Shown here piece after piece: positions 1-64,000 of a stretch of 64,000 bases of DNA; position 1 is the stretch's first letter; each line of letters opens with the position of its first letter. The stretch covers positions 1,550,001 to 1,614,000 of the forward strand of contig NZ_CP014634.1 in NCBI RefSeq assembly GCF_001586215.1. Reading direction: 5' to 3'. Origin of the DNA: Corynebacterium simulans (GTDB lineage: Bacteria > Actinomycetota > Actinomycetes > Mycobacteriales > Mycobacteriaceae). The notes under the pieces were generated by a model that was not told the DNA's origin, ran no database searches, and saw only the letters and a list, made by a program, of their open reading frames with translations. Made by a program: the position numbers and the translations under genes.

Positions 1-221
1 GCTTTTGTGACAATCTCATCTGCCAACTTGCCAGATCGGATGGAAATGTTGCCGGAAGCATCTTCGTAGCGCAGGCGGACGCCGCGCTTGATGGACTGCG
101 AGGAGTGCAGGGCACGGAGAACTCCACCATGCATCGTGCGCTTTGGAACGCCGGTGTCATCGCGATTGAGGTTGGAGAATGGAATGCTGGACAGGATATT
201 GATAGTGAGGTGACGCGACAT
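1..221 (-). CDS. cas7: Cas7e/Cse4 (CasC) backbone subunit, 5' part only
   Basis: Cas7e forms the helical backbone of the type I-E Cascade complex along the crRNA. Only the first 73 codons are in the window; the gene runs off the left edge. The start ATG (219-221) is preceded by AAAGGA. The N-terminus carries the family's conserved stretch around residues 15-31 (FSNLNRDDTGVPKR), followed by GGVLRALHSSQSIKRG. It lies 27 bp downstream of cse2 on the same strand, the usual cas8e-cse2-cas7 order. Assignment to the family is firm; completeness cannot be judged. Confidence 0.85.
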   Translation of the reverse strand, partial: MSRHLTINILSSIPFSNLNRDDTGVPKRTMHGGVLRALHSSQSIKRGVRLRYEDASGNISIRSGKLADEIVTK

Positions 222-248
222 GGGAAAAATCCTTTCGAAGGTTGTGGT

Positions 249-860
249 TTAGGAAGAAGCGGAGGTGGAAAAACCGGAGTAGTAGTTCTGGAGCACGCTG
301 CGGCGAACGCGTTGAGAGCTTTCTGTGAAGCCATTGCCCCATCGGAAGAAAATCCGGAAAAGGTCATACACAGGTAGCGGAGGTGTGTCCTTCGTGTTCC
401 CTGCTAGTGCGGCGATACGACGAATAGTAGTGATAGCTTCATCCACGTTTTGCGTATGTAATGAGACGAGCCTGCTGGCTACAGCATCCGGATGGCGAGG
501 ATCTAGCGTTTCTTGTTCTGGAGCCAATTTGCGAGAGATGAGGTTGCACCATTGTCCGAGTGATCGGAAACCCGTTTCTTGGGAATCAATGTGCGGTACC
601 GCATCGAATTCCGCAACCAGAGCTGCGAGGCGAAGCGCTACTGTGCGGGTGGTGGGGCTGGCATCGGCAGGCAAAAGAGGAAAAATGAATGGATAGGCGT
701 AGTGCTCCGTAGACTGCGAATTACCGCGGCGAAGGAAAGCACGGGTGCGGCGCCATTCACTGCCGGAATGGGAAGTGGGTTTGTCGTGGTAATTACGCAC
801 AGATTGAGTCAGCCAGGTCAAAAGTGGCTGCCATTCTGGCGTAGATTGTGTGTGATTCAT
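249..860 (-). CDS. cse2: Cse2 (CasB/Cas11e) small subunit of Cascade
   Basis: Small all-alpha subunit that stabilises crRNA and the displaced strand in type I-E Cascade. The 203-residue length fits the family. Visible family traits are the N-terminal WRRTRAFLRRGNS region and the basic C-terminal RVRRSVLQNYY segment. The start ATG at 860 follows AAGGA. It lies 15 bp downstream of cas8e and 27 bp upstream of cas7e, so the three are almost certainly co-transcribed. The assignment rests on size, weak motif resemblance and strong operon context. Confidence 0.8.
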   Translation of the reverse strand: MNHTQSTPEWQPLLTWLTQSVRNYHDKPTSHSGSEWRRTRAFLRRGNSQSTEHYAYPFIFPLLPADASPTTRTVALRLAALVAEFDAVPHIDSQETGFRSLGQWCNLISRKLAPEQETLDPRHPDAVASRLVSLHTQNVDEAITTIRRIAALAGNTKDTPPLPVYDLFRIFFRWGNGFTESSQRVRRSVLQNYYSGFSTSASS

Positions 861-875
861 CCTTTTCCTTAGAAA

Positions 876-2465
876 TTAGGTGGTGGGGTCGTCGGGGTCT
901 TCGGCAACAAAATCCTTGATGTGCCGTTTTACCCAGTACTCGACCCCGGCTCGAACGTGGGCAATCCGTGCGGGCTCTTGACCAAAATGTGGTTGTGTGA
1001 CTGAATCAAAAGCGGCCATGGAAGCGGTGTGTAGCCCGGTACGCAGCTCCGGGGAAGCGATGAACTCGCTCTTGGCTGAACGGCACTCTTTGAGCAGCAA
1101 AGAGAAATTGTGGGACATATTGCGCCAAAAGGCTTCGCTTACATCTCCGCGGCTGGATTCCAAAAAATCCAAAACTAGCGGTACTTTGCCGCCTGCACGC
1201 TCGTTAGCGTTTTCTCGGCGGAATGGGCGGATTACGGTGCTATGAAGCTTGTCGATGCAGTTTGCACCAAGCCTGATATCAGCTTGCACACCAGGATTGG
1301 TGTCGTGGGCCCACTCCTCATCACGAGGGAAGAATATGTCGGAAGCGCGAATATTGGGGCTAGAAGCGGTACCCTCCATGCGGTGCCGGATGAACACTAG
1401 GCGTGCTTCAGCTGTTGGAGGAAGTATGTGGGATGAGCTGGCCTTTTCAAACTCCGCGGTTTTATTTTGTGCAGCCCAGTTGATGGCCAAAGCAGTAGCA
1501 TCTTTACCCAGATCTAGACGCTGAAGTTTTAGCTCTTTGCCATTATTGATGTACAGGTAGAACGGGTCTTTTTGATTGCGCAGCGTCCACCAATCTTTTT
1601 GCTGATCTTTGCTGCCCATCTCGGTAAGGAACCATTCAGGCGGTACACCGCCGGTGCGGACACCAACAAGCTCTGATGCTTCCCAGGCTGTAGCAGGGGA
1701 ATTAGAAGTCCACGTGGCCGACCATAGCGGGTGAACTATCCCGTCGTGGCGCGAGTACGCGCAGGTGCGGTCAGCCCATGCGGGAAGGCCTGTGCCCTTG
1801 ACCCATGACTGTGGAATTGCCATGAGCAAGGTTTCTAGTAATGATTGCCCATGCCACAGCACTTCTGTTGCCGAATTCTCAGTACCAACAAAACGCATCG
1901 CCGGGGAACCAGAAACGCATTTGTCACCGCAGTACGCATTGTTGCCTGCTACGGATAGGTGATGATAAGTCACGAGCCACATCACTGCATCTTCTAGAGA
2001 TAACCGTTCCTGGTTAGCGGTGAGAAGGTTGGCAAAGTCTTCCGACTCATTGGGTGGCATAGCCGGTGACAGTTTCTTGACTGGATGAGTCCCGGGGCCA
2101 ACATAAGTTGCTTTGTCCTTGGGGTTGGACGTATTAACTGCCGGTCGTTGCATGAATGGGAATTGTGCGTCGTGCAAGTAAGCACCAGCGCTGAGCTCTT
2201 CGAGAGCCTTATCAACGGCCGCTTCAGATAGGCCGAGATTGAGTAATTCGGCAGGGGTTTTGGCTTCGTGCCGTAGTACTACTGCAGTAATGCCTGCCAA
2301 AAGTCGAACCTGAGAGCTGAAATGAAAACCGGGTTGCGAAGAAGTGATATCGAAATCGTGTTTGTGGGCCCTAAGGAGTGCATCACGCACGCTTAGCCGG
2401 CCTTGTGATGTCGGCAGAAATTCGACATTTGTCAGGCAATTGATGTTTGGACTCTCTGATGTCAT
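876..2465 (-). CDS. cas8e: Cas8e/Cse1 (CasA) large subunit of Cascade
   Basis: Large subunit of type I-E Cascade that recognises the PAM and recruits Cas3. At 529 residues it has the usual Cse1 length. The N-terminal region (residues 8-35) has the Cse1 pattern of a short strand, a G-x-L-S-V turn and DALLRAH; the middle has the typical AMRFVGTENSATEVLWHGQS region. It is the first recognisable gene of the operon; the start ATG has GAAGG upstream. In most I-E loci cas3 precedes this gene, but no intact cas3 is seen here (see 2516-2773). Confidence 0.85.
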   Translation of the reverse strand: MTSESPNINCLTNVEFLPTSQGRLSVRDALLRAHKHDFDITSSQPGFHFSSQVRLLAGITAVVLRHEAKTPAELLNLGLSEAAVDKALEELSAGAYLHDAQFPFMQRPAVNTSNPKDKATYVGPGTHPVKKLSPAMPPNESEDFANLLTANQERLSLEDAVMWLVTYHHLSVAGNNAYCGDKCVSGSPAMRFVGTENSATEVLWHGQSLLETLLMAIPQSWVKGTGLPAWADRTCAYSRHDGIVHPLWSATWTSNSPATAWEASELVGVRTGGVPPEWFLTEMGSKDQQKDWWTLRNQKDPFYLYINNGKELKLQRLDLGKDATALAINWAAQNKTAEFEKASSSHILPPTAEARLVFIRHRMEGTASSPNIRASDIFFPRDEEWAHDTNPGVQADIRLGANCIDKLHSTVIRPFRRENANERAGGKVPLVLDFLESSRGDVSEAFWRNMSHNFSLLLKECRSAKSEFIASPELRTGLHTASMAAFDSVTQPHFGQEPARIAHVRAGVEYWVKRHIKDFVAEDPDDPTT

Positions 2466-2515
2466 CGAGACCTTCTTTCTTCAGTGCGAGCCTAAAATTC
2501 ACTCTAGTGCGCAGA

Positions 2516-2773
2516 TCATTTGGGCATAGGAAAATTTCTCAAAAATTTTTCCAATTCAGTTAAATAGTTGACGTTTCTATCGAATTGGTGAAAGCGGCTA
2601 GCGCGGTGCGCGAGACGGAGTGTCTTTAGTGAATGTGCTGGAATAGGAGTCATACTGGTGACGATAGTCTTTGGCCTGGACACGTCTAGCTGATATTCGG
2701 ATGATTGTTCGATCGTTGAGGTGAGCGCCGACACTAGAATTGGCTGTCCGTCCTGCCTTCTGACTGCGTCCTT
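2516..2773 (-). pseudogene. Possible decayed cas3 helicase fragment
   Basis: An open frame of about 85 codons bounded by TAA upstream and TGA downstream ends 50 bp before cas8e. It has no good start or ribosome site. Its order of short motifs, ILVSALTSTIEQS, then VTSMTPI, then LRLAHRASRFHQFDR, resembles helicase motifs V-VI of Cas3 (ILVATQ-(V/I)EQS-LD, TDLAPI, LQR-GR-HRH). The position directly before cas8e is where cas3 normally sits. The match is by eye and imperfect; it may be chance. Confidence 0.25.
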
Positions 2774-2793
2774 TTAGCGGTGAAAACGTCCAA

Positions 2794-2850
2794 AGCCCTC
2801 GTCATCCCCTAGAAAGTGACGGTGTTTCCGTTTGTGGGGAGACGAGGGCT
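2794..2850 (-). terminator. Hairpin downstream of phoA
   Basis: A 15-bp stem (AGCCCTCGTC-A-TCCCC at 2794-2809 against GGGGAGACGAGGGCT at 2836-2850, one bulged A) lies 43 bp after the phoA stop. Read on the minus strand it is followed by a short T-rich run. Probably the phoA transcription terminator. Confidence 0.65.
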
Positions 2851-2892
2851 GGTGCTTGTCCGCGGCTTAGTGGCGGGGCGTCGGCTAGCGCA

Positions 2893-4476
2893 TTAGGCGA
2901 ACTGCTTGATGAGGTCTTGCAGAGCCTTGAAGTCGAACTTGACCAGGCCAAGGGCCTGAGCGGCAGCGGTGATGATGCCGAAGATGAGGGCCATCACGCC
3001 GGCGCCAGCCAGGCCAGCGCCTGCAGAAGAGGAGCCGTCGGAGGAACCGTCGTTAGATGGCTTGTTGTCGGTGTCGCCGGGGTTGTTGGTGTCGTCTTCA
3101 GCGGTGTTGAACCACCACTCGTCCAGGGCCAGCTTGGCCACGGTGGTGTTGTCGATGTACTCGCCGCGGACTGGGTCGGTGCCAGAAACCTTAGCCTGGA
3201 TATCTTCGGAGCCAGCGCCCTTGAAGAAGAACGGTACTACCTGGTTGGTGTGGTTGGTGGAGTACCACTCGTGGGTCGGAGCGGTGCCCTTGGTGCCGGT
3301 CTGTGGCTTCCAAGCGTCGGTCTCATCCTTGCCGGAGAGGTAACCAGTCTCGTGGTCAGCGGTGACAATCAGCAGGGTTTCCTCCCAGGAGGAGTTCTTC
3401 TCAACCCAGTCGATGGCGGCGTCGACAGCCGCGTTGAAGTCCTGGACCTCTTCGATGTCGCGGCCGGTCTGGTTTGCGTGGCCGGACCAGTCGATGGCGC
3501 CGCCTTCAATCATGAGGGAGAAGCCGTCCTCGTCCTGGCCCAGGGCGTTGAGTGCGCCGTTGGTCATGGTCGGCAGGTCAACCACGTCGTTCTTCGGGTC
3601 GGTGCCTGGCTCCTTCGCTTCAGCATCGCCGGAGCGGTTCTGCTGCAGGGTGGTTGCAACTGGTGCCAGGCCGAAGTACTTCTTACCCTCTTCTGCGTTG
3701 CCAGCAGCCAGGGACTCAAAGCCGGCGGTGTTATCGGTGAACTCCCAGCCCTTCGAGCCGTCGCGAAGCGCAGCGAGGTTCTCCTTGGAGATGTAGGAGT
3801 AGTCCTCGGAACCGGCAGCAACCTTCTGCGCGTCATCGTTGTACTTAGGGTGGCCCGCACCCATGATGACGGAGAGATCGGAGTTGATCATGGAATCGCC
3901 GATCTCCAGGTAGTTGTTGCGGTTCTTGTTGTGCGCCGCGAACGCCGCTGGGGTGGCGTGGTCGAACGGTACGGAAGTGACGACGCCTGCGGACTTGCCC
4001 TCGCGGATGGCGCGCTCGGAGAGGTTTTCCATTTCGTGGCCGTAGGAAGAGACGCCCAGGGTGCCATTATCAACCTTGGAGCCGGTGGCCATTGCGGTGC
4101 CGGCCGCAGCAGAGTCGGTAGGGCCTTGCTTGATGTACTCGTGGTCAGACCATGCCTTGGCTGGGTCGTAGGAGCCGCCGTGCGGGAAGGTAGTCATGGA
4201 CAGACGGTTGAAGTCCTCGAATGCCTGGACGGATTCGCCTTCGAGCTCCTTCGCAGTGTCCGGACCGAATGCGCCTTCAACCAGGTACTTGGACTGGCCG
4301 GACTCGTAGAGATTGTTGGAGGCGATGTGGCCGTAGCCCATACCGTCACCAATCATGTAAATGATGTTCTTAGGGCCAGAAGCAGCGGCGTGTGCTGGGG
4401 CGACAAGGCCGGTGGTCAGGGCGGTAGTGGCTACTGCGGCCACGCTAACGCGCAGGGCGCGAGAGAAGTTGCGCAT
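2893..4476 (-). CDS. phoA: Secreted alkaline phosphatase (PhoA family)
   Basis: Hydrolyses phosphate monoesters outside the membrane to release phosphate. I chose the ATG at 4476 (527 residues), because it starts a clean signal peptide (RNFSRALRVSVAAVATTALT, cleavage after AHA); the longer open frame from 4566 adds only untypical residues. Family motifs: metal-binding GDGMGYGH, nucleophile region GPTDSAAAGTAMATG, EGGAIDWSGHAN, TADHETG and a C-terminal HTNQVV metal histidine. After the catalytic domain come an Asn/Asp/Ser-rich linker, a hydrophobic helix (AGVMALIFGIITAAAQ) and a lysine/phenylalanine amphipathic end, suggesting retention at the cell surface. It probably responds to phosphate supply, but I cannot identify a Pho box with certainty. 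Confidence 0.92.
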   Translation of the reverse strand: MRNFSRALRVSVAAVATTALTTGLVAPAHAAASGPKNIIYMIGDGMGYGHIASNNLYESGQSKYLVEGAFGPDTAKELEGESVQAFEDFNRLSMTTFPHGGSYDPAKAWSDHEYIKQGPTDSAAAGTAMATGSKVDNGTLGVSSYGHEMENLSERAIREGKSAGVVTSVPFDHATPAAFAAHNKNRNNYLEIGDSMINSDLSVIMGAGHPKYNDDAQKVAAGSEDYSYISKENLAALRDGSKGWEFTDNTAGFESLAAGNAEEGKKYFGLAPVATTLQQNRSGDAEAKEPGTDPKNDVVDLPTMTNGALNALGQDEDGFSLMIEGGAIDWSGHANQTGRDIEEVQDFNAAVDAAIDWVEKNSSWEETLLIVTADHETGYLSGKDETDAWKPQTGTKGTAPTHEWYSTNHTNQVVPFFFKGAGSEDIQAKVSGTDPVRGEYIDNTTVAKLALDEWWFNTAEDDTNNPGDTDNKPSNDGSSDGSSSAGAGLAGAGVMALIFGIITAAAQALGLVKFDFKALQDLIKQFA

Positions 4477-4633
4477 GAGAGAGCTTTCTATGTTCAAGGT
4501 CTTTGGGGACTTTAAAGAGAGATAGGAATAGAAAGAGGCAAGTTCCAAAAGTGAGAGTGGAATCAACCGTGCATAAATCTAGGCAGGCGGAGTAACAACG
4601 GGACCACACACGGGTTAATAAGAATCAAACTAT

Positions 4634-4665
4634 GTGGGTAGTTCTTTTGGACGTCAATTACCCAC
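4634..4665. promoter_or_regulatory. Inverted repeat between phoA and yjdM
   Basis: GTGGGTA (4634-4640) and TACCCAC (4659-4665) form a perfect 7-bp inverted repeat with an 18-base spacer in the divergent phoA/yjdM intergenic region. It could be an operator for either gene. The remaining 4477-4710 shows no gene. Confidence 0.35.
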
Positions 4666-4710
4666 TACGCCGTTCAGCCGTAAGCGTGAGCACAGATTAG
4701 AATCCCTCTC

Positions 4711-5091
4711 ATGACTGAAAATGCAGCTGCGATGTTGCCGCCATGCCCTGAATGTTCCTCCGAATACACCTACGAGATGCCGCCGCTCATCGTCTGCCCG
4801 GAGTGCGCGCACGAGTTCGAAGCCACCGCCGCTGGTGCGGACACCGACTCCGCTGAGCCCCAGGTAATCGTTGATTCTGTGGGCAACGCGCTTGCCGACG
4901 GCGACACTGTCACCGTCACCAAGACCCTCAAGGTCAAGGGTGCGCAGCAGCCGCTGAAGTCCGGCACTAAGGTCCGCGGCATCCGTCTGAACTTTGATGC
5001 TGGAACGGGTCAGGAAGACCACAACATCGACTGCAAGATTGATGGCTTCGGCGCCATGACGTTGAAGCCGGCGGTGGTCAAGAAGGTTTAG
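4711..5091 (+). CDS. yjdM: YjdM/PhnA-family zinc-ribbon protein
   Basis: A 126-residue protein of the PhnA/YjdM family, whose biochemical role is not settled. The N-terminus is a zinc ribbon with paired cysteines CPEC (12-15) and CPEC (29-32). The C-terminal PhnA domain has DSVGNALADGDTVTVTKTLKVKG, a family hallmark (quoted in parts: DSVGNALADGD then TVTVTKTLKVKG), ending IDGFGAMTLKPAVVKK. It is divergent from phoA. The old phn name reflects the E. coli neighbourhood, not phosphonate catalysis. Confidence 0.9.
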   Translation: MTENAAAMLPPCPECSSEYTYEMPPLIVCPECAHEFEATAAGADTDSAEPQVIVDSVGNALADGDTVTVTKTLKVKGAQQPLKSGTKVRGIRLNFDAGTGQEDHNIDCKIDGFGAMTLKPAVVKKV

Positions 5092-5096
5092 ATGCG

Positions 5097-5336
5097 ATGG
5101 CCTCATTGGTAGTAAGAAACCTTGACGACGCGATAAAAGAAGCGCTCGTGGCTCGTGCGCGGGACAATGGCCGCTCAATGGAAGCGGAGGTGCGTGCCAT
5201 TCTTATTGACGTTGTGCAACCGAAGAACATTGGGATTGCTCTTTATGAAGCAAGCAGAGATGCCGCGGTTGAATTGGAAACTCCACCACGTGAAGATGAA
5301 GCGCGGGCGGCGCTTTTTAAAGATTGCCTCCGTTAG
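5097..5336 (+). CDS. FitA-like ribbon-helix-helix antitoxin
   Basis: A 79-residue protein with the Arc/MetJ-type ribbon-helix-helix N-terminus typical of FitA/VapB antitoxins: beta strand SLVVRNLDDAI, then helices through ALVARARDNGRSMEAEVRAIL. Antitoxins of this class bind a PIN-domain RNase toxin through their C-terminus and repress their own operon. It starts 5 bp after yjdM with a weak ribosome site. No intact toxin follows; only a short possible remnant of a FitB-like start is present (5320-5409). Confidence 0.8.
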   Translation: MASLVVRNLDDAIKEALVARARDNGRSMEAEVRAILIDVVQPKNIGIALYEASRDAAVELETPPREDEARAALFKDCLR

Positions 5337-5409
5337 CGTGGTGTGCGAGTTAGTTCCTGTGATGGACCCGATCCTTGAAAACAGATCACCGCAGCTTCAA
5401 CGGGTCTAA
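5320..5409 (+). pseudogene. Remnant of a FitB-like PIN toxin N-terminus
   Basis: Directly after the antitoxin stop, the +1 frame encodes VSVVCELVPVMDPILEN before a stop at 5407-5409. FitB/VapC toxins start (M)I-LDTNVVSEL-RP-PDP--L, and the residues VV-EL--P--DP--L line up. The catalytic acidic residue region before it is out of frame and garbled, and everything after is lost. Interpretation as a decayed toxin is inference. Confidence 0.4.
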
Positions 5410-6134
5410 GTGGCGAACCACAAAATCGAGGCGGCTTGGGCAGCGAGGATGAATCCCACGATGCCAATGATCCAAGCAGTAGTGCTCTGCGCGTTCTTCA
5501 TGAGCCAGTTGTTTAGGCGAATCAACGGTTTTTCGATTGCGGAGCGGGCCATTATTCGGATGCAAGTGAGTAAGAGGGCCGGAAGGATCATTACGAAGCA
5601 ATAGCCCAGCAAGAGCAGCACATTGCTGGGGAATCCGGGACCCTCGACGGTGATGATGCCGATGCCCGCGAGGTAGGGCAGCATGGTTGCGGCTTCGAGG
5701 AATACGGCGACGAGAGCCAATCCGATGAGCGAGCCGGTGGTGCTTGAAGAGGATTTTCCGCTCATGACCTGCGAACGCCACCTCAATATTCGGTTATCCC
5801 CACGTGCTGCTCGCTCCGCAGCGCGTGCTCGAGCTTTCTCGGTGTCCATGAAATGGCTTATTACCAGCAATGCAATCCCTGCTATGAGCTGCACATACCG
5901 AAAGCTCGTGGACTCGAACAGATGACTATAAGAACCAAGTAGCGACGTAGCCCCAAACAGCAATGCCACGCCCAGTGCGAAATAAGAGCCAGCCACAACA
6001 CTCAGAAAGAGCAGGAGCCTGCTGATCTGCAGGCGTCCAGGTGCCGTTAACAAGCCGAGAGGGATCAGGAGGGTGCCGAAGCTGGTCGAATCGATGAGGG
6101 CTAGGACGACGAGGCTGCCGATGGTCGCGATCAT
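5406..6134 (-). CDS. GAP/SfLAP-family membrane protein
   Basis: Six-helix membrane protein of the SfLAP (Sap, sulfolipid-1-addressing protein) / GAP family, implicated in mycobacteria in export of glycolipids. Hydrophobic segments are arranged three plus three around a basic cytosolic loop (EKARARAAERAARGDNR, about residues 100-117). About 242 residues fits the family. The start is ATG 6134, with AAAGG six bases upstream; a GTG at 6137 is possible. It is divergent from a TetR regulator over a perfect double palindrome, so that regulator very likely controls it. Substrate unknown. Confidence 0.75.
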   Translation of the reverse strand: MIATIGSLVVLALIDSTSFGTLLIPLGLLTAPGRLQISRLLLFLSVVAGSYFALGVALLFGATSLLGSYSHLFESTSFRYVQLIAGIALLVISHFMDTEKARARAAERAARGDNRILRWRSQVMSGKSSSSTTGSLIGLALVAVFLEAATMLPYLAGIGIITVEGPGFPSNVLLLLGYCFVMILPALLLTCIRIMARSAIEKPLIRLNNWLMKNAQSTTAWIIGIVGFILAAQAASILWFAT

Positions 6135-6150
6135 CACGGGCCTTTCTTAG

Positions 6151-6192
6151 TAGCACGACTGTGTTAGACGAGACTTTAACACAGTCGTGCTA
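6151..6192. promoter_or_regulatory. Double TetR operator (perfect 16-bp inverted repeat)
   Basis: TAGCACGACTGTGTTA (6151-6166) and its exact reverse complement TAACACAGTCGTGCTA (6177-6192) are separated by 10 bases. Each arm is itself a near-palindrome of the form TARCAC-N4-GTGYTA, so four half-sites occur in 42 bp. This lies between the divergent SfLAP and TetR genes and fits binding of two TetR dimers. Confidence 0.85.
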
Positions 6193-6196
6193 GAGT
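6191..6196 (+). promoter_or_regulatory. -10 box for leaderless tetR transcript
   Basis: TAGAGT ends seven bases before the GTG start at 6204, with no ribosome site between, which predicts a leaderless mRNA. It overlaps the right arm of the operator, consistent with autorepression. Confidence 0.5.
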
Positions 6197-6203
6197 TTCT
6201 TTT

Positions 6204-6806
6204 GTGGCGCCAAGACTCGACATCGAAGAAAGAAAAAAGCAGCTCGCTGAGGCCGTATGGCAGGTCATTCTGGAGCGCGGTATTTCGGCCGTCTCTGTAA
6301 GGAACGTGGCTGAGCAGGCGGGAATCGTTGTTGGTTCACTGCGGCATGTGTTTCCCACCCGCGCCGAGTTGATGAAGTTCTCGGCTGAGCTAATGGTGCA
6401 GCGCGCAACAGAACGGGTGCTTTCCGTTCCTCCCAGTGATGAACCGCAGCAGTATGCGCTTGAGATTGTGAGGCAGCTGTTGCCGTTAGAGGCGGACTCG
6501 CGCGCTGAATTTGAGGTCAACCTCGCACTCGCAACCGAAGTGCCAGCGCTTCCAGAGCTGGCCTCTATTCGGGACGAAGCACACCAGAAACTCCATGAAG
6601 TGGCACTGCGCTTGGTCGAATTGGTGTCTGGTCAATCTCGCGAGTCGGAAGAAGTTGAGGTGAGTGCGCAACGGTTGCATGCACTGATCGACGGTCTTGC
6701 ATTCCACTTGCTGCACCGTCCCGTGGAGGACGATCCGCAGTGGGCCCTCGACATCATTCGCGCGGAATTAACAGCCATTCAGGCTGACTTCAGAACGCGG
6801 GGTTAG
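6204..6806 (+). CDS. TetR-family transcriptional repressor
   Basis: A 200-residue TetR regulator with N-terminal helix-turn-helix (about residues 10-55, ISAVSVRNVAEQAGIVVGSL then HVFPTRAEL) and a variable C-terminal ligand domain. It starts at GTG 6204; the N-terminus MAPRLDIEERKKQLAEAV is normal for the family. Divergent from the SfLAP membrane protein and preceded by the double palindrome, so it probably represses both genes. Ligand unknown. Confidence 0.9.
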   Translation: MAPRLDIEERKKQLAEAVWQVILERGISAVSVRNVAEQAGIVVGSLRHVFPTRAELMKFSAELMVQRATERVLSVPPSDEPQQYALEIVRQLLPLEADSRAEFEVNLALATEVPALPELASIRDEAHQKLHEVALRLVELVSGQSRESEEVEVSAQRLHALIDGLAFHLLHRPVEDDPQWALDIIRAELTAIQADFRTRG

Positions 6807-6913
6807 GTGGGGCTTAACGCGGCGTCGCCAAGCGCATTCCCATCTCAGCGAAAATCCCACCAGATGGACAAGGAAAGCCCAAGGCTAAATGACACAATGA
6901 CCAGCTGGGCTAC

Positions 6914-6919
6914 TACACT
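6914..6919 (+). promoter_or_regulatory. -10 box for leuS (leaderless)
   Basis: TACACT lies eight bases before the leuS ATG and no Shine-Dalgarno sequence is present, so the transcript is probably leaderless. Confidence 0.5.
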
Positions 6920-6927
6920 GTCTAAAC

Positions 6928-9783
6928 ATGACTAACCCGAGTGATTCCACCGCGCACCGCTATACCCCGGAGCTTGCGGCCCAGATCGAGTCGACCTGGC
7001 AGCAGTACTGGAAAGACAATGGCACGTTTAACGCGCCGAACCCCGTCGGCGAGTTAGCCACGGAGAGCGCGGGCGCCCTTCCGAAGGAAAAGCTCAACAT
7101 CCAGGACATGTTCCCGTACCCATCCGGCGCAGGCCTGCATGTCGGCCACCCGCTGGGCTATATCGCCACCGATACCTATGCCCGCTACAACCGCATGCTG
7201 GGCAAGAACGTCCTGCACACCCTGGGTTATGACGCCTTCGGCTTGCCGGCCGAGCAGTACGCCATCCAAACGGGTACCCACCCGCGCACCACCACGATGG
7301 CCAACATCGAGAACATGCGCCGCCAGCTGGGCCTGCTGGGCTTGGGCCATGATCCGCGCCGCTCCGTGGCGTCGACGGACCCAGAGTTCTACAAGTGGAC
7401 TCAGTGGATCTTCCTGCAGATTTACAACTCCTGGTTCGACGAGGAGCAGCAGAAGGCGCGCCCAATGTCTGAGCTCGTCAAGGAGCTCGAGGTAGGAAAG
7501 CGCAAGACCAAGGATGGCCGTTACTACTCCGATCTGACTGCAGCCGAACAGGCCGCAGCCCTGGACGAGTTCCGTTTGGTCTACCTGTCTAACTCCACCG
7601 TCAACTGGTGCCCTGGCCTGGGTACCGTGCTGGCAAACGAGGAGGTTACGGCAGAGGGTAAGTCTGAACGCGGCAACTTCCCGGTCTTCCGCAAGAACCT
7701 GTCCCAGTGGATGATGCGCATTACCTCTTACTCCGATCGCCTGCTGGATGATCTGGAGCTTCTGGATTGGCCGGAGAAGGTCAAGTCCATGCAGCGCAAT
7801 TGGATTGGTCGCTCCCGCGGCGCCGAGGTGGACTTCACCGCTGAGGGCCACAAGATCACCGTCTTCACCACTCGCCCTGACACCCTGTTTGGCGCTGAGT
7901 ACGTGGTGCTGGCTCCGGAGCACGAGCTTGTCGACGCCCTGCTCTCCCCCGTCCCGTATGACGACGACGTCGACCAGCGCTGGACCTTTGGCCACGATGA
8001 TCCGAAGGAGGCCGTGGAGGCCTACCGTGAGTCCATCGCCGCAAAGTCTGACCTGGAGCGCCAGGAGAACAAGGAAAAGACCGGCGTCTTCTTGGGCACC
8101 TATGCGGTTAACCCGGTCAACGGCAAGCAGGTTCCGATCTTTATTGCTGACTATGTTCTGACCGGCTACGGCACCGGCGCCATCATGGCGGTGCCGGCGC
8201 ACGATACGCGTGACTACGAGTTCGCCACCGAGTTTGGCCTGCCAATTACGGAGGTTGTCTCTGGTGGTGACATCAGCAAGGAAGCGTTTACTGAGTCCGG
8301 CAAGGCCGTTAACTCCGCTAACGAATCCATCGACCTGAACGGCAAGTCCAAGGAAGACGCAATCGCGGCCATCATCCCGTGGCTGGAGGAGCAGGGCATC
8401 GGCCGCGAAAAGATCCAGTACAAGCTGCGCGACTGGCTGTTTGCACGCCAGCGTTACTGGGGCGAGCCCTTCCCCATCGTCTATGACGCTGAAGGCCAGG
8501 CTCACCCGCTGCCAGAGTCCATGTTGCCGGTCGAGCTGCCGGAGGTAGAAGACTACAAGCCGGTCTCCTTCGACCCAGACGATTCCGATTCCTCCCCGCA
8601 GCCGCCGCTGGCCAAGGCCCGCGAATGGGTGGAGGTGGAACTCGACCTCGGCCAGGGCACCCAGACGTATTATCGTGACACCAACGTCATGCCGCAGTGG
8701 GCAGGTTCTTCCTGGTACCAGCTGCGCTACATTGACCCGCAGAATTCGGAAGAATTCTGCAGCTTGGAGAACGAGCGTTACTGGACCGGCCCTCGTCCTG
8801 AGGAGCACGGCGCTGGCGATCCAGGCGGCGTGGACCTCTACGTCGGCGGCGTCGAGCACGCAGTGCTGCACCTGCTCTACGCCCGTTTCTGGCACAAGGT
8901 CCTCTTCGACCTCGGCCACGTTTCCTCCAAGGAGCCGTACCGCCGACTGTTCAACCAGGGCTACATCCAGGCCTATGCCTACACCGATTCCCGTGGCGTT
9001 TACGTCCCGGCTGCCGAGGTGGAGGAAAAGGACGGCAAGTTCTACTACAACGGTGAAGAGGTCAACCAGGAGTACGGCAAGATGGGCAAGTCCCTGAAGA
9101 ATGCCGTGGCTCCGGATGACATCTGCCGCGACTACGGTGCCGATACCCTGCGCGTTTATGAGATGTCCATGGGTCCGCTGGATACCTCCCGCCCGTGGGC
9201 AACCAAGGACGTCGTCGGCTCCCAGCGCTTCCTGCAGCGTCTGTGGCGTCTGGCTGTAGACGAGACGACAGGAGAGCTTGCTACTAGCGACGCCGCGCTC
9301 ACCGAGGATGATCTCAAGGCCCTGCACCGCGCCATCGCCGGTGTGCGTGATGATTACGAGAACCTGCGTCTGAACACCGTGGTGGCTAAGCTCATCGAGT
9401 ACGTCAACTACCTGACGCGCACCTACGGCAACTCCGCCGAAGGCGCTCCGCGTGCTGCGGTCGAGCCGATTGCGCAGCTGGTCTCCCCGATTGCTCCGCA
9501 CATCGCGGAGGAGCTGTGGAAGCGCTTCGGCCACACCGAGACCATCACCTACTCCTCCTTCCCCACCTTCGAGGAGAAGTACCTGGTAGATGACGAGATT
9601 GAGATTCCGGTCCAGATTAACGGCAAGGTTAAGGCTCGCGTTAACGTGCCTGCCGACGCCGACGAGGGCACCGTGGTTTCCGCCGCGCTTGCCGACGCCC
9701 GCATCGTCGAGCTGACCGAGGGCAAGAACGTAGTCAAGAAGATCTACGTCCCTGGCCGCATGGTCAACCTGGTGGTTAAGTAA
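6928..9783 (+). CDS. leuS: Leucyl-tRNA synthetase
   Basis: Charges tRNA-Leu in the cytosol. The 951 residues match the bacterial enzyme. Seen in order: class I signature HVGHPLGY (about residue 71), the CP1 editing domain with the TTRPDT-type motif [13 protein letters not shown] (about 312), the tryptophan-rich zinc-like region, the [18 protein letters not shown] segment, the KMSKS-type loop as KMGKS (about 717), and an anticodon-binding plus C-terminal domain ending in VNLVVK. KMGKS in place of KMSKS is a small departure. The gene stands alone between a TetR gene and a DUF2339 gene. Confidence 0.97.
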
Positions 9784-9802
9784 GCGCTAAATCATCACAA
9801 AC

Positions 9803-9837
9803 AGAGGGCCTGCGCCACATCAAGGGGCAGGCTCTCT
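9803..9837 (+). terminator. leuS terminator hairpin
   Basis: AGAGGGCCTGC (9803-9813) pairs with GCAGGCTCTCT (9827-9837) with one mismatch, 20 bp after the leuS stop. The following tail (CCCCTATTTG) is only weakly T-rich. The rest of 9838-10025 shows no gene. Confidence 0.6.
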
Positions 9838-10025
9838 CCCCTATTTGTGCTGCTTGTCGAGGCCACGAGCTGCACGCTCACAGGTGGTCCTTTCCAGTTT
9901 CGGGGCCATGCCGCAGGGCATGTTCGCGCCATTGGGTGATATCCCAGCCGGTGAAAGGTTTCAAAGGCATAACGAAATACTAGGTTCTCTGGTAGACACG
10001 GGGGTTTCGCGGTAAGTCATTAAGC

Positions 10026-11840
10026 ATGAATCCAAACCAAGAGCTGCTCAGGGACGCTTTGCGTCGGCTCGACATTGCCGAGCAAGCACTTAGCGACGCC
10101 CGCGCCAGCCTCCGCGATTTCGAACGTCAGACGGCCGGCGTGCCCGAGATGCAGCCAATTTCCACCCCACCCCAGCAGGCCCCTGCGCCACCTCCAGTGA
10201 AGCAGCCAGCGCAACCGGCGGCGCAGCCCCAGCCGCACGCGGTACCTCCTCCTTATCCATGGCAGGCACCACGGCCGCGTGCCCCGCGGGACCGCGAGAA
10301 GACGCTCATCAGTGCGGTTGCTATTGGCGGCACCGTCATCACCCTGGCGGGCGTGGCCTTCCTTGTGGGACTTGCCATTCAGGCGGGCCTGCTAGGGCCG
10401 GTGGGCCGCGTCGTTCTGGCTTACATCGTGGCGGGTGCGCTGCTCGGGGCCGGATGGTGGTTCCGCAACAAAGCCGCCCCGGCCGGTGTAACCGCCTTGG
10501 TGGCCACTTCCCTATTTGCGGCGCTGGCCACGACGTTCCTCGTGGTCACGTGGCTGGGTTGGTGGCCGGTGTGGCTGGGCGCAGTGCTCATGGCGCTCAT
10601 CTATGGCGGATTCGTGGGGTACGCCCATTGTTTCCGCCAGGGCTCATTCACACAAGAGTGGATGGCCGCAGGCGCAGGCATCGCCGCACTCTCCTACCCC
10701 AGCGCAGTGGCACCCGCACACGTCGGCGGTGCCATGCTCGTTGTCGTGATCCCGTTGGTTACCGCCACCTACAGCATCTTGTGTCGCAGTGAGCGCATGG
10801 CCGAGGTGCTGCGGGCTATCGCCGGCATCGGGCTTGCCGTGGTCATGACGGAAGTCGCCGCCCGCAGCACCCTCTTCAGTCTGCCCTCGTTGTGGATCGC
10901 CATCGCATGCAGCCTGCTCGCCATCGCGGCTGTGGCCTTAGTGGTCTACTTCCCCACCGCCAAGGCGGAATTTGGATTCGCGTTCTTGGGGCTGTTCGCC
11001 CCGGGCTTCCTGCTGTTCACTGCCCTCTTTCGCGCGGACACCATCCTCGCCCAGTGGATGGCCGTTGCTGCCCTGGCTGTCATCGTGGGTATCGCCTGGC
11101 TTGGCAACTCCGTCATCAGGGATTGCGCACTTGGGGCTATCCCCGTGGTCTATGCCTTGGTCATGCTCAACACCATGGCGGGCTGGACCGGCACAGCCCC
11201 CACAGGGACCATGGCTGTAGTCCTGACGTTTGTCCTAAGCGGGCTCTTCTTTGCAGCATTCGTGCTGCTCTTCCAAGCGATGCGCAATGCTTTCGTCCTG
11301 GCCGCCTGGTTCCTCGGCTCGATCATAGTGCTCTCCCCGCTCCTCGGCGGTGTGCTCTTTGATCCGCCTGCCCTCGCTGGCATGGAGCCACTTGCCGAGG
11401 GCATCGTCCTCACCGTGGCTCTCATCGCGGGCTACCTGTTGCGCCAGCGTATCCCCCACTACGAGAGCCGTGGAGTCGCAGCCGCACTGCTACTCTTTGT
11501 ACTCCTGCTCAGTCTTCTTGCCGCGGTAGGCACAATCGCCTCGGCAGCCGCCATCGTGGCGGGAGCCGAGGGCCTCAAGACTGCCTACCTGGCTTCGCAC
11601 GCTCTGGTTTCTGTGGCGTGGATGGTCCTTGCTGCCCGCCTGCTTCTTGCTGCGGACCAGCGCTTTACCGCCATCGGCGTGCTGCTTGCCATTGTGGCGG
11701 TGGCCAAGCTGACCTTCTTCGATCTCGCGGCCACAAGCGGTATCTTCCGCGCGCTCGCATTCCTGCTCAGCGGCATTATCTTGCTGACCATCGCGGTGCG
11801 TCGCCGCGGCGTCGACAAGCCGCGCCGCGAACAGGCCTAG
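10026..11840 (+). CDS. DUF2339 polytopic membrane protein
   Basis: A 604-residue membrane protein. Residues 1-40 form a short predicted coiled coil (EQALSDARASLRDFERQ), residues 45-90 are proline/glutamine-rich, and from residue 95 there are about fourteen or more hydrophobic helices, ending in a basic cytosolic tail. This is the DUF2339 architecture. The function of the family is unknown. No close operon partner: the next gene is convergent and overlaps its stop by 4 bp. Confidence 0.75.
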   Translation: MNPNQELLRDALRRLDIAEQALSDARASLRDFERQTAGVPEMQPISTPPQQAPAPPPVKQPAQPAAQPQPHAVPPPYPWQAPRPRAPRDREKTLISAVAIGGTVITLAGVAFLVGLAIQAGLLGPVGRVVLAYIVAGALLGAGWWFRNKAAPAGVTALVATSLFAALATTFLVVTWLGWWPVWLGAVLMALIYGGFVGYAHCFRQGSFTQEWMAAGAGIAALSYPSAVAPAHVGGAMLVVVIPLVTATYSILCRSERMAEVLRAIAGIGLAVVMTEVAARSTLFSLPSLWIAIACSLLAIAAVALVVYFPTAKAEFGFAFLGLFAPGFLLFTALFRADTILAQWMAVAALAVIVGIAWLGNSVIRDCALGAIPVVYALVMLNTMAGWTGTAPTGTMAVVLTFVLSGLFFAAFVLLFQAMRNAFVLAAWFLGSIIVLSPLLGGVLFDPPALAGMEPLAEGIVLTVALIAGYLLRQRIPHYESRGVAAALLLFVLLLSLLAAVGTIASAAAIVAGAEGLKTAYLASHALVSVAWMVLAARLLLAADQRFTAIGVLLAIVAVAKLTFFDLAATSGIFRALAFLLSGIILLTIAVRRRGVDKPRREQA

Positions 11841-12442
11841 GCCTCGTCCCAGAAAGGAGTAGCGCAGACCGCCACGGCGTCGATTGTCGCGTGCGCGGGC
11901 GGTTCTTCCTCGAAGACCACCGCAAACCCGGCCACTTGGCCCACCCAGAATTCATTTTCGGTGAGCTCATGCACGTGCTTCGCGACGTCCTTTACCTCAC
12001 CCGTCACCCGCACCCGCGGGGTCAGCATGCTGGGCTTGTAATTGCTGTAGAAGCGTTCCGTGTCGGGGGCCTCGAAATCCTCGATAGCGTGGTGACCTGC
12101 GGGTTCCACGTGCGTGGCCAGGAGTGCGGGGTACAGTGTGCCCTGCAAAGCCTCGCCACCGGCAGGGTTGCCGGCAGGGAGGGAAAAGGGGGCGTCGACA
12201 AGCGCGGCGAAGCGCTTACCTGCAGTTTCTACCACCCCGATGAAAGGCGTGGCCCTGTAGATGGTGCCCTGCTGGGCCGGGCCGCGGTAGGTGACCACGG
12301 CGGTCTGCTCATCTTCGTAGGTCATCGCAGTGATGCAGATGCCTGAAGGATCGCGGTGATAGAGGACCTCGTCAAACGCGGGGTCCTCATGGGAGCGTGC
12401 GACCTCGTGGAGCTCGTCGACGGTTTCCAAAAAGATGTCCAT
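11837..12442 (-). CDS. Conserved hypothetical protein
   Basis: A 201-residue soluble protein that I do not recognise. It has no signal peptide or membrane segment and is acidic. Start ATG at 12442. The reading frame has normal codon use, and a TAAGAT box lies eight bases before the start, suggesting a leaderless transcript, although it also sits 11 bp after the FAD dehydrogenase and may be co-transcribed. No functional claim. Confidence 0.7.
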   Translation of the reverse strand: MDIFLETVDELHEVARSHEDPAFDEVLYHRDPSGICITAMTYEDEQTAVVTYRGPAQQGTIYRATPFIGVVETAGKRFAALVDAPFSLPAGNPAGGEALQGTLYPALLATHVEPAGHHAIEDFEAPDTERFYSNYKPSMLTPRVRVTGEVKDVAKHVHELTENEFWVGQVAGFAVVFEEEPPAHATIDAVAVCATPFWDEA

Positions 12443-12453
12443 GATGGGCCATC

Positions 12454-14130
12454 TTAGCTGCGCGCGAGAGCCTCGCCTACGCGCTTGCCAGAATGGATGC
12501 AGCCGCCCAGGAACGTGCCCTCGAGCGCGTTCTTGCCATGCATGCCACCGCCGCCGAAGCCGGACGCCTCGCCGCAGGCATACAGGCCGGTCAGGACGGT
12601 TCCGTCGGGATTGAGGCAGGCGCCGTCGAGGTTGGTTTCGATGCCGCCCAGCGTCTTGCGTGTGAGTACCTTGAGGCGCACCGCGATGAGCGGGCCCTTG
12701 TCGAGCAAGCGATGCGGGGCCGCGCAGCGAATCAACTTGTCGCCTAAGAAACCGCGAGCGATGCGGATGTAGTTGACCTGAGCGTCCTTGGAGAACGGGT
12801 TGTCGAGCTGCGCGTCGCGATCCTCAATGATCTTGCGCAGTTGGTCCACATCAATCTTGGGTGAACCCTCTGGACTGATGGAATTCATGCCTTTGACCAG
12901 GTCTTCTAGGTTATCTTCGACAACCCAGTCGATGCCGTTGTCCATGAAAGCCTTGACGGCCACATGGGTGCCTGGGCCGAGCTTGCCGGCCAGCTTCTTG
13001 AACTCCTTGTCTGTGAGGTCGGGGTTCTGCTCGGAGCCGGAGAAGATGAACTCTTTGTCCGCAATCTCCTGGTTGAGCACGAACCAGGAGTAGCCATGCC
13101 CGGTGTTGGTGATGTGCGACAGTGCGGCGAGGTTATCCGAACCAGGGAAGAGGTTGGTGGGCAGACGATTTCCTTCCGCGTCGAGCCACAGGCTGGATGG
13201 GCCTGGGATGATGCGGATGCCGTGCTCTGGCCAGATGGAATTCCAGTTGCTCATGCCCTCGGGGTAGGCCCACATGCGGTCCTGGTTGACGAGGTTGGCG
13301 CCGGCCTTGCTGGCGATGTCGATTCCTCGGCCGTCGACATGCGCGGGAACACCCCTGACCAGTTCCTCTGGGCATTTACCCCAGCGCTCAGTGGGCCACA
13401 TGGTGCGCACTTTCTCAAGGTTTCCGCCGATGCCGCCGGTGGCAATCACCACGGCCTGGCCACGGAGCTCAAATTGCTTGACGACGTCCCTTCCGCTCGC
13501 CTCACCACGCACCTGGTCGGTGGGCGCCAGGACCGAGCCCTTCACACCGACGACGCGCCGTGCGCTCCCGTTCCCCTCGGTGATGAGCTCGTCCACGCGG
13601 TGGCGGAAGTGGAATTCCACCTTGCCTTCCTTCTCGGCCTTCTCAAGAGGTTCGCGGAATACACGGACTACCTCAGGGCCGGTGCCCCAGGTGAGATGGA
13701 AGCGGGGGACTGAATTGCCGTGCCCGGAGGCGTCGCCCGAGCCGCGCTCTGCCCAGCCAATGGTGGGCAGCACGTTAAGTCCCAGCTTCTTGAGGTAAGA
13801 GCGCTTTTCATTTGCGGCGAAGCGAACGTACTCGCGGCCCCACTTGCGTGGCCAGTAGTCGTGGGAGTCTTCGGTGGTGACTTCGTCGTAGTCGGCGGAG
13901 TTGGCCCAGTCGCGCCAGGCCAGTTCCTCGGAGTCTTTCACACGCATGAGCTTTTGCTCAGGGGAGCCGACGTAAAACAGGCCACCAAGTGACCAAAAGG
14001 CCTGTCCGCCCAGGTTATTGCGATTTTCCTGCTCGAGGAAGATGACGTGCTTGCCGCCTTTGATGGCCTCGTAACCTGCGACCATTCCTGCCAGCCCAGT
14101 GCCGACGATAATGACTGAGTTCTCTTTCAT
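12454..14130 (-). CDS. FAD-binding dehydrogenase (fumarate reductase/KstD-like flavoprotein)
   Basis: A 558-residue flavoprotein. The N-terminal dinucleotide fold VIIVGTGLAGMVAGYEA and the acidic end of strand 2 (FLEQE) are followed by the family's GGQAFWSLGG motif. The second half has the GEASGFGGGGMHGKNALEG flavin-binding stretch. It belongs to the FAD_binding_2 group (COG3573-like predicted oxidoreductases), close to 3-ketosteroid-delta1-dehydrogenases; substrate unknown. I start at ATG 14130, not the upstream 14190 frame, because the fold begins immediately and a -10 box sits seven bases before it. Possibly linked to aromatic or steroid catabolism by its paa neighbours, but that is only context. 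Confidence 0.85.
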   Translation of the reverse strand: MKENSVIIVGTGLAGMVAGYEAIKGGKHVIFLEQENRNNLGGQAFWSLGGLFYVGSPEQKLMRVKDSEELAWRDWANSADYDEVTTEDSHDYWPRKWGREYVRFAANEKRSYLKKLGLNVLPTIGWAERGSGDASGHGNSVPRFHLTWGTGPEVVRVFREPLEKAEKEGKVEFHFRHRVDELITEGNGSARRVVGVKGSVLAPTDQVRGEASGRDVVKQFELRGQAVVIATGGIGGNLEKVRTMWPTERWGKCPEELVRGVPAHVDGRGIDIASKAGANLVNQDRMWAYPEGMSNWNSIWPEHGIRIIPGPSSLWLDAEGNRLPTNLFPGSDNLAALSHITNTGHGYSWFVLNQEIADKEFIFSGSEQNPDLTDKEFKKLAGKLGPGTHVAVKAFMDNGIDWVVEDNLEDLVKGMNSISPEGSPKIDVDQLRKIIEDRDAQLDNPFSKDAQVNYIRIARGFLGDKLIRCAAPHRLLDKGPLIAVRLKVLTRKTLGGIETNLDGACLNPDGTVLTGLYACGEASGFGGGGMHGKNALEGTFLGGCIHSGKRVGEALARS

Positions 14131-14137
14131 ACACAAA

Positions 14138-14143
14138 AGCATA
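14138..14143 (-). promoter_or_regulatory. -10 box of the FAD dehydrogenase gene (leaderless)
   Basis: Read on the minus strand, TATGCT is followed by seven bases and the ATG at 14130; no ribosome site is present. Confidence 0.5.
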
Positions 14144-14205
14144 CGGCAGGAATGTGACCTGTGACGCAGTCTCCTTAATCGTGGCGGCAATAACGCCTAT
14201 TCGTA

Positions 14206-16287
14206 TTACTGCTGCGCGTAGATGGTGTCGACCTTCTCCACCAGGGTCAGGACGTCGTAGGACGCAACCAGCTCGTCGTGCTGGTTGTAGAGGGCAGCAT
14301 CCCAGCAGACCTCGCCATAGTCGTCGGTCACGCGCGGGGTGATGCGTTTGGCGGTGAGCTCGATGCGGATGGAATCGTCGTAGGTGACAGGGTTGATAAA
14401 ACGCAGGTTCTCCAAGCCGTAGTTCGCCAGAACGGGACCCGGAGCAGGCTCTACGAAGAGGCCGGTTGCCCAGGAAACCAGAAGGTAACCGTGTGCGACG
14501 CGGCGCGGGAAGAAGGGGTTCGCGGTGGCGGCCTCTTCGTCGGTGTGGGCGTAGAAAGTATCGCCGGTTTCGTTGGCGAAGGCTGTGATGTCCTCCAAGG
14601 TGACCTTGCGCAGGTCCGACGCGAATTGGTCGCCTACCTTGAGCGTTGCCAGATCCTTGCGGAAAGGATGTGTACCGGTGCCTGCCTCCACATCGGCGCG
14701 GGTCACGCGGTTAACGGCCGCGCCACGGTGCCACTGGCCGGTAATTGCCGTGAGGTGATCTGGGGTGCCCTGGATGGCGGTGCGCTGCATGAAGTGCTTG
14801 ATGCCGCGCACGCCGCCGAGCTCCTCGCCGCCGCCGGCGCGGCCTGGGCCGCCGTGGACCAGGTGCGGCAGGGGAGAACCGTGGCCGGTTGAGGTCTTGG
14901 CGTCGTCGCGGTCGAGGAAATGCAGGCGGCCGTGGTGAGCGGCGATACTGCGTCCGAGCTGAGCAGTTAGCTCTGGGTCGTGGGTTACGACGGATGCGAC
15001 CAGCGAGCCTGCACCCAGGGCCGCCAATTCGATGGCCTCCTCAGGGGTCTCGTAGCCAATGAAGGAAACCACTGGGCCGAAGGCCTCGGTGTTATGCACG
15101 GCTGGGGTGCGAGAATCTGCAAAGCGCAGAATCGTCGGTGCGAAGAATGCGCCCTCGAGCTCGTCGGGGCCGCCGAGGACGATGTCACCGCCGGCGTCGA
15201 CAAGCGTGCGCACTGCAGTGGCGACGTCCTCGCGCTGCTCAACGGAGACCAGCGGACCCATGGTGGCGTTGGTGTCGCGCGGATCACCAGGCACGACCTT
15301 CGCCTCGAGGCGTGCCTTCAGCGCTGCGATGACGGGATCGACGAGGTGCTGCGGCACGATAGCGCGGCGGATGGCGGTACATTTCTGCCCAGCCTTGGCT
15401 GTCATCTCGCCGAAGACGGCCTTGACGTAGGCTTCGAACTCGGGGGAGTCCTCGGTGACGTCGGTGCCCAAGATGGCGGCGTTGAGGGAGTCGGCCTCGG
15501 CGCTGAACTGGATGCCGCCCTCCACGACGTTGCGGTGGCTGCGCAGCGCGTGTGCGGTGGCGGCGGAACCGGTGAAGGCCACGTGATCGCGGTAATCCAG
15601 GTGATCCAGCAAATCGCGCGCGGAACCAGAGATGAGCTGCAGGGAGCCCTCTGGGAGGATGCCGGAATCCAGCATGAGGCGTACGCAGGCCTCGGTGACG
15701 TAGCCGGTGGGGGTGGCTGGCTTCACGATGGAAGGAACGCCCGCGATGAAAGCAGGTGCGAACTTCTCGAGCATGCCCCAGACCGGGAAGTTGAAGGCGT
15801 TGATCTGCACGGCCACGCCCGGAATCGAGGTGTAGATGTGGCGGCCGATGAAGGAGCCGTCCTTGGAGAAGACCTCAGCCTCGCCGTCGGGGATGACGGT
15901 GGAGTTCGGCAGCTCGCGACGCCCCTTCGAAGAGAAGGTGAACATGGTGGAGATGCCGCCGTCGACGTCGACGAAGTTATCGCGCTTGTTGGCGCCGGTC
16001 TTGTGCGCGAGCTCGTTGAGCTCATCACGATGTTCTTGCAGGTAGAGTGCCAGTTCCTTGAGCTTGATGGCGCGCTCGTGGAAGGTAAGCGCCTGCAGCC
16101 CGGTGCGGCCGGTGGTGCGGGCATAATCGACGGCCGCGGCAATATTGAGGCCCTCTGCGCTCACGCGAGCGACCAGCTCGCCGGTGGACGCATCGTGCAC
16201 ATCGGTGACCTTGCTGGGGTTGTCAGGCGTGACCCACTGCCCGGCGAGGAAGCTGGGGACAAGCTGCGCGGTGTTCTCGTTTGTCAT
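14206..16287 (-). CDS. paaZ: PaaZ: oxepin-CoA hydrolase / 3-oxo-5,6-dehydrosuberyl-CoA semialdehyde dehydrogenase
   Basis: Bifunctional enzyme of phenylacetate catabolism: the C-terminal hydratase opens the oxepin-CoA ring and the N-terminal dehydrogenase oxidises the resulting semialdehyde. 693 residues. The aldehyde dehydrogenase domain spans about 1-520 with Cys303 in [10 protein letters not shown] as nucleophile and Glu264 in SAEADSLN as base; the MaoC-like hydratase follows (about 545-685; [28 protein letters not shown]). Ribosome site AAAGGA precedes the ATG at 16287. It is divergent from a PaaI-family thioesterase over a palindromic operator, and is transcribed separately from the paaA operon. 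Confidence 0.95.
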
Positions 16288-16312
16288 TGCGGAATCGTTC
16301 CTTTCGCGAGTA

Positions 16313-16330
16313 ACTGATCGTTCGGTCAGT
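16313..16330. promoter_or_regulatory. Putative PaaR operator in the paaZ/thioesterase intergenic region
   Basis: ACTGATCGTTCGGTCAGT is an 18-bp imperfect palindrome with perfect ACTGA/TCAGT ends. Next to it, TATAAT (16343-16348, plus) and TATACT (16341-16346, minus) provide overlapping divergent -10 boxes. Close relatives of the palindrome occur at the paaA and paaK promoters, so I assign it to the locus's TetR regulator. Confidence 0.7.
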
Positions 16331-16376
16331 AATTTAAGTTAGTATAATCCACATCACATAGCGAGGAGGAAGAACC

Positions 16377-16769
16377 ATGCAGCAATGGCAAATTGTGCTC
16401 GGTGAGCTAGACAAGAAAATGGGCGTTGAGGTGCTCGAACAGTCGCCGGAGAAAGTTGTGGCCACAATGCCTGTGGAGGGGAATACGCAGTCCTTCGGCC
16501 TCTTGCACGGCGGTGCGATGGTGTGCCTAGCCGAGGCCGTGGGCAGCTGGGCGGCCGTCATCCATGCTTCGACGCAGGGCAAGGTAGCTGTGGGCGTGGA
16601 CATCAACGCCACGCATCACTCTTCCGGACGCGCCGGGTTGGTTACCGCAACTGCGACGGCCATCAAGTTGGGGCGCACGCTGTGTAGCCACGAGGTCGTG
16701 ATTACCGACGAAGCCGGCAAGCGCCTGTGCACCGCGCGAATCACGAACGCATTGGTGGAAAGAAGCTAG
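16377..16769 (+). CDS. PaaI-family hotdog thioesterase
   Basis: A 130-residue hotdog-fold acyl-CoA thioesterase with the family motif FGLLHGGAMVCLAEAVGSWA (active-site Glu in LAEA) and the following VGVDINATHHSS strand. It resembles aryl/hydroxynaphthoyl-CoA thioesterases more than PaaI proper, which is encoded at 25453-25887. Strong ribosome site GAGGAGG. It shares the PaaR-type operator with paaZ, so it probably removes stalled or toxic CoA intermediates when phenylacetate is used; the exact substrate is not known. Confidence 0.82.
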   Translation: MQQWQIVLGELDKKMGVEVLEQSPEKVVATMPVEGNTQSFGLLHGGAMVCLAEAVGSWAAVIHASTQGKVAVGVDINATHHSSGRAGLVTATATAIKLGRTLCSHEVVITDEAGKRLCTARITNALVERS

Positions 16770-16773
16770 GTTA

Positions 16774-16842
16774 GCCGCCCTAGATGCCAAATCGACGCAT
16801 GTTGGCTGCCTGAATGGGCCACGATTTGGCATCTAGGCAGGC
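16774..16842. repeat. Palindromic repeat, left copy
   Basis: A 21-bp arm (16774-16794, core CCTAGATGCCAAATCG) pairs with 16822-16842 with two mismatches around a 27-base loop. It starts 4 bp after the thioesterase stop but has no T tail. The arm sequence recurs at 17794-17858 on the other side of the DUF559 gene. Confidence 0.85.
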
Positions 16843-16913
16843 GTGAGCGCCTCCACCGCTTCAAGCTGCACACCCCGCCCGCCGGTGCTAGCTTCCAATT
16901 GGGGGAGATAATC

Positions 16914-17801
16914 ATGCACAAGGGCTTAGTGTCGGGGCTGACGAAGAGCCAACTGGCCACGCATATCAAACACGGGCGCGTCACCAAGATTGCGCGGGGG
17001 CTCAACGTTTGGGGTAGGCCTACGCCGCTGGAAGTGCTCTGGGCGGTCCAACAGCGATACCCGCAGGCCGTCGCCACTGGGCGGACAGCCGCGCAGTTGT
17101 ATCTGAAGCGCGAGGTGACACTGCCATTAGAACTCGCCGCACCGAAGCGTCTGCCAGCATCTACGTATTATTCCGCGCGGCGAAGCGTGCGGGAGCAGAC
17201 GCGCGAAGTGCTGGGCTGCTCCGTGCAGAATCCGCTGTTGGCTCTCGAACAGATTGACTGGGGCCGCGGCATCGAGCTCTGCGAGGCGCTTTATTCCGGA
17301 CATCGCGGGCGCGAGAAGCTCGAGGCAGACCGGGCTGAAATATCCAGTCTGCCCGCCCGAGCGCAGGAGCTGTTGAGGTCCGCAGTATTGTTCACCGACT
17401 CCAGCGCGGAGATTGCGGTTGCACGGGCACTCCAGCAGGCAGGGCTGAAGATTGAATGCAACGTATTCATCGGCGTGCATCGCTGGGACATCGTGATTCC
17501 CTCACGCAAGATAGCCATCGAGATTAACGGGCTGAAGTTCCATTCCGAGTTGGGCGTGTGGATTCGCGATCACTGGAAGAACAACGAAGCCGTATTAAGA
17601 GGTTGGCGGACTTTGCGCTACACCGGCCATTGCGTGGCGCATCACCTAGATTACATCGTGGAGCAGGTAGCGCAGCCGCCCAATTGGTCGCGGCGTTTCT
17701 ATTCCTTCGTTCACCTCTGGCACAAGGCGCTGCTGCCTAAACCATGGGAGGAATACGCGCTGCCGCCAGAGCCGGAGTGGGTACACGAAATATCGCCCTA
17801 A
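16914..17801 (+). CDS. AbiEi-like N-terminus fused to a DUF559/Vsr-like nuclease domain
   Basis: A 295-residue protein. Residues about 1-60 look like the winged-helix/AbiEi antitoxin-type domain (TKSQLATHIKHGRVTKIARG). Residues about 160-260 form a DUF559-type, Vsr-related endonuclease fold: Asp192 in HRWDIVIPSRKIAIEINGLK, Glu203, His210, then a GWRTLRYT strand. The start ATG 16914 has GGGGGAG six bases upstream; an earlier TTG at 16899 is unlikely. Its stop codon lies inside the right palindrome. Function is unknown; such proteins are common orphans in actinobacteria. It has no role in phenylacetate catabolism and splits the paa cluster. Confidence 0.75.
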   Translation: MHKGLVSGLTKSQLATHIKHGRVTKIARGLNVWGRPTPLEVLWAVQQRYPQAVATGRTAAQLYLKREVTLPLELAAPKRLPASTYYSARRSVREQTREVLGCSVQNPLLALEQIDWGRGIELCEALYSGHRGREKLEADRAEISSLPARAQELLRSAVLFTDSSAEIAVARALQQAGLKIECNVFIGVHRWDIVIPSRKIAIEINGLKFHSELGVWIRDHWKNNEAVLRGWRTLRYTGHCVAHHLDYIVEQVAQPPNWSRRFYSFVHLWHKALLPKPWEEYALPPEPEWVHEISP

Positions 17802-17858
17802 ATGCCAAATCTGCGCTTTACGACGTCGCGATTTCGCTCCGATTTGGCATCTAGGGCG
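17794..17858. repeat. Palindromic repeat, right copy
   Basis: CGCCCTAAATGCCAAATC (17794-17811) pairs with GATTTGGCATCTAGGGCG (17841-17858) with one mismatch and a 29-base loop. The right arm matches the arm of the left copy (16774-16842) over about 16 bases, while loops differ. The TAA stop of the DUF559 gene lies inside the left arm. Confidence 0.85.
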
Positions 17859-17874
17859 GCGGAACTTAAAAGCG

Positions 17875-18711
17875 CTAGCTGTAGTCGTAGAAGCCCTTGC
17901 CGGACTTGCGGCCGAGCTCCCCGCGAGCGACCATATCGCGCATCAGCTGCGGAGGCGCAAAGCGCTCGCCGAGCTGAGACTCGAGGTACTCGGCGATGCC
18001 GAGACGCACGTCCAAGCCCACGATGTCGGTGAGCTCGAGCGGGCCGATGGGGAACTTGTAGCCCAGCACCATCGCGTTGTCGATATCGCGCGGGGAGGCA
18101 ACGCCTTCCTCCACCATTCGGATGGCCTCCAGCGCAATGGCCACGCCCAAGCGGGAGGACGCGAAGCCGGGGGCATCCTTGACCACAACGGCCGTCTTGC
18201 CCAAAGCCTCAACCCAGCCCTTGGCGTCCTCAACCAGTTCCGCGGGGGTGGAGTCAGCGATGACCACCTCTACCAGCTTGGATGCCGGAACTGGGTTGAA
18301 AAAGTGTAGGCCGATTACGTCGTTGTTTACGCTTCCTGCCAGCTCGGATACGGACAGGGAAGAGGTATTGGTGGCGATGACTGCCTCCGGAGCTGCCGCC
18401 GAAACGTTGGCGAATGCCTGCGTCTTGAGCTCCATGGACTCCGGGACTGCCTCGACTACCAGCGGGAATCCCGCGAAGTCGGCAGCCTCGGTGGACAGCG
18501 TCAGGCGCTGAGCCCACGATTCGAAGGTGCCGGAAGCGCCGCGATCCAGGGAACCCTGGATGGCCTTCTCCACGCGCTGGCGGGCGGCTGCGACGGCATC
18601 GTCGTTGATATCGACGACGTGGACCTGCGCACCCGCTGCCAGGAAGGCATGCGCGATGCCGGCACCCATGCGGCCGCCGCCTAGTACTCCAACTTTATTC
18701 GGGGTTTTCAT
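17875..18711 (-). CDS. paaH: 3-hydroxyadipyl-CoA dehydrogenase
   Basis: NAD-dependent oxidation of 3-hydroxyadipyl-CoA to 3-oxoadipyl-CoA, the second beta-oxidation step of the pathway. 278 residues: Rossmann motif GVLGGGRMGAGIAHAF at the N-terminus, Ser/Asn region ATNTSSLSVSELA, catalytic His in IGLHFFNPVPASKLVEVV and the C-terminal helical domain ending GRKSGKGFYDYS. It is the last gene of the paaA operon, 2 bp after paaF. A fatty-acid role (FadB2-like) is possible, but context favours paa. Confidence 0.9.
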   Translation of the reverse strand: MKTPNKVGVLGGGRMGAGIAHAFLAAGAQVHVVDINDDAVAAARQRVEKAIQGSLDRGASGTFESWAQRLTLSTEAADFAGFPLVVEAVPESMELKTQAFANVSAAAPEAVIATNTSSLSVSELAGSVNNDVIGLHFFNPVPASKLVEVVIADSTPAELVEDAKGWVEALGKTAVVVKDAPGFASSRLGVAIALEAIRMVEEGVASPRDIDNAMVLGYKFPIGPLELTDIVGLDVRLGIAEYLESQLGERFAPPQLMRDMVARGELGRKSGKGFYDYS

Positions 18712-18713
18712 CT

Positions 18714-19478
18714 TTATTTTTCCTTCTTGCGGTCGAGGAATGCTTGCATGCGGTCGAATTTGGCCTGAGACTCGAAGAGCACGGCCTGAGCGATGTTGTC
18801 TACTGAGGGGTGCGCGGAATCCGGCATGTCCATTAGCTGTTTAGTAATGCGCACGGCCAGCGGGTCGAGCGCGGCGATGCGCTCGGCTAGGGCCTTTGCG
18901 CCGTCGAGGAGCTCAGCGGGGGAGTGAACCTCGTTAATAAGGTGTGCCTCCAGCGCCTCTTCGCCGCTTAAGATGCGTCCTGCCAGCAGAATCTCCTTGG
19001 CGAGCGGCACACCGACCGTGTTCTTGAGCCGCCACAGCGCCCCGGCCGCGGCGATGATTCCCAGGTTGGCCTCCGGCTGGCCGAACTTGGCAAACGGGGT
19101 GGCTACCCGGAAATCCGCAGCGAGCGCCAGTTCCAGGCCGCCGCCTAGGGCATAGCCGTCGACGGCAGCGATGACGGGCATCGGCAGCTGGGCGATGCGG
19201 TGAAAGATGCCGGAGTTGATGCCGCGCAGGGCGTCGTCGCGGCGGCGCTCCCGCAGCTGGGCGATGTCCGCGCCCGAGGCGAAGATGCCGCGCGGACCCT
19301 TGGAGGTTTCCACGGTGCAGCCGGTGATGATGAGAATCTGCGGTTCTTGTTCCAACCCCGCGCAGAGTTCGTGCAGCTCAGCCACCATCTGCTCGTCGAT
19401 GGCATTGCGCACCGTTGGGCGGTTCAGGCGGGCTAGAACAAAGCCTTCTTCTTGGGTTATCTCGATAGCGGTACTCAT
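18714..19478 (-). CDS. paaF: 2,3-dehydroadipyl-CoA hydratase (enoyl-CoA hydratase)
   Basis: Crotonase-family hydratase, 254 residues, with oxyanion motifs IFASGADIAQL and AAVDGYALGGGLELALAADF and the catalytic EANLGIIAAAGA region. Adds water to 2,3-dehydroadipyl-CoA. The start ATG overlaps the end of paaJ without spacing, indicating translational coupling. Distinguished from paaG, the other crotonase here, by the two catalytic-type glutamates and gene order next to paaH. Confidence 0.85.
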   Translation of the reverse strand: MSTAIEITQEEGFVLARLNRPTVRNAIDEQMVAELHELCAGLEQEPQILIITGCTVETSKGPRGIFASGADIAQLRERRRDDALRGINSGIFHRIAQLPMPVIAAVDGYALGGGLELALAADFRVATPFAKFGQPEANLGIIAAAGALWRLKNTVGVPLAKEILLAGRILSGEEALEAHLINEVHSPAELLDGAKALAERIAALDPLAVRITKQLMDMPDSAHPSVDNIAQAVLFESQAKFDRMQAFLDRKKEK

Positions 19479-20684
19479 TTAGACCCTCTCGATCGCAATC
19501 GCGGTTCCCTGACCCACGCCCACGCACATGGTGGCCACACCGCGCTGCAAGCCTTCGGTCTCGAGACGGTTGAGCAGGGTCAACGTGATACGCGAGCCGG
19601 AGGAACCCAGCGGGTGGCCCAGAGCGATGGCTCCGCCCCACGCATTGACTTTGTCCTCGTCGAGCCCGAGCTCGCGGATGCATGCGAGGGACTGGGAGGC
19701 GAAGGCCTCGTTGAGCTCAACCGCGTCGAGGTCCTCAATGCTCCAGCCAGCGCGCTCGAGCACCTGGCGGGTAGCGGGCACAGGGCCGGTTCCCATGATC
19801 TCGGGCTTGACGCCGCGGGCGGAGTTCGCGACCACGCGGGCGCGAGCCTTAAGACCATGCTTTTCGACGGCCGCTGCAGAGGCGACGATGACGCAGGAAG
19901 CGCCGTCGTTAAGCGAAGATGCGTTGCCGGCCGTAGTGACTTCGCCGAGGCTGGTTACCGGGCGTAGCTTGGCGAGCTTTTCCAGGGAGGTTTCGGGGCG
20001 CGGGCCCTCGTCCGTGTCGACGATGGTGACATTTCCCTTGCGGTCCTTGACCTCTACCGGCACGATTTCCGCAGCGAACTTGCCGTCGGCGATAGCCTGA
20101 AGTGCGCGCTGGTGGGAGCGCAGGGCGAATGCGTCCGCGCCCTCGCGGGTGATGCCGTAGACGTTAGCCACCTCTTCGGCGGTTTCCGGCATGGAGTAGG
20201 TCATCTTTTCCTGCGCCAGGAACTTGGAGTTGGGGAAGCGCCAGCCGATGGAGGTGTCATAGACCTCGCCTGGCTTGGCAAAGGCCTTGGTGGGCTTTTC
20301 CATAACCCACGGCGCGCGCGACATGGACTCCACGCCACCTGCGACGATGATGTCCGCCTGGCCCGACTCTACGAGGGCGGTAGCCAGCGCAATCGAGGAC
20401 ATGCCCGAAGCGCACAGGCGGTTGACGGTGATACCGGGGACGGTGTCGGGGAAGCCAGCCAGTAGCCACGCCATGCGGGCGACGTTGCGGTTTTCCTCGC
20501 CGGCGCCGTTGGCGTTTCCGATGATGACTTCATCCACCAGGGATGGGTCGATGCCTGCGGTTTCGACGGTCTGACGGATGGTGGTGGCGATGAGATCGTC
20601 GGGGCGCACGGAAGAAAGCGCGCCGCCGTAGCGGCCCACTGGCGTGCGGAAACCGGAGACGAGGTATGCGTTAGGGGTAGTCAT
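19479..20684 (-). CDS. paaJ: 3-oxoadipyl-CoA / 3-oxo-5,6-dehydrosuberyl-CoA thiolase
   Basis: Thiolase acting twice in the pathway to release acetyl-CoA and finally succinyl-CoA. 401 residues with nucleophile Cys91 in VNRLCASGMSS, the GGVESMSRAPW motif, histidine motif NAWGGAIALGHPLGSSGSR and C-terminal CVGVGQGTA. It follows paaG directly with no spacer and precedes paaF. A general acetyl-CoA acetyltransferase would look the same; the operon decides. Confidence 0.92.
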   Translation of the reverse strand: MTTPNAYLVSGFRTPVGRYGGALSSVRPDDLIATTIRQTVETAGIDPSLVDEVIIGNANGAGEENRNVARMAWLLAGFPDTVPGITVNRLCASGMSSIALATALVESGQADIIVAGGVESMSRAPWVMEKPTKAFAKPGEVYDTSIGWRFPNSKFLAQEKMTYSMPETAEEVANVYGITREGADAFALRSHQRALQAIADGKFAAEIVPVEVKDRKGNVTIVDTDEGPRPETSLEKLAKLRPVTSLGEVTTAGNASSLNDGASCVIVASAAAVEKHGLKARARVVANSARGVKPEIMGTGPVPATRQVLERAGWSIEDLDAVELNEAFASQSLACIRELGLDEDKVNAWGGAIALGHPLGSSGSRITLTLLNRLETEGLQRGVATMCVGVGQGTAIAIERV

Positions 20685-21461
20685 TTATGCTCCTTTGAAC
20701 TGCGGCTTGCGCTTTTCGTTGAAGGCATCAAAACCTTCGTAATAGTCTTCGGTCTCGCACAGCTTTCCTTGTGCGATGTTCTCCGCATCCACGGAGGCCC
20801 ACAGCCCGGTGCCGTTGTCGCGGATGTCTTGGACAAGCTTGCGGCTGGCCATGAATGCCAAGGTGGCCCCTTGAGCCGCGCGCTTGGCGACGCCCCGGGT
20901 AAAGTCCAGCAGCTCCTCTGCCGGGAGTGCGCGGGAGAAGAGCCCGGCTTGGACTGCCTCCGCGCCGCTGATGAGCTCACCGGTGATGATGAGGTCCATC
21001 GCGCGGTGCGGGCCGAGGCGCTCGACGAAGAGGTGGTGGCCACCGGAGTCAAGGGTGGCGCCGAGGTTGGCAAAAGGAGAACCGAATTTGGCGTCTTCGG
21101 CGACATAGACAACGTCGCAGGCCAGCGCGATGCCTAGGCCTACGCCGAGGCAGGGGCCGTGGACTGCGGCAAAGGTTGGGGCGGGGAACTCGTCGAGCTG
21201 GCGCAGGACTGGGGTGACCTTGTTGGCTAGGAAGTCGGTTGCGTCATCTTCGCGCGGGTTTAGCCCCTTGATGTTGCGGCCGGCGCTAAAGCTCTTGCCC
21301 TCGCCGCGGACGATGAGTGCTTTGGGCTGCGCCTTGGCTGCGGCATCGAGGGCATCGGAAAGCTCTGCCAAATCCGCAATGCCTAGAGAATTCATGGCCT
21401 TAGGCTTGTTGAAGATGAGTTCTGCGACGCCGCTTTCAGCGTCCACCTGTAGTTCAATCAT
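20685..21461 (-). CDS. paaG: 1,2-epoxyphenylacetyl-CoA isomerase
   Basis: Crotonase-fold isomerase that converts the epoxide to oxepin-CoA. 258 residues, with ALIVRGEGKSFSAGRNIKGL and AAVHGPCLGVGLGIALACD oxyanion segments and GATLDSGGHHLFVERLG, where the catalytic aspartate of PaaG replaces the hydratase glutamate. It lies between paaE (31 bp) and paaJ (0 bp). Assignment to PaaG rather than PaaB/F rests on this Asp and the order. Confidence 0.87.
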   Translation of the reverse strand: MIELQVDAESGVAELIFNKPKAMNSLGIADLAELSDALDAAAKAQPKALIVRGEGKSFSAGRNIKGLNPREDDATDFLANKVTPVLRQLDEFPAPTFAAVHGPCLGVGLGIALACDVVYVAEDAKFGSPFANLGATLDSGGHHLFVERLGPHRAMDLIITGELISGAEAVQAGLFSRALPAEELLDFTRGVAKRAAQGATLAFMASRKLVQDIRDNGTGLWASVDAENIAQGKLCETEDYYEGFDAFNEKRKPQFKGA

Positions 21462-21491
21462 GCTGTGCCTTTATAAAGTAAGTAGTGGGTT

Positions 21492-22646
21492 TTAAGCGTC
21501 GAAGTTGAGGGAGACGTTTGGCGTGGTGGCGTGGGATTGGCAGGTCAGCACATAGCCGGCTGCCACTTCGTCGGCCTCGAGGGCGTAGTTTTCATCCATC
21601 TCCACTTCGCCTTCTGTGACCTTGGCGCGGCAGGTGCCGCACACGCCGCCGGCGCAGGCGAATGGGACATCGGAGCGCACGCGCAGAGCGGCGTTCAGGA
21701 GTGATTCGTGGGCGGAAACCGGGGAGGTAACCGAGCCGGAGAGGCCATCGAGCTGGAAGGTGATTTCGACGTTGTTGCCTTCTGGATCGGCTTCTACCCG
21801 GCGGCCAGACTGGTTCTGATTGCCCGTGGGCTTGCCGGTGGTAAAGAGCTCGTAGCGCACGTTCTTCTCATCGACAGCGCGGCCGGAGAGCTCGTCGCGG
21901 ACCAGCTGGACCAGTTCGAAGGGGCCGCACAGGAACCACTCGTCCACGTTCTCGGTGCGCACCACGTTATCGAGCAACGTCTGCAGCTTCTCGGCGTCGA
22001 TGCGGCCGGAAAACAGCGGGTTGACGCGCTGCTCGCGGGAAAGCACGTGATGGACGGCGAAGCGGTTCGGGTACTTATCCTTCAAGTCACCGATCTCCTC
22101 GGCAAACATGACATCTCCGCCGCCCTTGTTGGCGAAGATGAGCTCGAAGGTGGTTTCCGGGGACTCCGCCAGCACGGTCTGAGCAATCGCCATGATTGGG
22201 GTGATGCCCGAACCCGCGGCAACGGCGACGAGGTGCGGATGGTCAAGCTTTTCCAGCTCCTCGCGCACGGCCTCTGGGTTATTAAGGCCGGTCAGGTGGG
22301 TCTTTGAGGTAAACGCGCCCTGCGGGTTCATCACGTCCATCTGGGTACCGGGGGTTAGCTCCTCGTTGGCCCAGGTAGAAAAGATGCCGCCGCGGTCGCG
22401 CTTGATGGCCACGCGGATGACACCGTCGCGCGGCACATCGCAGATGGAATAGGAGCGACGCACTTCCTGGCCGTTGATCTCGGCACGCAGTGCCACGTAC
22501 TGGCCGGGGATGTAGTTGTAGTCTTCCTGGAGTTCGGCGGGGACTGCGAAGGAAACCTCGACGGAGTCTTCGGTGAGCTTACGTACACCGGTCACGGTCA
22601 GGGTGTTGAACGTAGCCTTCTTCTTAGCGGGGATTGTGGTGGTCAT
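21492..22646 (-). CDS. paaE: Phenylacetyl-CoA epoxidase reductase subunit
   Basis: Passes electrons from NADPH to the PaaA di-iron centre. 384 residues: ferredoxin-reductase type FAD domain (EVRRSYSICDVPRDG), NAD domain (VAVAAGSGITPIMAIAQT; WFLCGPFELV) and a C-terminal plant-type 2Fe-2S domain (PFACAGGVCGTCRAKV and later LTCQSH). Its start overlaps the paaD stop by one base. Confidence 0.95.
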   Translation of the reverse strand: MTTTIPAKKKATFNTLTVTGVRKLTEDSVEVSFAVPAELQEDYNYIPGQYVALRAEINGQEVRRSYSICDVPRDGVIRVAIKRDRGGIFSTWANEELTPGTQMDVMNPQGAFTSKTHLTGLNNPEAVREELEKLDHPHLVAVAAGSGITPIMAIAQTVLAESPETTFELIFANKGGGDVMFAEEIGDLKDKYPNRFAVHHVLSREQRVNPLFSGRIDAEKLQTLLDNVVRTENVDEWFLCGPFELVQLVRDELSGRAVDEKNVRYELFTTGKPTGNQNQSGRRVEADPEGNNVEITFQLDGLSGSVTSPVSAHESLLNAALRVRSDVPFACAGGVCGTCRAKVTEGEVEMDENYALEADEVAAGYVLTCQSHATTPNVSLNFDA

Positions 22647-23194
22647 TAGTGCACCTTGAAGTAGTCGAAAGGCTCTAGGCAGTCCAGGCAGTTATACAGT
22701 GCCTTGCAGGAAGTAGAGCCAAATTGGGCGAGCTTGCGGGTGCGGCGGGAGCCGCAGTGTGGGCATTCGATGGCAGGTGGGGGACCAAGGGTCAGCGGGA
22801 TGGGTCCAGAGTTTGCCGCGCGGGACTTGCCGGTTGGCGGCGCGATGCCATAATCCTTGAGGTTCTTGCGGCCCAACTCGGTGATCCAGTCGGTGGTCCA
22901 CGCCGGCTGCAGCACTAGGTCCACGCGGGCAGCGCTGTAGCCTGCCTGCCCCAGCGCTGCGGTGATATCCGCGGTGATGTGCTCCATGGCGGGGCAGCCC
23001 GAGTAGGTCGGAGTAATGGTTACCACTGCGACGTCGTCTTCTAGCTTCGCTGCGCGCAGAATCCCCAGGTCCGCAATCGAGATGACGGGAATCTCGGGGT
23101 CGGGGACTTGCGCGGCGACGTCCCATACCTGGGCGTCGGCAGGCGCTGCCGGGCGCAGGGGATGAGAGGTATCAGTGATGGTCACAGTGGTCAA
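22646..23194 (-). CDS. paaD: PaaD, assembly factor of phenylacetyl-CoA epoxidase
   Basis: Required for maturation of the epoxidase, probably iron delivery. 182 residues: MIP18/DUF59 domain (QVPDPEIPVISIADLGILR at about 30-48, CPAMEHITADI) and a C-terminal zinc ribbon (CPHCGSRRTRKLAQFGSTSC ... CLDC). It lies 5 bp after paaC and overlaps paaE. Confidence 0.93.
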   Translation of the reverse strand: MTTVTITDTSHPLRPAAPADAQVWDVAAQVPDPEIPVISIADLGILRAAKLEDDVAVVTITPTYSGCPAMEHITADITAALGQAGYSAARVDLVLQPAWTTDWITELGRKNLKDYGIAPPTGKSRAANSGPIPLTLGPPPAIECPHCGSRRTRKLAQFGSTSCKALYNCLDCLEPFDYFKVH

Positions 23195-23199
23195 ACTCC

Positions 23200-24036
23200 T
23201 TACCAGGTAGCGCCCGGATGCTGGCGGGCGAGCGATTGCATCTCGGCGAGGATGTAGCCGCGGTACTCGGAAAAACCGCCGCCGCGCTGGCCGGAACGAG
23301 CCTGCTTTACCTGCGGGATATCCAGTTCGGCCTTGCCAAGGACGTGCGCGATGCGCTCGTCGAACTCAGCGCGCAGGGAGGAAGGCAGAACGGCAATCTC
23401 TTCGGCGGCGAGTTTCTCGTGCACCGGCAGATCCTCGAAGAGTTCGTCGAGGTAAGGCCACATGTAATTCAGGCCTGCCTGCACGCGGCGCTTGGATTCC
23501 TCGGTGCCCAGGCCAAGGCGGAGGATCCACTGATTGGCGTGGTCGACGTGGTACTCGACTTCCTTGATGGCTTTTGCCGCGATGGCCGCTAGCGTCTCAT
23601 CCTTGGATGCCAGCAGGGCGGTGTAGAGACCGTACTGGTAGTAGGAAAAGAGCAGCTGGCGTGCGATGGTCTGGCCAAAGTCGCCGTTTTCCTGCTCCAC
23701 GAGGCGGCAGGAACGGAATTGTTCTTCGTTGCGGAAGTAGGCGAGATCGTCCTCAGTTTTGCCATAAGCAGTACCCGCGTAGGTCAGAAGGAAGCGGGCA
23801 TGGCCGATGAGGTCGAGTGCGATATTTCCGAGTGCGATGTCCTCTTCCATCTCTGGGGCGCGGGAGATCCACCAGCCCAGGCGCTGGGCGAGGATAAGGG
23901 CGTCGTCGCCAAGCGTTAGTGCGTAAGCAGCAACGTCTTCCGAGGCCACGGCGCCGGAAGCGGCGATGTCTTCTGCGGTAATGCCGTTACCCTGCGACTG
24001 CTTGGTCGCAGAATCGGCGGTTGCGAATCCACTCAC
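23200..24036 (-). CDS. paaC: Phenylacetyl-CoA epoxidase structural subunit PaaC
   Basis: Ferritin-like partner of PaaA without a working iron site. 278 residues, with family motifs ALTLGDDALILAQRLGWW, LGNIALDLIGHARFLLTYAG and HVDHANQWILRLGLGTEES. The start overlaps paaB by four bases (ATGA type coupling). Confidence 0.93.
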   Translation of the reverse strand: MSGFATADSATKQSQGNGITAEDIAASGAVASEDVAAYALTLGDDALILAQRLGWWISRAPEMEEDIALGNIALDLIGHARFLLTYAGTAYGKTEDDLAYFRNEEQFRSCRLVEQENGDFGQTIARQLLFSYYQYGLYTALLASKDETLAAIAAKAIKEVEYHVDHANQWILRLGLGTEESKRRVQAGLNYMWPYLDELFEDLPVHEKLAAEEIAVLPSSLRAEFDERIAHVLGKAELDIPQVKQARSGQRGGGFSEYRGYILAEMQSLARQHPGATW

Positions 24037-24320
24037 AGGTGCGGCACCCCCTCGGACTTGTCGTAGTAGGTGGCGTGGCGGTAGCTCTTGCCCTGCGGGG
24101 ACTCGAAGAAGCCGCCCTTGGAGTCAGGATCGGAAGAAGACATTGCTTCGGTGGGAACTACCCACACGGAGGTGCCTTCGTTGCGGCGGGTGTATAGATC
24201 GCGCGCGTTACGCAGCGCCATGGTTGCGTCGGGCGCGTGCAAAGAACCAGCGTGGACGTGGGACAAGCCGCGGGAAGAGCGGACGAAGACTTCCCACATT
24301 GGCCATTGATTTTCAGACAT
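24033..24320 (-). CDS. paaB: Phenylacetyl-CoA epoxidase subunit PaaB
   Basis: Small 95-residue subunit that bridges the PaaAC dimers. Begins NQWPMWEVFVRSSRGLSHVH and contains AGSLHAPDATMALRNARDLY and RRNEGTSVWVVP, all characteristic. 29 bp after paaA; AAAGGAAA ribosome site. Confidence 0.95.
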   Translation of the reverse strand: MSENQWPMWEVFVRSSRGLSHVHAGSLHAPDATMALRNARDLYTRRNEGTSVWVVPTEAMSSSDPDSKGGFFESPQGKSYRHATYYDKSEGVPHL

Positions 24321-24349
24321 GGGGTTTCCTTTGGTTGATGTGGAGCGGA

Positions 24350-25318
24350 TTAGGCCGACAGGGCGGAGTCGACGTTGTGGTATTTCTCGGCATAAGCAGC
24401 TGCTGCCTCGCGGACCCAGGCGCCGTCGTCATGCGCTTGGCGACGTCGCTGCATACGCTGCACGTTGCACGGACCCTCGCCCTTGATGACGGACTTGAAT
24501 TCGGCCCAGTCCAGCTCGCCGAAGTCGTAGTGGCCACGCTCCTCGTTCCACTTAAGGTCCGGGTCTTCGAAGTGGAGGCCTAGGGCCTCAGCCTGCGGGA
24601 CGATCATGTCGACGAAGCGCTGGCGCAGTTCATCGTTGGAGAAACGCTTGATCTTCCACTCCATGGACTGCTTGGAGTTCGGGGAATCATCATCTGGTGG
24701 GCCGAACATTTGCAGGGCTGGGCCGTAGAAGCGGTTGATGGCCTCTTGCGCCATCTGCTTTTGCTCCTCGGTGCCGTGGGAGAGTTCGTAGAGGATCTCC
24801 CAGCCTTGGCGCTGGTGGAAGGATTCTTCCTTGCAGATGCGCACCATGGCGCGGCCGTATGGGGCATAGGAAGCGCGGCACAGTGGGACCTGGTTGCAGA
24901 TTGCCGCACCGTCGACCAGCCAGCCGATTGCTCCGATGTCTGCCCAGGTGCGCGCCGGGTAGTTGAAGATGGAGGAGTACTTCGCCGTGCCATCAAGAAG
25001 CTGTTGTACCAGCTCATCGCGGGAGGTGCCGAGGGTCTCGGCGGCGGAGTAGAGGTAAAGGCCGTGGCCTGCCTCGTCCTGCACCTTGGCCATGAGGATT
25101 GCCTTGCGCTTAAGTGATGGTGCGCGGGTGATCCAGTTGGCTTCTGGCTGCATGCCGATGATCTCGGAGTGCGCGTGCTGGGAGATCTGGCGGGTCAGCG
25201 TCTTGCGATAGGCGGCCGGCATCCAGTCGGTGGGCTCAATGCGGGAATCTTCCGCAATGAGCTCGTCGAAGCGTGCTTCTGCCTCTGCGCTGGCGAGTGC
25301 GGAGTCAGTGGTAGTCAT
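24350..25318 (-). CDS. paaA: Phenylacetyl-CoA epoxidase catalytic subunit PaaA
   Basis: Di-iron monooxygenase that epoxidises the aromatic ring of phenylacetyl-CoA. 322 residues. The iron ligands lie in [17 protein letters not shown] and the later [29 protein letters not shown] marks the family. First gene of the paaABCDE-GJFH operon; ribosome site AAGGA; promoter and operator at 25366-25410. Confidence 0.96.
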
Positions 25319-25365
25319 GGAGGAAATCCTTCTATCCGGATGGAGGAGTAAGCGGGGTATTACTT

Positions 25366-25410
25366 ACTGAATGGTTGGTCAGTATATGGGAGATCTGTGA
25401 CCTACGTCAA
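25366..25410 (-). promoter_or_regulatory. paaA promoter with PaaR-type operator
   Basis: On the minus strand, -35 TTGACG (25405-25410) and -10 TATACT (25381-25386) are spaced 18 bp. The palindrome ACTGAATGGTTGGTCAGT (25366-25383) overlaps the -10 box and start region, matching the site at paaZ in its ACTGA/TCAGT ends. A repressor here would block the operon. Confidence 0.75.
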
Positions 25411-25452
25411 CACATTTTGTGATGTGTCTCTAGTTTCTTGGGGGGGACTTCG

Positions 25453-25887
25453 TTACTTCTTGGCTGGCAGGACGCGGAAGGTTCCGCGGAACTCCGCGAT
25501 GGGTTTGCCGTGGATGTTCAGCGAAACGTCGACGATTCCGTTGCGTCCCCAAGTCTCGCGCGTGATGGCTACGCCACTGACGACGTCGCCCTCGAAAGCG
25601 GGGGCGATGTAGTGAATGGAGTTGTGGGCAGCGACGGCGACTTCGCCGGGGGAGTTGCACGCGCCGGCAAAAAGTGAATCGGCAAAGGTGTAGAGAAAAC
25701 CGCCCTGTGCTGTGCCGTGGCCGTTGCACATCTCTGGGCGGATGGTGAATTGGCCTTCGCAGTGTCCAAGTTCGAGCTTGGTAATCTCCGCGCCGATGTG
25801 CGCGGTGGCTTTATCGCTTTCAAACATGGCGCGGACGTGGGCGAATTCTTCAGATTCGGCCACGCCGGGGCGCAGGATCTGGCTCAT
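25453..25887 (-). CDS. paaI: PaaI hydroxyphenylacetyl-CoA thioesterase
   Basis: Hotdog thioesterase, 144 residues, with the PaaI signature CNGHGTAQGGFLYTFADSLF and HNSIHYIAPAFEGD. Removes CoA from dead-end intermediates. On the minus strand upstream of paaA and divergent from the TetR regulator; it may have its own promoter. Better match to PaaI than the thioesterase at 16377. Confidence 0.88.
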   Translation of the reverse strand: MSQILRPGVAESEEFAHVRAMFESDKATAHIGAEITKLELGHCEGQFTIRPEMCNGHGTAQGGFLYTFADSLFAGACNSPGEVAVAAHNSIHYIAPAFEGDVVSGVAITRETWGRNGIVDVSLNIHGKPIAEFRGTFRVLPAKK

Positions 25888-25986
25888 GGATGCTCCTAGT
25901 TAGCTGGAGATCTAGAGCAAGCACTCGATGAGAAATGGGGGTGTGGTGATTGGAGAGTCTAACCATTTTTTGGCCGTTCTGCTTGA

Positions 25987-26595
25987 ATGGGGACCGTGGT
26001 TGAAGCAAATGTTGGTGCCGGGCGGGGTCGCCCGGGCTATTCCCGTGATGATGTAATTAGCGCGGCTGTGCGCGCTTTTAATGCCCGTGGATATGACGCG
26101 ACATCGATGGGGCATGTTGCGCACGAGCTGGGAATTACAAAGTCGGCGCTCTATCACCACATCTCTTCAAAAGAGGAGATTTTGGAGCTGACGGTTGCCC
26201 GCGCGCTCAGCGAGCTTGAGGCCGTGGTTGCCGAGGTTAAAGATTCGGACTTGGCTTCCGGGGAGCGTGTGCGCTGCCTGGTGGAGGGGTCCATTCATGT
26301 GCTGTGTGTAGACCCGCAGTCGGTGTCCTTGCTGCTGCGGCTGCGTGGCAACTCGGAGGTTGAGTCCCGCGCTTTGGAGCGACGTCGTAAGCTAACCCGC
26401 TCAGTTATCCCGCTCGTGCGCGATGCTCAGGAGGATGGCGCAATCAGGTCTGACCTGGACGCTGCGATCTTGACTCGCATGGTCTTTGGCATGGTCAACT
26501 CAGTGGCGGAGTGGTACAACCCGGGCGGCAAGCTGGAGGCGGAGGAAGTCGCCGATGTTGTGGTGGGCTTGTTGTTTGGTGGCCTGAGGGGCTAG
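25987..26595 (+). CDS. paaR: TetR-family regulator, probable PaaR
   Basis: A 202-residue TetR regulator: helix-turn-helix SMGHVAHELGITKSALYHHI (about 40-60), then an all-helical ligand domain. Located between paaI and paaK inside the phenylacetate locus, so it is the likely repressor of the three palindromic sites at paaZ, paaA and paaK, relieved by phenylacetyl-CoA as described for actinobacterial PaaR. Start ATG 25987 lacks a clear ribosome site; GTG 25996 is an alternative. Confidence 0.82.
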   Translation: MGTVVEANVGAGRGRPGYSRDDVISAAVRAFNARGYDATSMGHVAHELGITKSALYHHISSKEEILELTVARALSELEAVVAEVKDSDLASGERVRCLVEGSIHVLCVDPQSVSLLLRLRGNSEVESRALERRRKLTRSVIPLVRDAQEDGAIRSDLDAAILTRMVFGMVNSVAEWYNPGGKLEAEEVADVVVGLLFGGLRG

Positions 26596-26717
26596 AAGTT
26601 TTGGGGTGCTGCGGGGGTAGCTCGACTGGGGAGAATCTGTGAGAGAAAAATTCTAGGCCTTAGCTGCGTTTTCCCAACGGGAAATGTGCCCTGGGTCATG
26701 AAACTTTTTTAATTGTG

Positions 26718-26779
26718 TTGTAACTCACGTACAGGCCTTGTATTGTACCTCACATGATTTACCTGAACGAACGGTAGGT
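26718..26779 (+). promoter_or_regulatory. paaK promoter with PaaR-type operator
   Basis: -35 TTGTAA (26718-26723), 17 bp, -10 TATTGT (26741-26746). A PaaR-like site lies just downstream at 26762-26779; its reverse complement ACCTACCGTTCGTTCAGG agrees at 13 of 18 positions with the paaZ site. The transcript would have a leader of about 150 bases. A small TTTCCC-AAC-GGGAAA hairpin lies upstream at 26670-26684. Confidence 0.65.
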
Positions 26780-26902
26780 CATGAATTCGCCGAGGTTAAT
26801 ATTCCTCGGCTTAACCCAAGCAAGACAGTTAAATATCTCGAGCAGCGCTTTCGAGGGAATGCGGGTGTGGACCTCAATTCTCCCGAGTCGAAAGGCAACA
26901 AC

Positions 26903-28213
26903 GTGACCGCAACGTTTGACATCTTTTCTGATCACCACGGCCCGCAGATGGGCATTGAGTATGCTTCCCGCGACGAAATCATCGCGTTACAGACGCAGCG
27001 CGCAAAGAACGAGCTGCGCCACGCGTACTACAACGTCCCTCACTACCGTCGTGCGTTTGATGAATTGGGCGTCCACCCCGATGACTTCAAGGAGCTGGCA
27101 GACTTTGCCAAGTTCCCGTTCACTGACAAAGAAACGCTGCGCTCCGAGTATCCGTTCGGAATGTTTGCTGTAAACCAGAGCCAGATCTCCCGTATCCACG
27201 CGTCCTCCGGCACTACCGGCCGCCCAACCGTGGTGGGGTATACCCAAAATGACGTGAAGATCTGGGCTGAACTCGTGGCTCGTTCCCTGCGTGCCGGTGG
27301 CCTGCGCCCAAGCGATAAGGTGCAGATCACCTTCGGCTACGGCCTATTCACCGGTGGTCTTGGCGCTCACTACGGCGTCGAGGAGCTGGGCGCGACCGCA
27401 ATCCCAACCTCTGGTGGTCAAACCGAGCGCCAGATTCAGATCATGCAGGACTTCCAGCCGGATGCCATCCTTGGCACCCCGTCCTACATGCTTAACCTTT
27501 TGGATCGTATGCGTAAAGACGGCATCGACCCGCGTGAAACCTCGCTTCGAGCTGGCGTCTTCGGCGCCGAGCCGTGGACTGAGGGCATGCGTCGCGAGCT
27601 CGAAGAAGGCTTTGGCATCACGGCCACCGATATTTATGGCCTCTCTGAGGTCATGGGTCCTGGTGTTGCGCAAGAATGCGTGGAAACCAAGGACGGTCTG
27701 ACCGTCTGGGAGGATCACTTCTACCCAGAGATCATTGACCCAGAAACCCTGCAGCCGGTGCCTGATGGAGAATACGGCGAGCTCGTGATTTCTTCCTTGA
27801 CCAAGGAAGCATTCCCGATCATCCGTTACCGTACGCACGACATCACTCGCCTGCTGCCGGGAACAGCGCGTTCCATGCGCCGCATCGACCGAATTTCGGC
27901 TCGAAACGACGACATGATCATTCTGCGCGGCGTGAACTGTTTCCCATCCCAGTTTGAGGAAATCATCACTGAGGATTCCAACCTGCGCCCGCGCTACCAA
28001 TGCATCCTGTCGAAGAAGGGGCGCATGGATCACCTGACGCTGGTTGTTGAACATGCGACAGACGTTGCCCAGTCTGATATCGAAGCATCGGGTGATTGGC
28101 TCAAGAAGCAGATCAAGAACCGCATCGGTATCTCCGTCGGCGTCGATGTGGTTGACCACGTTGACTGCGGTGAGGGCAAGGCAAAGCGCATCGTCGATAA
28201 CCGCGATAAGTAA
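26903..28213 (+). CDS. paaK: Phenylacetate-CoA ligase
   Basis: Activates phenylacetate to phenylacetyl-CoA with ATP. I start at GTG 26903 (436 residues, normal for PaaK), because AAAGG lies seven bases before it and the family N-terminus begins there; the open frame from 26738 covers only leader. Motifs: AMP-binding SRIHASSGTTGRPTVVGYT, FGYGLFTGGLGAHYG, IYGLSEVMGPGVAQEC, and the C-terminal catalytic lysine region GEGKAKRIVDNR. Confidence 0.95.
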   Translation: MTATFDIFSDHHGPQMGIEYASRDEIIALQTQRAKNELRHAYYNVPHYRRAFDELGVHPDDFKELADFAKFPFTDKETLRSEYPFGMFAVNQSQISRIHASSGTTGRPTVVGYTQNDVKIWAELVARSLRAGGLRPSDKVQITFGYGLFTGGLGAHYGVEELGATAIPTSGGQTERQIQIMQDFQPDAILGTPSYMLNLLDRMRKDGIDPRETSLRAGVFGAEPWTEGMRRELEEGFGITATDIYGLSEVMGPGVAQECVETKDGLTVWEDHFYPEIIDPETLQPVPDGEYGELVISSLTKEAFPIIRYRTHDITRLLPGTARSMRRIDRISARNDDMIILRGVNCFPSQFEEIITEDSNLRPRYQCILSKKGRMDHLTLVVEHATDVAQSDIEASGDWLKKQIKNRIGISVGVDVVDHVDCGEGKAKRIVDNRDK

Positions 28214-28258
28214 TCGACCTTATCCATCTGCTTTTGCACCCATAGAGAGAGTCACCCT

Positions 28259-29584
28259 ATGTCTGCACCTGTAATTGAACGTAGCCAACCGGCAACTGGA
28301 ATCACTCGGGAGCACAAGCGCGTGCTCGCCGGCTCCATGGTCGGAACCACCATCGAATGGTTCGACTTCTTTATCTATGCCCAAGCTGCGGGTCTTATTT
28401 TCGCCACGCAGTACTTTGACCCAGTCTCGAATGAAAACGCCTCGCTCGCGCAGATCATTTCCTGGGCTTCATTGGGTATCTCATTCCTGTTCCGCCCGTT
28501 GGGTGCTATCATCGCAGGTCACTTGGGTGACCGGCTGGGCCGCAAGCCAGTTCTTGTCATCACTCTGATTGGCATGGGGCTAGCCACCATGCTCATGGGT
28601 GTCTTGCCCAACTATTCTGCAATCGGCATGGCCGCCCCAATCCTGTTGGTGGCGCTGCGCGTGCTGCAGGGGCTTTCTGCTGGCGGCGAGTGGGGCGGTG
28701 CGGCAATGCTCGCCGTGGAACACGCGCCACGCGGCCGCCGCGGCCTCTTCGGCGCCTTCCCACAGGTGGGAGTTCCGCTCGGAATGTTCCTGGCCACCAT
28801 CTTCATGCTTTTGCTTTCCGCGGTCTTGACGCAGGAGCAGTTCTTGGCATGGGGCTGGCGTATCCCCTTCCTGTCCTCTGTTGTCCTGATTCTTCTGGGC
28901 TACTTTATCCGCCGCGCGGTGGAAGAGTCTCCAGCATTCGCTGAGCTGCAGGATCTTCAGAAGAAGGAATCTGCCCCCTTGGCGGTCCTGTTCAAGAGCC
29001 ACACCGGCACCGTCATTAAGTGCGCGCTCATCTTCGCCGCTAACAACGCTGTAGGCTACTTTGTCATCGCCTACTTCACCTCTTATGGCACCAAGGTGGT
29101 GGGTTACTCGCGTACCGACGCCCTGCTAATCGCGCTCATTGCATCCATCGGCTGGTTCGCTGGCACCCTCTACTTCGGCCACCTGTCGGACAAGGTGGGC
29201 CGCAAGCGCACCTTCATCGTGGGCTACATTGCGTTGGCTGCGTGGTCCATTCCGTCCTGGATGGCTGTTGACTCCGGCAATCTTGCCCTCTTCGGTGGTG
29301 CGGTTCTCATCCTGGCGACCATGCTGGGTGCCACCTATGGTCCCCAGTCCGCGCTCTACGCGGAGATGTTCCCAGTGAAGGTGCGCCTCTCGGGTGTTTC
29401 AATCGGCTACGCGTTTGGCTCCATCATCGGTGGTGCTTTCGCCCCGATGATCGCGGAGATGCTCTTCACTGAGTTCAAGACCTCCATGGCTATCGCTACC
29501 TACGCGATTGTCATCTCCGCCATCTCCCTCATCGGCGTTCTCATGGTGCCAAAGGGCATTCAGGACCGCGACCTGCACGTTTAG
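28259..29584 (+). CDS. MFS transporter, metabolite:H+ symporter type
   Basis: A 441-residue twelve-helix major facilitator of the MHS family. Typical: MVGTTIEWFDFFIYAQAAGL in helix 1, HLGDRLGRKPVLV between helices 2 and 3, LSAGGEWGGAAMLAVEHAP and LSDKVGRKRTFI. It lies 45 bp after paaK on the same strand, so it is probably co-transcribed and imports phenylacetate or a related acid. The substrate is inferred from context only. Confidence 0.85.
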   Translation: MSAPVIERSQPATGITREHKRVLAGSMVGTTIEWFDFFIYAQAAGLIFATQYFDPVSNENASLAQIISWASLGISFLFRPLGAIIAGHLGDRLGRKPVLVITLIGMGLATMLMGVLPNYSAIGMAAPILLVALRVLQGLSAGGEWGGAAMLAVEHAPRGRRGLFGAFPQVGVPLGMFLATIFMLLLSAVLTQEQFLAWGWRIPFLSSVVLILLGYFIRRAVEESPAFAELQDLQKKESAPLAVLFKSHTGTVIKCALIFAANNAVGYFVIAYFTSYGTKVVGYSRTDALLIALIASIGWFAGTLYFGHLSDKVGRKRTFIVGYIALAAWSIPSWMAVDSGNLALFGGAVLILATMLGATYGPQSALYAEMFPVKVRLSGVSIGYAFGSIIGGAFAPMIAEMLFTEFKTSMAIATYAIVISAISLIGVLMVPKGIQDRDLHV

Positions 29585-29603
29585 AAGTATCTGACTTCTA
29601 AAC
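29579..29603. terminator. Hairpin overlapping two convergent stop codons
   Basis: GTTTAGAAGT (29579-29588) and ACTTCTAAAC (29594-29603) form a perfect 10-bp stem with a 5-base loop. It contains the stop codon of the MFS gene and touches that of the convergent serine hydrolase. It could end transcription in both directions, though the stem is AT-rich. Confidence 0.5.
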
Positions 29604-30474
29604 TAGGCGCATAAGTGCGAAGAGCCTGCCTGGGCGGCCAAGGCGCAGAACTGTAGCTGGGCGTTGGTCACTGAATCTTCGGCACCGCGGATTGCCTGGC
29701 GGGCTGGGTCGTGGAACTGCACCGGCACGAAGTTGAGGATTTGCTGCTCCAGCGGGGAAGGCTGGCGGCCCGAATTGCGGATGCCGTCAGCGGTGATGCG
29801 AACAGCACCCAAGATGTCGCCGGTGAGCTGGGAGGCCGCGCCATAAGTATTCGCGGCGATGGTAAAGCCATTGCCAAAGGAGGCGGTGGCATGGACGTTG
29901 CGGTTATCGTCCCAGCCGAACTTCGTGCCCACAACACCCGGCACGCGTGAGGTGCCAAAGTCTTGCTTATAGCCGTCAGCGGCAACGGGGAAGCGGTGCG
30001 CATGCCATTGATAATTGGCGTGGCTAGTGGGTCGCCCACAATCGCGGAGGTAAAGCGCGCAAGGTCCTCAGTAGAGGTAGTGGTGTTGCCCCAGAATCCT
30101 GGGTAGTGGGTCTCATGCAGGCCAAACTGGCCGATGATCTCAGGGATTGCCTGCGGGTAGCGGCGGTCCAAGTCTGTGGCCGTGCCGTCCTCGCTGAAAC
30201 GAATCATGTTCTCCACGCGGGCTTTATCCGCCGGAGCGCCGTGCTGCAGCACCCAATAGCCCAAGTAGAGCTTGACCAAGGAAAGCGCCGGGCGAGATTC
30301 GTGGGAATTAGCAGTAGAGACTACTGCGCCATTGCTGTAGCGCAGCGTGACCTGAGTACGCCCGGGCACAGCGTTAGGGTCGATGGTGATGCCAGCCTGG
30401 GCAACGGGCGTGACGAGGCCGGCGGCGAGGGTGCCAACCAGCGCGGCAGCAGAGATAGAGAGACGGGAACGCAT
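29603..30474 (-). pseudogene. Secreted class A beta-lactamase-like serine hydrolase, frameshifted
   Basis: The 5' part (from ATG 30474) encodes a signal peptide (RSRLSISAAALVGTLAAGLV, cleavage after AQA) and a penicillin-recognising fold with SLVK as the S-x-x-K nucleophile motif and a SEDGTATDLD region. After ...NGMRTASP the frame is lost; the continuation VAADGYKQDFGTSR VPGVVGTKFGW, with the KTG-like box, is in the next frame and runs to 29603. The shift falls in a run of four Cs (29987-29990, minus strand); one extra C would restore a 290-residue protein. It may be a true mutation, a phase-variable tract or a sequencing error. A TACTAT box six bases before the start suggests a leaderless mRNA. 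Confidence 0.8.
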
Positions 30475-30485
30475 AGGAAAATAGT

Positions 30486-30522
30486 AACAGCGCTGGGAAA
30501 ACTAATCGTCCCCAGCGCTGTT
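30486..30522 (-). terminator. Terminator after the YhdH-type oxidoreductase gene
   Basis: AACAGCGCTGGG (30486-30497) pairs perfectly with CCCAGCGCTGTT (30511-30522); the stem is followed on the minus strand by ACTATTTTCC. It lies 12 bp past the stop of the 30534-31502 gene and just before the start of the serine hydrolase. Confidence 0.75.
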
Positions 30523-30533
30523 AAATAGTTTGT

Positions 30534-31502
30534 CTAGATTTCTACGATGGTGCGGCCATGGCGGGTGCCGGCGAGTAGCTCCTTGGCGGCGTCTGCGACA
30601 TCGTCGAGCGCAACGGTGCTGGAAATAGAGTGCAGCATCTCAAGATCGAGGTGCTCGTCCAGCAGCTTCCAGGCATCCTCGCGGACCTTGAGCGGTGCGT
30701 CAACGGAGTTGCCGCCTGCCAGGACGATGCCGCGCAGGATGAATGGCAGTACCGAAGCCGGGAGGTCAGGACCAGCGGCCATGCCGGTTGCTGCTACGAC
30801 GCCGCCCCACTTGATCTGCGCCAAGACGTTGGCCAGGACGGTGGAGCCAGCGGTGTCTACCGCGCCGTCGTAAAGCGCCTTCTGCAGCGGACGGCCGGTC
30901 TCCGAGAGCTCGGAACGATCAATGATGTGGTCTGCGCCCAGGGCCTGCAAGTACTCGCTTTCGCTATCAACGCGGCCGGTAACGGCGGTGACCTCGAAGC
31001 CCAGGGACTTGAGCAATTGGACGGCGATGGAGCCCACGCCGCCCGTGGCGCCAGTGACCAGCACATGGCCCTCGCGCGTGCCGTGGGTGAGCAGCTGGTT
31101 GACGCAGATGGCGGCGGTGTAGCCCGCGGTGCCGATTGCGGCGGCGTCGGCAGCAGTGAAGCGCTCCGGAACCACGAGGGTGGCATTGGCATTCGCACGC
31201 TGCTTAGTGGTGTAGCCGCCGTGGCGGAATTCTCCCAGGCCGTCGCCGAAAGCGGCCACCAGGGCGCCCTCAGGTAGACGTTCATCGTTTGACTCCGCAA
31301 CGGTGCCCACGACGTCGATGCCCGGCACCAGCGGGTTGATGCGCATGACGCCCTTGTTACCGTCGAGTGCCATTGCATCCTTGTAGTTCAACGAAGAATG
31401 GGAAACGTTAACCAGTACGTCGCCCTCGGCCAGAATCGGCTCATCCTCGAAAGCGTGAGAGATGGAACCGTCTTCGTTTCGCGTGACTTTGAGTGTGCTC
31501 AT
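30534..31502 (-). CDS. YhdH/YhfP-family quinone (acryloyl-CoA type) oxidoreductase
   Basis: A 322-residue zinc-free medium-chain dehydrogenase/reductase. N-terminal GroES-like domain with SHSSLNYKDAMALDGNKG, then Rossmann domain VLVTGATGGVGSIAVQLLKSLG. Members reduce quinones or acryloyl-CoA with NADPH. I use ATG 31502, because homologues start MSTLKV-like and a TACCAT -10 box sits seven bases upstream; the longer frame from 31655 has no support. Confidence 0.85.
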   Translation of the reverse strand: MSTLKVTRNEDGSISHAFEDEPILAEGDVLVNVSHSSLNYKDAMALDGNKGVMRINPLVPGIDVVGTVAESNDERLPEGALVAAFGDGLGEFRHGGYTTKQRANANATLVVPERFTAADAAAIGTAGYTAAICVNQLLTHGTREGHVLVTGATGGVGSIAVQLLKSLGFEVTAVTGRVDSESEYLQALGADHIIDRSELSETGRPLQKALYDGAVDTAGSTVLANVLAQIKWGGVVAATGMAAGPDLPASVLPFILRGIVLAGGNSVDAPLKVREDAWKLLDEHLDLEMLHSISSTVALDDVADAAKELLAGTRHGRTIVEI

Positions 31503-31509
31503 GCCCACG

Positions 31510-31515
31510 ATGGTA
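31510..31515 (-). promoter_or_regulatory. -10 box of the YhdH-type gene (leaderless)
   Basis: TACCAT on the minus strand, seven bases before ATG 31502, with no ribosome site. Confidence 0.45.
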
Positions 31516-31589
31516 CGCCCATTATGAATCAGTGTTTTGCCAGCGAAGTACACGGCAAAAGTACAGCTTTTGTTGTTAGATTCTCGGAC

Positions 31590-32177
31590 ATGCTCGTTAC
31601 CGAACAAACCACTCATTCGCGCAGCCGTATTCCGGCGGCCCCGCGCCGCCACCAAACGCTGCGCCGTGACTCACTTCTAGTCACGGCGCTCGTGCTGCTC
31701 GTTGTTGGTGTGGCGACGTTGGGTAAATCCTTCATTGAGATCCCCGGCGTGGTCAATGCCTCCGCGCATGCGGTGCGAAGCTTAGATCTGCAAATGTTCA
31801 ACGGTTTTGATCATCCGACTATCTGGTACGGGCCTTGGACCAACACCATCGGCAATTTCTTGTTGTTTATGCCACTCGGCGCAAGCCTTATCGTGATGGG
31901 CCAGAATCTGCGCCGCGTGCGCTTTGGCCTCGGCGGAACCATCCTGGCCGGCTTGGCGCTGAGCTTGAGCATCGAAACCCTCCAGTACCTCTTCGCCCTC
32001 GGCTTCAGCGACGTTGATGACCTTGTGTTCAACACTTTGGGCACCGCCGTGGCGGCCTTCTTCATGTCACGCGTCAGCAAGGAAAAACAGTCCAAGGTGT
32101 TGCACCGGATTGGGTTTATGGCTGCCACCGCGCTGACCGTTTTGGGCTGTGCGATTGCCACGGGGATCATCGCTTAA
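31590..32177 (+). CDS. VanZ-family membrane protein
   Basis: A 195-residue membrane protein with about four to five helices and the VanZ signature: NTIGNFLLFMPLGASLIVMG, SIETLQYLFALGFSDVDDLV and FNTLGT. Family function is poorly defined; VanZ itself gives low-level teicoplanin resistance. The start ATG 31590 has a TTAGAT box eight bases upstream, suggesting a leaderless mRNA; the open frame from 31398 overlaps the neighbouring gene and is not credible. A second VanZ protein is at 54461. Confidence 0.82.
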   Translation: MLVTEQTTHSRSRIPAAPRRHQTLRRDSLLVTALVLLVVGVATLGKSFIEIPGVVNASAHAVRSLDLQMFNGFDHPTIWYGPWTNTIGNFLLFMPLGASLIVMGQNLRRVRFGLGGTILAGLALSLSIETLQYLFALGFSDVDDLVFNTLGTAVAAFFMSRVSKEKQSKVLHRIGFMAATALTVLGCAIATGIIA

Positions 32178-32184
32178 GCAGCGC

Positions 32185-33183
32185 TCAATCAATCCGGCCT
32201 TTAATAAAAGAAGCAACGTCTGCCGCCGCCTGCTTGGCAAAGGGGCTAACACCCGTGATGGTGGCTGAGCCCGGGCCAGTCCACGTGCCATATCCCACGA
32301 GGAAGAGCCCCGGCACGGTGGGCTGGCGGTCTACCAGGAGGCGAGAAATGGGGCGAAGTGCGGGCCGGAAGCCGGTGGCCCAAATCAGGTGATCCGCGTC
32401 GATGTCGTCGAGGGAATCCGGCATCGGGGTGGCGCGCAGGAGCCCTTCATCACGCGCCTTGAGCACCGGCGGGACCATGACGATATCGCCCAGGTTCGTA
32501 TCCGCGCCGGGGTCAGGCTCGCCGCGATTGATGGCGTTGAGACGCTCGCGGTTGCGCCGGAAGAGCACACGTCCGTCGACGTCGTCAGGCATCCAGCGCG
32601 GCTCGCCCCTCGTTAGCCAGGTCGTGGAAATGCCTTCAAGCAGCAGATCTGCCGCGATCTGTGCGCCGGAATTGGCCGCGCCCACCACTGCCACGCGGGA
32701 GCCGCTGAACTCCGCGACGCCGGGATAAATGGCCGAATGCCATTGTGTCCCCGCGAACTTACCGGGGTAGTACGGGATGAAGGGCGCGCGCCAGGTACCC
32801 GTGGCCGCCACCACGGTGCGGGCCATCAAGCGTTCCGTGCTCGAGTAGACGTGAAAGAACTCGCCATCGTGCTCCACGGACTCAACCATGAAGGGGCGTC
32901 GCACCGGCAGCTCATAGCGCTCCTCGTAGCGAGTTAGATAATCCACCACGTGGCTCGCTGGCGGGAAACCTTCATAAAAAGGCATGGGCCAGCCCGGTAG
33001 GTTGGAGGCGCTCGTGGTGCTAAACAATGTCAGCGAGGGCCAGGTGTGCAGCCACGCACCACCGGGACGCGATTCCGCATCCAAGATGGCGAAGTTCAAG
33101 CCTTTTCTGCGCAGGTAGTAGGCCGTGGCCAGCCCTGCTTGGCCGCCGCCTAAAACGAGGCAATCATAAACCTGCGCGGACAC
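32185..33183 (-). CDS. Flavin-dependent monooxygenase / NAD(P)-binding oxidoreductase
   Basis: A 332-residue two-dinucleotide-fold flavoprotein: FAD motif CLVLGGGQAGLATAYYLRR, FMO-like region WPSLTLFSTTSASNLPGW, and NADPH motif VAVVGAANSGAQIAADLL, ending with an ATG-type GFRPALRP motif. It resembles YdfM/CzcO-like FMO proteins. GTG start at 33183 abuts the stop of chrA, so it is probably translated from the chrSA transcript. Substrate unknown. Confidence 0.83.
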   Translation of the reverse strand: MSAQVYDCLVLGGGQAGLATAYYLRRKGLNFAILDAESRPGGAWLHTWPSLTLFSTTSASNLPGWPMPFYEGFPPASHVVDYLTRYEERYELPVRRPFMVESVEHDGEFFHVYSSTERLMARTVVAATGTWRAPFIPYYPGKFAGTQWHSAIYPGVAEFSGSRVAVVGAANSGAQIAADLLLEGISTTWLTRGEPRWMPDDVDGRVLFRRNRERLNAINRGEPDPGADTNLGDIVMVPPVLKARDEGLLRATPMPDSLDDIDADHLIWATGFRPALRPISRLLVDRQPTVPGLFLVGYGTWTGPGSATITGVSPFAKQAAADVASFIKGRID

Positions 33184-33801
33184 TTAAATGAGCTTCCTTT
33201 CCCGGGCCACGGTGACAGCCGCTGTGCGGGTATCCACGCCCAGCTTCTGATAGATGTGAATCAAGTGCGTCTTCACTGTAGCTTCCGAGATGAACAGGCG
33301 CTGGGCAAGCTCCTTATTCGATTTGCCCGTGGCCAGGGCTTCTAGGATCTCCAGCTCGCGGCCGGAAAGTGCCACCTCGGGGCGGGTGATGCGCTCGACC
33401 AAAAGCGCTGCCACCTCGGGTGCCAGGGTGCGTTTGCCGGCGGCCGTGGCCAGGACGGCGTCGTGAAGCGCCTGCTCCGGCGCATCCTTTAGGAGATAGC
33501 CCAGGGCGCCTGCCTCCACGGCGGAAACAATGTCGGATTGGGTGTCATAGGTGGTGAGGATGAGCACCGGCGGGCCGCCAGCCTGGGCGAGCTGGGAAGT
33601 TGCCGCAATGCCATCGGTGCCGGGCATCTGGATATCGCAAATGACCACGTCAACATGCGGAGCATCGGGAGCCTCCAGCTTGGCGACGTCCGCCCCATCC
33701 GCGCCTTCTAGCACCACATCGATGTCAGGGAAAGCGTTCAAAATGGCTCGCAGGCCTGCGCGCACCACGGGATGATCATCGATGAGCATGACGTTAAGCA
33801 T
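33184..33801 (-). CDS. chrA: Haem-responsive response regulator ChrA (NarL/LuxR type)
   Basis: A 205-residue response regulator: receiver domain with acidic pocket MLIDDHPVVRAG, phosphoacceptor Asp in VVICDIQMPGTDG and Lys in GYLLKDAPEQAL; C-terminal LuxR helix-turn-helix LATGKSNKELAQRLFISEAT. ATG 33801 overlaps the kinase stop by 8 bp. The pairing with a kinase and a divergent HrtBA-type exporter matches the corynebacterial ChrSA haem-sensing system; another two-component pair cannot be excluded from sequence alone. Confidence 0.8.
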   Translation of the reverse strand: MLNVMLIDDHPVVRAGLRAILNAFPDIDVVLEGADGADVAKLEAPDAPHVDVVICDIQMPGTDGIAATSQLAQAGGPPVLILTTYDTQSDIVSAVEAGALGYLLKDAPEQALHDAVLATAAGKRTLAPEVAALLVERITRPEVALSGRELEILEALATGKSNKELAQRLFISEATVKTHLIHIYQKLGVDTRTAAVTVARERKLI

Positions 33802-34957
33802 CCTGGTCCTCCACTTTTTGCGGCATACGGATAGCAAGGGCGGTTCCCTCGCCTGGGGAAGATTCCACCGTGAGCGTACCGCCGTGGCTTTCCACGCGCT
33901 GGCGCAGGCCCCGCAGCCCGAAGCCACCCTGCGAAGGTGAAGTAGGATCCATGCCTTCTCCGTCGTCGACGATGTCGAGCGTGGTCTCGCCTTCAAAACA
34001 GCCTAAAGTCACCACCGCGCGCCGGGCGCCAGAATGCTTGAGCATGTTGTTGAGCCCCTCTTGCGCAGCACGCAACAGGTCCTGGCGGTGGGCCTCGGGA
34101 ACGGTGCTTTCGCCGGAAACAACTAGCTCGATGTCGGTGTCCTTCCCCAGCGCAGCGGCTTGCGCGGTAGCTGAATCCACCACCTGCTGGAGGGCCTCCT
34201 CCAAGGATGCGGCGGGAGATGCTAGCTCGCTGACGAAGCGGCGTGCCTCGCTTAAGTTCTCGCTAGCCACTTTTTCAATCAGCGCCAGTGTCTCTGGGGA
34301 AGGATCTTTTTGAGCCGCGCGCGAGAGCAGAACGATGGAGGAAAGGCCCTGGGCCACGGTGTCGTGGATTTCCCGGGAGAGCCGTTCGCGCTCTTCCAGG
34401 CGGCCTGCTTGGTGCTCGCTCGCGGCAAGTTCGGCCTGGGTGGCGCGCAGCTGCCGGGCAACCTCTGCATGGTGCGCCGCCTCAGCCTGCACCATGCGCC
34501 CGGCATGGAAGGTGCCGATGGCAAAGGCCGTGCCGATGAAGGGGCCGATGGCCGCCGCGATGGTCCATTCCGCCGGATGCTGCCAGGCGGGCAGGAAGGC
34601 GGCCAGCGCCCATAACAATCCGCTGCAGGCGATGCCCGGCCAGCGGGGAAGCGAGCTTAGAAAAGCAAAGACCAGCGGGAATTCCAGCCACATGAAGTCC
34701 TGGGCATGCACCATGAGCCCGCACCACAGCACGCACAAGCCCACCAGCCACAGGGCGCGGGGGAGTGCGCGCCGCAGTGCGTAGACCACGGCCAATGCGA
34801 CTGCCAGACCAAGGGCGCGGGCATCGAGGCGCCCGTCGAGCCCGGCGCGCAGCAGGCCGAATAGCAACAAAAACGCGAACATCACGTGTAGCCCGGCGCG
34901 CCAGGGGCTAAGGCGCTTATGGAAGGTCTGCAGGGAGCGCTGTTTCACGTCATTCAC
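33794..34957 (-). CDS. chrS: Sensor histidine kinase ChrS
   Basis: A 387-residue membrane kinase: about six N-terminal helices (residues 18-160) with a very short external portion, dimerisation/phosphoacceptor box RLSREIHDTVAQGLSSIVLL (HisKA_3) and ATPase motifs EGLNNMLKHSGA, DIVDDGEGMD and GFGLRGLRQRVESHGG. In corynebacteria ChrS detects haem at the membrane and activates hrtBA through ChrA. GTG start at 34957; TAGGGT eight bases upstream suggests a leaderless message. Confidence 0.8.
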   Translation of the reverse strand: MNDVKQRSLQTFHKRLSPWRAGLHVMFAFLLLFGLLRAGLDGRLDARALGLAVALAVVYALRRALPRALWLVGLCVLWCGLMVHAQDFMWLEFPLVFAFLSSLPRWPGIACSGLLWALAAFLPAWQHPAEWTIAAAIGPFIGTAFAIGTFHAGRMVQAEAAHHAEVARQLRATQAELAASEHQAGRLEERERLSREIHDTVAQGLSSIVLLSRAAQKDPSPETLALIEKVASENLSEARRFVSELASPAASLEEALQQVVDSATAQAAALGKDTDIELVVSGESTVPEAHRQDLLRAAQEGLNNMLKHSGARRAVVTLGCFEGETTLDIVDDGEGMDPTSPSQGGFGLRGLRQRVESHGGTLTVESSPGEGTALAIRMPQKVEDQDA

Positions 34958-35005
34958 AGCCTTTTACCCTAACCCGCAGGTGGGACACGGGGAATCAACC
35001 AGTTG

Positions 35006-35023
35006 GTTGACTCGAAGTTCAAC
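35006..35023. promoter_or_regulatory. Inverted repeat between chrS and hrtB, candidate ChrA site
   Basis: GTTGA (35006-35010) and TCAAC (35019-35023) form an inverted repeat with an 8-base centre, in the 100-bp divergent chrS/hrtB region. Position and dyad shape suit a NarL-type response regulator. TACTAA at 35036-35041 is a possible hrtB -10 box. Confidence 0.45.
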
Positions 35024-35057
35024 TAGCGGCCCGATTACTAATCTGCGAGTGGGGGCG

Positions 35058-36065
35058 ATGCTTGAAACTATGTTTCTTGCACTTAGAGAATTGCGCGCAG
35101 CCCGCGGGCGCTTTGCGCTAATTGGGACCGTGGTCGCGCTCATTACCTTGCTTTTGGTCATGCTCTCTGGGCTCACGGAGGGCCTTAGCAAACAAAACAC
35201 CTCGGCTTTGGAGGCCTTGGGGCATGAGTATGAGCAGGCGAGCTTTAGCACGCAGAAGCCAACTTTTACGGAGTCAGAGATTTACGCGGACGACGTGGTG
35301 CCTGGCAGCGCGCCTTTGGGTACCTCGCAGACCAAGGTGGAGGGCTTCGGTGGCGTGGCCGTACTGGGCCTGCCGGCGGGCGAGCCTATTCCGGGTACCA
35401 AGCAGCAGGTGCCGGCCACGGGAGTGGTGGCCTCGCAAGCGATTACACAGGGAAATTCCGTGGTGATTGGGGATGAGACCTATGCCGTTCGCGCCACCGT
35501 GCCGGATCTGTACTATTCCCACTCGCCGGTGCTGTGGGTTTCCACGCAGACCTGGGCGCAGTTGAGCCACGCGCCTTCCGACGTCGTGGGCACCGCCCTG
35601 CTGCACGCGAACAGCGTTGCCACCGGGCTTCCCACGTCCGTCAGCATGCGCGAGGCCTTAAGCGGCCTGCCCTCCTACAACTCGGAGCGCGGCTCGCTTT
35701 TGACCATGCAGGGCTTCCTGTATGCAATTTCGGCGCTCGTGATGGTGGCTTTCTTGAGCATCTGGACCATGCAGCGCACCCGCGATCTTTCGATTCTGCG
35801 TGCGCTGGGGGCGCGGACGCGCTACCTGCTTGGCGACGCCCTGGCACAATCCGCGCTCATCCTCGCCCTCGGAGTTGGTGTGGGTGCCGCAGTGGGCTGG
35901 GGCCTGGGCGCGCTCGCGCAATCGACGGTGCCTTTTGTGCTCTCGGCGCGCACGATTGCTGCCCCGGCCGCTGGCATGTGGGTACTCGGCATGCTGGGCG
36001 CGGTGCTGGCCACCCGCCGAATCAGCAAAATCAACCCTTTGGATGCGTTGGGAGGACAAGGCTAA
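35058..36065 (+). CDS. hrtB: Haem exporter permease HrtB
   Basis: FtsX/MacB-type permease, about 335 residues: one N-terminal helix (RFALIGTVVALITLLLVMLSG), a large external domain, then three C-terminal helices beginning LYAISALVMVAFLSIW and the RDLSILRALGARTRYLLGDA coupling region. With HrtA it exports toxic haem. Start is uncertain among ATG 35058, ATG 35070 and a leaderless GTG at 35049 (seven bases after TACTAA). Its stop overlaps hrtA by one base (TAATG). Confidence 0.82.
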   Translation: MLETMFLALRELRAARGRFALIGTVVALITLLLVMLSGLTEGLSKQNTSALEALGHEYEQASFSTQKPTFTESEIYADDVVPGSAPLGTSQTKVEGFGGVAVLGLPAGEPIPGTKQQVPATGVVASQAITQGNSVVIGDETYAVRATVPDLYYSHSPVLWVSTQTWAQLSHAPSDVVGTALLHANSVATGLPTSVSMREALSGLPSYNSERGSLLTMQGFLYAISALVMVAFLSIWTMQRTRDLSILRALGARTRYLLGDALAQSALILALGVGVGAAVGWGLGALAQSTVPFVLSARTIAAPAAGMWVLGMLGAVLATRRISKINPLDALGGQG

Positions 36066-36679
36066 TGCTAGAGATTGAAAACGTGACGGTTACCTTCCCC
36101 GATGGCCGCGATCGCGTGGTGGCGCTGGATGACGTCAGCCTGGCCATCAAGCCGGGCCAGCTCATGGCCGTCGTCGGCGAATCCGGCTCCGGTAAGTCCA
36201 CCTTGCTCTCCGTGGCCGCGGGGCTAATCGAGCCCGATAGTGGTCGCGTGCGGGTAAGCGGTGAGCGCGGCATCATCTTCCAGCAATCCAACTTGGTCAG
36301 CTCGCTCAATGCCCTGGATCAACTGCTCATTGTGGACCACATGGCAGGCCGAAAACCTCGCCGTGAAAAGGCGCGGGAGCTGCTTGAGTATGTAGGCCTG
36401 CCTGGGATGGAGGCTCGCCGCATCACCCAGCTTTCTGGCGGTCAGCGCCAGCGCATCAATATCGCGCGCGCCTTGATGGCTGATCCCGAGGTGCTGCTCG
36501 CGGATGAGCCGACGGCGGCGCTGGATTCTGCGCTCTCGCGCGACGTCGCCAAGCTGCTGCGTGACATCACCGATGAACAACAGACCGCAACGATGCTTGT
36601 AACCCATGACCGCAGCCTGCTGGATTTTGCGGACAATGTGGTCACTGTCAAGGACGGAAAATTGGTGTCCGGTAACTAA
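36065..36679 (+). CDS. hrtA: Haem exporter ATPase HrtA
   Basis: ABC ATPase, 204 residues: Walker A GESGSGKSTLL (about 39-49), Q-loop FQQSNLV, signature LSGGQRQRINIARAL, Walker B VLLADEPTAALD and H-loop VTHD. ATG 36065 overlaps the hrtB stop. Short for an ABC protein but normal for HrtA/LolD-like ATPases. Divergence from chrSA identifies the system. Confidence 0.85.
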   Translation: MLEIENVTVTFPDGRDRVVALDDVSLAIKPGQLMAVVGESGSGKSTLLSVAAGLIEPDSGRVRVSGERGIIFQQSNLVSSLNALDQLLIVDHMAGRKPRREKARELLEYVGLPGMEARRITQLSGGQRQRINIARALMADPEVLLADEPTAALDSALSRDVAKLLRDITDEQQTATMLVTHDRSLLDFADNVVTVKDGKLVSGN

Positions 36680-36722
36680 AGTCCTGCAAGCGGGCGCAAA
36701 CGGAGTATTCTGTTTTCCCGTT

Positions 36723-37523
36723 ATGCCGAAAAAGAATCCGCGAGTGCGCGTCACGCCCACCACCTATCCCCGCATGGCGCAATGGACCGGAGTGCATTAC
36801 ACGATGCTTTCTGTGACCATTGCCGCATGCGGTGTATTCATCGTGGCTGCACGACGCATCCGGGGCACTACCAAGGAGACCTTCTATCGGCAGATGACTG
36901 GCTGGGTGATGCTGGTGCTCGGTACGGCATGGACCATCGTCTCCCTGGACCCTTCGCAATTCGACATCCGTGAATCTCTGCCGCTGCACCTGTGCGATAT
37001 TCTGCGCCCAGTGTTGGCGCTCGGTCTGATTACGGGCAATGAGCATGCGCTGACGCTGACCTATTACTGGGGCATCATCTTGAACCCGCAGGCGATTATC
37101 ACCCCAGATGTTATTTATTACTTCGATCCGCGCTGGCTGCGCTTTGCCACCTATTGGTTCTTCCACATCACCGCACTGGCCATTCCGCTGGCGTTGACCT
37201 TCGGCTTGGGCTACCGCCCGACGTGGAAGGGATACCGCTTTGCGGTGGGAGTAACCCCGGTGTGGATGGCCAGCGTCATGGCGGTCAACGCCCGCACAGA
37301 TGGCAACTATGGATTCTTAAACCACGCGCCGGGCAGCCCCTCCATCATCAACCTGCTGGGGCCGTGGCCGTGGTACATCCTCGCCGAGATCGGCGCCGTG
37401 GCAGGTGCCTGGGCTGCGATGACGTGGCCGTGGGAAACCCGTAGGCTGCGCCGCGGCACGGTGGCTGCCGGTGCCAAGGGGCTGTTGCGCCGCTCCGTGC
37501 GCGCCGTGGCAAATAGGCTTTAG
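36723..37523 (+). CDS. TIGR02206 (YwaF-like) integral membrane protein
   Basis: A 266-residue membrane protein with about seven helices; family marks are SLPLHLCDILRPVLALGLIT and LTYYWGIILNPQAIITPD, then HITALAIP. Function unknown. The ATG at 36723 follows TATTCT (36706-36711) by 11 bases; the longer open frame overlaps hrtA. It ends overlapping the convergent nnr gene by 4 bp. Confidence 0.78.
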   Translation: MPKKNPRVRVTPTTYPRMAQWTGVHYTMLSVTIAACGVFIVAARRIRGTTKETFYRQMTGWVMLVLGTAWTIVSLDPSQFDIRESLPLHLCDILRPVLALGLITGNEHALTLTYYWGIILNPQAIITPDVIYYFDPRWLRFATYWFFHITALAIPLALTFGLGYRPTWKGYRFAVGVTPVWMASVMAVNARTDGNYGFLNHAPGSPSIINLLGPWPWYILAEIGAVAGAWAAMTWPWETRRLRRGTVAAGAKGLLRRSVRAVANRL

Positions 37524-39145
37524 CGAGCCATACGCAAAAGCTTGGCGATGGCCCGCGGGATCGCCGCGGCAATCTGCGAAGCCGAGCAGATGGCATAGCC
37601 CTCCGGCGTTTGCGCCGCGATGGCTGCCGCATGGGCATGGATAGCCCCGGCATGCAGGACCTCGGTGATTAGCGCTTCCTGCAGATCGAAGTCAGCCTTC
37701 TTCTCCTGCATCCGCTCATCGAGATGCATCTGTGCGAGGACTGCGCCGAGGATGCCCGCGAGCACGTCGCCTGAACCAGGGGTAGCGGCATAGGAATGGC
37801 CTGCATTGTAGGCATAAATGGGTTGGCCGGGTGCGGTAACCAGGGTATTTCTTCCCTTGAGCAGCACGATGCAGCCCAGTGCCGTGGCGAGCTCCTGCAG
37901 TGGCGCTGCTTTGCCTGATGACAGGTCGAGGTCCTTGTTGAAGGTCGCCTCGTAAAGCTCGGTGAACTCGCCCAGGTGAGGGGTGAGAACCGTGACGGGC
38001 AGGCTTCCCAGGCGGGCGCGCAACTCGGGGTGACGGGCAAGGAGTCGCAGCGCATCGGCATCGATGACGGCCGAGATGAACCCATCGAGTACCTCCGCGA
38101 GCTCCGCTTGGGCCGCAGCGTCAGTGCCGCGTCCTGGGCCCACGACGATGGCCTGGGCGTGACCTGCTGAGTCAAGATTTGGGTGAACCACGAGTTCCGG
38201 CAGGAGCGAGGTGATGGAGCGGTCTCCGATAAAGCGCACCATGGCCGGGCTGGTGCGCACTGCCGCGGTGGCTGCCAAGATGCCAGCTCCGGGATAGGTG
38301 TCGCTGCCTGCGGCAATAGTGACCACGCCACCGGAATATTTATCGGAGGAAATTCCTGGGGTGGGATCAACGATTGGTCCGGTACAGCCAACCGGGCGCG
38401 GGTGCGTGGCGATGCCGTGGGCGGTCTCGATGTTGCCGGGGCGCCACGCATATGCGGATTCTAGGGTGGGCTCGTTGGCGATGTGCCCGGCCGGTTGCGC
38501 GAGCGATTCGAGCATCGCGCTAAACGACGTCGCGCCGGGCAGCGTTAAGTCCGCCAGCACTACTTGGCCGCATTCGGCCGCAAGCACATGACCCATGCGT
38601 GCCCAACCGAAAGTTACGGTGACGTCAGCATGCACTGCGCCTTTGCGGGCGGCTACGCCGGTGTCCGCATTAATGCCAGTGGGCATATCGACCGCGAGCA
38701 CCGGAATTCCTGCTGCCTGCTCGTAGACCTCCAGCGCCTGGCCGCTGAGCCCGCGTCCGGAACCGAGGCCAGCCACGGCGTCGATAAGCAAGCCCGTGTC
38801 ATCGGGCAGGGAAGCGGTGGAATTAGGAGTGGACCCACTTTTTAGAACCTCGCCGCCGGCTTCCTCGAACGCAGCAAGAGCGGTTGTGTGGCAGGTCTCG
38901 GGTACGAGGGCTGTGACGGCGTGTCCCTGCTGGGCGAGGAGTGCACCGGCGAAAAGGCCGTCGCCGCCGTTGCCACCGCTGCCTGCCAGAATCATCATGC
39001 GGCCTGGGTGCGCGGCGAGCATTACCGCGGCGGCATCGGCCACCGCGTGGGCGGCTAATTGCATGAGCTGGTCTGGATAGCTCTGCTGGGCGAGCAGGCG
39101 CTCCTCGGCAGCGCGGACGGCGTCGACGGAAAAGGCATATCGCAT
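37520..39145 (-). CDS. nnr: Bifunctional NAD(P)H-hydrate epimerase / ADP-dependent dehydratase
   Basis: Repairs hydrated NAD(P)H. 541 residues: YjeF N-terminal epimerase domain (about 1-215; MILAGSGGNGGDGLFAGALL, DAVAGLGSGRGL, AVDMPTGINADTG) and a C-terminal ribokinase-like dehydratase (VVGPGRGTDAAAQ, VTVLTPHLGEFTELY, TPGSGDVLAGILGAVLAQ). I start at ATG 39145, where the domain begins and where TATTTT lies seven bases upstream; the longer frame from 39304 runs into nei. Confidence 0.93.
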   Translation of the reverse strand: MRYAFSVDAVRAAEERLLAQQSYPDQLMQLAAHAVADAAAVMLAAHPGRMMILAGSGGNGGDGLFAGALLAQQGHAVTALVPETCHTTALAAFEEAGGEVLKSGSTPNSTASLPDDTGLLIDAVAGLGSGRGLSGQALEVYEQAAGIPVLAVDMPTGINADTGVAARKGAVHADVTVTFGWARMGHVLAAECGQVVLADLTLPGATSFSAMLESLAQPAGHIANEPTLESAYAWRPGNIETAHGIATHPRPVGCTGPIVDPTPGISSDKYSGGVVTIAAGSDTYPGAGILAATAAVRTSPAMVRFIGDRSITSLLPELVVHPNLDSAGHAQAIVVGPGRGTDAAAQAELAEVLDGFISAVIDADALRLLARHPELRARLGSLPVTVLTPHLGEFTELYEATFNKDLDLSSGKAAPLQELATALGCIVLLKGRNTLVTAPGQPIYAYNAGHSYAATPGSGDVLAGILGAVLAQMHLDERMQEKKADFDLQEALITEVLHAGAIHAHAAAIAAQTPEGYAICSASQIAAAIPRAIAKLLRMAR

Positions 39146-39167
39146 GCCGTCCAAAATACCCGCCTGC

Positions 39168-39986
39168 TTAGGCTGGAGCGTTCTGGCAGGTAGGGCACCA
39201 GAACAGGTTCCTGCCTTCGAGCTTCTTTTCTGCGATGGGCTCGCCGCAGATATAACAAGGCATGCCGGCGCGGCGGTAGACATAAACCTCGCCGCCGTGG
39301 TCATCCTTGCGTGGCGCGCGGCCCATGGCCTCTGGCGTGTGCTCCGGGCGGACCGTGTCGATGCGGGCGGTGGGCACGCCGGCGCGCATGAGTTCTACCA
39401 GGTCCTCCCAGATGACATCGAATTCGTGGCGGTCCAGTTCATTGCCGGCAATAAAAGGTGAGATGTTCTGGCGGAATAAAACCTCGGCGCGGTAGATGTT
39501 GCCGACTCCGGCAAAGAGATGCTGATCCATCAGCAAGGAGCCGATGCTGCGGCTCGACCTGTGCACCCGCGGCCAAAGGTCGGCCGGTGATGCGTCCTCG
39601 CGGATGGGGTCCTGGCCAATCTTGGCGAGCGCGACGTCATACTCAGCATCCGTAATGAGCCGGCACCACTGCGGCCCGCGGAGGTTGGCAGCTAGGTCAT
39701 CGCTTTCGACGCGCAGGCGAATCTGGCCCCAGACATCGTCCAAAGGCTCAAAGCGCAAGCTGCCGATCAACCCGAGGTGAATATAGATGATGTGCTCTGG
39801 CGCATCGGCGGAAAAGTGCATAAAGAGGTGCTTGCCGCGCGCTTCGGCGAAATCGAGCTGCGTCCCATCGAGCATGGCTGCTTCCGCCGCAAAGCGGCCT
39901 TGCGGACTCGTGACGCGCAGCGGCCCACCCCGGAATTCACGGTTGAGGCGCTGTGCAAGGTGATGGATGATGTGGCCTTCGGGCAT
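39168..39986 (-). CDS. nei: Fpg/Nei-family DNA glycosylase (endonuclease VIII-like)
   Basis: Removes oxidised bases. 272 residues. Proline 2 and Glu3 of MPEGHIIHHLAQ are catalytic, which fixes the start at ATG 39986. H2TH region SLLMDQHLFAGVGNIYRAEVLF and C-terminal zinc finger CYICGEPI ... FWCPTCQ are intact. TAGACT lies seven bases before the ATG, so the mRNA is probably leaderless. Which of Nei1/Nei2 it represents is not determined. Confidence 0.92.
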   Translation of the reverse strand: MPEGHIIHHLAQRLNREFRGGPLRVTSPQGRFAAEAAMLDGTQLDFAEARGKHLFMHFSADAPEHIIYIHLGLIGSLRFEPLDDVWGQIRLRVESDDLAANLRGPQWCRLITDAEYDVALAKIGQDPIREDASPADLWPRVHRSSRSIGSLLMDQHLFAGVGNIYRAEVLFRQNISPFIAGNELDRHEFDVIWEDLVELMRAGVPTARIDTVRPEHTPEAMGRAPRKDDHGGEVYVYRRAGMPCYICGEPIAEKKLEGRNLFWCPTCQNAPA

Positions 39987-40040
39987 GGGGATAAGTCTAT
40001 TGCATGTGCTGCGAAGAAAACCTAAGGATAAAACGGACAT

Positions 40041-40347
40041 TATTCCCGTTTGGAATGTGGGATTGAAGTGCGAAGACGAGACTTAAACGTTCATTTTCTG
40101 CTTTAAAGGTCTAGGTTAAATAGACGAAAGTTAACATAATAAACATTTATCTAATTTGTTGCTTAGACTATATCGTGACCATATTTGATAAAGATTGACC
40201 CGAATGTATAGCGATCCGTTTCACATTTATTTTTCTTCCGGGTTAATTGGACTAGAAAGTGCCAGCACATGGCGCTAAATTTTTATAAAGTTAGGATTGG
40301 TTGATGAATTTCTTTATCAGATTTTTGTCCGATTGGCTTTGAAAACG
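40041..40347. other. AT-rich intergenic stretch before the small RNA gene
   Basis: About 300 bases without a credible gene, visibly richer in A and T than the surroundings (many TTTAAA, TTTAT, ATAAT runs). It separates nei from the candidate small RNA promoter. It may hold regulator sites or bind an AT-specific nucleoid protein; I see no clear repeat. Confidence 0.5.
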
Positions 40348-40375
40348 TTGACTTTGAAACCGCCGTTGATATGCT
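40348..40375 (+). promoter_or_regulatory. Promoter of candidate small RNA
   Basis: -35 TTGACT (40348-40353), 16-bp spacer, -10 TATGCT (40370-40375): the best-looking housekeeping promoter in this part of the window. No gene start lies within 300 bases, so it appears to serve the structured RNA that follows. Confidence 0.7.
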
Positions 40376-40381
40376 TCGCAT

Positions 40382-40558
40382 GGGTGTATCTACTGGTGAG
40401 TGATAGATCCAACCGCTGCGCATGTAGGGGTGCGCGGCGGCTATAGTCAGGTGGGTGGGACTGCCTGGCTATAGAGGGTGAGGGCTTGTTCCACACCCTT
40501 AGAGAGACAGGTAACGCCTGGGCCCATCCTTTCCAGGGCCCAGGCGTTACTCGTATGT
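40382..40558 (+). ncRNA. Candidate structured small RNA (about 175 nt)
   Basis: Between a strong promoter and a strong terminator the sequence folds into consecutive hairpins. H1: CCGCTGCGCA (40413-40422) with TGCGCGGCGG (40431-40440), loop TGTAGGGG. H2: CTATAGTCAGG (40441-40451) with CCTGGCTATAG (40464-40474), loop TGGGTGGGACTG. H3: AGGGTG (40475-40480) with CACCCT (40494-40499). A weaker ATCTA/TAGAT hairpin precedes H1. Three loops are G-rich, whereas the terminator loop (ATCCTTTCCA) is pyrimidine-rich. No open frame of more than a few codons. It could instead be a leader with attenuator for the DUF1846 gene 140 bp further on. I do not match it to a known family. Confidence 0.65.
40511..40558 (+). 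terminator. Strong intrinsic terminator
   Basis: GTAACGCCTGGGCCC (40511-40525) pairs perfectly with GGGCCCAGGCGTTAC (40536-40550) around a 10-base loop, followed by TCGTATGTTTT. Confidence 0.85.
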
Positions 40559-40698
40559 TTTAGCCGGCGTCGTCAGTGCGGTTTCTTGCGGTGTGATGCC
40601 GTGGCAGGGCGTATGAGTAAACACAGTTCTTTCGAGTAAAATCCAATCCAAAAGATCCAGCCCGGTTGCGGGGATTGTCTATGGCGGAAGGCCTTTAA

Positions 40699-42195
40699 AT
40701 GACGCGTTTGCTTGGTTTTGACCGTGAGAAGTACATCGAGATGCAGTCGGAGCACATTCATGCACGGCGCGGAGAAATCGGTGGCAAACTCTACTTGGAG
40801 ATGGGCGGCAAGCTCTTTGATGACATGCACGCCTCCCGCGTGCTGCCGGGCTTTACTCCAGACAACAAGATCGCCATGCTTGAGCGCATCAAAGACGATG
40901 TCGAGATTCTCATCTGCATCAACGCCAAGGACATTGAGCGCCAGAAGATGCGCGCTGACCTCGGAATCCTCTACGAAGATGACGTCTTGCGCTTGGTCGA
41001 CGTCTTCCGTGGACGTGGCTTCCTAGTAAACAACATCGTTATGACCCAGCTGGAAGATGGCAACAGCCAAGCTGAGGCCTTCATTGACCGCCTGGAGCGC
41101 CTTGGCCTGAGCGTTGCACGTCACCGCGTTATCCCGGGATACCCTTCGAATACAGATCTCATCGTTTCTGAGGAAGGCCTTGGCCGGAACGAGTACGCGG
41201 AAACCACGCGTGACCTGGTTGTCGTCACTGCGCCGGGTCCAGGCTCAGGCAAGCTGGCGACCGCCCTATCGCAGGTCTACCACGAGCACCAGCGCGGTGT
41301 GCAGGCTGGATACGCCAAGTTTGAGACCTTCCCTATCTGGAACCTGCCGCTCGATCACCCAGTGAACCTGGCTTACGAGGCCGCAACCGTTGACCTCAAC
41401 GACGCAAACGTCATCGACCACTTCCACTTAAGCGCCTACGGCGAGTCCACGGTGAACTACAACCGCGATGTCGAGGCCTTCCCGCTGCTTAAGACCCTCC
41501 TGGAGAAGCTGACCGGCAACACCCCGTACCAGTCCCCAACGGATATGGGCGTCAACATGGCTGGCTTCTGCATCACCGATGACGAAGTCTGCCGTGAGGC
41601 CTCCAAACAGGAGATTATTCGTCGCTACTTCAAGGCTTTGGTGGAAGAGGCGCGCCTCGGCTTGGATTCCACGCAGTCCGAGCGCGCGGCCGTCGTCATG
41701 GCGAAGGCAGGCATTAAGTCTGATGACCGCCCGGTAGTAGTGCCGGCGCGCAAGCGTGCCGCGGAAACTGACGAGCCGGCCTCTGCGCTGCAGCTTGCCG
41801 ACGGCACCATCATCACCGGCCGCACTTCTGAGCTGCTGGGCTGCTCCGCTGCGATGCTGCTCAATGCACTTAAGCATCTAGCCGGCATCGATGATGAGAT
41901 CCACCTGCTGAGTCCAGAGGCCATCGAACCGATCCAGAAGCTCAAGACCGAGTATCTGGGTTCGCGTAACCCGCGCCTGCACACCGACGAGGTGCTCATC
42001 GCTCTTTCCGCCTCCGCTGCGAAGGACGAGAACGCTCGCCGCGCAATGGCGGAACTAAAGCAGCTGGCAGGTTGTGACGTTCACACCACCACCATCTTGG
42101 GCTCGGTGGATGAGGGAATCTTCCGCAATTTGGGCGTGCTCGTGACCTCCGATCCGGTCTTTGCACGTAAGCAGGCGCTTTACCAGAAGCGCTAA
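40699..42195 (+). CDS. DUF1846 domain-containing protein
   Basis: A 498-residue cytosolic protein that matches the DUF1846 family along its length: N-terminal [34 protein letters not shown], a loop [18 protein letters not shown] reminiscent of a nucleotide-binding loop, and [13 protein letters not shown]. Function unknown. Ribosome site GGAAGG eight bases before ATG 40699. A possible structured RNA lies upstream. Confidence 0.88.
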
Positions 42196-42240
42196 ACCCA
42201 AAGATTTTCGGGAAATTTAGGAAGAGCAACAGCTCACGCC

Positions 42241-42246
42241 TACAAT
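42241..42246 (+). promoter_or_regulatory. -10 box of trhO (leaderless)
   Basis: TACAAT is seven bases before the GTG start at 42254, with no ribosome site; a clear leaderless arrangement. Confidence 0.6.
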
Positions 42247-42253
42247 CGATGGC

Positions 42254-43192
42254 GTGAGCCTCAGCAAGATTCTCCTTTATTACTGCTTTACCCCAATCAG
42301 CGATCCCACTGCCATCATGTTGTGGCAGCGTAACCTGTGCGAAAAGCTCGGGCTGAAGGGCCGCATCCTCATCTCCGAGCACGGAATTAACGGCACCGTC
42401 GGTGGTGACATGGATGCTTGTAAGCGCTATGTCCGTGAGACCCGCGAGTACCCGGGCTTTAAAAAGATGGAATTCAAGTGGTCCGAGGGTAGTGCCGATG
42501 ATTTCCCACGCCTGTCCGTGAAGGTTCGCGACGAAATCGTGGCATTCGGCGCGCCCGGTGAGCTGAAGGTGGATGAGAACGGCGTCGTCGGTGGCGGCGT
42601 GCACCTGAAGCCAGAGCAGGTCAACGAGCTGGTTAAGGAGCGCGGCGACGAAGTCGTCTTCTTCGATGGCCGCAACGCCATGGAAGCTGAGATCGGCAAG
42701 TTCAAAAACGCTGTCGTCCCAGATGTTAAGACCACCCATGATTTCATCGAGGAAATCGAGTCCGGCAAGTATGACTGGATGAAGGATAAGCCAGTCGTTT
42801 CCTATTGCACTGGCGGCATTCGTTGCGAGATTCTTTCTTCCCTGATGAAGAATCGTGGTTTCAAAGAGGTCTATCAGATAGACGGCGGCATCGTCCGCTA
42901 TGGCGAGAAATTCGGCAACGACGGTCTCTGGGAAGGCTCCCTCTACGTCTTTGACAAGCGCATGCATCACGAATTTGGGCAGGGCCTGCAAGATCCAGGT
43001 TTTATCCAGCTTGGTCACTGCGTGCATTGCGGCAATGCCACCAACACCTTCCATAACTGTATCAACGAGGACACCTGCCGCAAGCAGGTGCTTATCTGTG
43101 ATGACTGCATCCAGAAGGTAGAAACCCAGCACTGTGGGCGTCCAGATTGCGCGGAAGTAGCCGTAGCCGCGGCGCAAGGCGCAGCTCAGTAA
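42254..43192 (+). CDS. trhO: tRNA uridine(34) hydroxylase TrhO (rhodanese family)
   Basis: Oxygen-dependent hydroxylation of U34 in tRNA, making ho5U. 312 residues: N-terminal UPF0176 domain ([23 protein letters not shown]), rhodanese domain with active cysteine in [12 protein letters not shown], and a C-terminal cysteine-rich region (HCVHCGN ... NCINEDTC ... CDDC). Start GTG 42254. Confidence 0.92.
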
Positions 43193-43195
43193 CCA

Positions 43196-43218
43196 GCTGG
43201 AACCTGCAAGGTTCCAGC
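43196..43218. terminator. Bidirectional terminator trhO / membrane protein
   Basis: GCTGGAACC (43196-43204) and GGTTCCAGC (43210-43218), perfect 9-bp stem with 5-base loop, followed by a pyrimidine-rich CTCTCCTTTCCC, between convergent genes. Confidence 0.7.
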
Positions 43219-43241
43219 CTCTCCTTTCCCTCGGGGAACGG

Positions 43242-43718
43242 TTAGCCCAGCGGAACCAACAAGATTTGAATGTCGGTGATGCACCACAGCATGAAGTTGC
43301 AGGCCATTACCCAGAAAATTGCCATCCAGGAGCGCCAGCGCAGATAGCGTTTGAGCTTGCGCACCATGATGACGGCGGTGCCCACCATTCCCAGGAACGG
43401 GATGATGACGGTGGTCAGTGCAAAGAAGCGGCGCTGGCCTTCGGTGCACAGCCAGGTGGCAAGCTGGGCGTCGCAAAGCGCCCCGCCCTGGGAGCGGGTA
43501 ATTAGTGCCACCACAAATGCGTAGAGGCCGGAAAGCAGCAGCACAGCGACCATGAACCAGATAGCCTGCCGGGAAGAGCGGCGGTTGGCTGCAGCTACCG
43601 CTAGGGGATCTGGCTCATCCGCGAGCTCATCGAAAGAGCTTGGCTCCGGGCGCCGCAGGTTGGCGTAGTCGGCATCAGTTGTCAGATCGTTTTCCGGATG
43701 CTCAGGCTGGAGATTCAT
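43242..43718 (-). CDS. Small conserved membrane protein
   Basis: A 158-residue protein that I do not recognise. The first 47 residues are soluble and acidic ([18 protein letters not shown] at the end); then three predicted helices around residues 50-70, 98-118 and 130-155, with a cysteine pair ([10 protein letters not shown]) in the external loop. TAGACT seven bases before ATG 43718 predicts a leaderless transcript. Confidence 0.65.
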
Positions 43719-43742
43719 AGGCCAAAGTCTAGTCGCCGTGGA

Positions 43743-44726
43743 TTAGTCCGCAGTTTCGACTGAAGGCGCAGAGTCCGAAGGGCGCACCAGAACCGGGACG
43801 CGCACATGCGGAAGCAGCTCGGTGGCCGTGGAGCCAATGAATACGCGTTCGAAGGGGCCCATCGGGGAAGAACCTAGGCACATCAAGTCGCCTTTCTTCC
43901 ACTTCAGCGAGTCCACCGCGCCAGACCAGCCATGGCCGGTGCCGATTTCGGTAGTAATCGGTAGCTCTGGGAAGCGCTCTGCCACCACATCGTGTGCGCG
44001 GTCCAGCATGGACAAAGAATGCTCGTGCCAGCCTTTGGCTAGCTTGGAGGCGACGTCGACGTTGCCGCTGACCTGGGCGTCGAGAAGCCCGTCGGCGGAA
44101 AAGGCCACGATACGCAGCGGAACGTTCCATGTATTCGCCAGGCGGGCGGCGCACAGCAAGGCGGGGTCCTCGGAGTCGCTGCGCTCGGTGAAAGCGAAGT
44201 TGATGCGGGTCACGCCATGCTTGGAAAGCTTGATATCGCGCGGGGAAAGGCCCAACGGAATAGGGGAGAAGTGCAGCAGGGCGTCGGCAGTCGAGCCTGC
44301 GAAGAAACGGCCCTTTGGCGCGGATTGGTTAGCGCCAAGCAGGATTGCATCCGCGCCGAATTCTTCTGCCATCTCGGTCAGCAGCTGCGGGCGGGAGGGG
44401 CCGGCCAAAAGAACGGAAGGCTCTTCGTCCAGCTGGGAATCGGAGATACCCGCCGCCTCGAGTGCTTCCAGAACTCGTTCTTTGCACTTGGCCTGTTCCT
44501 TGGTGAACCACTTTTTAAATTTATTGCCGTGCTTGTTCAGCGCGGTGGTGGCCAGCGGAACGGAGATCGTGGAAACGACCCTGATGCGAACGTTGGTGGA
44601 GCGGGCGAGCCACGCTGCAAAATCGATCGCTTCAGTGCCAGTGGAGGAAGGACTCCACGAAATTAGGATTCGCACAGGGTCTTTAGCGAGAGAAGCAAAA
44701 GACTTGTGTTGATGATTTTTATCCAT
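43743..44726 (-). CDS. Universal stress protein with two Usp domains
   Basis: A 327-residue tandem Usp protein. Domain 1 (about 15-165) starts VRILISWSPSSTGTEAIDFA and ends ADAILLGANQSAPKGRFFAG STADAL; domain 2 (170-318) ends DLMCLGSSPMGPFERVFIG STATELL and VPVLV. The G-x2-G-x9-G(S/T) ATP-type loop is present as GSSPMGPFERVFIGS in domain 2. Role in stress adaptation is inferred from the family. Confidence 0.85.
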   Translation of the reverse strand: MDKNHQHKSFASLAKDPVRILISWSPSSTGTEAIDFAAWLARSTNVRIRVVSTISVPLATTALNKHGNKFKKWFTKEQAKCKERVLEALEAAGISDSQLDEEPSVLLAGPSRPQLLTEMAEEFGADAILLGANQSAPKGRFFAGSTADALLHFSPIPLGLSPRDIKLSKHGVTRINFAFTERSDSEDPALLCAARLANTWNVPLRIVAFSADGLLDAQVSGNVDVASKLAKGWHEHSLSMLDRAHDVVAERFPELPITTEIGTGHGWSGAVDSLKWKKGDLMCLGSSPMGPFERVFIGSTATELLPHVRVPVLVRPSDSAPSVETAD

Positions 44727-44881
44727 TCAGCAATACATCCCGTGAACTGTCCGGGGGCGTAATTCTTAGCCCATTATTAGTCACGGGAGGGGCGAAAAAG
44801 AAATCCGGGCCTGCTCCGCATTACCCCTGGTTGCTTTGGTCTACATGCGGTTTCATGCCCAGTTTCTTTGCTAAGTGGGTT

Positions 44882-45355
44882 TTAGTTCATTGTCGGGCGA
44901 TAGACGTCTGCCAATTTGGCAATCAGGGAACTCATCTGACGAGCCGCTTGCAAGTCTTTAGGTTCCATCCACTGCAGGATCTCCGCCAGGGCGGCGGCAC
45001 GCTGACGGGAGACGATGTTCAGCTCAGATTCACCTAGTTGGGTCAGTGCCACGAGGACGCCGCGGCGGTCTTTGTCATCTCGGTGGCGCTCCACAAAGCC
45101 GTGGCGCTCCAATTGGTATAGGGCATTGGACGCGGTGGGCATGCGGATGAGTTCTGCCTGTGCGATGGTGCTCACGCGGGATGGGCCGCGCAGGCGCAGC
45201 TGGTTCATGATAGAGACCTGGGAGGTGGTCAGGGAGGAACCTTCGGTGGTGCGCTGGAAGATGAGCATCAGCTTGTTTAGCGCGGGCTGGATGCTGCGGG
45301 CTACGTCAAGGGCGTCTTCGTAGGCGGAGGGGGACTCAGCAGCTTGTTCACTCAT
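44882..45355 (-). CDS. MarR-family transcriptional regulator
   Basis: A 157-residue winged-helix regulator: helices LTTSQVSIMNQLRLRGPSRV, then PTASNALYQLERHGFVERH and the wing DDKDRRGVLVALT. I use ATG 45355 because TACTAT lies eight bases upstream; the open frame continues to 45385. Target unknown. About 130 bases without a gene separate it from DUF5318. Confidence 0.88.
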   Translation of the reverse strand: MSEQAAESPSAYEDALDVARSIQPALNKLMLIFQRTTEGSSLTTSQVSIMNQLRLRGPSRVSTIAQAELIRMPTASNALYQLERHGFVERHRDDKDRRGVLVALTQLGESELNIVSRQRAAALAEILQWMEPKDLQAARQMSSLIAKLADVYRPTMN

Positions 45356-45538
45356 GGAAAGTAATAGTAGCGCCCGTACACTCACAACGGTAGTTAGGCC
45401 ACGAAAAATTTAGCTTTTGAGTTAAAAAATACTCTCCGCTCATTCGCACGCGGGAACAGGTGGCGTGGTTAAGCTGTTGTCTAATTAGGTGTCTGGTCAA
45501 CTTGAGGCCCGGATCTAGGGAAGGAGGATAGGGCTACT

Positions 45539-45904
45539 GTGGCGGTTTCTTTCAAACACGTGATCTCCCACGAGTGGGAGCGTGCGCAGCACCTGCGCAA
45601 ATATCGAGCGGGCCTTATAGAAAAGGATGCGCTTTGCGACGCCGACTTTCTCCTCCGCGCTGCAGCCAAGCATCATGGCACCGACATGGAGCGCAAATGT
45701 CCTCTCTGCGGGGAGGCGATGCGCCTTACCAAATGGGTTTATGGCGAGGCGCTAGGGCGGCGTGCCGGCAGCGCGCGCAGCGATGAAGAAATCGCAGAAT
45801 TCGTCGCCGAAGGCCTCGAATTTACGGTTCATAAAGTCGAAGTTTGTACGGCGTGCCGGTGGAATCACCTATTGGCGGCGGCGACGGCTTATGATGAAGG
45901 TTAG
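45539..45904 (+). CDS. DUF5318 protein
   Basis: A 121-residue actinobacterial protein of unknown function with zinc-ribbon-like cysteine pairs CPLC (54-57) and CTAC (about 104-107). GTG start; AAGGAGGA about 12 bases upstream. It precedes ponA, as in related corynebacteria and mycobacteria. Confidence 0.82.
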   Translation: MAVSFKHVISHEWERAQHLRKYRAGLIEKDALCDADFLLRAAAKHHGTDMERKCPLCGEAMRLTKWVYGEALGRRAGSARSDEEIAEFVAEGLEFTVHKVEVCTACRWNHLLAAATAYDEG

Positions 45905-45982
45905 TTTTTGGCTCGGCCGTTGTGGCCGGTAAGCTGCACTTATTTAAGAAAATCTGCCCATGATTGACGAGGACACGAAGCA

Positions 45983-48229
45983 GTGACCGAAAAGGAATCC
46001 GCCCAAAAGAGAGCTGGGCGTCATAGTAAAAAATCTACGAACCAGCGCAAACGTCGTCGCTGGCCCTGGATTGTTTTGATCGTCGCCTTGGTGCTCGTGG
46101 CTGTGCCCGCAGCTCTCTTCGGCTACGCCTACTCTCAGTACACGGTCCCGGAACCAAAGGACCTTCAAGCCAGCCAGGTTTCGACCATCGTTGCTGGTGA
46201 CGGAAACACCCAGCTAGCTAAGTTGGTGCCGCCGGAAGGCAACCGCACGCAGGTCAAGCTGGAAGAAGTCCCAGATTACGTAGAAGATTCCGTGCTTTCG
46301 GCCGAGGACCGCGAGTTCTGGACCAACTCGGGCTTTTCCTTTACCGGCTTAGGCCGCGCAGTCTTGGGAAAGCTCACCGGTGACTCCACCGCGGGTGGTG
46401 GCTCCACCATTACCCAGCAGTATGTGAAAAACACTCTGGTGGGTGACGAGTACTCCTATGTCCGTAAGATTCGTGAGCTCATCTACTCCATCAAGATGAC
46501 CAACGAATGGTCTAAGGAAGACATCCTGCAGGCCTACCTGAATACGGTCTACTTCGGACGTAATGCTTATGGCATCCAGGCTGCTTCGAACGCCTACTTC
46601 AACAAGGACGCAAAGGATCTCACCGTGGAAGAGGGCGCCATGTTGGCCGGCCTTATCCAGTCTCCTTCCGTTCTTGATCCGCGCGTTGATGAGGAAAGCT
46701 CCAAGGCACGTTGGAACTATGTTCTCGATGGTTTGGTAGAGATGGGCGATCTCAACGCCACCGAGCGTAAGGGAATGCAGTTCCCGCAGACTCGTGATCC
46801 TTCCGAGTACTCCGCATACACCGAGGCGCCGGGCGCTTTTGGCCACATCAAGAATCAGGTCATCGCCGAACTCGAGCGCGTCGGCATCACTGAGGATCAG
46901 GTGGCAACCGGTGGTCTGAAGATCACCACCACCATCGATATGAACGTGCAGAACGCCTCCACCGATGCGGTGGATGGTCAGCTGGCTTCCCTGCAGGAAG
47001 ACGCACGTGCTGCTGCCGTCACCATTGACCCGGCAACCGGCGGTATCCGCGGCTACTTCGGCGGCAACGAGGCAACTGGTTGGGACTACGCAAATGCGGG
47101 TCTGCAGACCGGCTCCACCTTCAAGATCTTCACTCTTGCGGCAGCACTGCAGCAGGGCATTGGCTTGGATACCTATTACTCCTCGGCTCCTTATCAGCTG
47201 CCTGGTTCCCAGGTGGTTACCAATGTTGATGGTGGCTGCGGCAGCTGCTCCATCGCTGAGGCGTTGAAGAAATCCTACAATACCTCCTTCCTCCGTCTGC
47301 AGGACGATCTGGAAAACCGTACGCAGGACACCGCAGACATGGCGCATGCTCTGGGTATTGCAAAGTCGCTGCCGGGCATCGATAAGACCCTGAGCGAGAA
47401 GGGCGGGACTCCGTTCGAGGGCGTTGTGCTGGGCCAGTACCAGTCCCGTCCGCTGGATATGGCTAGCGCTATGGCCACTTTGACCAACGGTGGCGTTTGG
47501 CACCAGCCTCACTTCGTTCAGAAGGTGGAGACCACCGGCGGCGAGGTTCTCTACGAGTTCGATGACAAGGGTGGCGAGCGCCGTGTTTCCGCGAACGTTG
47601 CCAACAATGTCTTGAAGGCAATGCTCCCGGTCGCAGGTTGGTCCAACGGTGCTCTGGCCGGCGGCCGTGAGTCCGCTTCCAAGACCGGTACCACGCAGCT
47701 GGGCGATACCGGCAACAACAAGGACGCTTGGATGGTTGGCTCCACCTCGCAGCTAGCAACCGCCGTGTGGGTTGGTACCGCTGACAACACCTCTGCCATC
47801 TTCAACTCCTATGGCGGAATCATGTACGGCTCCAACTCCCCGACTCAGATTTGGAAGCAGATTCTGGATACCTCGCTGGCTAACGCTGAGTACAAGTCCT
47901 TCCCGCAGGCTTACCCTGTCCGTTACGGTAACGGTAACTGGGGTTCGGGTTACACCGGCTCCTACGACTCTTCCTATAACTCCGGTACCGCTGGCAGCGA
48001 CAGCAACACCGCTCCGGAACAGGACGCTCAGGCACCTACTCCGGCACCAGAGGAACAGGCCCAGCAGCCGGCGCCTTCGCCGGAACAGCAACAGGGCCAG
48101 CCGGGCCAGGGACCTGGCCAGGGGCAACCGGGTCGACCGGCACAGCCTAATCAGCCGGCGCAGGATGTCCCGTCGATTGAGGACATCATTAGCGGCCAAG
48201 GCGATTTGGCCGATCTGCTTAATCAATAG
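45983..48229 (+). CDS. ponA: Class A penicillin-binding protein (PonA)
   Basis: Bifunctional peptidoglycan synthase. 748 residues: basic cytosolic tail, one membrane helix (about 29-50), transglycosylase domain (catalytic Glu in VLSAEDREFW; GGGSTITQQYVKN) and transpeptidase domain with STFK nucleophile motif (GSTFKIFTL), SYN (KKSYNTSF) and KTG (SASKTGTTQLG). The C-terminal 90 residues are a low-complexity Gly/Pro/Gln tail (AQQPAPSPEQQQGQPGQGPG). GTG start at 45983 with GAGGA upstream. First gene of a set with the GT87 protein. Confidence 0.95.
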   Translation: MTEKESAQKRAGRHSKKSTNQRKRRRWPWIVLIVALVLVAVPAALFGYAYSQYTVPEPKDLQASQVSTIVAGDGNTQLAKLVPPEGNRTQVKLEEVPDYVEDSVLSAEDREFWTNSGFSFTGLGRAVLGKLTGDSTAGGGSTITQQYVKNTLVGDEYSYVRKIRELIYSIKMTNEWSKEDILQAYLNTVYFGRNAYGIQAASNAYFNKDAKDLTVEEGAMLAGLIQSPSVLDPRVDEESSKARWNYVLDGLVEMGDLNATERKGMQFPQTRDPSEYSAYTEAPGAFGHIKNQVIAELERVGITEDQVATGGLKITTTIDMNVQNASTDAVDGQLASLQEDARAAAVTIDPATGGIRGYFGGNEATGWDYANAGLQTGSTFKIFTLAAALQQGIGLDTYYSSAPYQLPGSQVVTNVDGGCGSCSIAEALKKSYNTSFLRLQDDLENRTQDTADMAHALGIAKSLPGIDKTLSEKGGTPFEGVVLGQYQSRPLDMASAMATLTNGGVWHQPHFVQKVETTGGEVLYEFDDKGGERRVSANVANNVLKAMLPVAGWSNGALAGGRESASKTGTTQLGDTGNNKDAWMVGSTSQLATAVWVGTADNTSAIFNSYGGIMYGSNSPTQIWKQILDTSLANAEYKSFPQAYPVRYGNGNWGSGYTGSYDSSYNSGTAGSDSNTAPEQDAQAPTPAPEEQAQQPAPSPEQQQGQPGQGPGQGQPGRPAQPNQPAQDVPSIEDIISGQGDLADLLNQ

Positions 48230-48238
48230 GAGATCAGC

Positions 48239-49729
48239 GTGACTGATAGGGCCCTTCGTAAGGTGAAGTCGGTGGCGCAAGCTCGCCCCGCTTCACCTGT
48301 TGCCCCCGCATCACCCGCCGCCACGGATAAGGCAGCGGCGGAAAATACTGGACTCGTTCCGCTTTCGTCGGAGCCTTTTGCGCACGATGTCGTCGAGTTC
48401 TTCGGAGGGCCGAAGGGTCGTTTCGCATATTCGGGCAAGAAGCAATGGTTTAGCCCCCTGCGCGCCCTCATCGCGGTGGCTTGGATGTTTCTGGTATTCG
48501 GCTTTCTCAGCAAGGCCACTTGCGCGGGCAGCCGCACTTCTGCAGAAGGGCTCATTTCGCTGAACTGGGATGGCAACCGTCAGTACACCTCGTTCTGCTA
48601 CAACGACATCATCCCGCTCTACGGTGGCCGTGGCCTCGACCAGGGCGGCTTCCCTTATGCCTTTTCGTGGCAGGAGGGTGATCTCACCCGCTACATGGAA
48701 TACCCAGTCTTGGCCGGTATGTTTCAGGGAATCATGGGTTGGCTCTCGCGCACTACCTACCCGGTGGGCCACTGGTTTGGCATCGCCGAATCCGGTTGGT
48801 ACTTCGGGCTCACCGCACTGGTGATGTCGTGCATCTGGGTCGTTACCGTCTACATGGTCTTCCGCCTGACCGGAAACCGGGCGTGGGACACCGTACTGAT
48901 GGCGGCCAGCCCACTGGTAGTCATCCATGGATTTACCAACTGGGACATCCCCTCCATCGCTTTCATGGTGGGCGCACTTCTCGCCGTAACCCGTGGCAAG
49001 AATTGGCTCGCCGGAATCCTGATTGGTTGCGGTACTGCGTTCAAGCTGTGGCCGCTATTCATCCTGGGCGCGTTCTTGGTGCTGGCAGTGCGAAACAAGA
49101 AGTGGGCACCGTTAGGCGCAATGCTCGGCGGCACGGTGATTTCCTGGCTCGTGGTCAACGTCCCTGTGGCAGAAAAGTACCCGGAGGCTTGGCACGAGTT
49201 TTTCCGCTTGAACGAGGAACGTGGCGCGGAGTGGACCACCATCTATGCTGTGCTTAACCGCGTGACGGGAATCGAGTTCAGCCCGGAATTCCTCAACGCC
49301 TTCACCCTGCCCGCCTTCCTCATCGCATGCGCGGTCATTGGAGTCTTCGGACTGCGGGTGGCACGTACGCCGCGCGTGGCCGAGCTAATCTACCTAATTT
49401 TGATGGCTTTCTTGTTGGTGAACAAGGTTTGGTCCCCGCAGTATTCGCTGTGGTTGGTGGTTCCGGCTCTGTTGGCCCTGCCGCGTTGGCGTTTGCTGAT
49501 GAGCTGGATGCTTGTCGACGCCCTGGTGTGGCCGGTTCTCATGTGGCACATGCTGGGGGAGGAGAACAAGGGCATCGGGCATGAGCTGCTCGACATCATG
49601 GTCATCGCCCGCGACGGCTTCATCATCGTCATTGGTGTGCTCGTCGTGCGCCAGATGCTGGGCAAGAGCGTTGATAAAGTCCGCGCGGCACACGCAGGCC
49701 GCGATCCGCTAGTAGGGGAGTTTGCCTAA
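48239..49729 (+). CDS. GT87-family (DUF2029) membrane glycosyltransferase
   Basis: A 496-residue polytopic protein corresponding in position to mycobacterial Rv0051, which follows ponA. About ten helices; GT87/DUF2029 features are the large first external loop and the cluster SPLVVIHGFTNWDIPSIAF and NWLAGILIGCGTAFKLWPL, followed by NKVWSPQYSLWLVVP. Family members add polyprenyl-phosphate-linked mannose; the acceptor here is unknown. AGGAG precedes GTG 48239, 9 bp after ponA. Confidence 0.82.
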   Translation: MTDRALRKVKSVAQARPASPVAPASPAATDKAAAENTGLVPLSSEPFAHDVVEFFGGPKGRFAYSGKKQWFSPLRALIAVAWMFLVFGFLSKATCAGSRTSAEGLISLNWDGNRQYTSFCYNDIIPLYGGRGLDQGGFPYAFSWQEGDLTRYMEYPVLAGMFQGIMGWLSRTTYPVGHWFGIAESGWYFGLTALVMSCIWVVTVYMVFRLTGNRAWDTVLMAASPLVVIHGFTNWDIPSIAFMVGALLAVTRGKNWLAGILIGCGTAFKLWPLFILGAFLVLAVRNKKWAPLGAMLGGTVISWLVVNVPVAEKYPEAWHEFFRLNEERGAEWTTIYAVLNRVTGIEFSPEFLNAFTLPAFLIACAVIGVFGLRVARTPRVAELIYLILMAFLLVNKVWSPQYSLWLVVPALLALPRWRLLMSWMLVDALVWPVLMWHMLGEENKGIGHELLDIMVIARDGFIIVIGVLVVRQMLGKSVDKVRAAHAGRDPLVGEFA

Positions 49730-49918
49730 ATGGGAATCACAATCGTGGGAATCGTTTCGATCGTCCTCGGGTTCTTCTGCGTCATGGCTGCTTACTATCT
49801 CTATCAGCGCAGCGAAGATCGCCGTTGGCCCATCTTGCTTGGCCTACTGGCGCTTTTGTTTCTGACGGTGATTCCAGCCGGCAGTGCGATCTTCTTCGCC
49901 ACCACCATGCGGAGCTAG
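49730..49918 (+). CDS. Small two-helix membrane protein
   Basis: A 62-residue protein with two hydrophobic segments (IVGIVSIVLGFFCVMAAYYL and ILLGLLALLFLTVIPAGSAI) around a short charged turn RSEDRR. It begins directly at the GT87 gene stop, so it is translated from the same message. Function unknown. Confidence 0.7.
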   Translation: MGITIVGIVSIVLGFFCVMAAYYLYQRSEDRRWPILLGLLALLFLTVIPAGSAIFFATTMRS

Positions 49919-49976
49919 GTGCGAGCCACGCGCACGGTCGTTCGTGTGCTTGGTTACAGACTGTAAGTCCTCAGCG

Positions 49977-50005
49977 GAAATATCCCGTTGGGGATTTCTT
50001 TTTGG
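49977..50005 (+). terminator. Terminator of the ponA operon
   Basis: ATCCC-GTTG-GGGAT with flanking GAAAT/TTTC, followed by a CTTTTT tract, between the small membrane protein and rpsF. Confidence 0.6.
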
Positions 50006-50055
50006 CCGGTCAATGCGCTATTGTGATGGGGTTGCTTGACGCAACGTACCCTCCT

Positions 50056-50080
50056 GCCATATCCGCAAAGGTGATATGGC
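50056..50080 (+). promoter_or_regulatory. rpsF leader hairpin
   Basis: GCCATATC (50056-50063) and GATATGGC (50073-50080) form a perfect 8-bp stem in the rpsF 5' region; CCG occurs at the stem-loop junction and again right after the stem. In many bacteria rpsF leaders carry a CCG-containing element that binds the S6:S18 complex for feedback control; identity with that element is inference. A TATTGT -10 box lies at 50019-50024. Confidence 0.45.
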
Positions 50081-50118
50081 CGAAAACAATTACTAGACCA
50101 TAGGAGGTGATGAGGTCC

Positions 50119-50409
50119 GTGCGTCACTACGAAGTCATGATTATTCTGGATCCTAACCAGGATGAGCGCACCGTATCCCCGTCCCTAGACAAGTTCCTGG
50201 AAGTTGTCCGTAAGGACGGCGGCAAGGTTGAAAACGTTGATGTATGGGGCAAGCGTCGTCTTGCTTACGCCATCAACAAGAAGGAAGAGGGCATCTACGC
50301 CGTCGTTACCCTTGAGTGCGAGTCCGCATCGGTACTCGAGCTTGACCGCCGCCTGAACCTGAACGACACCATCCTGCGTACCAAGGTTCTGCGCACCGAC
50401 AGCAAATAG
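50119..50409 (+). CDS. rpsF: 30S ribosomal protein S6
   Basis: 96-residue S6. I take GTG 50119 ([13 protein letters not shown] is the standard S6 N-terminus) with AGGAGG at 50102-50107; ATG 50110 is too close to that ribosome site. [19 protein letters not shown] and the C-terminal [16 protein letters not shown] are typical. Confidence 0.95.
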
Positions 50410-50464
50410 CGGATACTGGTTTCAGAGTTTTAAGAATCCACGTAACCGATAAGGAGAACAGACC

Positions 50465-51028
50465 ATGGCACAGGGAGAAACCCCAATCACCGTTGTTGGC
50501 AACGTAGTTGCTGACCCGGAGCTTCGCTTCACCCCAGCGGGTGCAGCTGTAGCAAACTTCCGCGTTGCTTCCACCCCTCGTCGCTTCAATTCGCAGACGA
50601 ATCAGTGGGAGGATGGCGAAGCCATGTTCCTGACTTGCAACGTGTGGCGCCAAGCCGCAGAAAACGTTGCAGAGACTTTGACCAAGGGCATGCGTGTCAT
50701 TGTTAATGGCCGCCTCCGCCAGCGTTCTTACCAGAACCGCGAGGGCGAAAACCGCACTGTCTTTGAGGTTGAGGTCGATGAAGTTGGCCCATCCCTGCGC
50801 TACGCTTCCGCTCAGGTCACCCGCAAGTCCGCCAATGGTGGCAATGGTGGTGGCAACTACGGCGGCCAGCAGCAGAACCAGGGTGGCAACAACTTTGGCG
50901 GCGGCAACCAGGGCGGCTTTGGTGGAAACCAGAGCGCTCCGCAGCAGTCAGCTCCTTCTAATGATCCGTGGAATTCTGCACCACAAGCCGGCAGCTTCGG
51001 CGGTGCAGACGCTGAACCCCCGTTCTAA
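50465..51028 (+). CDS. ssb: Single-stranded DNA-binding protein
   Basis: 187 residues: N-terminal OB fold ([40 protein letters not shown]), a long Gly/Asn/Gln linker (about 120-165) and the acidic tip DAEPPF that recruits partner proteins. Located between rpsF and rplI; ribosome site AAGGAG. Confidence 0.96.
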
Positions 51029-51076
51029 ACACTGTCAAACGCAATTATTAACTAACTCAATTGAAAGGCAGGGATC

Positions 51077-51529
51077 ATGAAGCTGATCCTCACCGCTGCC
51101 GTTGAGAACCTCGGCGCCCCAGGCGAAATTGTTGAGGTTAAGAACGGCTACGGACGTAACTACCTGCTTCCTCGCGGCCTGGCAATCGTTGCCACCCGCG
51201 GTGCTGAGAAGCAGATCGAGGGCATCAAGCGCGCCCAGGAAGCTCGCGCAATCCGCGACCTGGATCACGCACGCGAGGTCCGCAACCAGCTCGAACAGCT
51301 CTCCGGCGTTCAGGTTGCAATGAAGACTTCTGAGAACGGCAAGCTTTTCGGCTCCGTTTCTGCAGATGACATCGTTTCCGCTATTGAGGCCGCTGGCGGC
51401 CCGAAGCTGGACAAGCGCATCGTCGTTCTGCCAAAGGGCCTGGTCAAGAAGACCGGCAACTACCAGGTCGAGCTCAAGCTGCACGCTGATGTTCTCGGCA
51501 AGGTGAACTTCTCGGTCGTCGCTGCCTAA
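51077..51529 (+). CDS. rplI: 50S ribosomal protein L9
   Basis: 150-residue L9 starting MKLILTAAVENLGAPGEIVE, with the GYGRNYLLPRGLA motif, long connecting helix and C-terminal domain. It follows ssb directly by 48 bp; the rpsR gene usually found between them is absent. Confidence 0.96.
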   Translation: MKLILTAAVENLGAPGEIVEVKNGYGRNYLLPRGLAIVATRGAEKQIEGIKRAQEARAIRDLDHAREVRNQLEQLSGVQVAMKTSENGKLFGSVSADDIVSAIEAAGGPKLDKRIVVLPKGLVKKTGNYQVELKLHADVLGKVNFSVVAA

Positions 51530-51550
51530 AACTGATTTAAGGCGCACGAC

Positions 51551-51645
51551 GGTTTCCATGCCCGAAGCATGGAAACCACAATGACAACAGCAACGCAGTT
51601 GGTCCTTGGGGCCTGCCATGTGAGGTGGCAAACCCCAGGGGCCTT
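51551..51645 (+). terminator. Hairpins downstream of rplI
   Basis: GGTTTCCATGC (51551-51561) pairs perfectly with GCATGGAAACC (51567-51577). A second structure follows (TGCCA/TGGCA nested in CTTGGGG/CCCCAG, about 51605-51638), ending in GGGGCCTTTT. The second is the better terminator candidate. Confidence 0.65.
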
Positions 51646-51675
51646 TTGCGCGTTTTAGGCACGATTTCACCCGCC

Positions 51676-51955
51676 TGTGGACAACTGTGGATAACTTTCC
51701 AAATCTGTGGATAACTTTTGTCAAGTGGAGGCTGTTTTTACCGCTCGTTAACCCGCGGGTAAAAGCGTTAATGCGCAGGTAGATGCGGTTGTCCACTGGT
51801 TTTGTGTACATTTTCACATTGGCAAAAACATCACCTGACCTGCGCTTATAGTAATCGCAGGTCAGTGGCTTGAAGGAGTTATCCACAGGTCCTAACAGCA
51901 GTCTTAGGGCAAAAGTACGCACTCACCTGGGAATTGCACAAGTGCCTGTGGAAAA
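51676..51955. promoter_or_regulatory. DnaA-box cluster upstream of dnaB
   Basis: Exact DnaA boxes: TGTGGATAA at 51686-51694 and 51706-51714, and TTATCCACA at 51879-51887. One-mismatch or weaker boxes: TGTGGACAA 51676-51684, TTGTCCACT 51789-51797, TGTGGAAAA 51947-51955. All lie in the 568-bp gap between rplI and dnaB, which has no credible gene. Confidence 0.8.
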
Positions 51956-52097
51956 CTTTCGTTTTATACCCAAGCGAAGCGTGTATCGGGGCGAAAATTG
52001 TATGTCTATCCGCTGCATTAGACTTAAAGCTCGAAAGAGTAGCCGAGGGGAGATATGCCGCCTAGCGGCCGCAAAAATATCGTGGGATGGATTGTCT

Positions 52098-53537
52098 ATG
52101 ACTAATGCAAGCTTTGATGACTCTGACTTCGTACCACCAGAGGCACCCGATGTGCCGGAAGTAGAAGAGCGCCCCTACCGCGGCAAGCGCAAGGATGACG
52201 TTAAGCGCTATGGCGAGTTCCGCCAGCCGCCTTCAGATAGGGAAGCGGAGCAAGGCGTCTTGGGCGCTATGCTCCTTAGCCCGAATACAGTTATGGAAGT
52301 CATTGAGGAGCTCGAACCAGATGACTTTTATTACCCAGCGCATGCGTTGATTTATCAGGCTATGGTCGATCTTTATGCCGCCGGCACTGACATTGATGCG
52401 GTCATCGTGGCCTCCCGTCTAGACCGCTATAACAATCTGGAGCGCGTGGGTGGTGCGCCCTACTTGCACACCCTTTTGGCCACCGTTCCTACTGCAGCGA
52501 ATGCTCGCTACTATGCGGAAATCGTTGCGGAAAAGGCAGTTCTGCGCAAGCTTGTTGACGCAGGTACGCGCGTTGTTCAGCTGGGTTTTGAAGGCGCCGA
52601 AGATGCAGAAATCGAGTCTGTCTTGGATCGTGCCCAGCAAGAAGTGTTTGCGGTGGCGCAGAAGAAGACAACCGAGGATTATCAAGTTCTTGGAAAGCTT
52701 ATCGATCCAACCATTGACGAGCTCGCGATGCTGCAGCAAAACGGTGGCTTGGAGGCCGGCGTACCAACTGGCTTCATTGACTTGGACAAGCTCACCAATG
52801 GTCTGCGTGCAGGGCAGATGATCATTGTCGCGGCGCGTCCTGGTGTTGGTAAGTCGACGCTGGCCATGGACTTCATGCGTTCGGCTTCGTTGCAGCATGG
52901 CAAGACTTCCGTAATCTTCTCCCTCGAGATGTCTGCCTCTGAGATCGTGATGCGTTTGCTCTCGGCTGAGGCGGAGGTAAAGCTAACCGATATGCGCGGT
53001 GGCCGCGTTTCCACTGAAGACTGGGCCAAGATCGACCAGACGCTCAACCGCATCCAAGACGCGGCACTGTTCATCGATGATTCTCCGAACCTCACCATGA
53101 TGGAGATTCGCTCCAAGGCCCGCCGCCTCAAGCAACAACATGGTTTGGACCTCATCGTGCTTGACTATATGCAGCTGATGTCTTCCGGCAAGAAGGTTGA
53201 ATCCCGTCAGCAAGAGGTCTCGGAATTCTCCCGACAGCTTAAGCTTTTGGCCAAGGAGCTCGAGGTGCCGCTGATTGCTATTTCCCAGCTGAACCGTGGC
53301 CCGGAGTCCCGCACTGACAAGAAGCCGCAGCTTGCTGACCTTCGTGAGTCGGGCTCGCTGGAGCAGGACGCCGATATGGTTATGCTGCTTTACCGCCCAG
53401 ACTCCCAGGACCGGGATGACCCACGAGCCGGCGAGGCTGACATCATTCTGGCTAAGCACCGTGGTGGTCCTATCGATACAATCCAGGTTGCGCACCAGCT
53501 GCACTACTCCAAGTTCGTCAACATGGCACATGGCTAA
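52098..53537 (+). CDS. dnaB: Replicative DNA helicase DnaB
   Basis: Unwinds the chromosome at the fork. 479 residues: N-terminal DnaB domain beginning PPSDREAEQGVLGAMLL, then RecA-type core with Walker A ARPGVGKSTLAMDF (near residue 250), Walker B LIVLDYMQLM and ISQLNRGPESRTDKKPQLAD. No intein. ATG 52098 chosen because upstream codons of the open frame (from 51870) cover the DnaA-box region and have no family match; a start at 52002 cannot be excluded. Confidence 0.95.
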   Translation: MTNASFDDSDFVPPEAPDVPEVEERPYRGKRKDDVKRYGEFRQPPSDREAEQGVLGAMLLSPNTVMEVIEELEPDDFYYPAHALIYQAMVDLYAAGTDIDAVIVASRLDRYNNLERVGGAPYLHTLLATVPTAANARYYAEIVAEKAVLRKLVDAGTRVVQLGFEGAEDAEIESVLDRAQQEVFAVAQKKTTEDYQVLGKLIDPTIDELAMLQQNGGLEAGVPTGFIDLDKLTNGLRAGQMIIVAARPGVGKSTLAMDFMRSASLQHGKTSVIFSLEMSASEIVMRLLSAEAEVKLTDMRGGRVSTEDWAKIDQTLNRIQDAALFIDDSPNLTMMEIRSKARRLKQQHGLDLIVLDYMQLMSSGKKVESRQQEVSEFSRQLKLLAKELEVPLIAISQLNRGPESRTDKKPQLADLRESGSLEQDADMVMLLYRPDSQDRDDPRAGEADIILAKHRGGPIDTIQVAHQLHYSKFVNMAHG

Positions 53538-54537
53538 TAGCCTGCCGCACCCTCAGAATAGGCAACCGGTGTCGCATATCCGCGGCTTAGCGATTTCCGG
53601 CGCCTTTGCCGCGGCCGTTATGGCATTGAGCCTCAGTGGCGTTGGTTGTTCCGGCACCCCAGCGCCTGAAGGAGGCACGGGGCAGCCCACGTCGGCGCCC
53701 GTGATGCCCACTAAACCCTCTCCGCAGGTAAATGCCCAGAAGTTTGTTTATGGCCATCAACACCCGCGACAACATGGATACTTGGTGACGCCCAAGAAGC
53801 TTTCACCTGCGAAAAAGATCCCTTTAGTGGTTTTCTTCCATGGTGGTGGATGGCAAGAAAAGTCTACTGCGCGCTCTGCGGCACCCGTGGTCAACGACCT
53901 AGCCCAACACGGAGTTGCAGTGTGGAACGTGGAATACCGTGGCGTGACTTTGAACGCGAAGGATGCGCCTGGTGGGTGGCCAATGACGTACAACGACGTT
54001 GCGGCGGCTATTGACTTCATTCCGCAGCTCGCGCATGAATCACGCATCCCCCTCGACATCAGCAATGTCGTTGTTGCTGGTTATTCAGCGGGCGGCAACC
54101 TTTCGACGTGGGCTTGTTCGCGTCCGGCGCTGCCGGCAAAGGCACCTGGTGCCGCACCAAAGTTCCGCGTAGATAAATGCGTGGGTATTGCCGGTGTTTA
54201 TGACATGCACCTGGCCTTTAGACAGCACGATAAGTTTGTGCGCACGCTTCTAGGTGGTACGCCGCGCCAGGTGCCGCAGCGTTATTTCGAAGCTTCACCT
54301 GCGGACAATGTCAACGACAAAGCCCGCATCGTGGTGCTCCACGGTAAAAATGACAAGACCGTCAACGCCGACGAGGTCAAATACTTCATGGCTCGAGCAC
54401 GTGCGCATGGACTCAGCATTGAGACGGTGCTCCTCGATGACGCGGAGCATTATTCGTGGTCTAAGCCGGAAGGGCCGCAGTGGAAAGCTGCGCGGAAAGC
54501 GATTCTTCAGCAGATCCATACAGAGACAAATCCTTGA
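53530..54537 (+). CDS. Alpha/beta hydrolase lipoprotein (esterase)
   Basis: 335 residues. N-terminal hydrophobic segment ending LSLSGVGC looks like a lipoprotein signal with Cys as lipidation site, followed by a Pro/Gly/Thr linker. The hydrolase domain has the oxyanion motif HGGGW, nucleophile GYSAGGN, acid in VLHGKNDKTV and His in DDAEHYSW, typical of the BD-FAE/HSL group. Its ATG overlaps the dnaB end by 8 bp; the last 77 bp overlap the convergent VanZ gene. Confidence 0.85.
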   Translation: MANSLPHPQNRQPVSHIRGLAISGAFAAAVMALSLSGVGCSGTPAPEGGTGQPTSAPVMPTKPSPQVNAQKFVYGHQHPRQHGYLVTPKKLSPAKKIPLVVFFHGGGWQEKSTARSAAPVVNDLAQHGVAVWNVEYRGVTLNAKDAPGGWPMTYNDVAAAIDFIPQLAHESRIPLDISNVVVAGYSAGGNLSTWACSRPALPAKAPGAAPKFRVDKCVGIAGVYDMHLAFRQHDKFVRTLLGGTPRQVPQRYFEASPADNVNDKARIVVLHGKNDKTVNADEVKYFMARARAHGLSIETVLLDDAEHYSWSKPEGPQWKAARKAILQQIHTETNP

Positions 54538-55039
54538 CCTTTGCAGGATCACCTAGGCGCGGGCCGAGTACTACGAGCACGATAAATACTGCGGTCGTGG
54601 CGATGGCCAACCATTGCCAGAAGGCGTGCAATCTTTTTCCGAGCTGTTGCGCGAACCAGGCGCCGAAGAATGCACCCAGGGTGTTGAAGAAGAGATCATC
54701 GATGTCGGTGCGCCCTAGCGAAAAGACGTATTGGATGGTCTCGACTAGGGCAGAGAAGACAAGACCCCAGATCGTTGCCTTGAGTTTCGAGCCCACCTGC
54801 ACGTAGAGCAGTATTCCAAGTGGGACGAAGAATGCGAAGTTACCGCCGTATTCAAACGCGGGCTTGAACCAGCTGCCGGAGAACAGATCATCCAGCGGCA
54901 TCAGACGCAGCTCCCTGGCGCGTTGATTGTCCGGATTCCAGAGATAGCCGATCTGGAAGAAGGCTTTCAGGGTGGTCAGTGACAAAATGACCGTGCAATA
55001 TCCACCCAGAGCAACGGCAGCGCGCAAGCGTGCTTTCAT
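54461..55039 (-). CDS. VanZ-family membrane protein
   Basis: 192 residues, about five helices; VanZ motifs YGGNFAFFVPLGILLYVQVG, ALVETIQYVFSLGRTDIDDL and FFNTLGAFFGAWF. Homologous to the VanZ protein at 31590-32177. It begins 2 bp after the MFS gene, so they form an operon. The 3' end overlaps the convergent lipoprotein gene. Confidence 0.82.
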   Translation of the reverse strand: MKARLRAAVALGGYCTVILSLTTLKAFFQIGYLWNPDNQRARELRLMPLDDLFSGSWFKPAFEYGGNFAFFVPLGILLYVQVGSKLKATIWGLVFSALVETIQYVFSLGRTDIDDLFFNTLGAFFGAWFAQQLGKRLHAFWQWLAIATTAVFIVLVVLGPRLGDPAKVKDLSLYGSAEESLSAQLSTAALPA

Positions 55040-55041
55040 CT

Positions 55042-56379
55042 CTATACCAGGGCCTTTCCCCGTTGTTCCGGAAGTAAGAATGCGGCAATTGTTGCCACGG
55101 CGAATGCGGCGGCGAAGATGGCAAAAAGCCAGGGCTTACCGCCGTGCGAGACTACCACTGGCACCATCAATGGAGCGAGAATGGAAGCAAGCCGGCCGAA
55201 GCTCGCGGCGGCACCCGTTCCCGCGCCGCGGAGGTGGGTGGGATAGAGCTCTGGGCCGATGGCGTAAAGCGCACCCCAGGCTCCCAAGTTGAAGAAGGAC
55301 AACAGGCAACCTGCCACGAGAATCAAGGTCGTGGTGGATGCAAAACCATACATTCCTGCTGCACAGGCGGAACCGATTAGGAACGCGGCGAGCGTTGGGC
55401 GTCGGCCCCAGGATTCAATAAGCCAGGCTGCAGCGGCGTAGCCGGGCAGCTGGGCAAGCGTGATGATTAACGTGAAGCTGAAGGATTTAACCAGGCTGAA
55501 CCCATCGGCTACGAGGAGTGAAGGAATCCAGATGAACGCGCCGTAGTAGCTCAAGTTCACACAAAACCAGATGCTCCAGAACGCGGCGGTCCGCCGGCGC
55601 AGTGATGCCGACCAAATGCTAGTCGAGGTGATGTCTTCCTCCCCGTAGGTCGGTGGGGTAACGGCAGAAGATTGAGGTTTGCCCTCGGATCTGGCCGCTG
55701 CTTCGAAGGAGGCCACCGCCTCTTCTGCCTCCGCGTGCCGGCCTTTGGATTCCAAGAAACGCACCGATTCGGGCAGACGGAGGCGCACGAACAGGGCGTA
55801 GATGGCAGGTGCCATTCCCAGCGCCAAGGCCCAGCGCCAGCCGCTAGGCGACGCCCCGACTACAAAGGTGCCAATGAGCGCTGCGAGCACCCAGCCCACT
55901 GCCCAGAAAGCCTCAAGTATGACCACCATGCGTCCACGCACTTTAAGCGGGGAGAACTCGGAAATGAGCGTTGATGCCACCGGCAGTTCTGCGCCTAAAC
56001 CGAGGCCGACGATAAAGCGCAGGATAAGGAGCATCGTCAATCCGGTCGAGAGGGCTGATGCGCCGGTGGCCAAACCGTAGACCAGCAGGGTTAGCGCGAA
56101 TACTTGGCGGCGCCCAATCTTATCGGCGAGCAATCCTCCAAAGGTCGCGCCGAGTGCCATGCCCACGAAGCCGATTGAAGCCAGCCAAGAGGATTCGGTA
56201 GGGCTAATGCCCCAGTGGGTTGCCAAAGCTGCCATGACGAAAGAGATGAGTCCGACATCCATGGCATCGAGTGCCCAGCCGATCCCTGAGCCGGCTAACA
56301 GCTTCTTGTGCTTCTTAGTAACAGGCAGGCGGTCGAGACGCTCTGCGCGTGAAATGTAGCCTTGGTTGATTGTCTGCAT
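55042..56379 (-). CDS. MFS transporter (sugar/aromatic acid symporter type)
   Basis: 445 residues, twelve helices: GWALDAMDVGLISFVMAAL in helix 1, GLLADKIGRRQVFAL between helices 2 and 3, GLGLGAELPVASTLISEF in helix 4, RLPESVRFL after helix 6. Fits the AAHS/sugar-porter branch; substrate unknown. TATAGT (56388-56393) eight bases before ATG 56379 suggests a leaderless message. Confidence 0.85.
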   Translation of the reverse strand: MQTINQGYISRAERLDRLPVTKKHKKLLAGSGIGWALDAMDVGLISFVMAALATHWGISPTESSWLASIGFVGMALGATFGGLLADKIGRRQVFALTLLVYGLATGASALSTGLTMLLILRFIVGLGLGAELPVASTLISEFSPLKVRGRMVVILEAFWAVGWVLAALIGTFVVGASPSGWRWALALGMAPAIYALFVRLRLPESVRFLESKGRHAEAEEAVASFEAAARSEGKPQSSAVTPPTYGEEDITSTSIWSASLRRRTAAFWSIWFCVNLSYYGAFIWIPSLLVADGFSLVKSFSFTLIITLAQLPGYAAAAWLIESWGRRPTLAAFLIGSACAAGMYGFASTTTLILVAGCLLSFFNLGAWGALYAIGPELYPTHLRGAGTGAAASFGRLASILAPLMVPVVVSHGGKPWLFAIFAAAFAVATIAAFLLPEQRGKALV

Positions 56380-56424
56380 ACCAGGGCACTATAGCCGGGT
56401 ATAGCTCTGTGTGCTGGGAAAATG

Positions 56425-58689
56425 CTAGGAAGATTGGAAGTTGCGCAGACGCAGTGAGTTGCTGACAACGAACACCGAGCTAAAGGCCATAGCGATGCCG
56501 GCGAAAAGCGGGTTGAGTAGGCCCAATGCAGCCACTGGGATGAGCAGTACGTTGTAGGCGAAAGCCCAAAACAGGTTCCCCTTGATGATTCGTAGGGTGC
56601 GGCGCGAGAGCCGGATGGCGTCGGCTGCGGAGCGCAGATCGCTGTTCATCAAGGTGATATCGGATGCTTCAATCGCCACGTCGGTGCCAGCCCCCATGGC
56701 TAGGCCGAGGTCTGCCTGGGCAAGGGCTGCTGCGTCGTTGACGCCGTCACCCACCATGGCAACGGTCTTTCCCTCCTCCTGCAGGTGCCTAATTACCGCC
56801 ACCTTGTCGGACGGCAGCACGCCTGCGGTCACGTCCGCGTCGGCGATGCCCACGGCCTTGGCGACGGCGCGCGCTGCTCCTTCGTTGTCACCGGTCAGAA
56901 GATGTGGGTTAAGGCCGAGTTCGCGGAGCTTGGCGACGGCCGTGGCAGACGTCGGCTTCACCGTATCGCGAACATCGATGATTCCAGCGAGCGTATCGTC
57001 CACGTAGACGGCGACCGGGGTTGCACCCTCGGCCTCCGCGGCCTGGAAGGTGGCGGCGAGCTCGCCGCGTGCTGCTTGCTCACCCTTTATGCGTCCTACG
57101 CGCACGCGGTGTCCGTCTACTGTGCCCTTGACGCCTTGGCCTGCCACGGAATGGAAATCGCTTGCGGGCTCAATGCGGCCTGCCTGCGGCAGATCTTGGG
57201 CTGCTGAAACGATGGCCTTGGCAATCGGATGCTCAGAACCTACTTCCACCGCCGCGGCGAGCAGGAGAAGCCTGCCTTCTGCTGTAGAGCCTCCCATTTG
57301 CTGTGCGAGATGCACACGTGCGACGGTCATTTTGCCCTCGGTGACGGTGCCGGTCTTGTCCATGACGATGGTGTCTACTTTCTTGGTGGACTCGAGGACC
57401 TCAGGGCCTTTGATGAGAAGCCCCAGCTGCGCGCCGCGGCCAGTGCCCACCAAAATGGCAGTCGGAGTGGCAAGGCCCATTGCGCAGGGGCAGGCGATGA
57501 TGAGTACAGCGACCGCAGCGATGAAGGCTGGTGCGACGCCGTCCCCAAAGACCAAGTGCGCGAGCAGCGTTAGGGCGGCAATGATGATGACCACGGGCAC
57601 GAAGACCTGTGCAATCTTGTCTACCAGGCGCTGGACTGGGGCCTTGGAAGCCTGGGCGTCGGTGACCAGCTTGGCCATTTGCGCGAGCGTGGTATCCGCG
57701 CCGACCTTGGTGGCGCGGACTTCTAAGCGGCTGGCGGAGTTTAACGTGGCGCCGGTAACGTGGTCACCCGCCTTGACTTCCACGGGCATTGACTCGCCTG
57801 TCAGCATGGACTCGTCTACGGCGGAGGCGCCGGCTTCCACAACGCCGTCGGTGGCGATCTTCTCGCCAGGACGAACGACGAATATGTCTCCTACCTGGAT
57901 CTGTGCGATGGGCACGCGTTTTTCCGCGCCGTCGACAAGCAGCGTAGCGTCCTTGGCGCCCATCCCCAGAAGCGTGCGCAGCGCCTCCGAGGATTGGCCC
58001 TTGGCTTTGACTTCAAACCAACGGCCCAACAACAAGAATGTGATGACCATGCCCACCGATTCCAGATAGATGTGATCCATCTGTGCGTGGTTGGACATCA
58101 GCTCCATGTGCATCTTCATCCCAGGCTGGCCAGCGGTGCCGAAGAACATGGCATACAGCGACCAAAAATAGGCCGCGGTGGTTCCCATGGAAATTAGCGT
58201 GTCCATGGTGAAGGAGCCGTGACGCAGATTTACCCACGTCGCCTTGTGGAAAGGTGCGCCGCCGAAGATATAGACGATGGTCGCCAGAATTGCGGCCGCC
58301 CATTGCCAGTTGTCGAACTGCAGGCTGGGCAGCATGGAAACCAGCATTACCGGTGTGGAAAGCGCGGCTGAGATGAGGGTGCGGCGCAGTAGATCACGGG
58401 ACTCCTGGGCGCGCGCGGCCGCGGTGGGATCTGAGCCATTCTCGGGGTCTTCCGCATCGGAAGAATCATCGCCCATAGTGAAAGCGTTGTAGCCGGCGCC
58501 GCGAACTACCTCAATGAGGGATTCGGGGTTTGCAGTGGCCGGGTCGTACTCAATGGCGGCGGTCTCGGTGGCGAAGTTGACGTTGGCCGTTACTCCGTCG
58601 ACCTTGTTGAGCTTGCGCTGCACGCGCGACGAGCACGAGGTGCACGTCATGCCGGAAACGCCAAGATCCAGGTGGGCGAGATTAGTCAT
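56425..58689 (-). CDS. copA: Copper-exporting P1B-type ATPase
   Basis: 754 residues. One N-terminal heavy-metal domain ([14 protein letters not shown]), eight helices with a His/Met-rich loop ([16 protein letters not shown]), CPC metal site in [13 protein letters not shown], phosphorylation motif DKTGT, SEHP, and [10 protein letters not shown]. Exports Cu(I). ATG 58689 precedes the metal domain; the longer frame overlaps copZ. 22 bp downstream of copZ, same transcript. Confidence 0.93.
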
Positions 58690-58711
58690 GGTTCTAAGAG
58701 GGAAGAGTGAA

Positions 58712-58915
58712 TTAGGCCTTGAGCTTGTAGCCGGCCTCTGCAACGGCGGCGACAACCTGCTCGTCGGTGAAGCCCTCGCCCTCGACGGTGACGGCGCCGG
58801 TGGTGTGGTCTGCGCTAACGGAGCTGACGCCGGCGATTTCGCCGACCTCTTCACGTACCGACATTTCGCAGTGTCCACAGGTCATGCCCTCTACGGTGTA
58901 GTTCTTTACGCTCAT
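58712..58915 (-). CDS. copZ: Copper chaperone CopZ
   Basis: 67-residue heavy-metal-associated protein, [15 protein letters not shown] with the copper-binding C-x-x-C, ending [11 protein letters not shown] 58915 has AAAGGA upstream. First gene of the copZ-copA operon. Confidence 0.93.
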
Positions 58916-58947
58916 TGTTTTTCCTTTCTTTGGGTACAACCCGACCG

Positions 58948-58990
58948 TATACCCCCAGGGGGTATATTGCAATAGTGCGCCAAGGAGTAA
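58948..58990 (-). promoter_or_regulatory. copZA promoter with CsoR-type copper operator
   Basis: The 19-bp palindrome TATACCCCCAGGGGGTATA (58948-58966) matches the CsoR operator pattern. On the minus strand it fills the 17-bp spacer between -35 TTGCAA and -10 TACGGT, so bound CsoR would exclude RNA polymerase until copper releases it. csoR itself is not in the window. Confidence 0.85.
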
Positions 58991-59044
58991 CACTCAGTCA
59001 TGTACCGTTGATAGGAAAGACCCCGAAAAACAGGAGAGATTTAT

Positions 59045-59419
59045 ATGGCAACTATCGACGTAACTGAAGAGACCTTTGAGCAGACCGTGTCCGGTGAGGG
59101 CATTACTCTCGTAGACGCTTGGGCTGATTGGTGCGGCCCGTGCAAGCGCTTCGCGCCGGTATTTGAGAAGGCTTCCGAGGAGCACCCAGACGCGACCTTC
59201 GCCAAGCTCGACACCGAGGCAAACCAGGGCCTTTCCGCAGCGCTGCAGATCCAGTCCATTCCTACCCTGATGATCTTCCGTGACGGGATCCTGGTCTTCC
59301 GCGAGGCGGGTGCATTGCCACCAGCAGCCCTCGAGGATGTGATCAAACAGGTTAAGGAGCTCGACATGGAGGACGTCCGCCGTCAGGTTGAAGAGCAGAA
59401 CGCGCAAAGCGAGAGCTAG
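59045..59419 (+). CDS. trxA: Thioredoxin
   Basis: 124 residues. Active site WCGPCK with Cys30 and Cys33, cis-proline in QSIPTLMIF. The C-terminus is extended by a charged tail (MEDVRRQVEEQNAQSES) beyond the usual 105-110 residues. Divergent from copZA; GGAGA ribosome site. Confidence 0.93.
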   Translation: MATIDVTEETFEQTVSGEGITLVDAWADWCGPCKRFAPVFEKASEEHPDATFAKLDTEANQGLSAALQIQSIPTLMIFRDGILVFREAGALPPAALEDVIKQVKELDMEDVRRQVEEQNAQSES

Positions 59420-59475
59420 GAAGCCGGCGGGTTCGGCGCATAGCGCTTTATCCCCCACCCTCAAGCTCTTTTCTC

Positions 59476-59526
59476 GGACGCTTTCTAGCTAGTCCGGCTA
59501 AACTCGCTAGAAAGCGTCCTTTTTAT
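59476..59526 (+). terminator. trxA terminator
   Basis: GGACGCTTTCTAGC (59476-59489) and GCTAGAAAGCGTCC (59506-59519) form a perfect 14-bp stem followed by TTTTTATT. Confidence 0.9.
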
Positions 59527-59566
59527 TGGGACCTTCCCTTATTTCCACACGCAAGGAGTTAGTTCA

Positions 59567-60310
59567 ATGGCGAATCCATTCAGCAAAGGCTGGAAGTACG
59601 TAATGGCCTCTTTCGATCAGAAGATCGATGAGAACGCCGACCCTAAGGTGCAAATTCAGCAGGCTGTGGACGGTGCCAAGGAACAACACCGCAAGATCTC
59701 CGAGCATGCGGCGGAAATCATCGGTCACAAGAACCAGCTCGAGCTGCAGATCAACCGCCTGCTCAAGCAGCAGGAGGATTACCAAAACCAGACGCGGCGC
59801 GCCCTCGAGCTAGCAGATAAGGCGGATGACCCGCAGGCTGCTTCCGAGTACAACCAGGCTGCCGAGGTCGTAGCCTCTCAGTTGGTTGCTGTGGAACATG
59901 AGCTGGAGAACGTAAAGACTCAACACGCCGCTGCCGCTCAGGCTGCAGAGCAGGCTAAGGCTCAGCAGCAGCAGTCCGAGGCGCGCCTGAAGGAGCAGCT
60001 GGCACAGGTCGACGAGCTCATGGCGCAGGCTGATCAGGCTGCGATGCAGGAGCAAAACGCCAAGGTCGTGCAGTCCATGGACGAACTGCAGGCGGATGAC
60101 TCCGTGCCTACACTAGATTCTGTGCGCGCAAAGATTGAAAAGCGCTATACCGATGCACTGGGTGCGCAGGAGCTGCACCAGGCTTCCGGCGGCAGCCGTA
60201 TTCAGGAAATCACCGCGGCCGGCAATGACATGAAGGCAACCTCCCGTCTGGAGGGGATCCGCGCCGAGATGGCTAAGCAGAAAGAGCTAGGCTCCGGTGA
60301 GCAGAAGTAG
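59567..60310 (+). CDS. PspA/IM30-family protein
   Basis: 247 residues, almost entirely helical and coiled-coil (about 25-190), beginning NPFSKGWKYVMASFDQKIDENADPK as in PspA/Vipp1 relatives. Such proteins bind membranes and help maintain envelope integrity under stress. No helicase partner (PspF) nearby. GGAG ribosome site. Confidence 0.85.
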   Translation: MANPFSKGWKYVMASFDQKIDENADPKVQIQQAVDGAKEQHRKISEHAAEIIGHKNQLELQINRLLKQQEDYQNQTRRALELADKADDPQAASEYNQAAEVVASQLVAVEHELENVKTQHAAAAQAAEQAKAQQQQSEARLKEQLAQVDELMAQADQAAMQEQNAKVVQSMDELQADDSVPTLDSVRAKIEKRYTDALGAQELHQASGGSRIQEITAAGNDMKATSRLEGIRAEMAKQKELGSGEQK

Positions 60311-60337
60311 CCACTAAGGCTTTTAAGGCAGAAATAG

Positions 60338-60404
60338 AAAAGAGGCGGCCACCTCCTTCTTTCCTCAACGCTGAGGGAGCTGAAGGGGTGGCCGCCTCCT
60401 TTTA
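60338..60404. terminator. Bidirectional terminator pspA / NYN gene
   Basis: GAGGCGGCCACC (60342-60353) and GGTGGCCGCCTC (60387-60398) form a perfect 12-bp stem, flanked by AAAA on the left and CTTTT on the right, between convergent genes. Confidence 0.85.
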
Positions 60405-60414
60405 GGCGAGGAGG

Positions 60415-61593
60415 TTAGCTTTCCTCGCGGCGGATGGCGATGAGGACGCCACGAATGCCGGAGTGGAAGCCATCGCGCAGATTGACGCGTTGGGATTCGC
60501 TCAGCGTGTACTCGTGCAGAGTTTCACAGGCAAACTGCAGCAGCGGGCGGTCGATCTCCGGCGGCAGGCCGCCGCCCGAGAGTAGGTGTGCTTGGTCGCG
60601 TTGCTCGGCGTTGGCGGCATTCTCGAACCACCAGGAGGCGTATTGCTGGCCGACGTCGAATGGCGACTGGAAGCCTGCAGAGGTCCAGACCTCCTCGGGT
60701 AGTGGCACGTACTTGGAGCGCAGCTTGCGGCGCGGAGCCATCATGGACGGCTTCGGTGCAGCTGGCTTCGGAGTCTCGGCTGCGCTTTGCGTTTCGTCGG
60801 TGGAATCCGTAGCTGGGGGCTGCGGTGCCTGCGTGTTCTCGGCCGCAGGCTTGGCCTCGGCAGTTTCACCCGAGCCCGTTGTGGTGGCCGTCTGTGGCGC
60901 GAGGTCGGCAGGGGAGGGGCTGGGCTTCGGTGCTGAGGTAAACGCTGCTTCTGCCTCGGAAGGCTCGCACTCGTCCTCTACTTGAGGCACCTGCGGCAGC
61001 TCTTCGTCGCTGTTGTGAGGCTCGCGGATGGTGGGCGGCAGTGGGCCTTCCAGGACCTGGAGCTCCATTGCGTCGGCGAAGTCTTCGCGCGGATCGAGGA
61101 TGGTCGTGGTGTCACAAGCGTGGCGCAGGGCGGAGGACATGGAGTCCCAGCCAAAGCCATAGAGGTGCACGCGCACGCCCGCGTTTACGGCTTCTTGTAC
61201 GCCTGGGATCATGTCGGCGTCACCGGAAACCAACACAAAGTCGGTGACTTGCTGCTTCATTGCAGCGAGGATCATGTCGGCAACGAGGCGGGTATCGACT
61301 GCCTTTTGGGTGCGGCGCTCGCCCCACTCGATGAGCTGGCCGGTGCGAAGTTGCACGCCATCACAGGTGCGCAGTGCGCGCTGGTAGCGGTGTGGGCCAG
61401 TGTCTGGGATTCCGTCGTACCAGTACTGGCGGTGAATGCGGTTTCCGAGCTGGTTCTCCACCATGGAACCGAGATTATTTACGACCTCTGGGAGGTCTAT
61501 TTCTAGTTGCGCGCGAGCTCCGGTTTCCCATGAGTTATAAAAGCTCGCAAGCAGGTAAGACGTGTCAACGAAGACAAGTGTTCGTTCAAGCAT
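60415..61593 (-). CDS. NYN-domain protein (PIN-like ribonuclease fold)
   Basis: 392 residues. The NYN domain (about 1-170) has the acidic residues of a PIN-like nuclease: FVDTSYLLASF, KAVDTRLVADMI and VLVSGDADMIPGV. A disordered Pro/Ala/Glu/Thr-rich linker (about 180-295) follows, then a C-terminal OST-HTH/LOTUS-like region (LPEEVWTSAGFQSPFDVGQQ; RPLLQFACETLHEY). Probably acts on RNA; target unknown. About 210 gene-free bases precede it. Confidence 0.82.
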   Translation of the reverse strand: MLERTLVFVDTSYLLASFYNSWETGARAQLEIDLPEVVNNLGSMVENQLGNRIHRQYWYDGIPDTGPHRYQRALRTCDGVQLRTGQLIEWGERRTQKAVDTRLVADMILAAMKQQVTDFVLVSGDADMIPGVQEAVNAGVRVHLYGFGWDSMSSALRHACDTTTILDPREDFADAMELQVLEGPLPPTIREPHNSDEELPQVPQVEDECEPSEAEAAFTSAPKPSPSPADLAPQTATTTGSGETAEAKPAAENTQAPQPPATDSTDETQSAAETPKPAAPKPSMMAPRRKLRSKYVPLPEEVWTSAGFQSPFDVGQQYASWWFENAANAEQRDQAHLLSGGGLPPEIDRPLLQFACETLHEYTLSESQRVNLRDGFHSGIRGVLIAIRREES

Positions 61594-61758
61594 GGCTCCT
61601 AAGTTCCGTTCCTAATAGTTCTAAATAAATTTTCTTTGGGATCCAGTGTGCCCCATTAGTCACTAAACGTCGATGCCTTGGGGGGAATTGGCAGGTCAGA
61701 CGGTCTAGAAAAGTTTTGCTCTTGCGTAAATCTAAAATCCGAGGTACTTGTTTAGTTA

Positions 61759-61776
61759 GTTAGTTGAGTAACTAAC
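61759..61776. promoter_or_regulatory. Operator upstream of the YtrA-type regulator
   Basis: GTTAGTT-GAGT-AACTAAC is a perfect 7-bp inverted repeat, 32 bp before the regulator start; further TTAG direct repeats lie just upstream. Likely the regulator's own binding site. Confidence 0.7.
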
Positions 61777-61807
61777 CAGTTGAGCAAGCGAGGAGGTGCA
61801 GGCGTAC

Positions 61808-62182
61808 ATGGATAACTCAACGCAGCCGTTATTCAGACAGATCGCCGCGCTAATTGAGGACTCCATCGTGGAAGGTGGCCTGGAAGAAGGAGCACAGGCG
61901 CCTTCGACGAATGAGCTAGCCGCCTTCCACAACATCAACCCCGCCACGGCGCGAAAGGGGATCACTTTGTTGACCGAACTCGGAATTCTAGAAAAACGCC
62001 GCGGCATCGGCATGTTCGTGGCGGCCGGCGCTACCGAAAGAATCCGCCAGCGGCGACGCAATGACTTCGCCGCCGAATACGTCGCCCCCCTCGTCGATGA
62101 GGCCGTCCGCCTTGGGTATACGCGCGAGCAATTACAAGAACTTGTCCACCGTGTCGCAGAAAGCAGAGGACTCTACTCATGA
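61808..62182 (+). CDS. GntR-family regulator, YtrA subfamily
   Basis: 124 residues: N-terminal winged helix (QPLFRQIAALIEDSIVEGGL, PSTNELAAFHNINPATARKG, GILEKRRGIGMFVA) with only a short C-terminal dimer region, typical of YtrA regulators encoded beside ABC transporters. AGGAGG at 61791-61796 supports ATG 61808 over GTG 61796. The stop overlaps the ABC ATPase start (ATGA). Confidence 0.9.
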   Translation: MDNSTQPLFRQIAALIEDSIVEGGLEEGAQAPSTNELAAFHNINPATARKGITLLTELGILEKRRGIGMFVAAGATERIRQRRRNDFAAEYVAPLVDEAVRLGYTREQLQELVHRVAESRGLYS

Positions 62183-63069
62183 CCGCACACACCGCACACA
62201 CCGCGAACCCCGCAAACGCTGCAATTACTGCAAACACCGTTGCAACCGCGCAGGGTGTTTCCAAGTCTTTCTCCCGCAAGACCGTCCTGGACGGCGTCAA
62301 TATTCAGCTAGCGGAAGGCCGCATCTACGGGCTCGTTGGCCGCAACGGCACAGGCAAGTCCACGCTGCTTTCGCTGCTAGCCGGGCAGGCGCGTTACAAG
62401 GGAAAAATTGAGGTCTTCGGACAAGCGCCTTTCGATAACGCCGAGGTGATGGATCAGGTGGTTTTCGCTGGCGTGGACACCACCTACCCGCGTTCCTGGA
62501 AGTTTGGCGCGATTGTGAAGGTTGCAGCCCAGCGCTACCCCCACTGGCAGCAGGAGGTGGCGGAGCATCTCACCGAGGTCTTCAGCCTCGATCTGAGCAC
62601 GCGCCATGGCTCGGCTTCCCGCGGCCAGCGTTCCATGCTGGCCATTGTCATTGCTCTTGCGGCGCGTGCGCCGCTAACTCTGCTGGATGAGCCTTACCTG
62701 GGTCTCGATGCCTATAACCATGAGGCCTTCTATCGTGAGCTCCTCGCTGAGCTGGAGGCCCATCCGCGCACGGTGGTGTTGGCGACCCACGATCTGCACG
62801 CAACTTCGCAAGTGGTCGACAGCTACCTAGTGCTGCGCGACGGCGTTGTCCGCACTTTTGATGCCGCTCTGCTTGACGACGCCCTCGTTGAAGTCACCGT
62901 TACCGGGTCCCTACCCGCAGAGCTGGAAGAGGCGGCGCTCGTTAAGGAGACCGTAGGTGGCAATACCCGCGTCATCGTGGAGCGCGGCGTCGCCCAAGGC
63001 AAGCCGGTCAACTTGGAAGATGCAGTGAAGCTCGCGATGGGAGGGCTCGATGTTAAAACCCATGTTTAG
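62179..63069 (+). CDS. ABC transporter ATP-binding protein
   Basis: 296 residues: Walker A GLVGRNGTGKSTLLSLL, Walker B LTLLDEPYLGLD and H-loop ATHDLHA. The signature loop is SASRGQRSM instead of LSGGQ, so the first glycine pair is altered. The N-terminus is Thr/Ala/Asn repetitive (TAHTAHTANPANAAITANT). Translationally coupled to the GntR gene and to the permease. Substrate unknown; YtrA-type systems often respond to cell-wall stress. Confidence 0.88.
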   Translation: MTAHTAHTANPANAAITANTVATAQGVSKSFSRKTVLDGVNIQLAEGRIYGLVGRNGTGKSTLLSLLAGQARYKGKIEVFGQAPFDNAEVMDQVVFAGVDTTYPRSWKFGAIVKVAAQRYPHWQQEVAEHLTEVFSLDLSTRHGSASRGQRSMLAIVIALAARAPLTLLDEPYLGLDAYNHEAFYRELLAELEAHPRTVVLATHDLHATSQVVDSYLVLRDGVVRTFDAALLDDALVEVTVTGSLPAELEEAALVKETVGGNTRVIVERGVAQGKPVNLEDAVKLAMGGLDVKTHV

Positions 63070-63988
63070 CCTGTTTTGGCACCACATCACCGACTATTGG
63101 TGGCGCTGTCTCGCCGCGGTGGTACTGATTGTAGTTTTTTCCTCGGCGCGGTTCTGGACAGACTTCCCCCTAGTTTCGCAGGTTATGTACTCGTGCTTGG
63201 GTCTCAATTTGGCCGTTGCACTCTTGGTCCCTTTTCCGGCATTCAAGGCCTTTGGCTACCGGCGCGCGGATTTCCTTCGTTTGAATATTCCCCTCGCGGT
63301 GCTCGTGGTCGGAGTCATTGCCGTGTTCAATATTGGTGTTATCCCACTGCCGCAAGCGCTGGGAATCACCGGGCTAGTCGCACTTTTCGTCGTTTGGTAT
63401 TTATACAAGCAAATCCGTGATAAAGATCGTGAGCGCAAGCGCACCGCCGTTAAAGATTCGAAGGGCTCGCGGTGGAAAGTCATACTATCCACTGCCGTCA
63501 TCGTTGGCGGCCTGCTCTTCGCTTGGCAGAAGTTGCTCCCCGGCGTATTCCCTTCAGTGAGGGATCCATTTATTTGGGCAATTCCCGTCCTCTTTGGCGC
63601 CCTTGGTAGCAGCTGGCTCTTTGGCGACGACCTTTACATGTGGCAGGCATTCGGGCGCACGCGCCGCTCCTGGCGCCGCCACAACCTAGGCACGGGCTTG
63701 CTCGGTTTGGTGTGCGTGCTTGCACTAAGTGGGCTGCTTGCGCCCGCGGATCTCTTCGTGAATGTAGGACTTTATGTCCTGTTCTTTGTGTTGTGCAATG
63801 CGAGTTTGTGGTTGGGCCTCGTTGGAGTGATAGGAGGAATGAGCCTTCTCGGGTTTATTCGGGGCGTGGAAATGTCGCAGCCTACCGGCGCGATCGTATG
63901 CGTAGTCTGCATCGTCCTTGTTTTGCCCGTTCATTACTTTTACCCGCTGTACGCAAATACCCAACGTATCCCGGAGTGGTCGAAATGA
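63050..63988 (+). CDS. ABC transporter membrane protein
   Basis: 312 residues with about seven hydrophobic helices and a charged cytosolic loop (KQIRDKDRERKRTAVKDSKG, about 120-140). No recognised permease motif; its place after the ATPase (20-bp overlap, GGGAGGG ribosome site) makes it the membrane partner. Confidence 0.75.
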   Translation: MLKPMFSLFWHHITDYWWRCLAAVVLIVVFSSARFWTDFPLVSQVMYSCLGLNLAVALLVPFPAFKAFGYRRADFLRLNIPLAVLVVGVIAVFNIGVIPLPQALGITGLVALFVVWYLYKQIRDKDRERKRTAVKDSKGSRWKVILSTAVIVGGLLFAWQKLLPGVFPSVRDPFIWAIPVLFGALGSSWLFGDDLYMWQAFGRTRRSWRRHNLGTGLLGLVCVLALSGLLAPADLFVNVGLYVLFFVLCNASLWLGLVGVIGGMSLLGFIRGVEMSQPTGAIVCVVCIVLVLPVHYFYPLYANTQRIPEWSK

Positions 63989-64000
63989 TTAAAGCCGAAA
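63985..64000 (+). CDS. Start of a further gene of the ABC operon (partial)
   Basis: ATG at 63985 overlaps the permease stop (ATGA) and has GGAG about 9 bases upstream; only MIKAE is visible before the window ends. Probably another component of the same system. Confidence 0.5.

What the first reader, a model, noticed from the sequence alone, without database searches (positions are those of the whole stretch)
16774..17858. Vsr/DUF559 nuclease gene bracketed by two near-identical palindromes inside the paa cluster
Two hairpins of 65-69 bp sharing arms with the core CTAGATGCCAAATC enclose a gene for an AbiEi-like HTH plus nuclease-fold protein. The right palindrome even contains its stop codon. 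Neither hairpin has a T tail, so ordinary terminators do not explain the shared arms. The unit interrupts an otherwise pure phenylacetate locus. This looks like a REP-type palindrome/nuclease partnership or a small mobile unit in which the nuclease may recognise the palindromes, comparable in layout to REP-RAYT but with an unrelated enzyme. I know of no described system of this kind.
Basis: partly seen in the sequence, partly recalled or inferred. Interest (0 to 1): 0.78.

Follow-up and report, generated by a model that had tools for sequence, protein, structure and literature searches.

The report
Nuclease genes paired with invertible palindromes
A bacterial DNA-cutting enzyme gene sits between two matching hairpin-forming sequences, many of its relatives carry hairpins of their own, and matching hairpins are scattered around the chromosomes and can flip in place, which suggests an unrecognised kind of mobile DNA partnership.

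Summary
Two long-loop palindromes (window 16774-16842, 17794-17860) share a 21-nt arm and bracket a gene for an AbiEi-like domain fused to a Vsr-like nuclease; the stop codon lies inside the right one. In 6 relatives the paa neighbours abut, with neither gene nor palindrome. The link is general in Corynebacterium: 47 of 94 homolog loci have such a palindrome within 250 bp upstream, 14 of 94 downstream, against 4 in 217 kb further out. Arms are shared within nuclease lineages and unrelated between them. Models of three lineages find dispersed copies mostly in genomes with a homolog (13 of 14, 25 of 27, 25 of 27; base rate 104 of 201). Sister species differ in copies, and at four orthologous sites the core is inverted between collinear flanks. 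Best reading: a REPIN-like system with an unrelated enzyme. Binding, cutting and mobilisation by the protein are inferred, not shown. An autoregulatory operator would explain the upstream copies and is the main rival. Shared descent confounds the counts; no RAYT search was made.

The parts
16774..16842 (.). left palindrome, family A: 21-nt arms, 27-nt loop; outer end of the inserted unit
   Evidence: I3, I1; absent from the orthologous thioesterase/paaH junction of 6 genomes
16914..17801 (+). nuclease gene, 295 aa: AbiEi-like domain (residues 1-158) plus Vsr-like nuclease (residues 161-257)
17794..17860 (.). right palindrome, family A, containing the gene's TAA stop (17799-17801)
   Evidence: (I2, I1); a palindrome at the stop codon recurs in the 49-51% clade (called in 6 of 8 loci L018-L025 by a loose scan without control)
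16377..16769 (+). left neighbour: thioesterase, not part of the unit; marks the insertion site
17875..18711 (-). right neighbour: 3-hydroxyacyl-CoA dehydrogenase (PaaH), convergent; marks the insertion site

Best explanation
A REPIN-like partnership with an unrelated enzyme. The AbiEi-like domain binds the roughly 18-22 bp arms of a lineage-specific palindrome as inverted repeats (inferred). The fused Vsr-like nuclease then nicks or cuts there (inferred). Cutting lets the palindrome be lost, copied to other intergenic sites, or rejoined with its core flipped (inferred). Shown: palindromes beside the genes; dispersed copies with like arms in the same genomes; presence/absence between relatives; core inversion between orthologous sites; insertion of the whole unit at the paa site. 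The upstream palindrome probably also serves as the gene's autoregulatory operator (inferred). That the association is real and specific I put at about 0.9; that the nuclease is the mobilising and inverting enzyme is the confidence given here.
Against: No binding or cutting was measured. Co-occurrence is confounded by descent; the tests treat genomes as independent. Palindromes are on both sides in only 7 of 94 loci, and 31 of 94 (score >=11) to 39 of 94 (score >=12) have none near by the strict scan. Arm similarity is at background below about 50% protein identity, and over non-syntenic pairs r is only 0.16. Family B hits occur in G064, G084, G167 and G190, where no fetched homolog had a plain B-type palindrome (not all were fetched), while G004 and G198 have the gene and no listed copy away from it. 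The places found by the models are few, 1 to about 13 per genome. Families B and C do not show family A's preference for convergent gene pairs (7 of 20 and 3 of 20). Two of the 27 hit genomes for each of R2 and R3, and one of 14 for R1, have no homolog. A RAYT was not looked for. Replication template switching could also flip cores and even out arms (recalled).
Confidence: 0.6

Rival explanations
1. The palindrome is only the autoregulatory operator of the gene. The AbiEi-like domain represses its own promoter through the inverted repeats, as AbiEi and Rv2827c do; dispersed copies are a regulon or debris.
For: Upstream position, mostly some 35-220 bp before the start. Known AbiEi operators are 23-bp inverted repeats (PMC7319586, passages). 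Of 29 class-level loci, 6 show a hairpin of score >=12 within about 150 bp upstream of the match. Family B and C copies often lie between tandem genes (10 of 20 and 8 of 20), where they could sit at promoters.
Against: Downstream copies over the stop codon; dispersed family A copies lie between convergent genes in 18 of 29 calls and between divergent genes in 2 (orthologs counted more than once); presence/absence and inversion of copies.
Confidence: 0.22
2. The palindromes are ordinary two-way terminators or neutral hairpins that are evened out and flipped by replication template switching; the nuclease is a bystander.
For: Some copies between convergent genes are framed by A and T runs (L128, L129). 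Template switching is a general process (recalled).
Against: Loops mostly of 20-36 nt; arms specific to the nuclease lineage; 0 hairpins of score >=13 in 217 kb of flanks.
Confidence: 0.1
3. The palindromes are spread by another enzyme, such as a RAYT/IS200-type transposase elsewhere in the genome, and the nuclease gene has been captured between two of them.
For: Layout, and pairs of copies about 93 bp apart, resemble REP doublets (PMC3116915, abstract and passages). No genome-wide search for a RAYT was made.
Against: Paralogs with unrelated arms each sit beside their own palindrome; this would need many separate captures.
Confidence: 0.08

Closest known systems
REPIN / RAYT (REP-associated tyrosine transposases; PMC3116915 abstract and passages, PMC2817692 abstract and one section, PMC3733652 passages)
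   Same: Enzyme gene beside or between palindromes; dispersed inverted doublets with a variable spacer; lineage-specific arms; copies tend to go with the enzyme gene. REPIN excision leaves the last bases of the right end, as the L148 empty site in G185 may do.
   Different: Enzyme is AbiEi plus Vsr-type nuclease, not an HUH Y1 transposase; 1 to about 13 places per genome by the models, not over 100; no GTAG tag in the arms of the three families; cores flip in place (the word inversion does not occur in PMC3116915).
AbiEi antitoxins of type IV toxin-antitoxin systems (6y8q; Rv2827c; PMC7319586 passages)
   Same: N-terminal fold, and inverted repeats of about 20 bp upstream.
   Different: Fused to a nuclease; no toxin partner gene beside the window gene; repeats further apart, also downstream and dispersed.
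Vsr endonuclease and EDxHD homing endonuclease I-Bth0305I (EDxHD class seen in search listing)
   Different: No intron or intein found around the gene by reading the ORFs; palindromes flank the gene rather than being interrupted by it.

Membership tests
REP-RAYT / REPIN | HUH Y1 (IS200/IS605-type) transposase | tested here: not met
   Residues 1-158 match AbiEi and 161-257 Vsr; Pfam hits among 22 homologs are MTES_1575 19, DUF559 17, AbiEi_4 12, AbiEi_3_N 5, Vsr 1, and no transposase family
REP-RAYT / REPIN | enzyme gene flanked by two inverted palindromes | tested here: met
   Met for the window and L010; in the family only 7 of 94 on both sides by the strict scan; in L018-L025 a loose scan of 8 upstream and 6 of 8 downstream
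REP-RAYT / REPIN | dispersed, extragenic copies | tested here: met
   a simple gene caller put 5 of 29, 1 of 20 and 8 of 20 copies of families A, B, C 'inside an ORF', at least some of these ORFs spurious (L155 is orthologous to convergent L128)
REP-RAYT / REPIN | high copy number (over 100) and GTAG tag | tested here: not met
   1 to about 13 places per genome by the models (lower bounds, one search shows further diverged copies); no GTAG in the arm consensus of A1-A3, read by eye
REP-RAYT / REPIN | copies tied to presence of the cognate enzyme | tested here: inconclusive
   13 of 14, 25 of 27, 25 of 27 hit genomes have a homolog, but confounded by descent and with exceptions
AbiE type IV toxin-antitoxin | adjacent AbiEii nucleotidyltransferase toxin gene | tested here: not met
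   window neighbours are thioesterase and 3-hydroxyacyl-CoA dehydrogenase; neighbours of other homologs were not scanned
AbiE type IV toxin-antitoxin | AbiEi-fold DNA-binding protein | tested here: met
Homing endonuclease | gene interrupts its own recognition site, so that carriers are immune | tested here: inconclusive
   6 empty sites lack the palindrome and the carrier has two, which does not fit if the palindrome is the site; the true cleavage site is unknown
Insertion sequence | target site duplication | tested here: inconclusive
   flanks too diverged for base-exact ends

The most novel reading that the evidence does not exclude
An AbiEi-guided Vsr-fold nuclease acts as a site-specific DNA rearranging enzyme: it cuts both arms of its palindrome and rejoins the released core in either orientation or elsewhere. 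That would be a second, independent invention of the REPIN-type lifestyle, repeated in many nuclease lineages each with its own arm code.
Probability: 0.4. Interest if true: 0.9.

Novelty: categorically new. Interest (0 to 1): 0.8.

Why it matters
Genes of this family recur in Actinobacteria (a homolog in 104 of 201 Corynebacterium genomes at E <= 1e-3; in 58 of 296 class-level genomes at E <= 1e-10), and Pfam still lists DUF559 as of unknown function. The finding gives them a DNA partner that can be tested at once: most of these genes come with their own candidate site. If true, dispersed palindromes can have a dedicated enzyme other than a HUH transposase, and nature offers many protein/site pairs for studying how recognition changes.

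Tried and rejected
Terminator reading: no T run at either window palindrome. RNA family: one Rfam match in 16300-18800 at E <= 1, mir-1784, 25.1 bits against a cut-off of 98. Known defence family: for the window protein only weak AbiEi models in PADLOC (E 0.00097 and 0.0084); P0012 has AbiEi at 1.6e-8, P0008 nothing; NCBIfam nothing for the three.

Co-divergence of protein and arm: 63 loci, r 0.70 over all pairs, carried by syntenic orthologs; without them r 0.16, 0 of 2000 permutations as high. I count it as weak. Covariation: family C 7 pairs changed on both sides (3 of 500 shuffles as high); family B 1 pair (343 of 500), 15 of 18 pairs never varying.

Mismatches in upstream palindromes read on the gene's strand are G.T more than A.C (17 to 4 unique contexts; downstream 3 and 3), a hint that the sense strand folds; not pursued. 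Beyond the genus 7 of 29 class-level loci have a hairpin of score >=12 near the match, 6 upstream and 1 at its 3' end, so the rule is shown for Corynebacterium only.

Limits of the counts. L013, L014 and L016 were dropped as duplicates; 91 of the 94 loci have 250 bp upstream; orthologs in different species count separately. The 97 homolog loci are the best-scoring part of a list that itself cut. R1 was scored at E <= 0.1, R2 and R3 at E <= 0.01; lists were cut. In one search, 7 of 17 loci could not be compared. In one search, G011 gave no match to the pattern and G137 was not read. In one search the palindrome of L135 was mis-called; its 29 comparisons gave 12 same, 9 inverted, 8 unclear, not independent. 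My notebook says 'about 70' upstream hairpins and lists E203 as kept by all; the counted figures in this report replace both (E203 is nearly invariant).

Full report

The unit is an insertion. I examined the paaH loci of 9 relatives (L107-L115). Six (L108-L113) have the thioesterase next to it; there the last aligned codons of the two genes are 5 to 34 bp apart, with no palindrome and no gene between. In the window they are 1,111 bp apart. The ends are not base-exact, because the relatives have diverged. C. striatum ATCC 6940 has the unit at the same place, with further DNA between its left palindrome and the gene.

It is a family rule, not a single case. The paralog at 402877 (50% identical) is bracketed by two palindromes of another sequence. 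A search of 201 Corynebacterium genomes found homologs in 104 at E <= 1e-3. Of 94 loci counted (the best of a cut list), 47 have a hairpin of score >=12 with a 12-49 nt loop within 250 bp upstream, and 14 within 250 bp downstream; 217 kb of the same loci more than 300 bp away hold 4. At score >=13 the figures are 42, 13 and 0. The control is mostly coding DNA, so it overstates the contrast somewhat. The strict scan finds nothing near 39 of 94 loci at score >=12 and 31 of 94 at >=11. Some of these have imperfect palindromes: in the eight loci of the 49-51% clade (L018-L025) a loose scan calls one upstream in 6 and one downstream, at the stop codon, in 6; that scan had no control.

Dispersed copies. 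Covariance models were made from family A (window, C. striatum and two dispersed copies), and for families B and C from palindromes upstream of nuclease genes. In 201 genomes they hit 14 (E <= 0.1), 27 and 27 (E <= 0.01) genomes, of which 13, 25 and 25 hold a homolog of the nuclease; the base rate is 104 of 201. For family A, 12 of 14 hit genomes are among the 13 with a close nuclease. Fisher values are 0.0014, 1.9e-6, 1.9e-6 and 1.8e-16, but the genomes are related and must not be read as independent trials. Family A copies in G000 and G050 share a diagnostic letter with their own nuclease unit (11 of 11 arms read), and copies in the sister group lack it like theirs (1 of 38). Family A copies lie between convergent genes in 18 of 29 calls, tandem 4, divergent 2, 'inside an ORF' 5. 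Family B gives 7 convergent, 10 tandem, 2 divergent, 1 inside of 20; family C 3, 8, 1 and 8 of 20 (naive gene caller; the 20 called B include copies found with the family C model). So the preference for convergent pairs is a trait of family A only. Pairs of copies about 93 bp apart, and B beside C about 80 bp apart, are seen.

Copies come, go and flip. At the ppk2/pls site 17 relatives were looked at; 10 could be compared, of which G050 has a palindrome and 9 lack it. At the L132 site G000, G050 and G011 lack it. At the L148 site G100, G012, G084 and G056 have it; G185 and G130 lack it (G185 keeps bases like the outer right arm), and five outgroups read by eye lack it. At L131/L132 the flanks are 94-95% identical while the 77-bp palindrome matches on the opposite strand; the alignment shows like arms and a flipped core, with G012 and G056 one way and G185 and G130 the other. 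The same holds for L129 against L128/L155 and for L147 against L138/L162, and less sharply for L267 against L268. In G109 a family of about 165-bp units has one member, L346, with its core flipped. A scripted comparison of 29 pairs gave 12 same, 9 inverted and 8 unclear; the pairs are not independent. At the ppk2/pls site G000 and G050 differ in both arms alike, by paired change or by separate insertion.

How it may work. AbiEi and Rv2827c bind pairs of 23-bp inverted repeats, 3 and 13 bp apart, upstream of their genes and repress them (PMC7319586, passages). The arms here are mostly 16-22 bp and 20-36 bp apart, so I infer that the AbiEi-like domain binds each arm and places two nuclease domains on the palindrome. 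Cuts in both arms with like ends would let the core rejoin in either orientation, be lost, or be carried elsewhere. This accounts for inversion, loss and spread together, but no step of it was measured. The upstream copy may be the operator as well.

Comparison. The nearest known kind is the REPIN with its RAYT: inverted doublets with a spacer, an enzyme gene flanked by REPs, copies tied to the enzyme (PMC3116915, abstract and passages; PMC2817692, abstract and one section). The present enzyme is unrelated, the copy number is low and the arms lack the GTAG tag, so it is not a member; it works like one if the inference holds. I call it categorically new because the enzyme, its DNA-binding domain and the flipping core have no counterpart there. 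GTAG/CGTC palindromes were surveyed in PMC3733652, whose main text has no match for 'Corynebacter'. I found no account of such a pair (open-access papers, listings partly capped). MTES_1575 was named as a Vsr-type nuclease domain in PMC3710099 (passages).

Weak points. Genomes are not independent. Family B hits occur in genomes where I saw no plain B-type gene, and some genomes with the gene have no listed copy away from it. In the window's own genome the family B gene (L011) is broken, and at E <= 0.01 no B copy was found outside its upstream region. Outside the genus the pattern is thin: 7 of 29 loci. No search for a RAYT was made.

Noticed in passing
L013 about 645-4000 (C. striatum ATCC 6940): DNA including a stretch of N lies between the left palindrome and the nuclease gene, so the left palindrome is far upstream there.
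   Followed up: no
L098, L075, L028: Upstream palindromes in tandem (three in L098, two in L075) and tandem repeats of roughly 90 bp downstream in L028.
   Followed up: no
L339, L341, L345, L346 (G109): Four dispersed units of about 165 bp, 77-91% alike, each centred on a family C palindrome; larger than the palindrome itself.
   Followed up: partly
G000:C1:2218461-2219180: A fifth, distant homolog of the nuclease in the window's own genome.
   Followed up: no
L011 (G000:C1:1821396-1822115): Paralog broken by a stop codon, with two palindromes of family B still upstream.
   Followed up: partly
L169 (G050): An enoyl-CoA hydratase-like gene (named by eye) lies between ppk2 and the palindrome in G050; the 9 other comparable loci have gaps of 17-113 bp there.
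   Followed up: no
upstream palindromes among the 94 loci: Mismatches in the arms are G.T more often than A.C when read on the gene's strand (17 to 4, unique contexts).
   Followed up: partly
L285, L288, L289 (same family, another genus): Hairpins beside the homolog share a motif like GATTTCGGTGTAG and may be another palindrome lineage; in L288 it lies at the gene's 3' end, in the others about 95 bp upstream.
   Followed up: no
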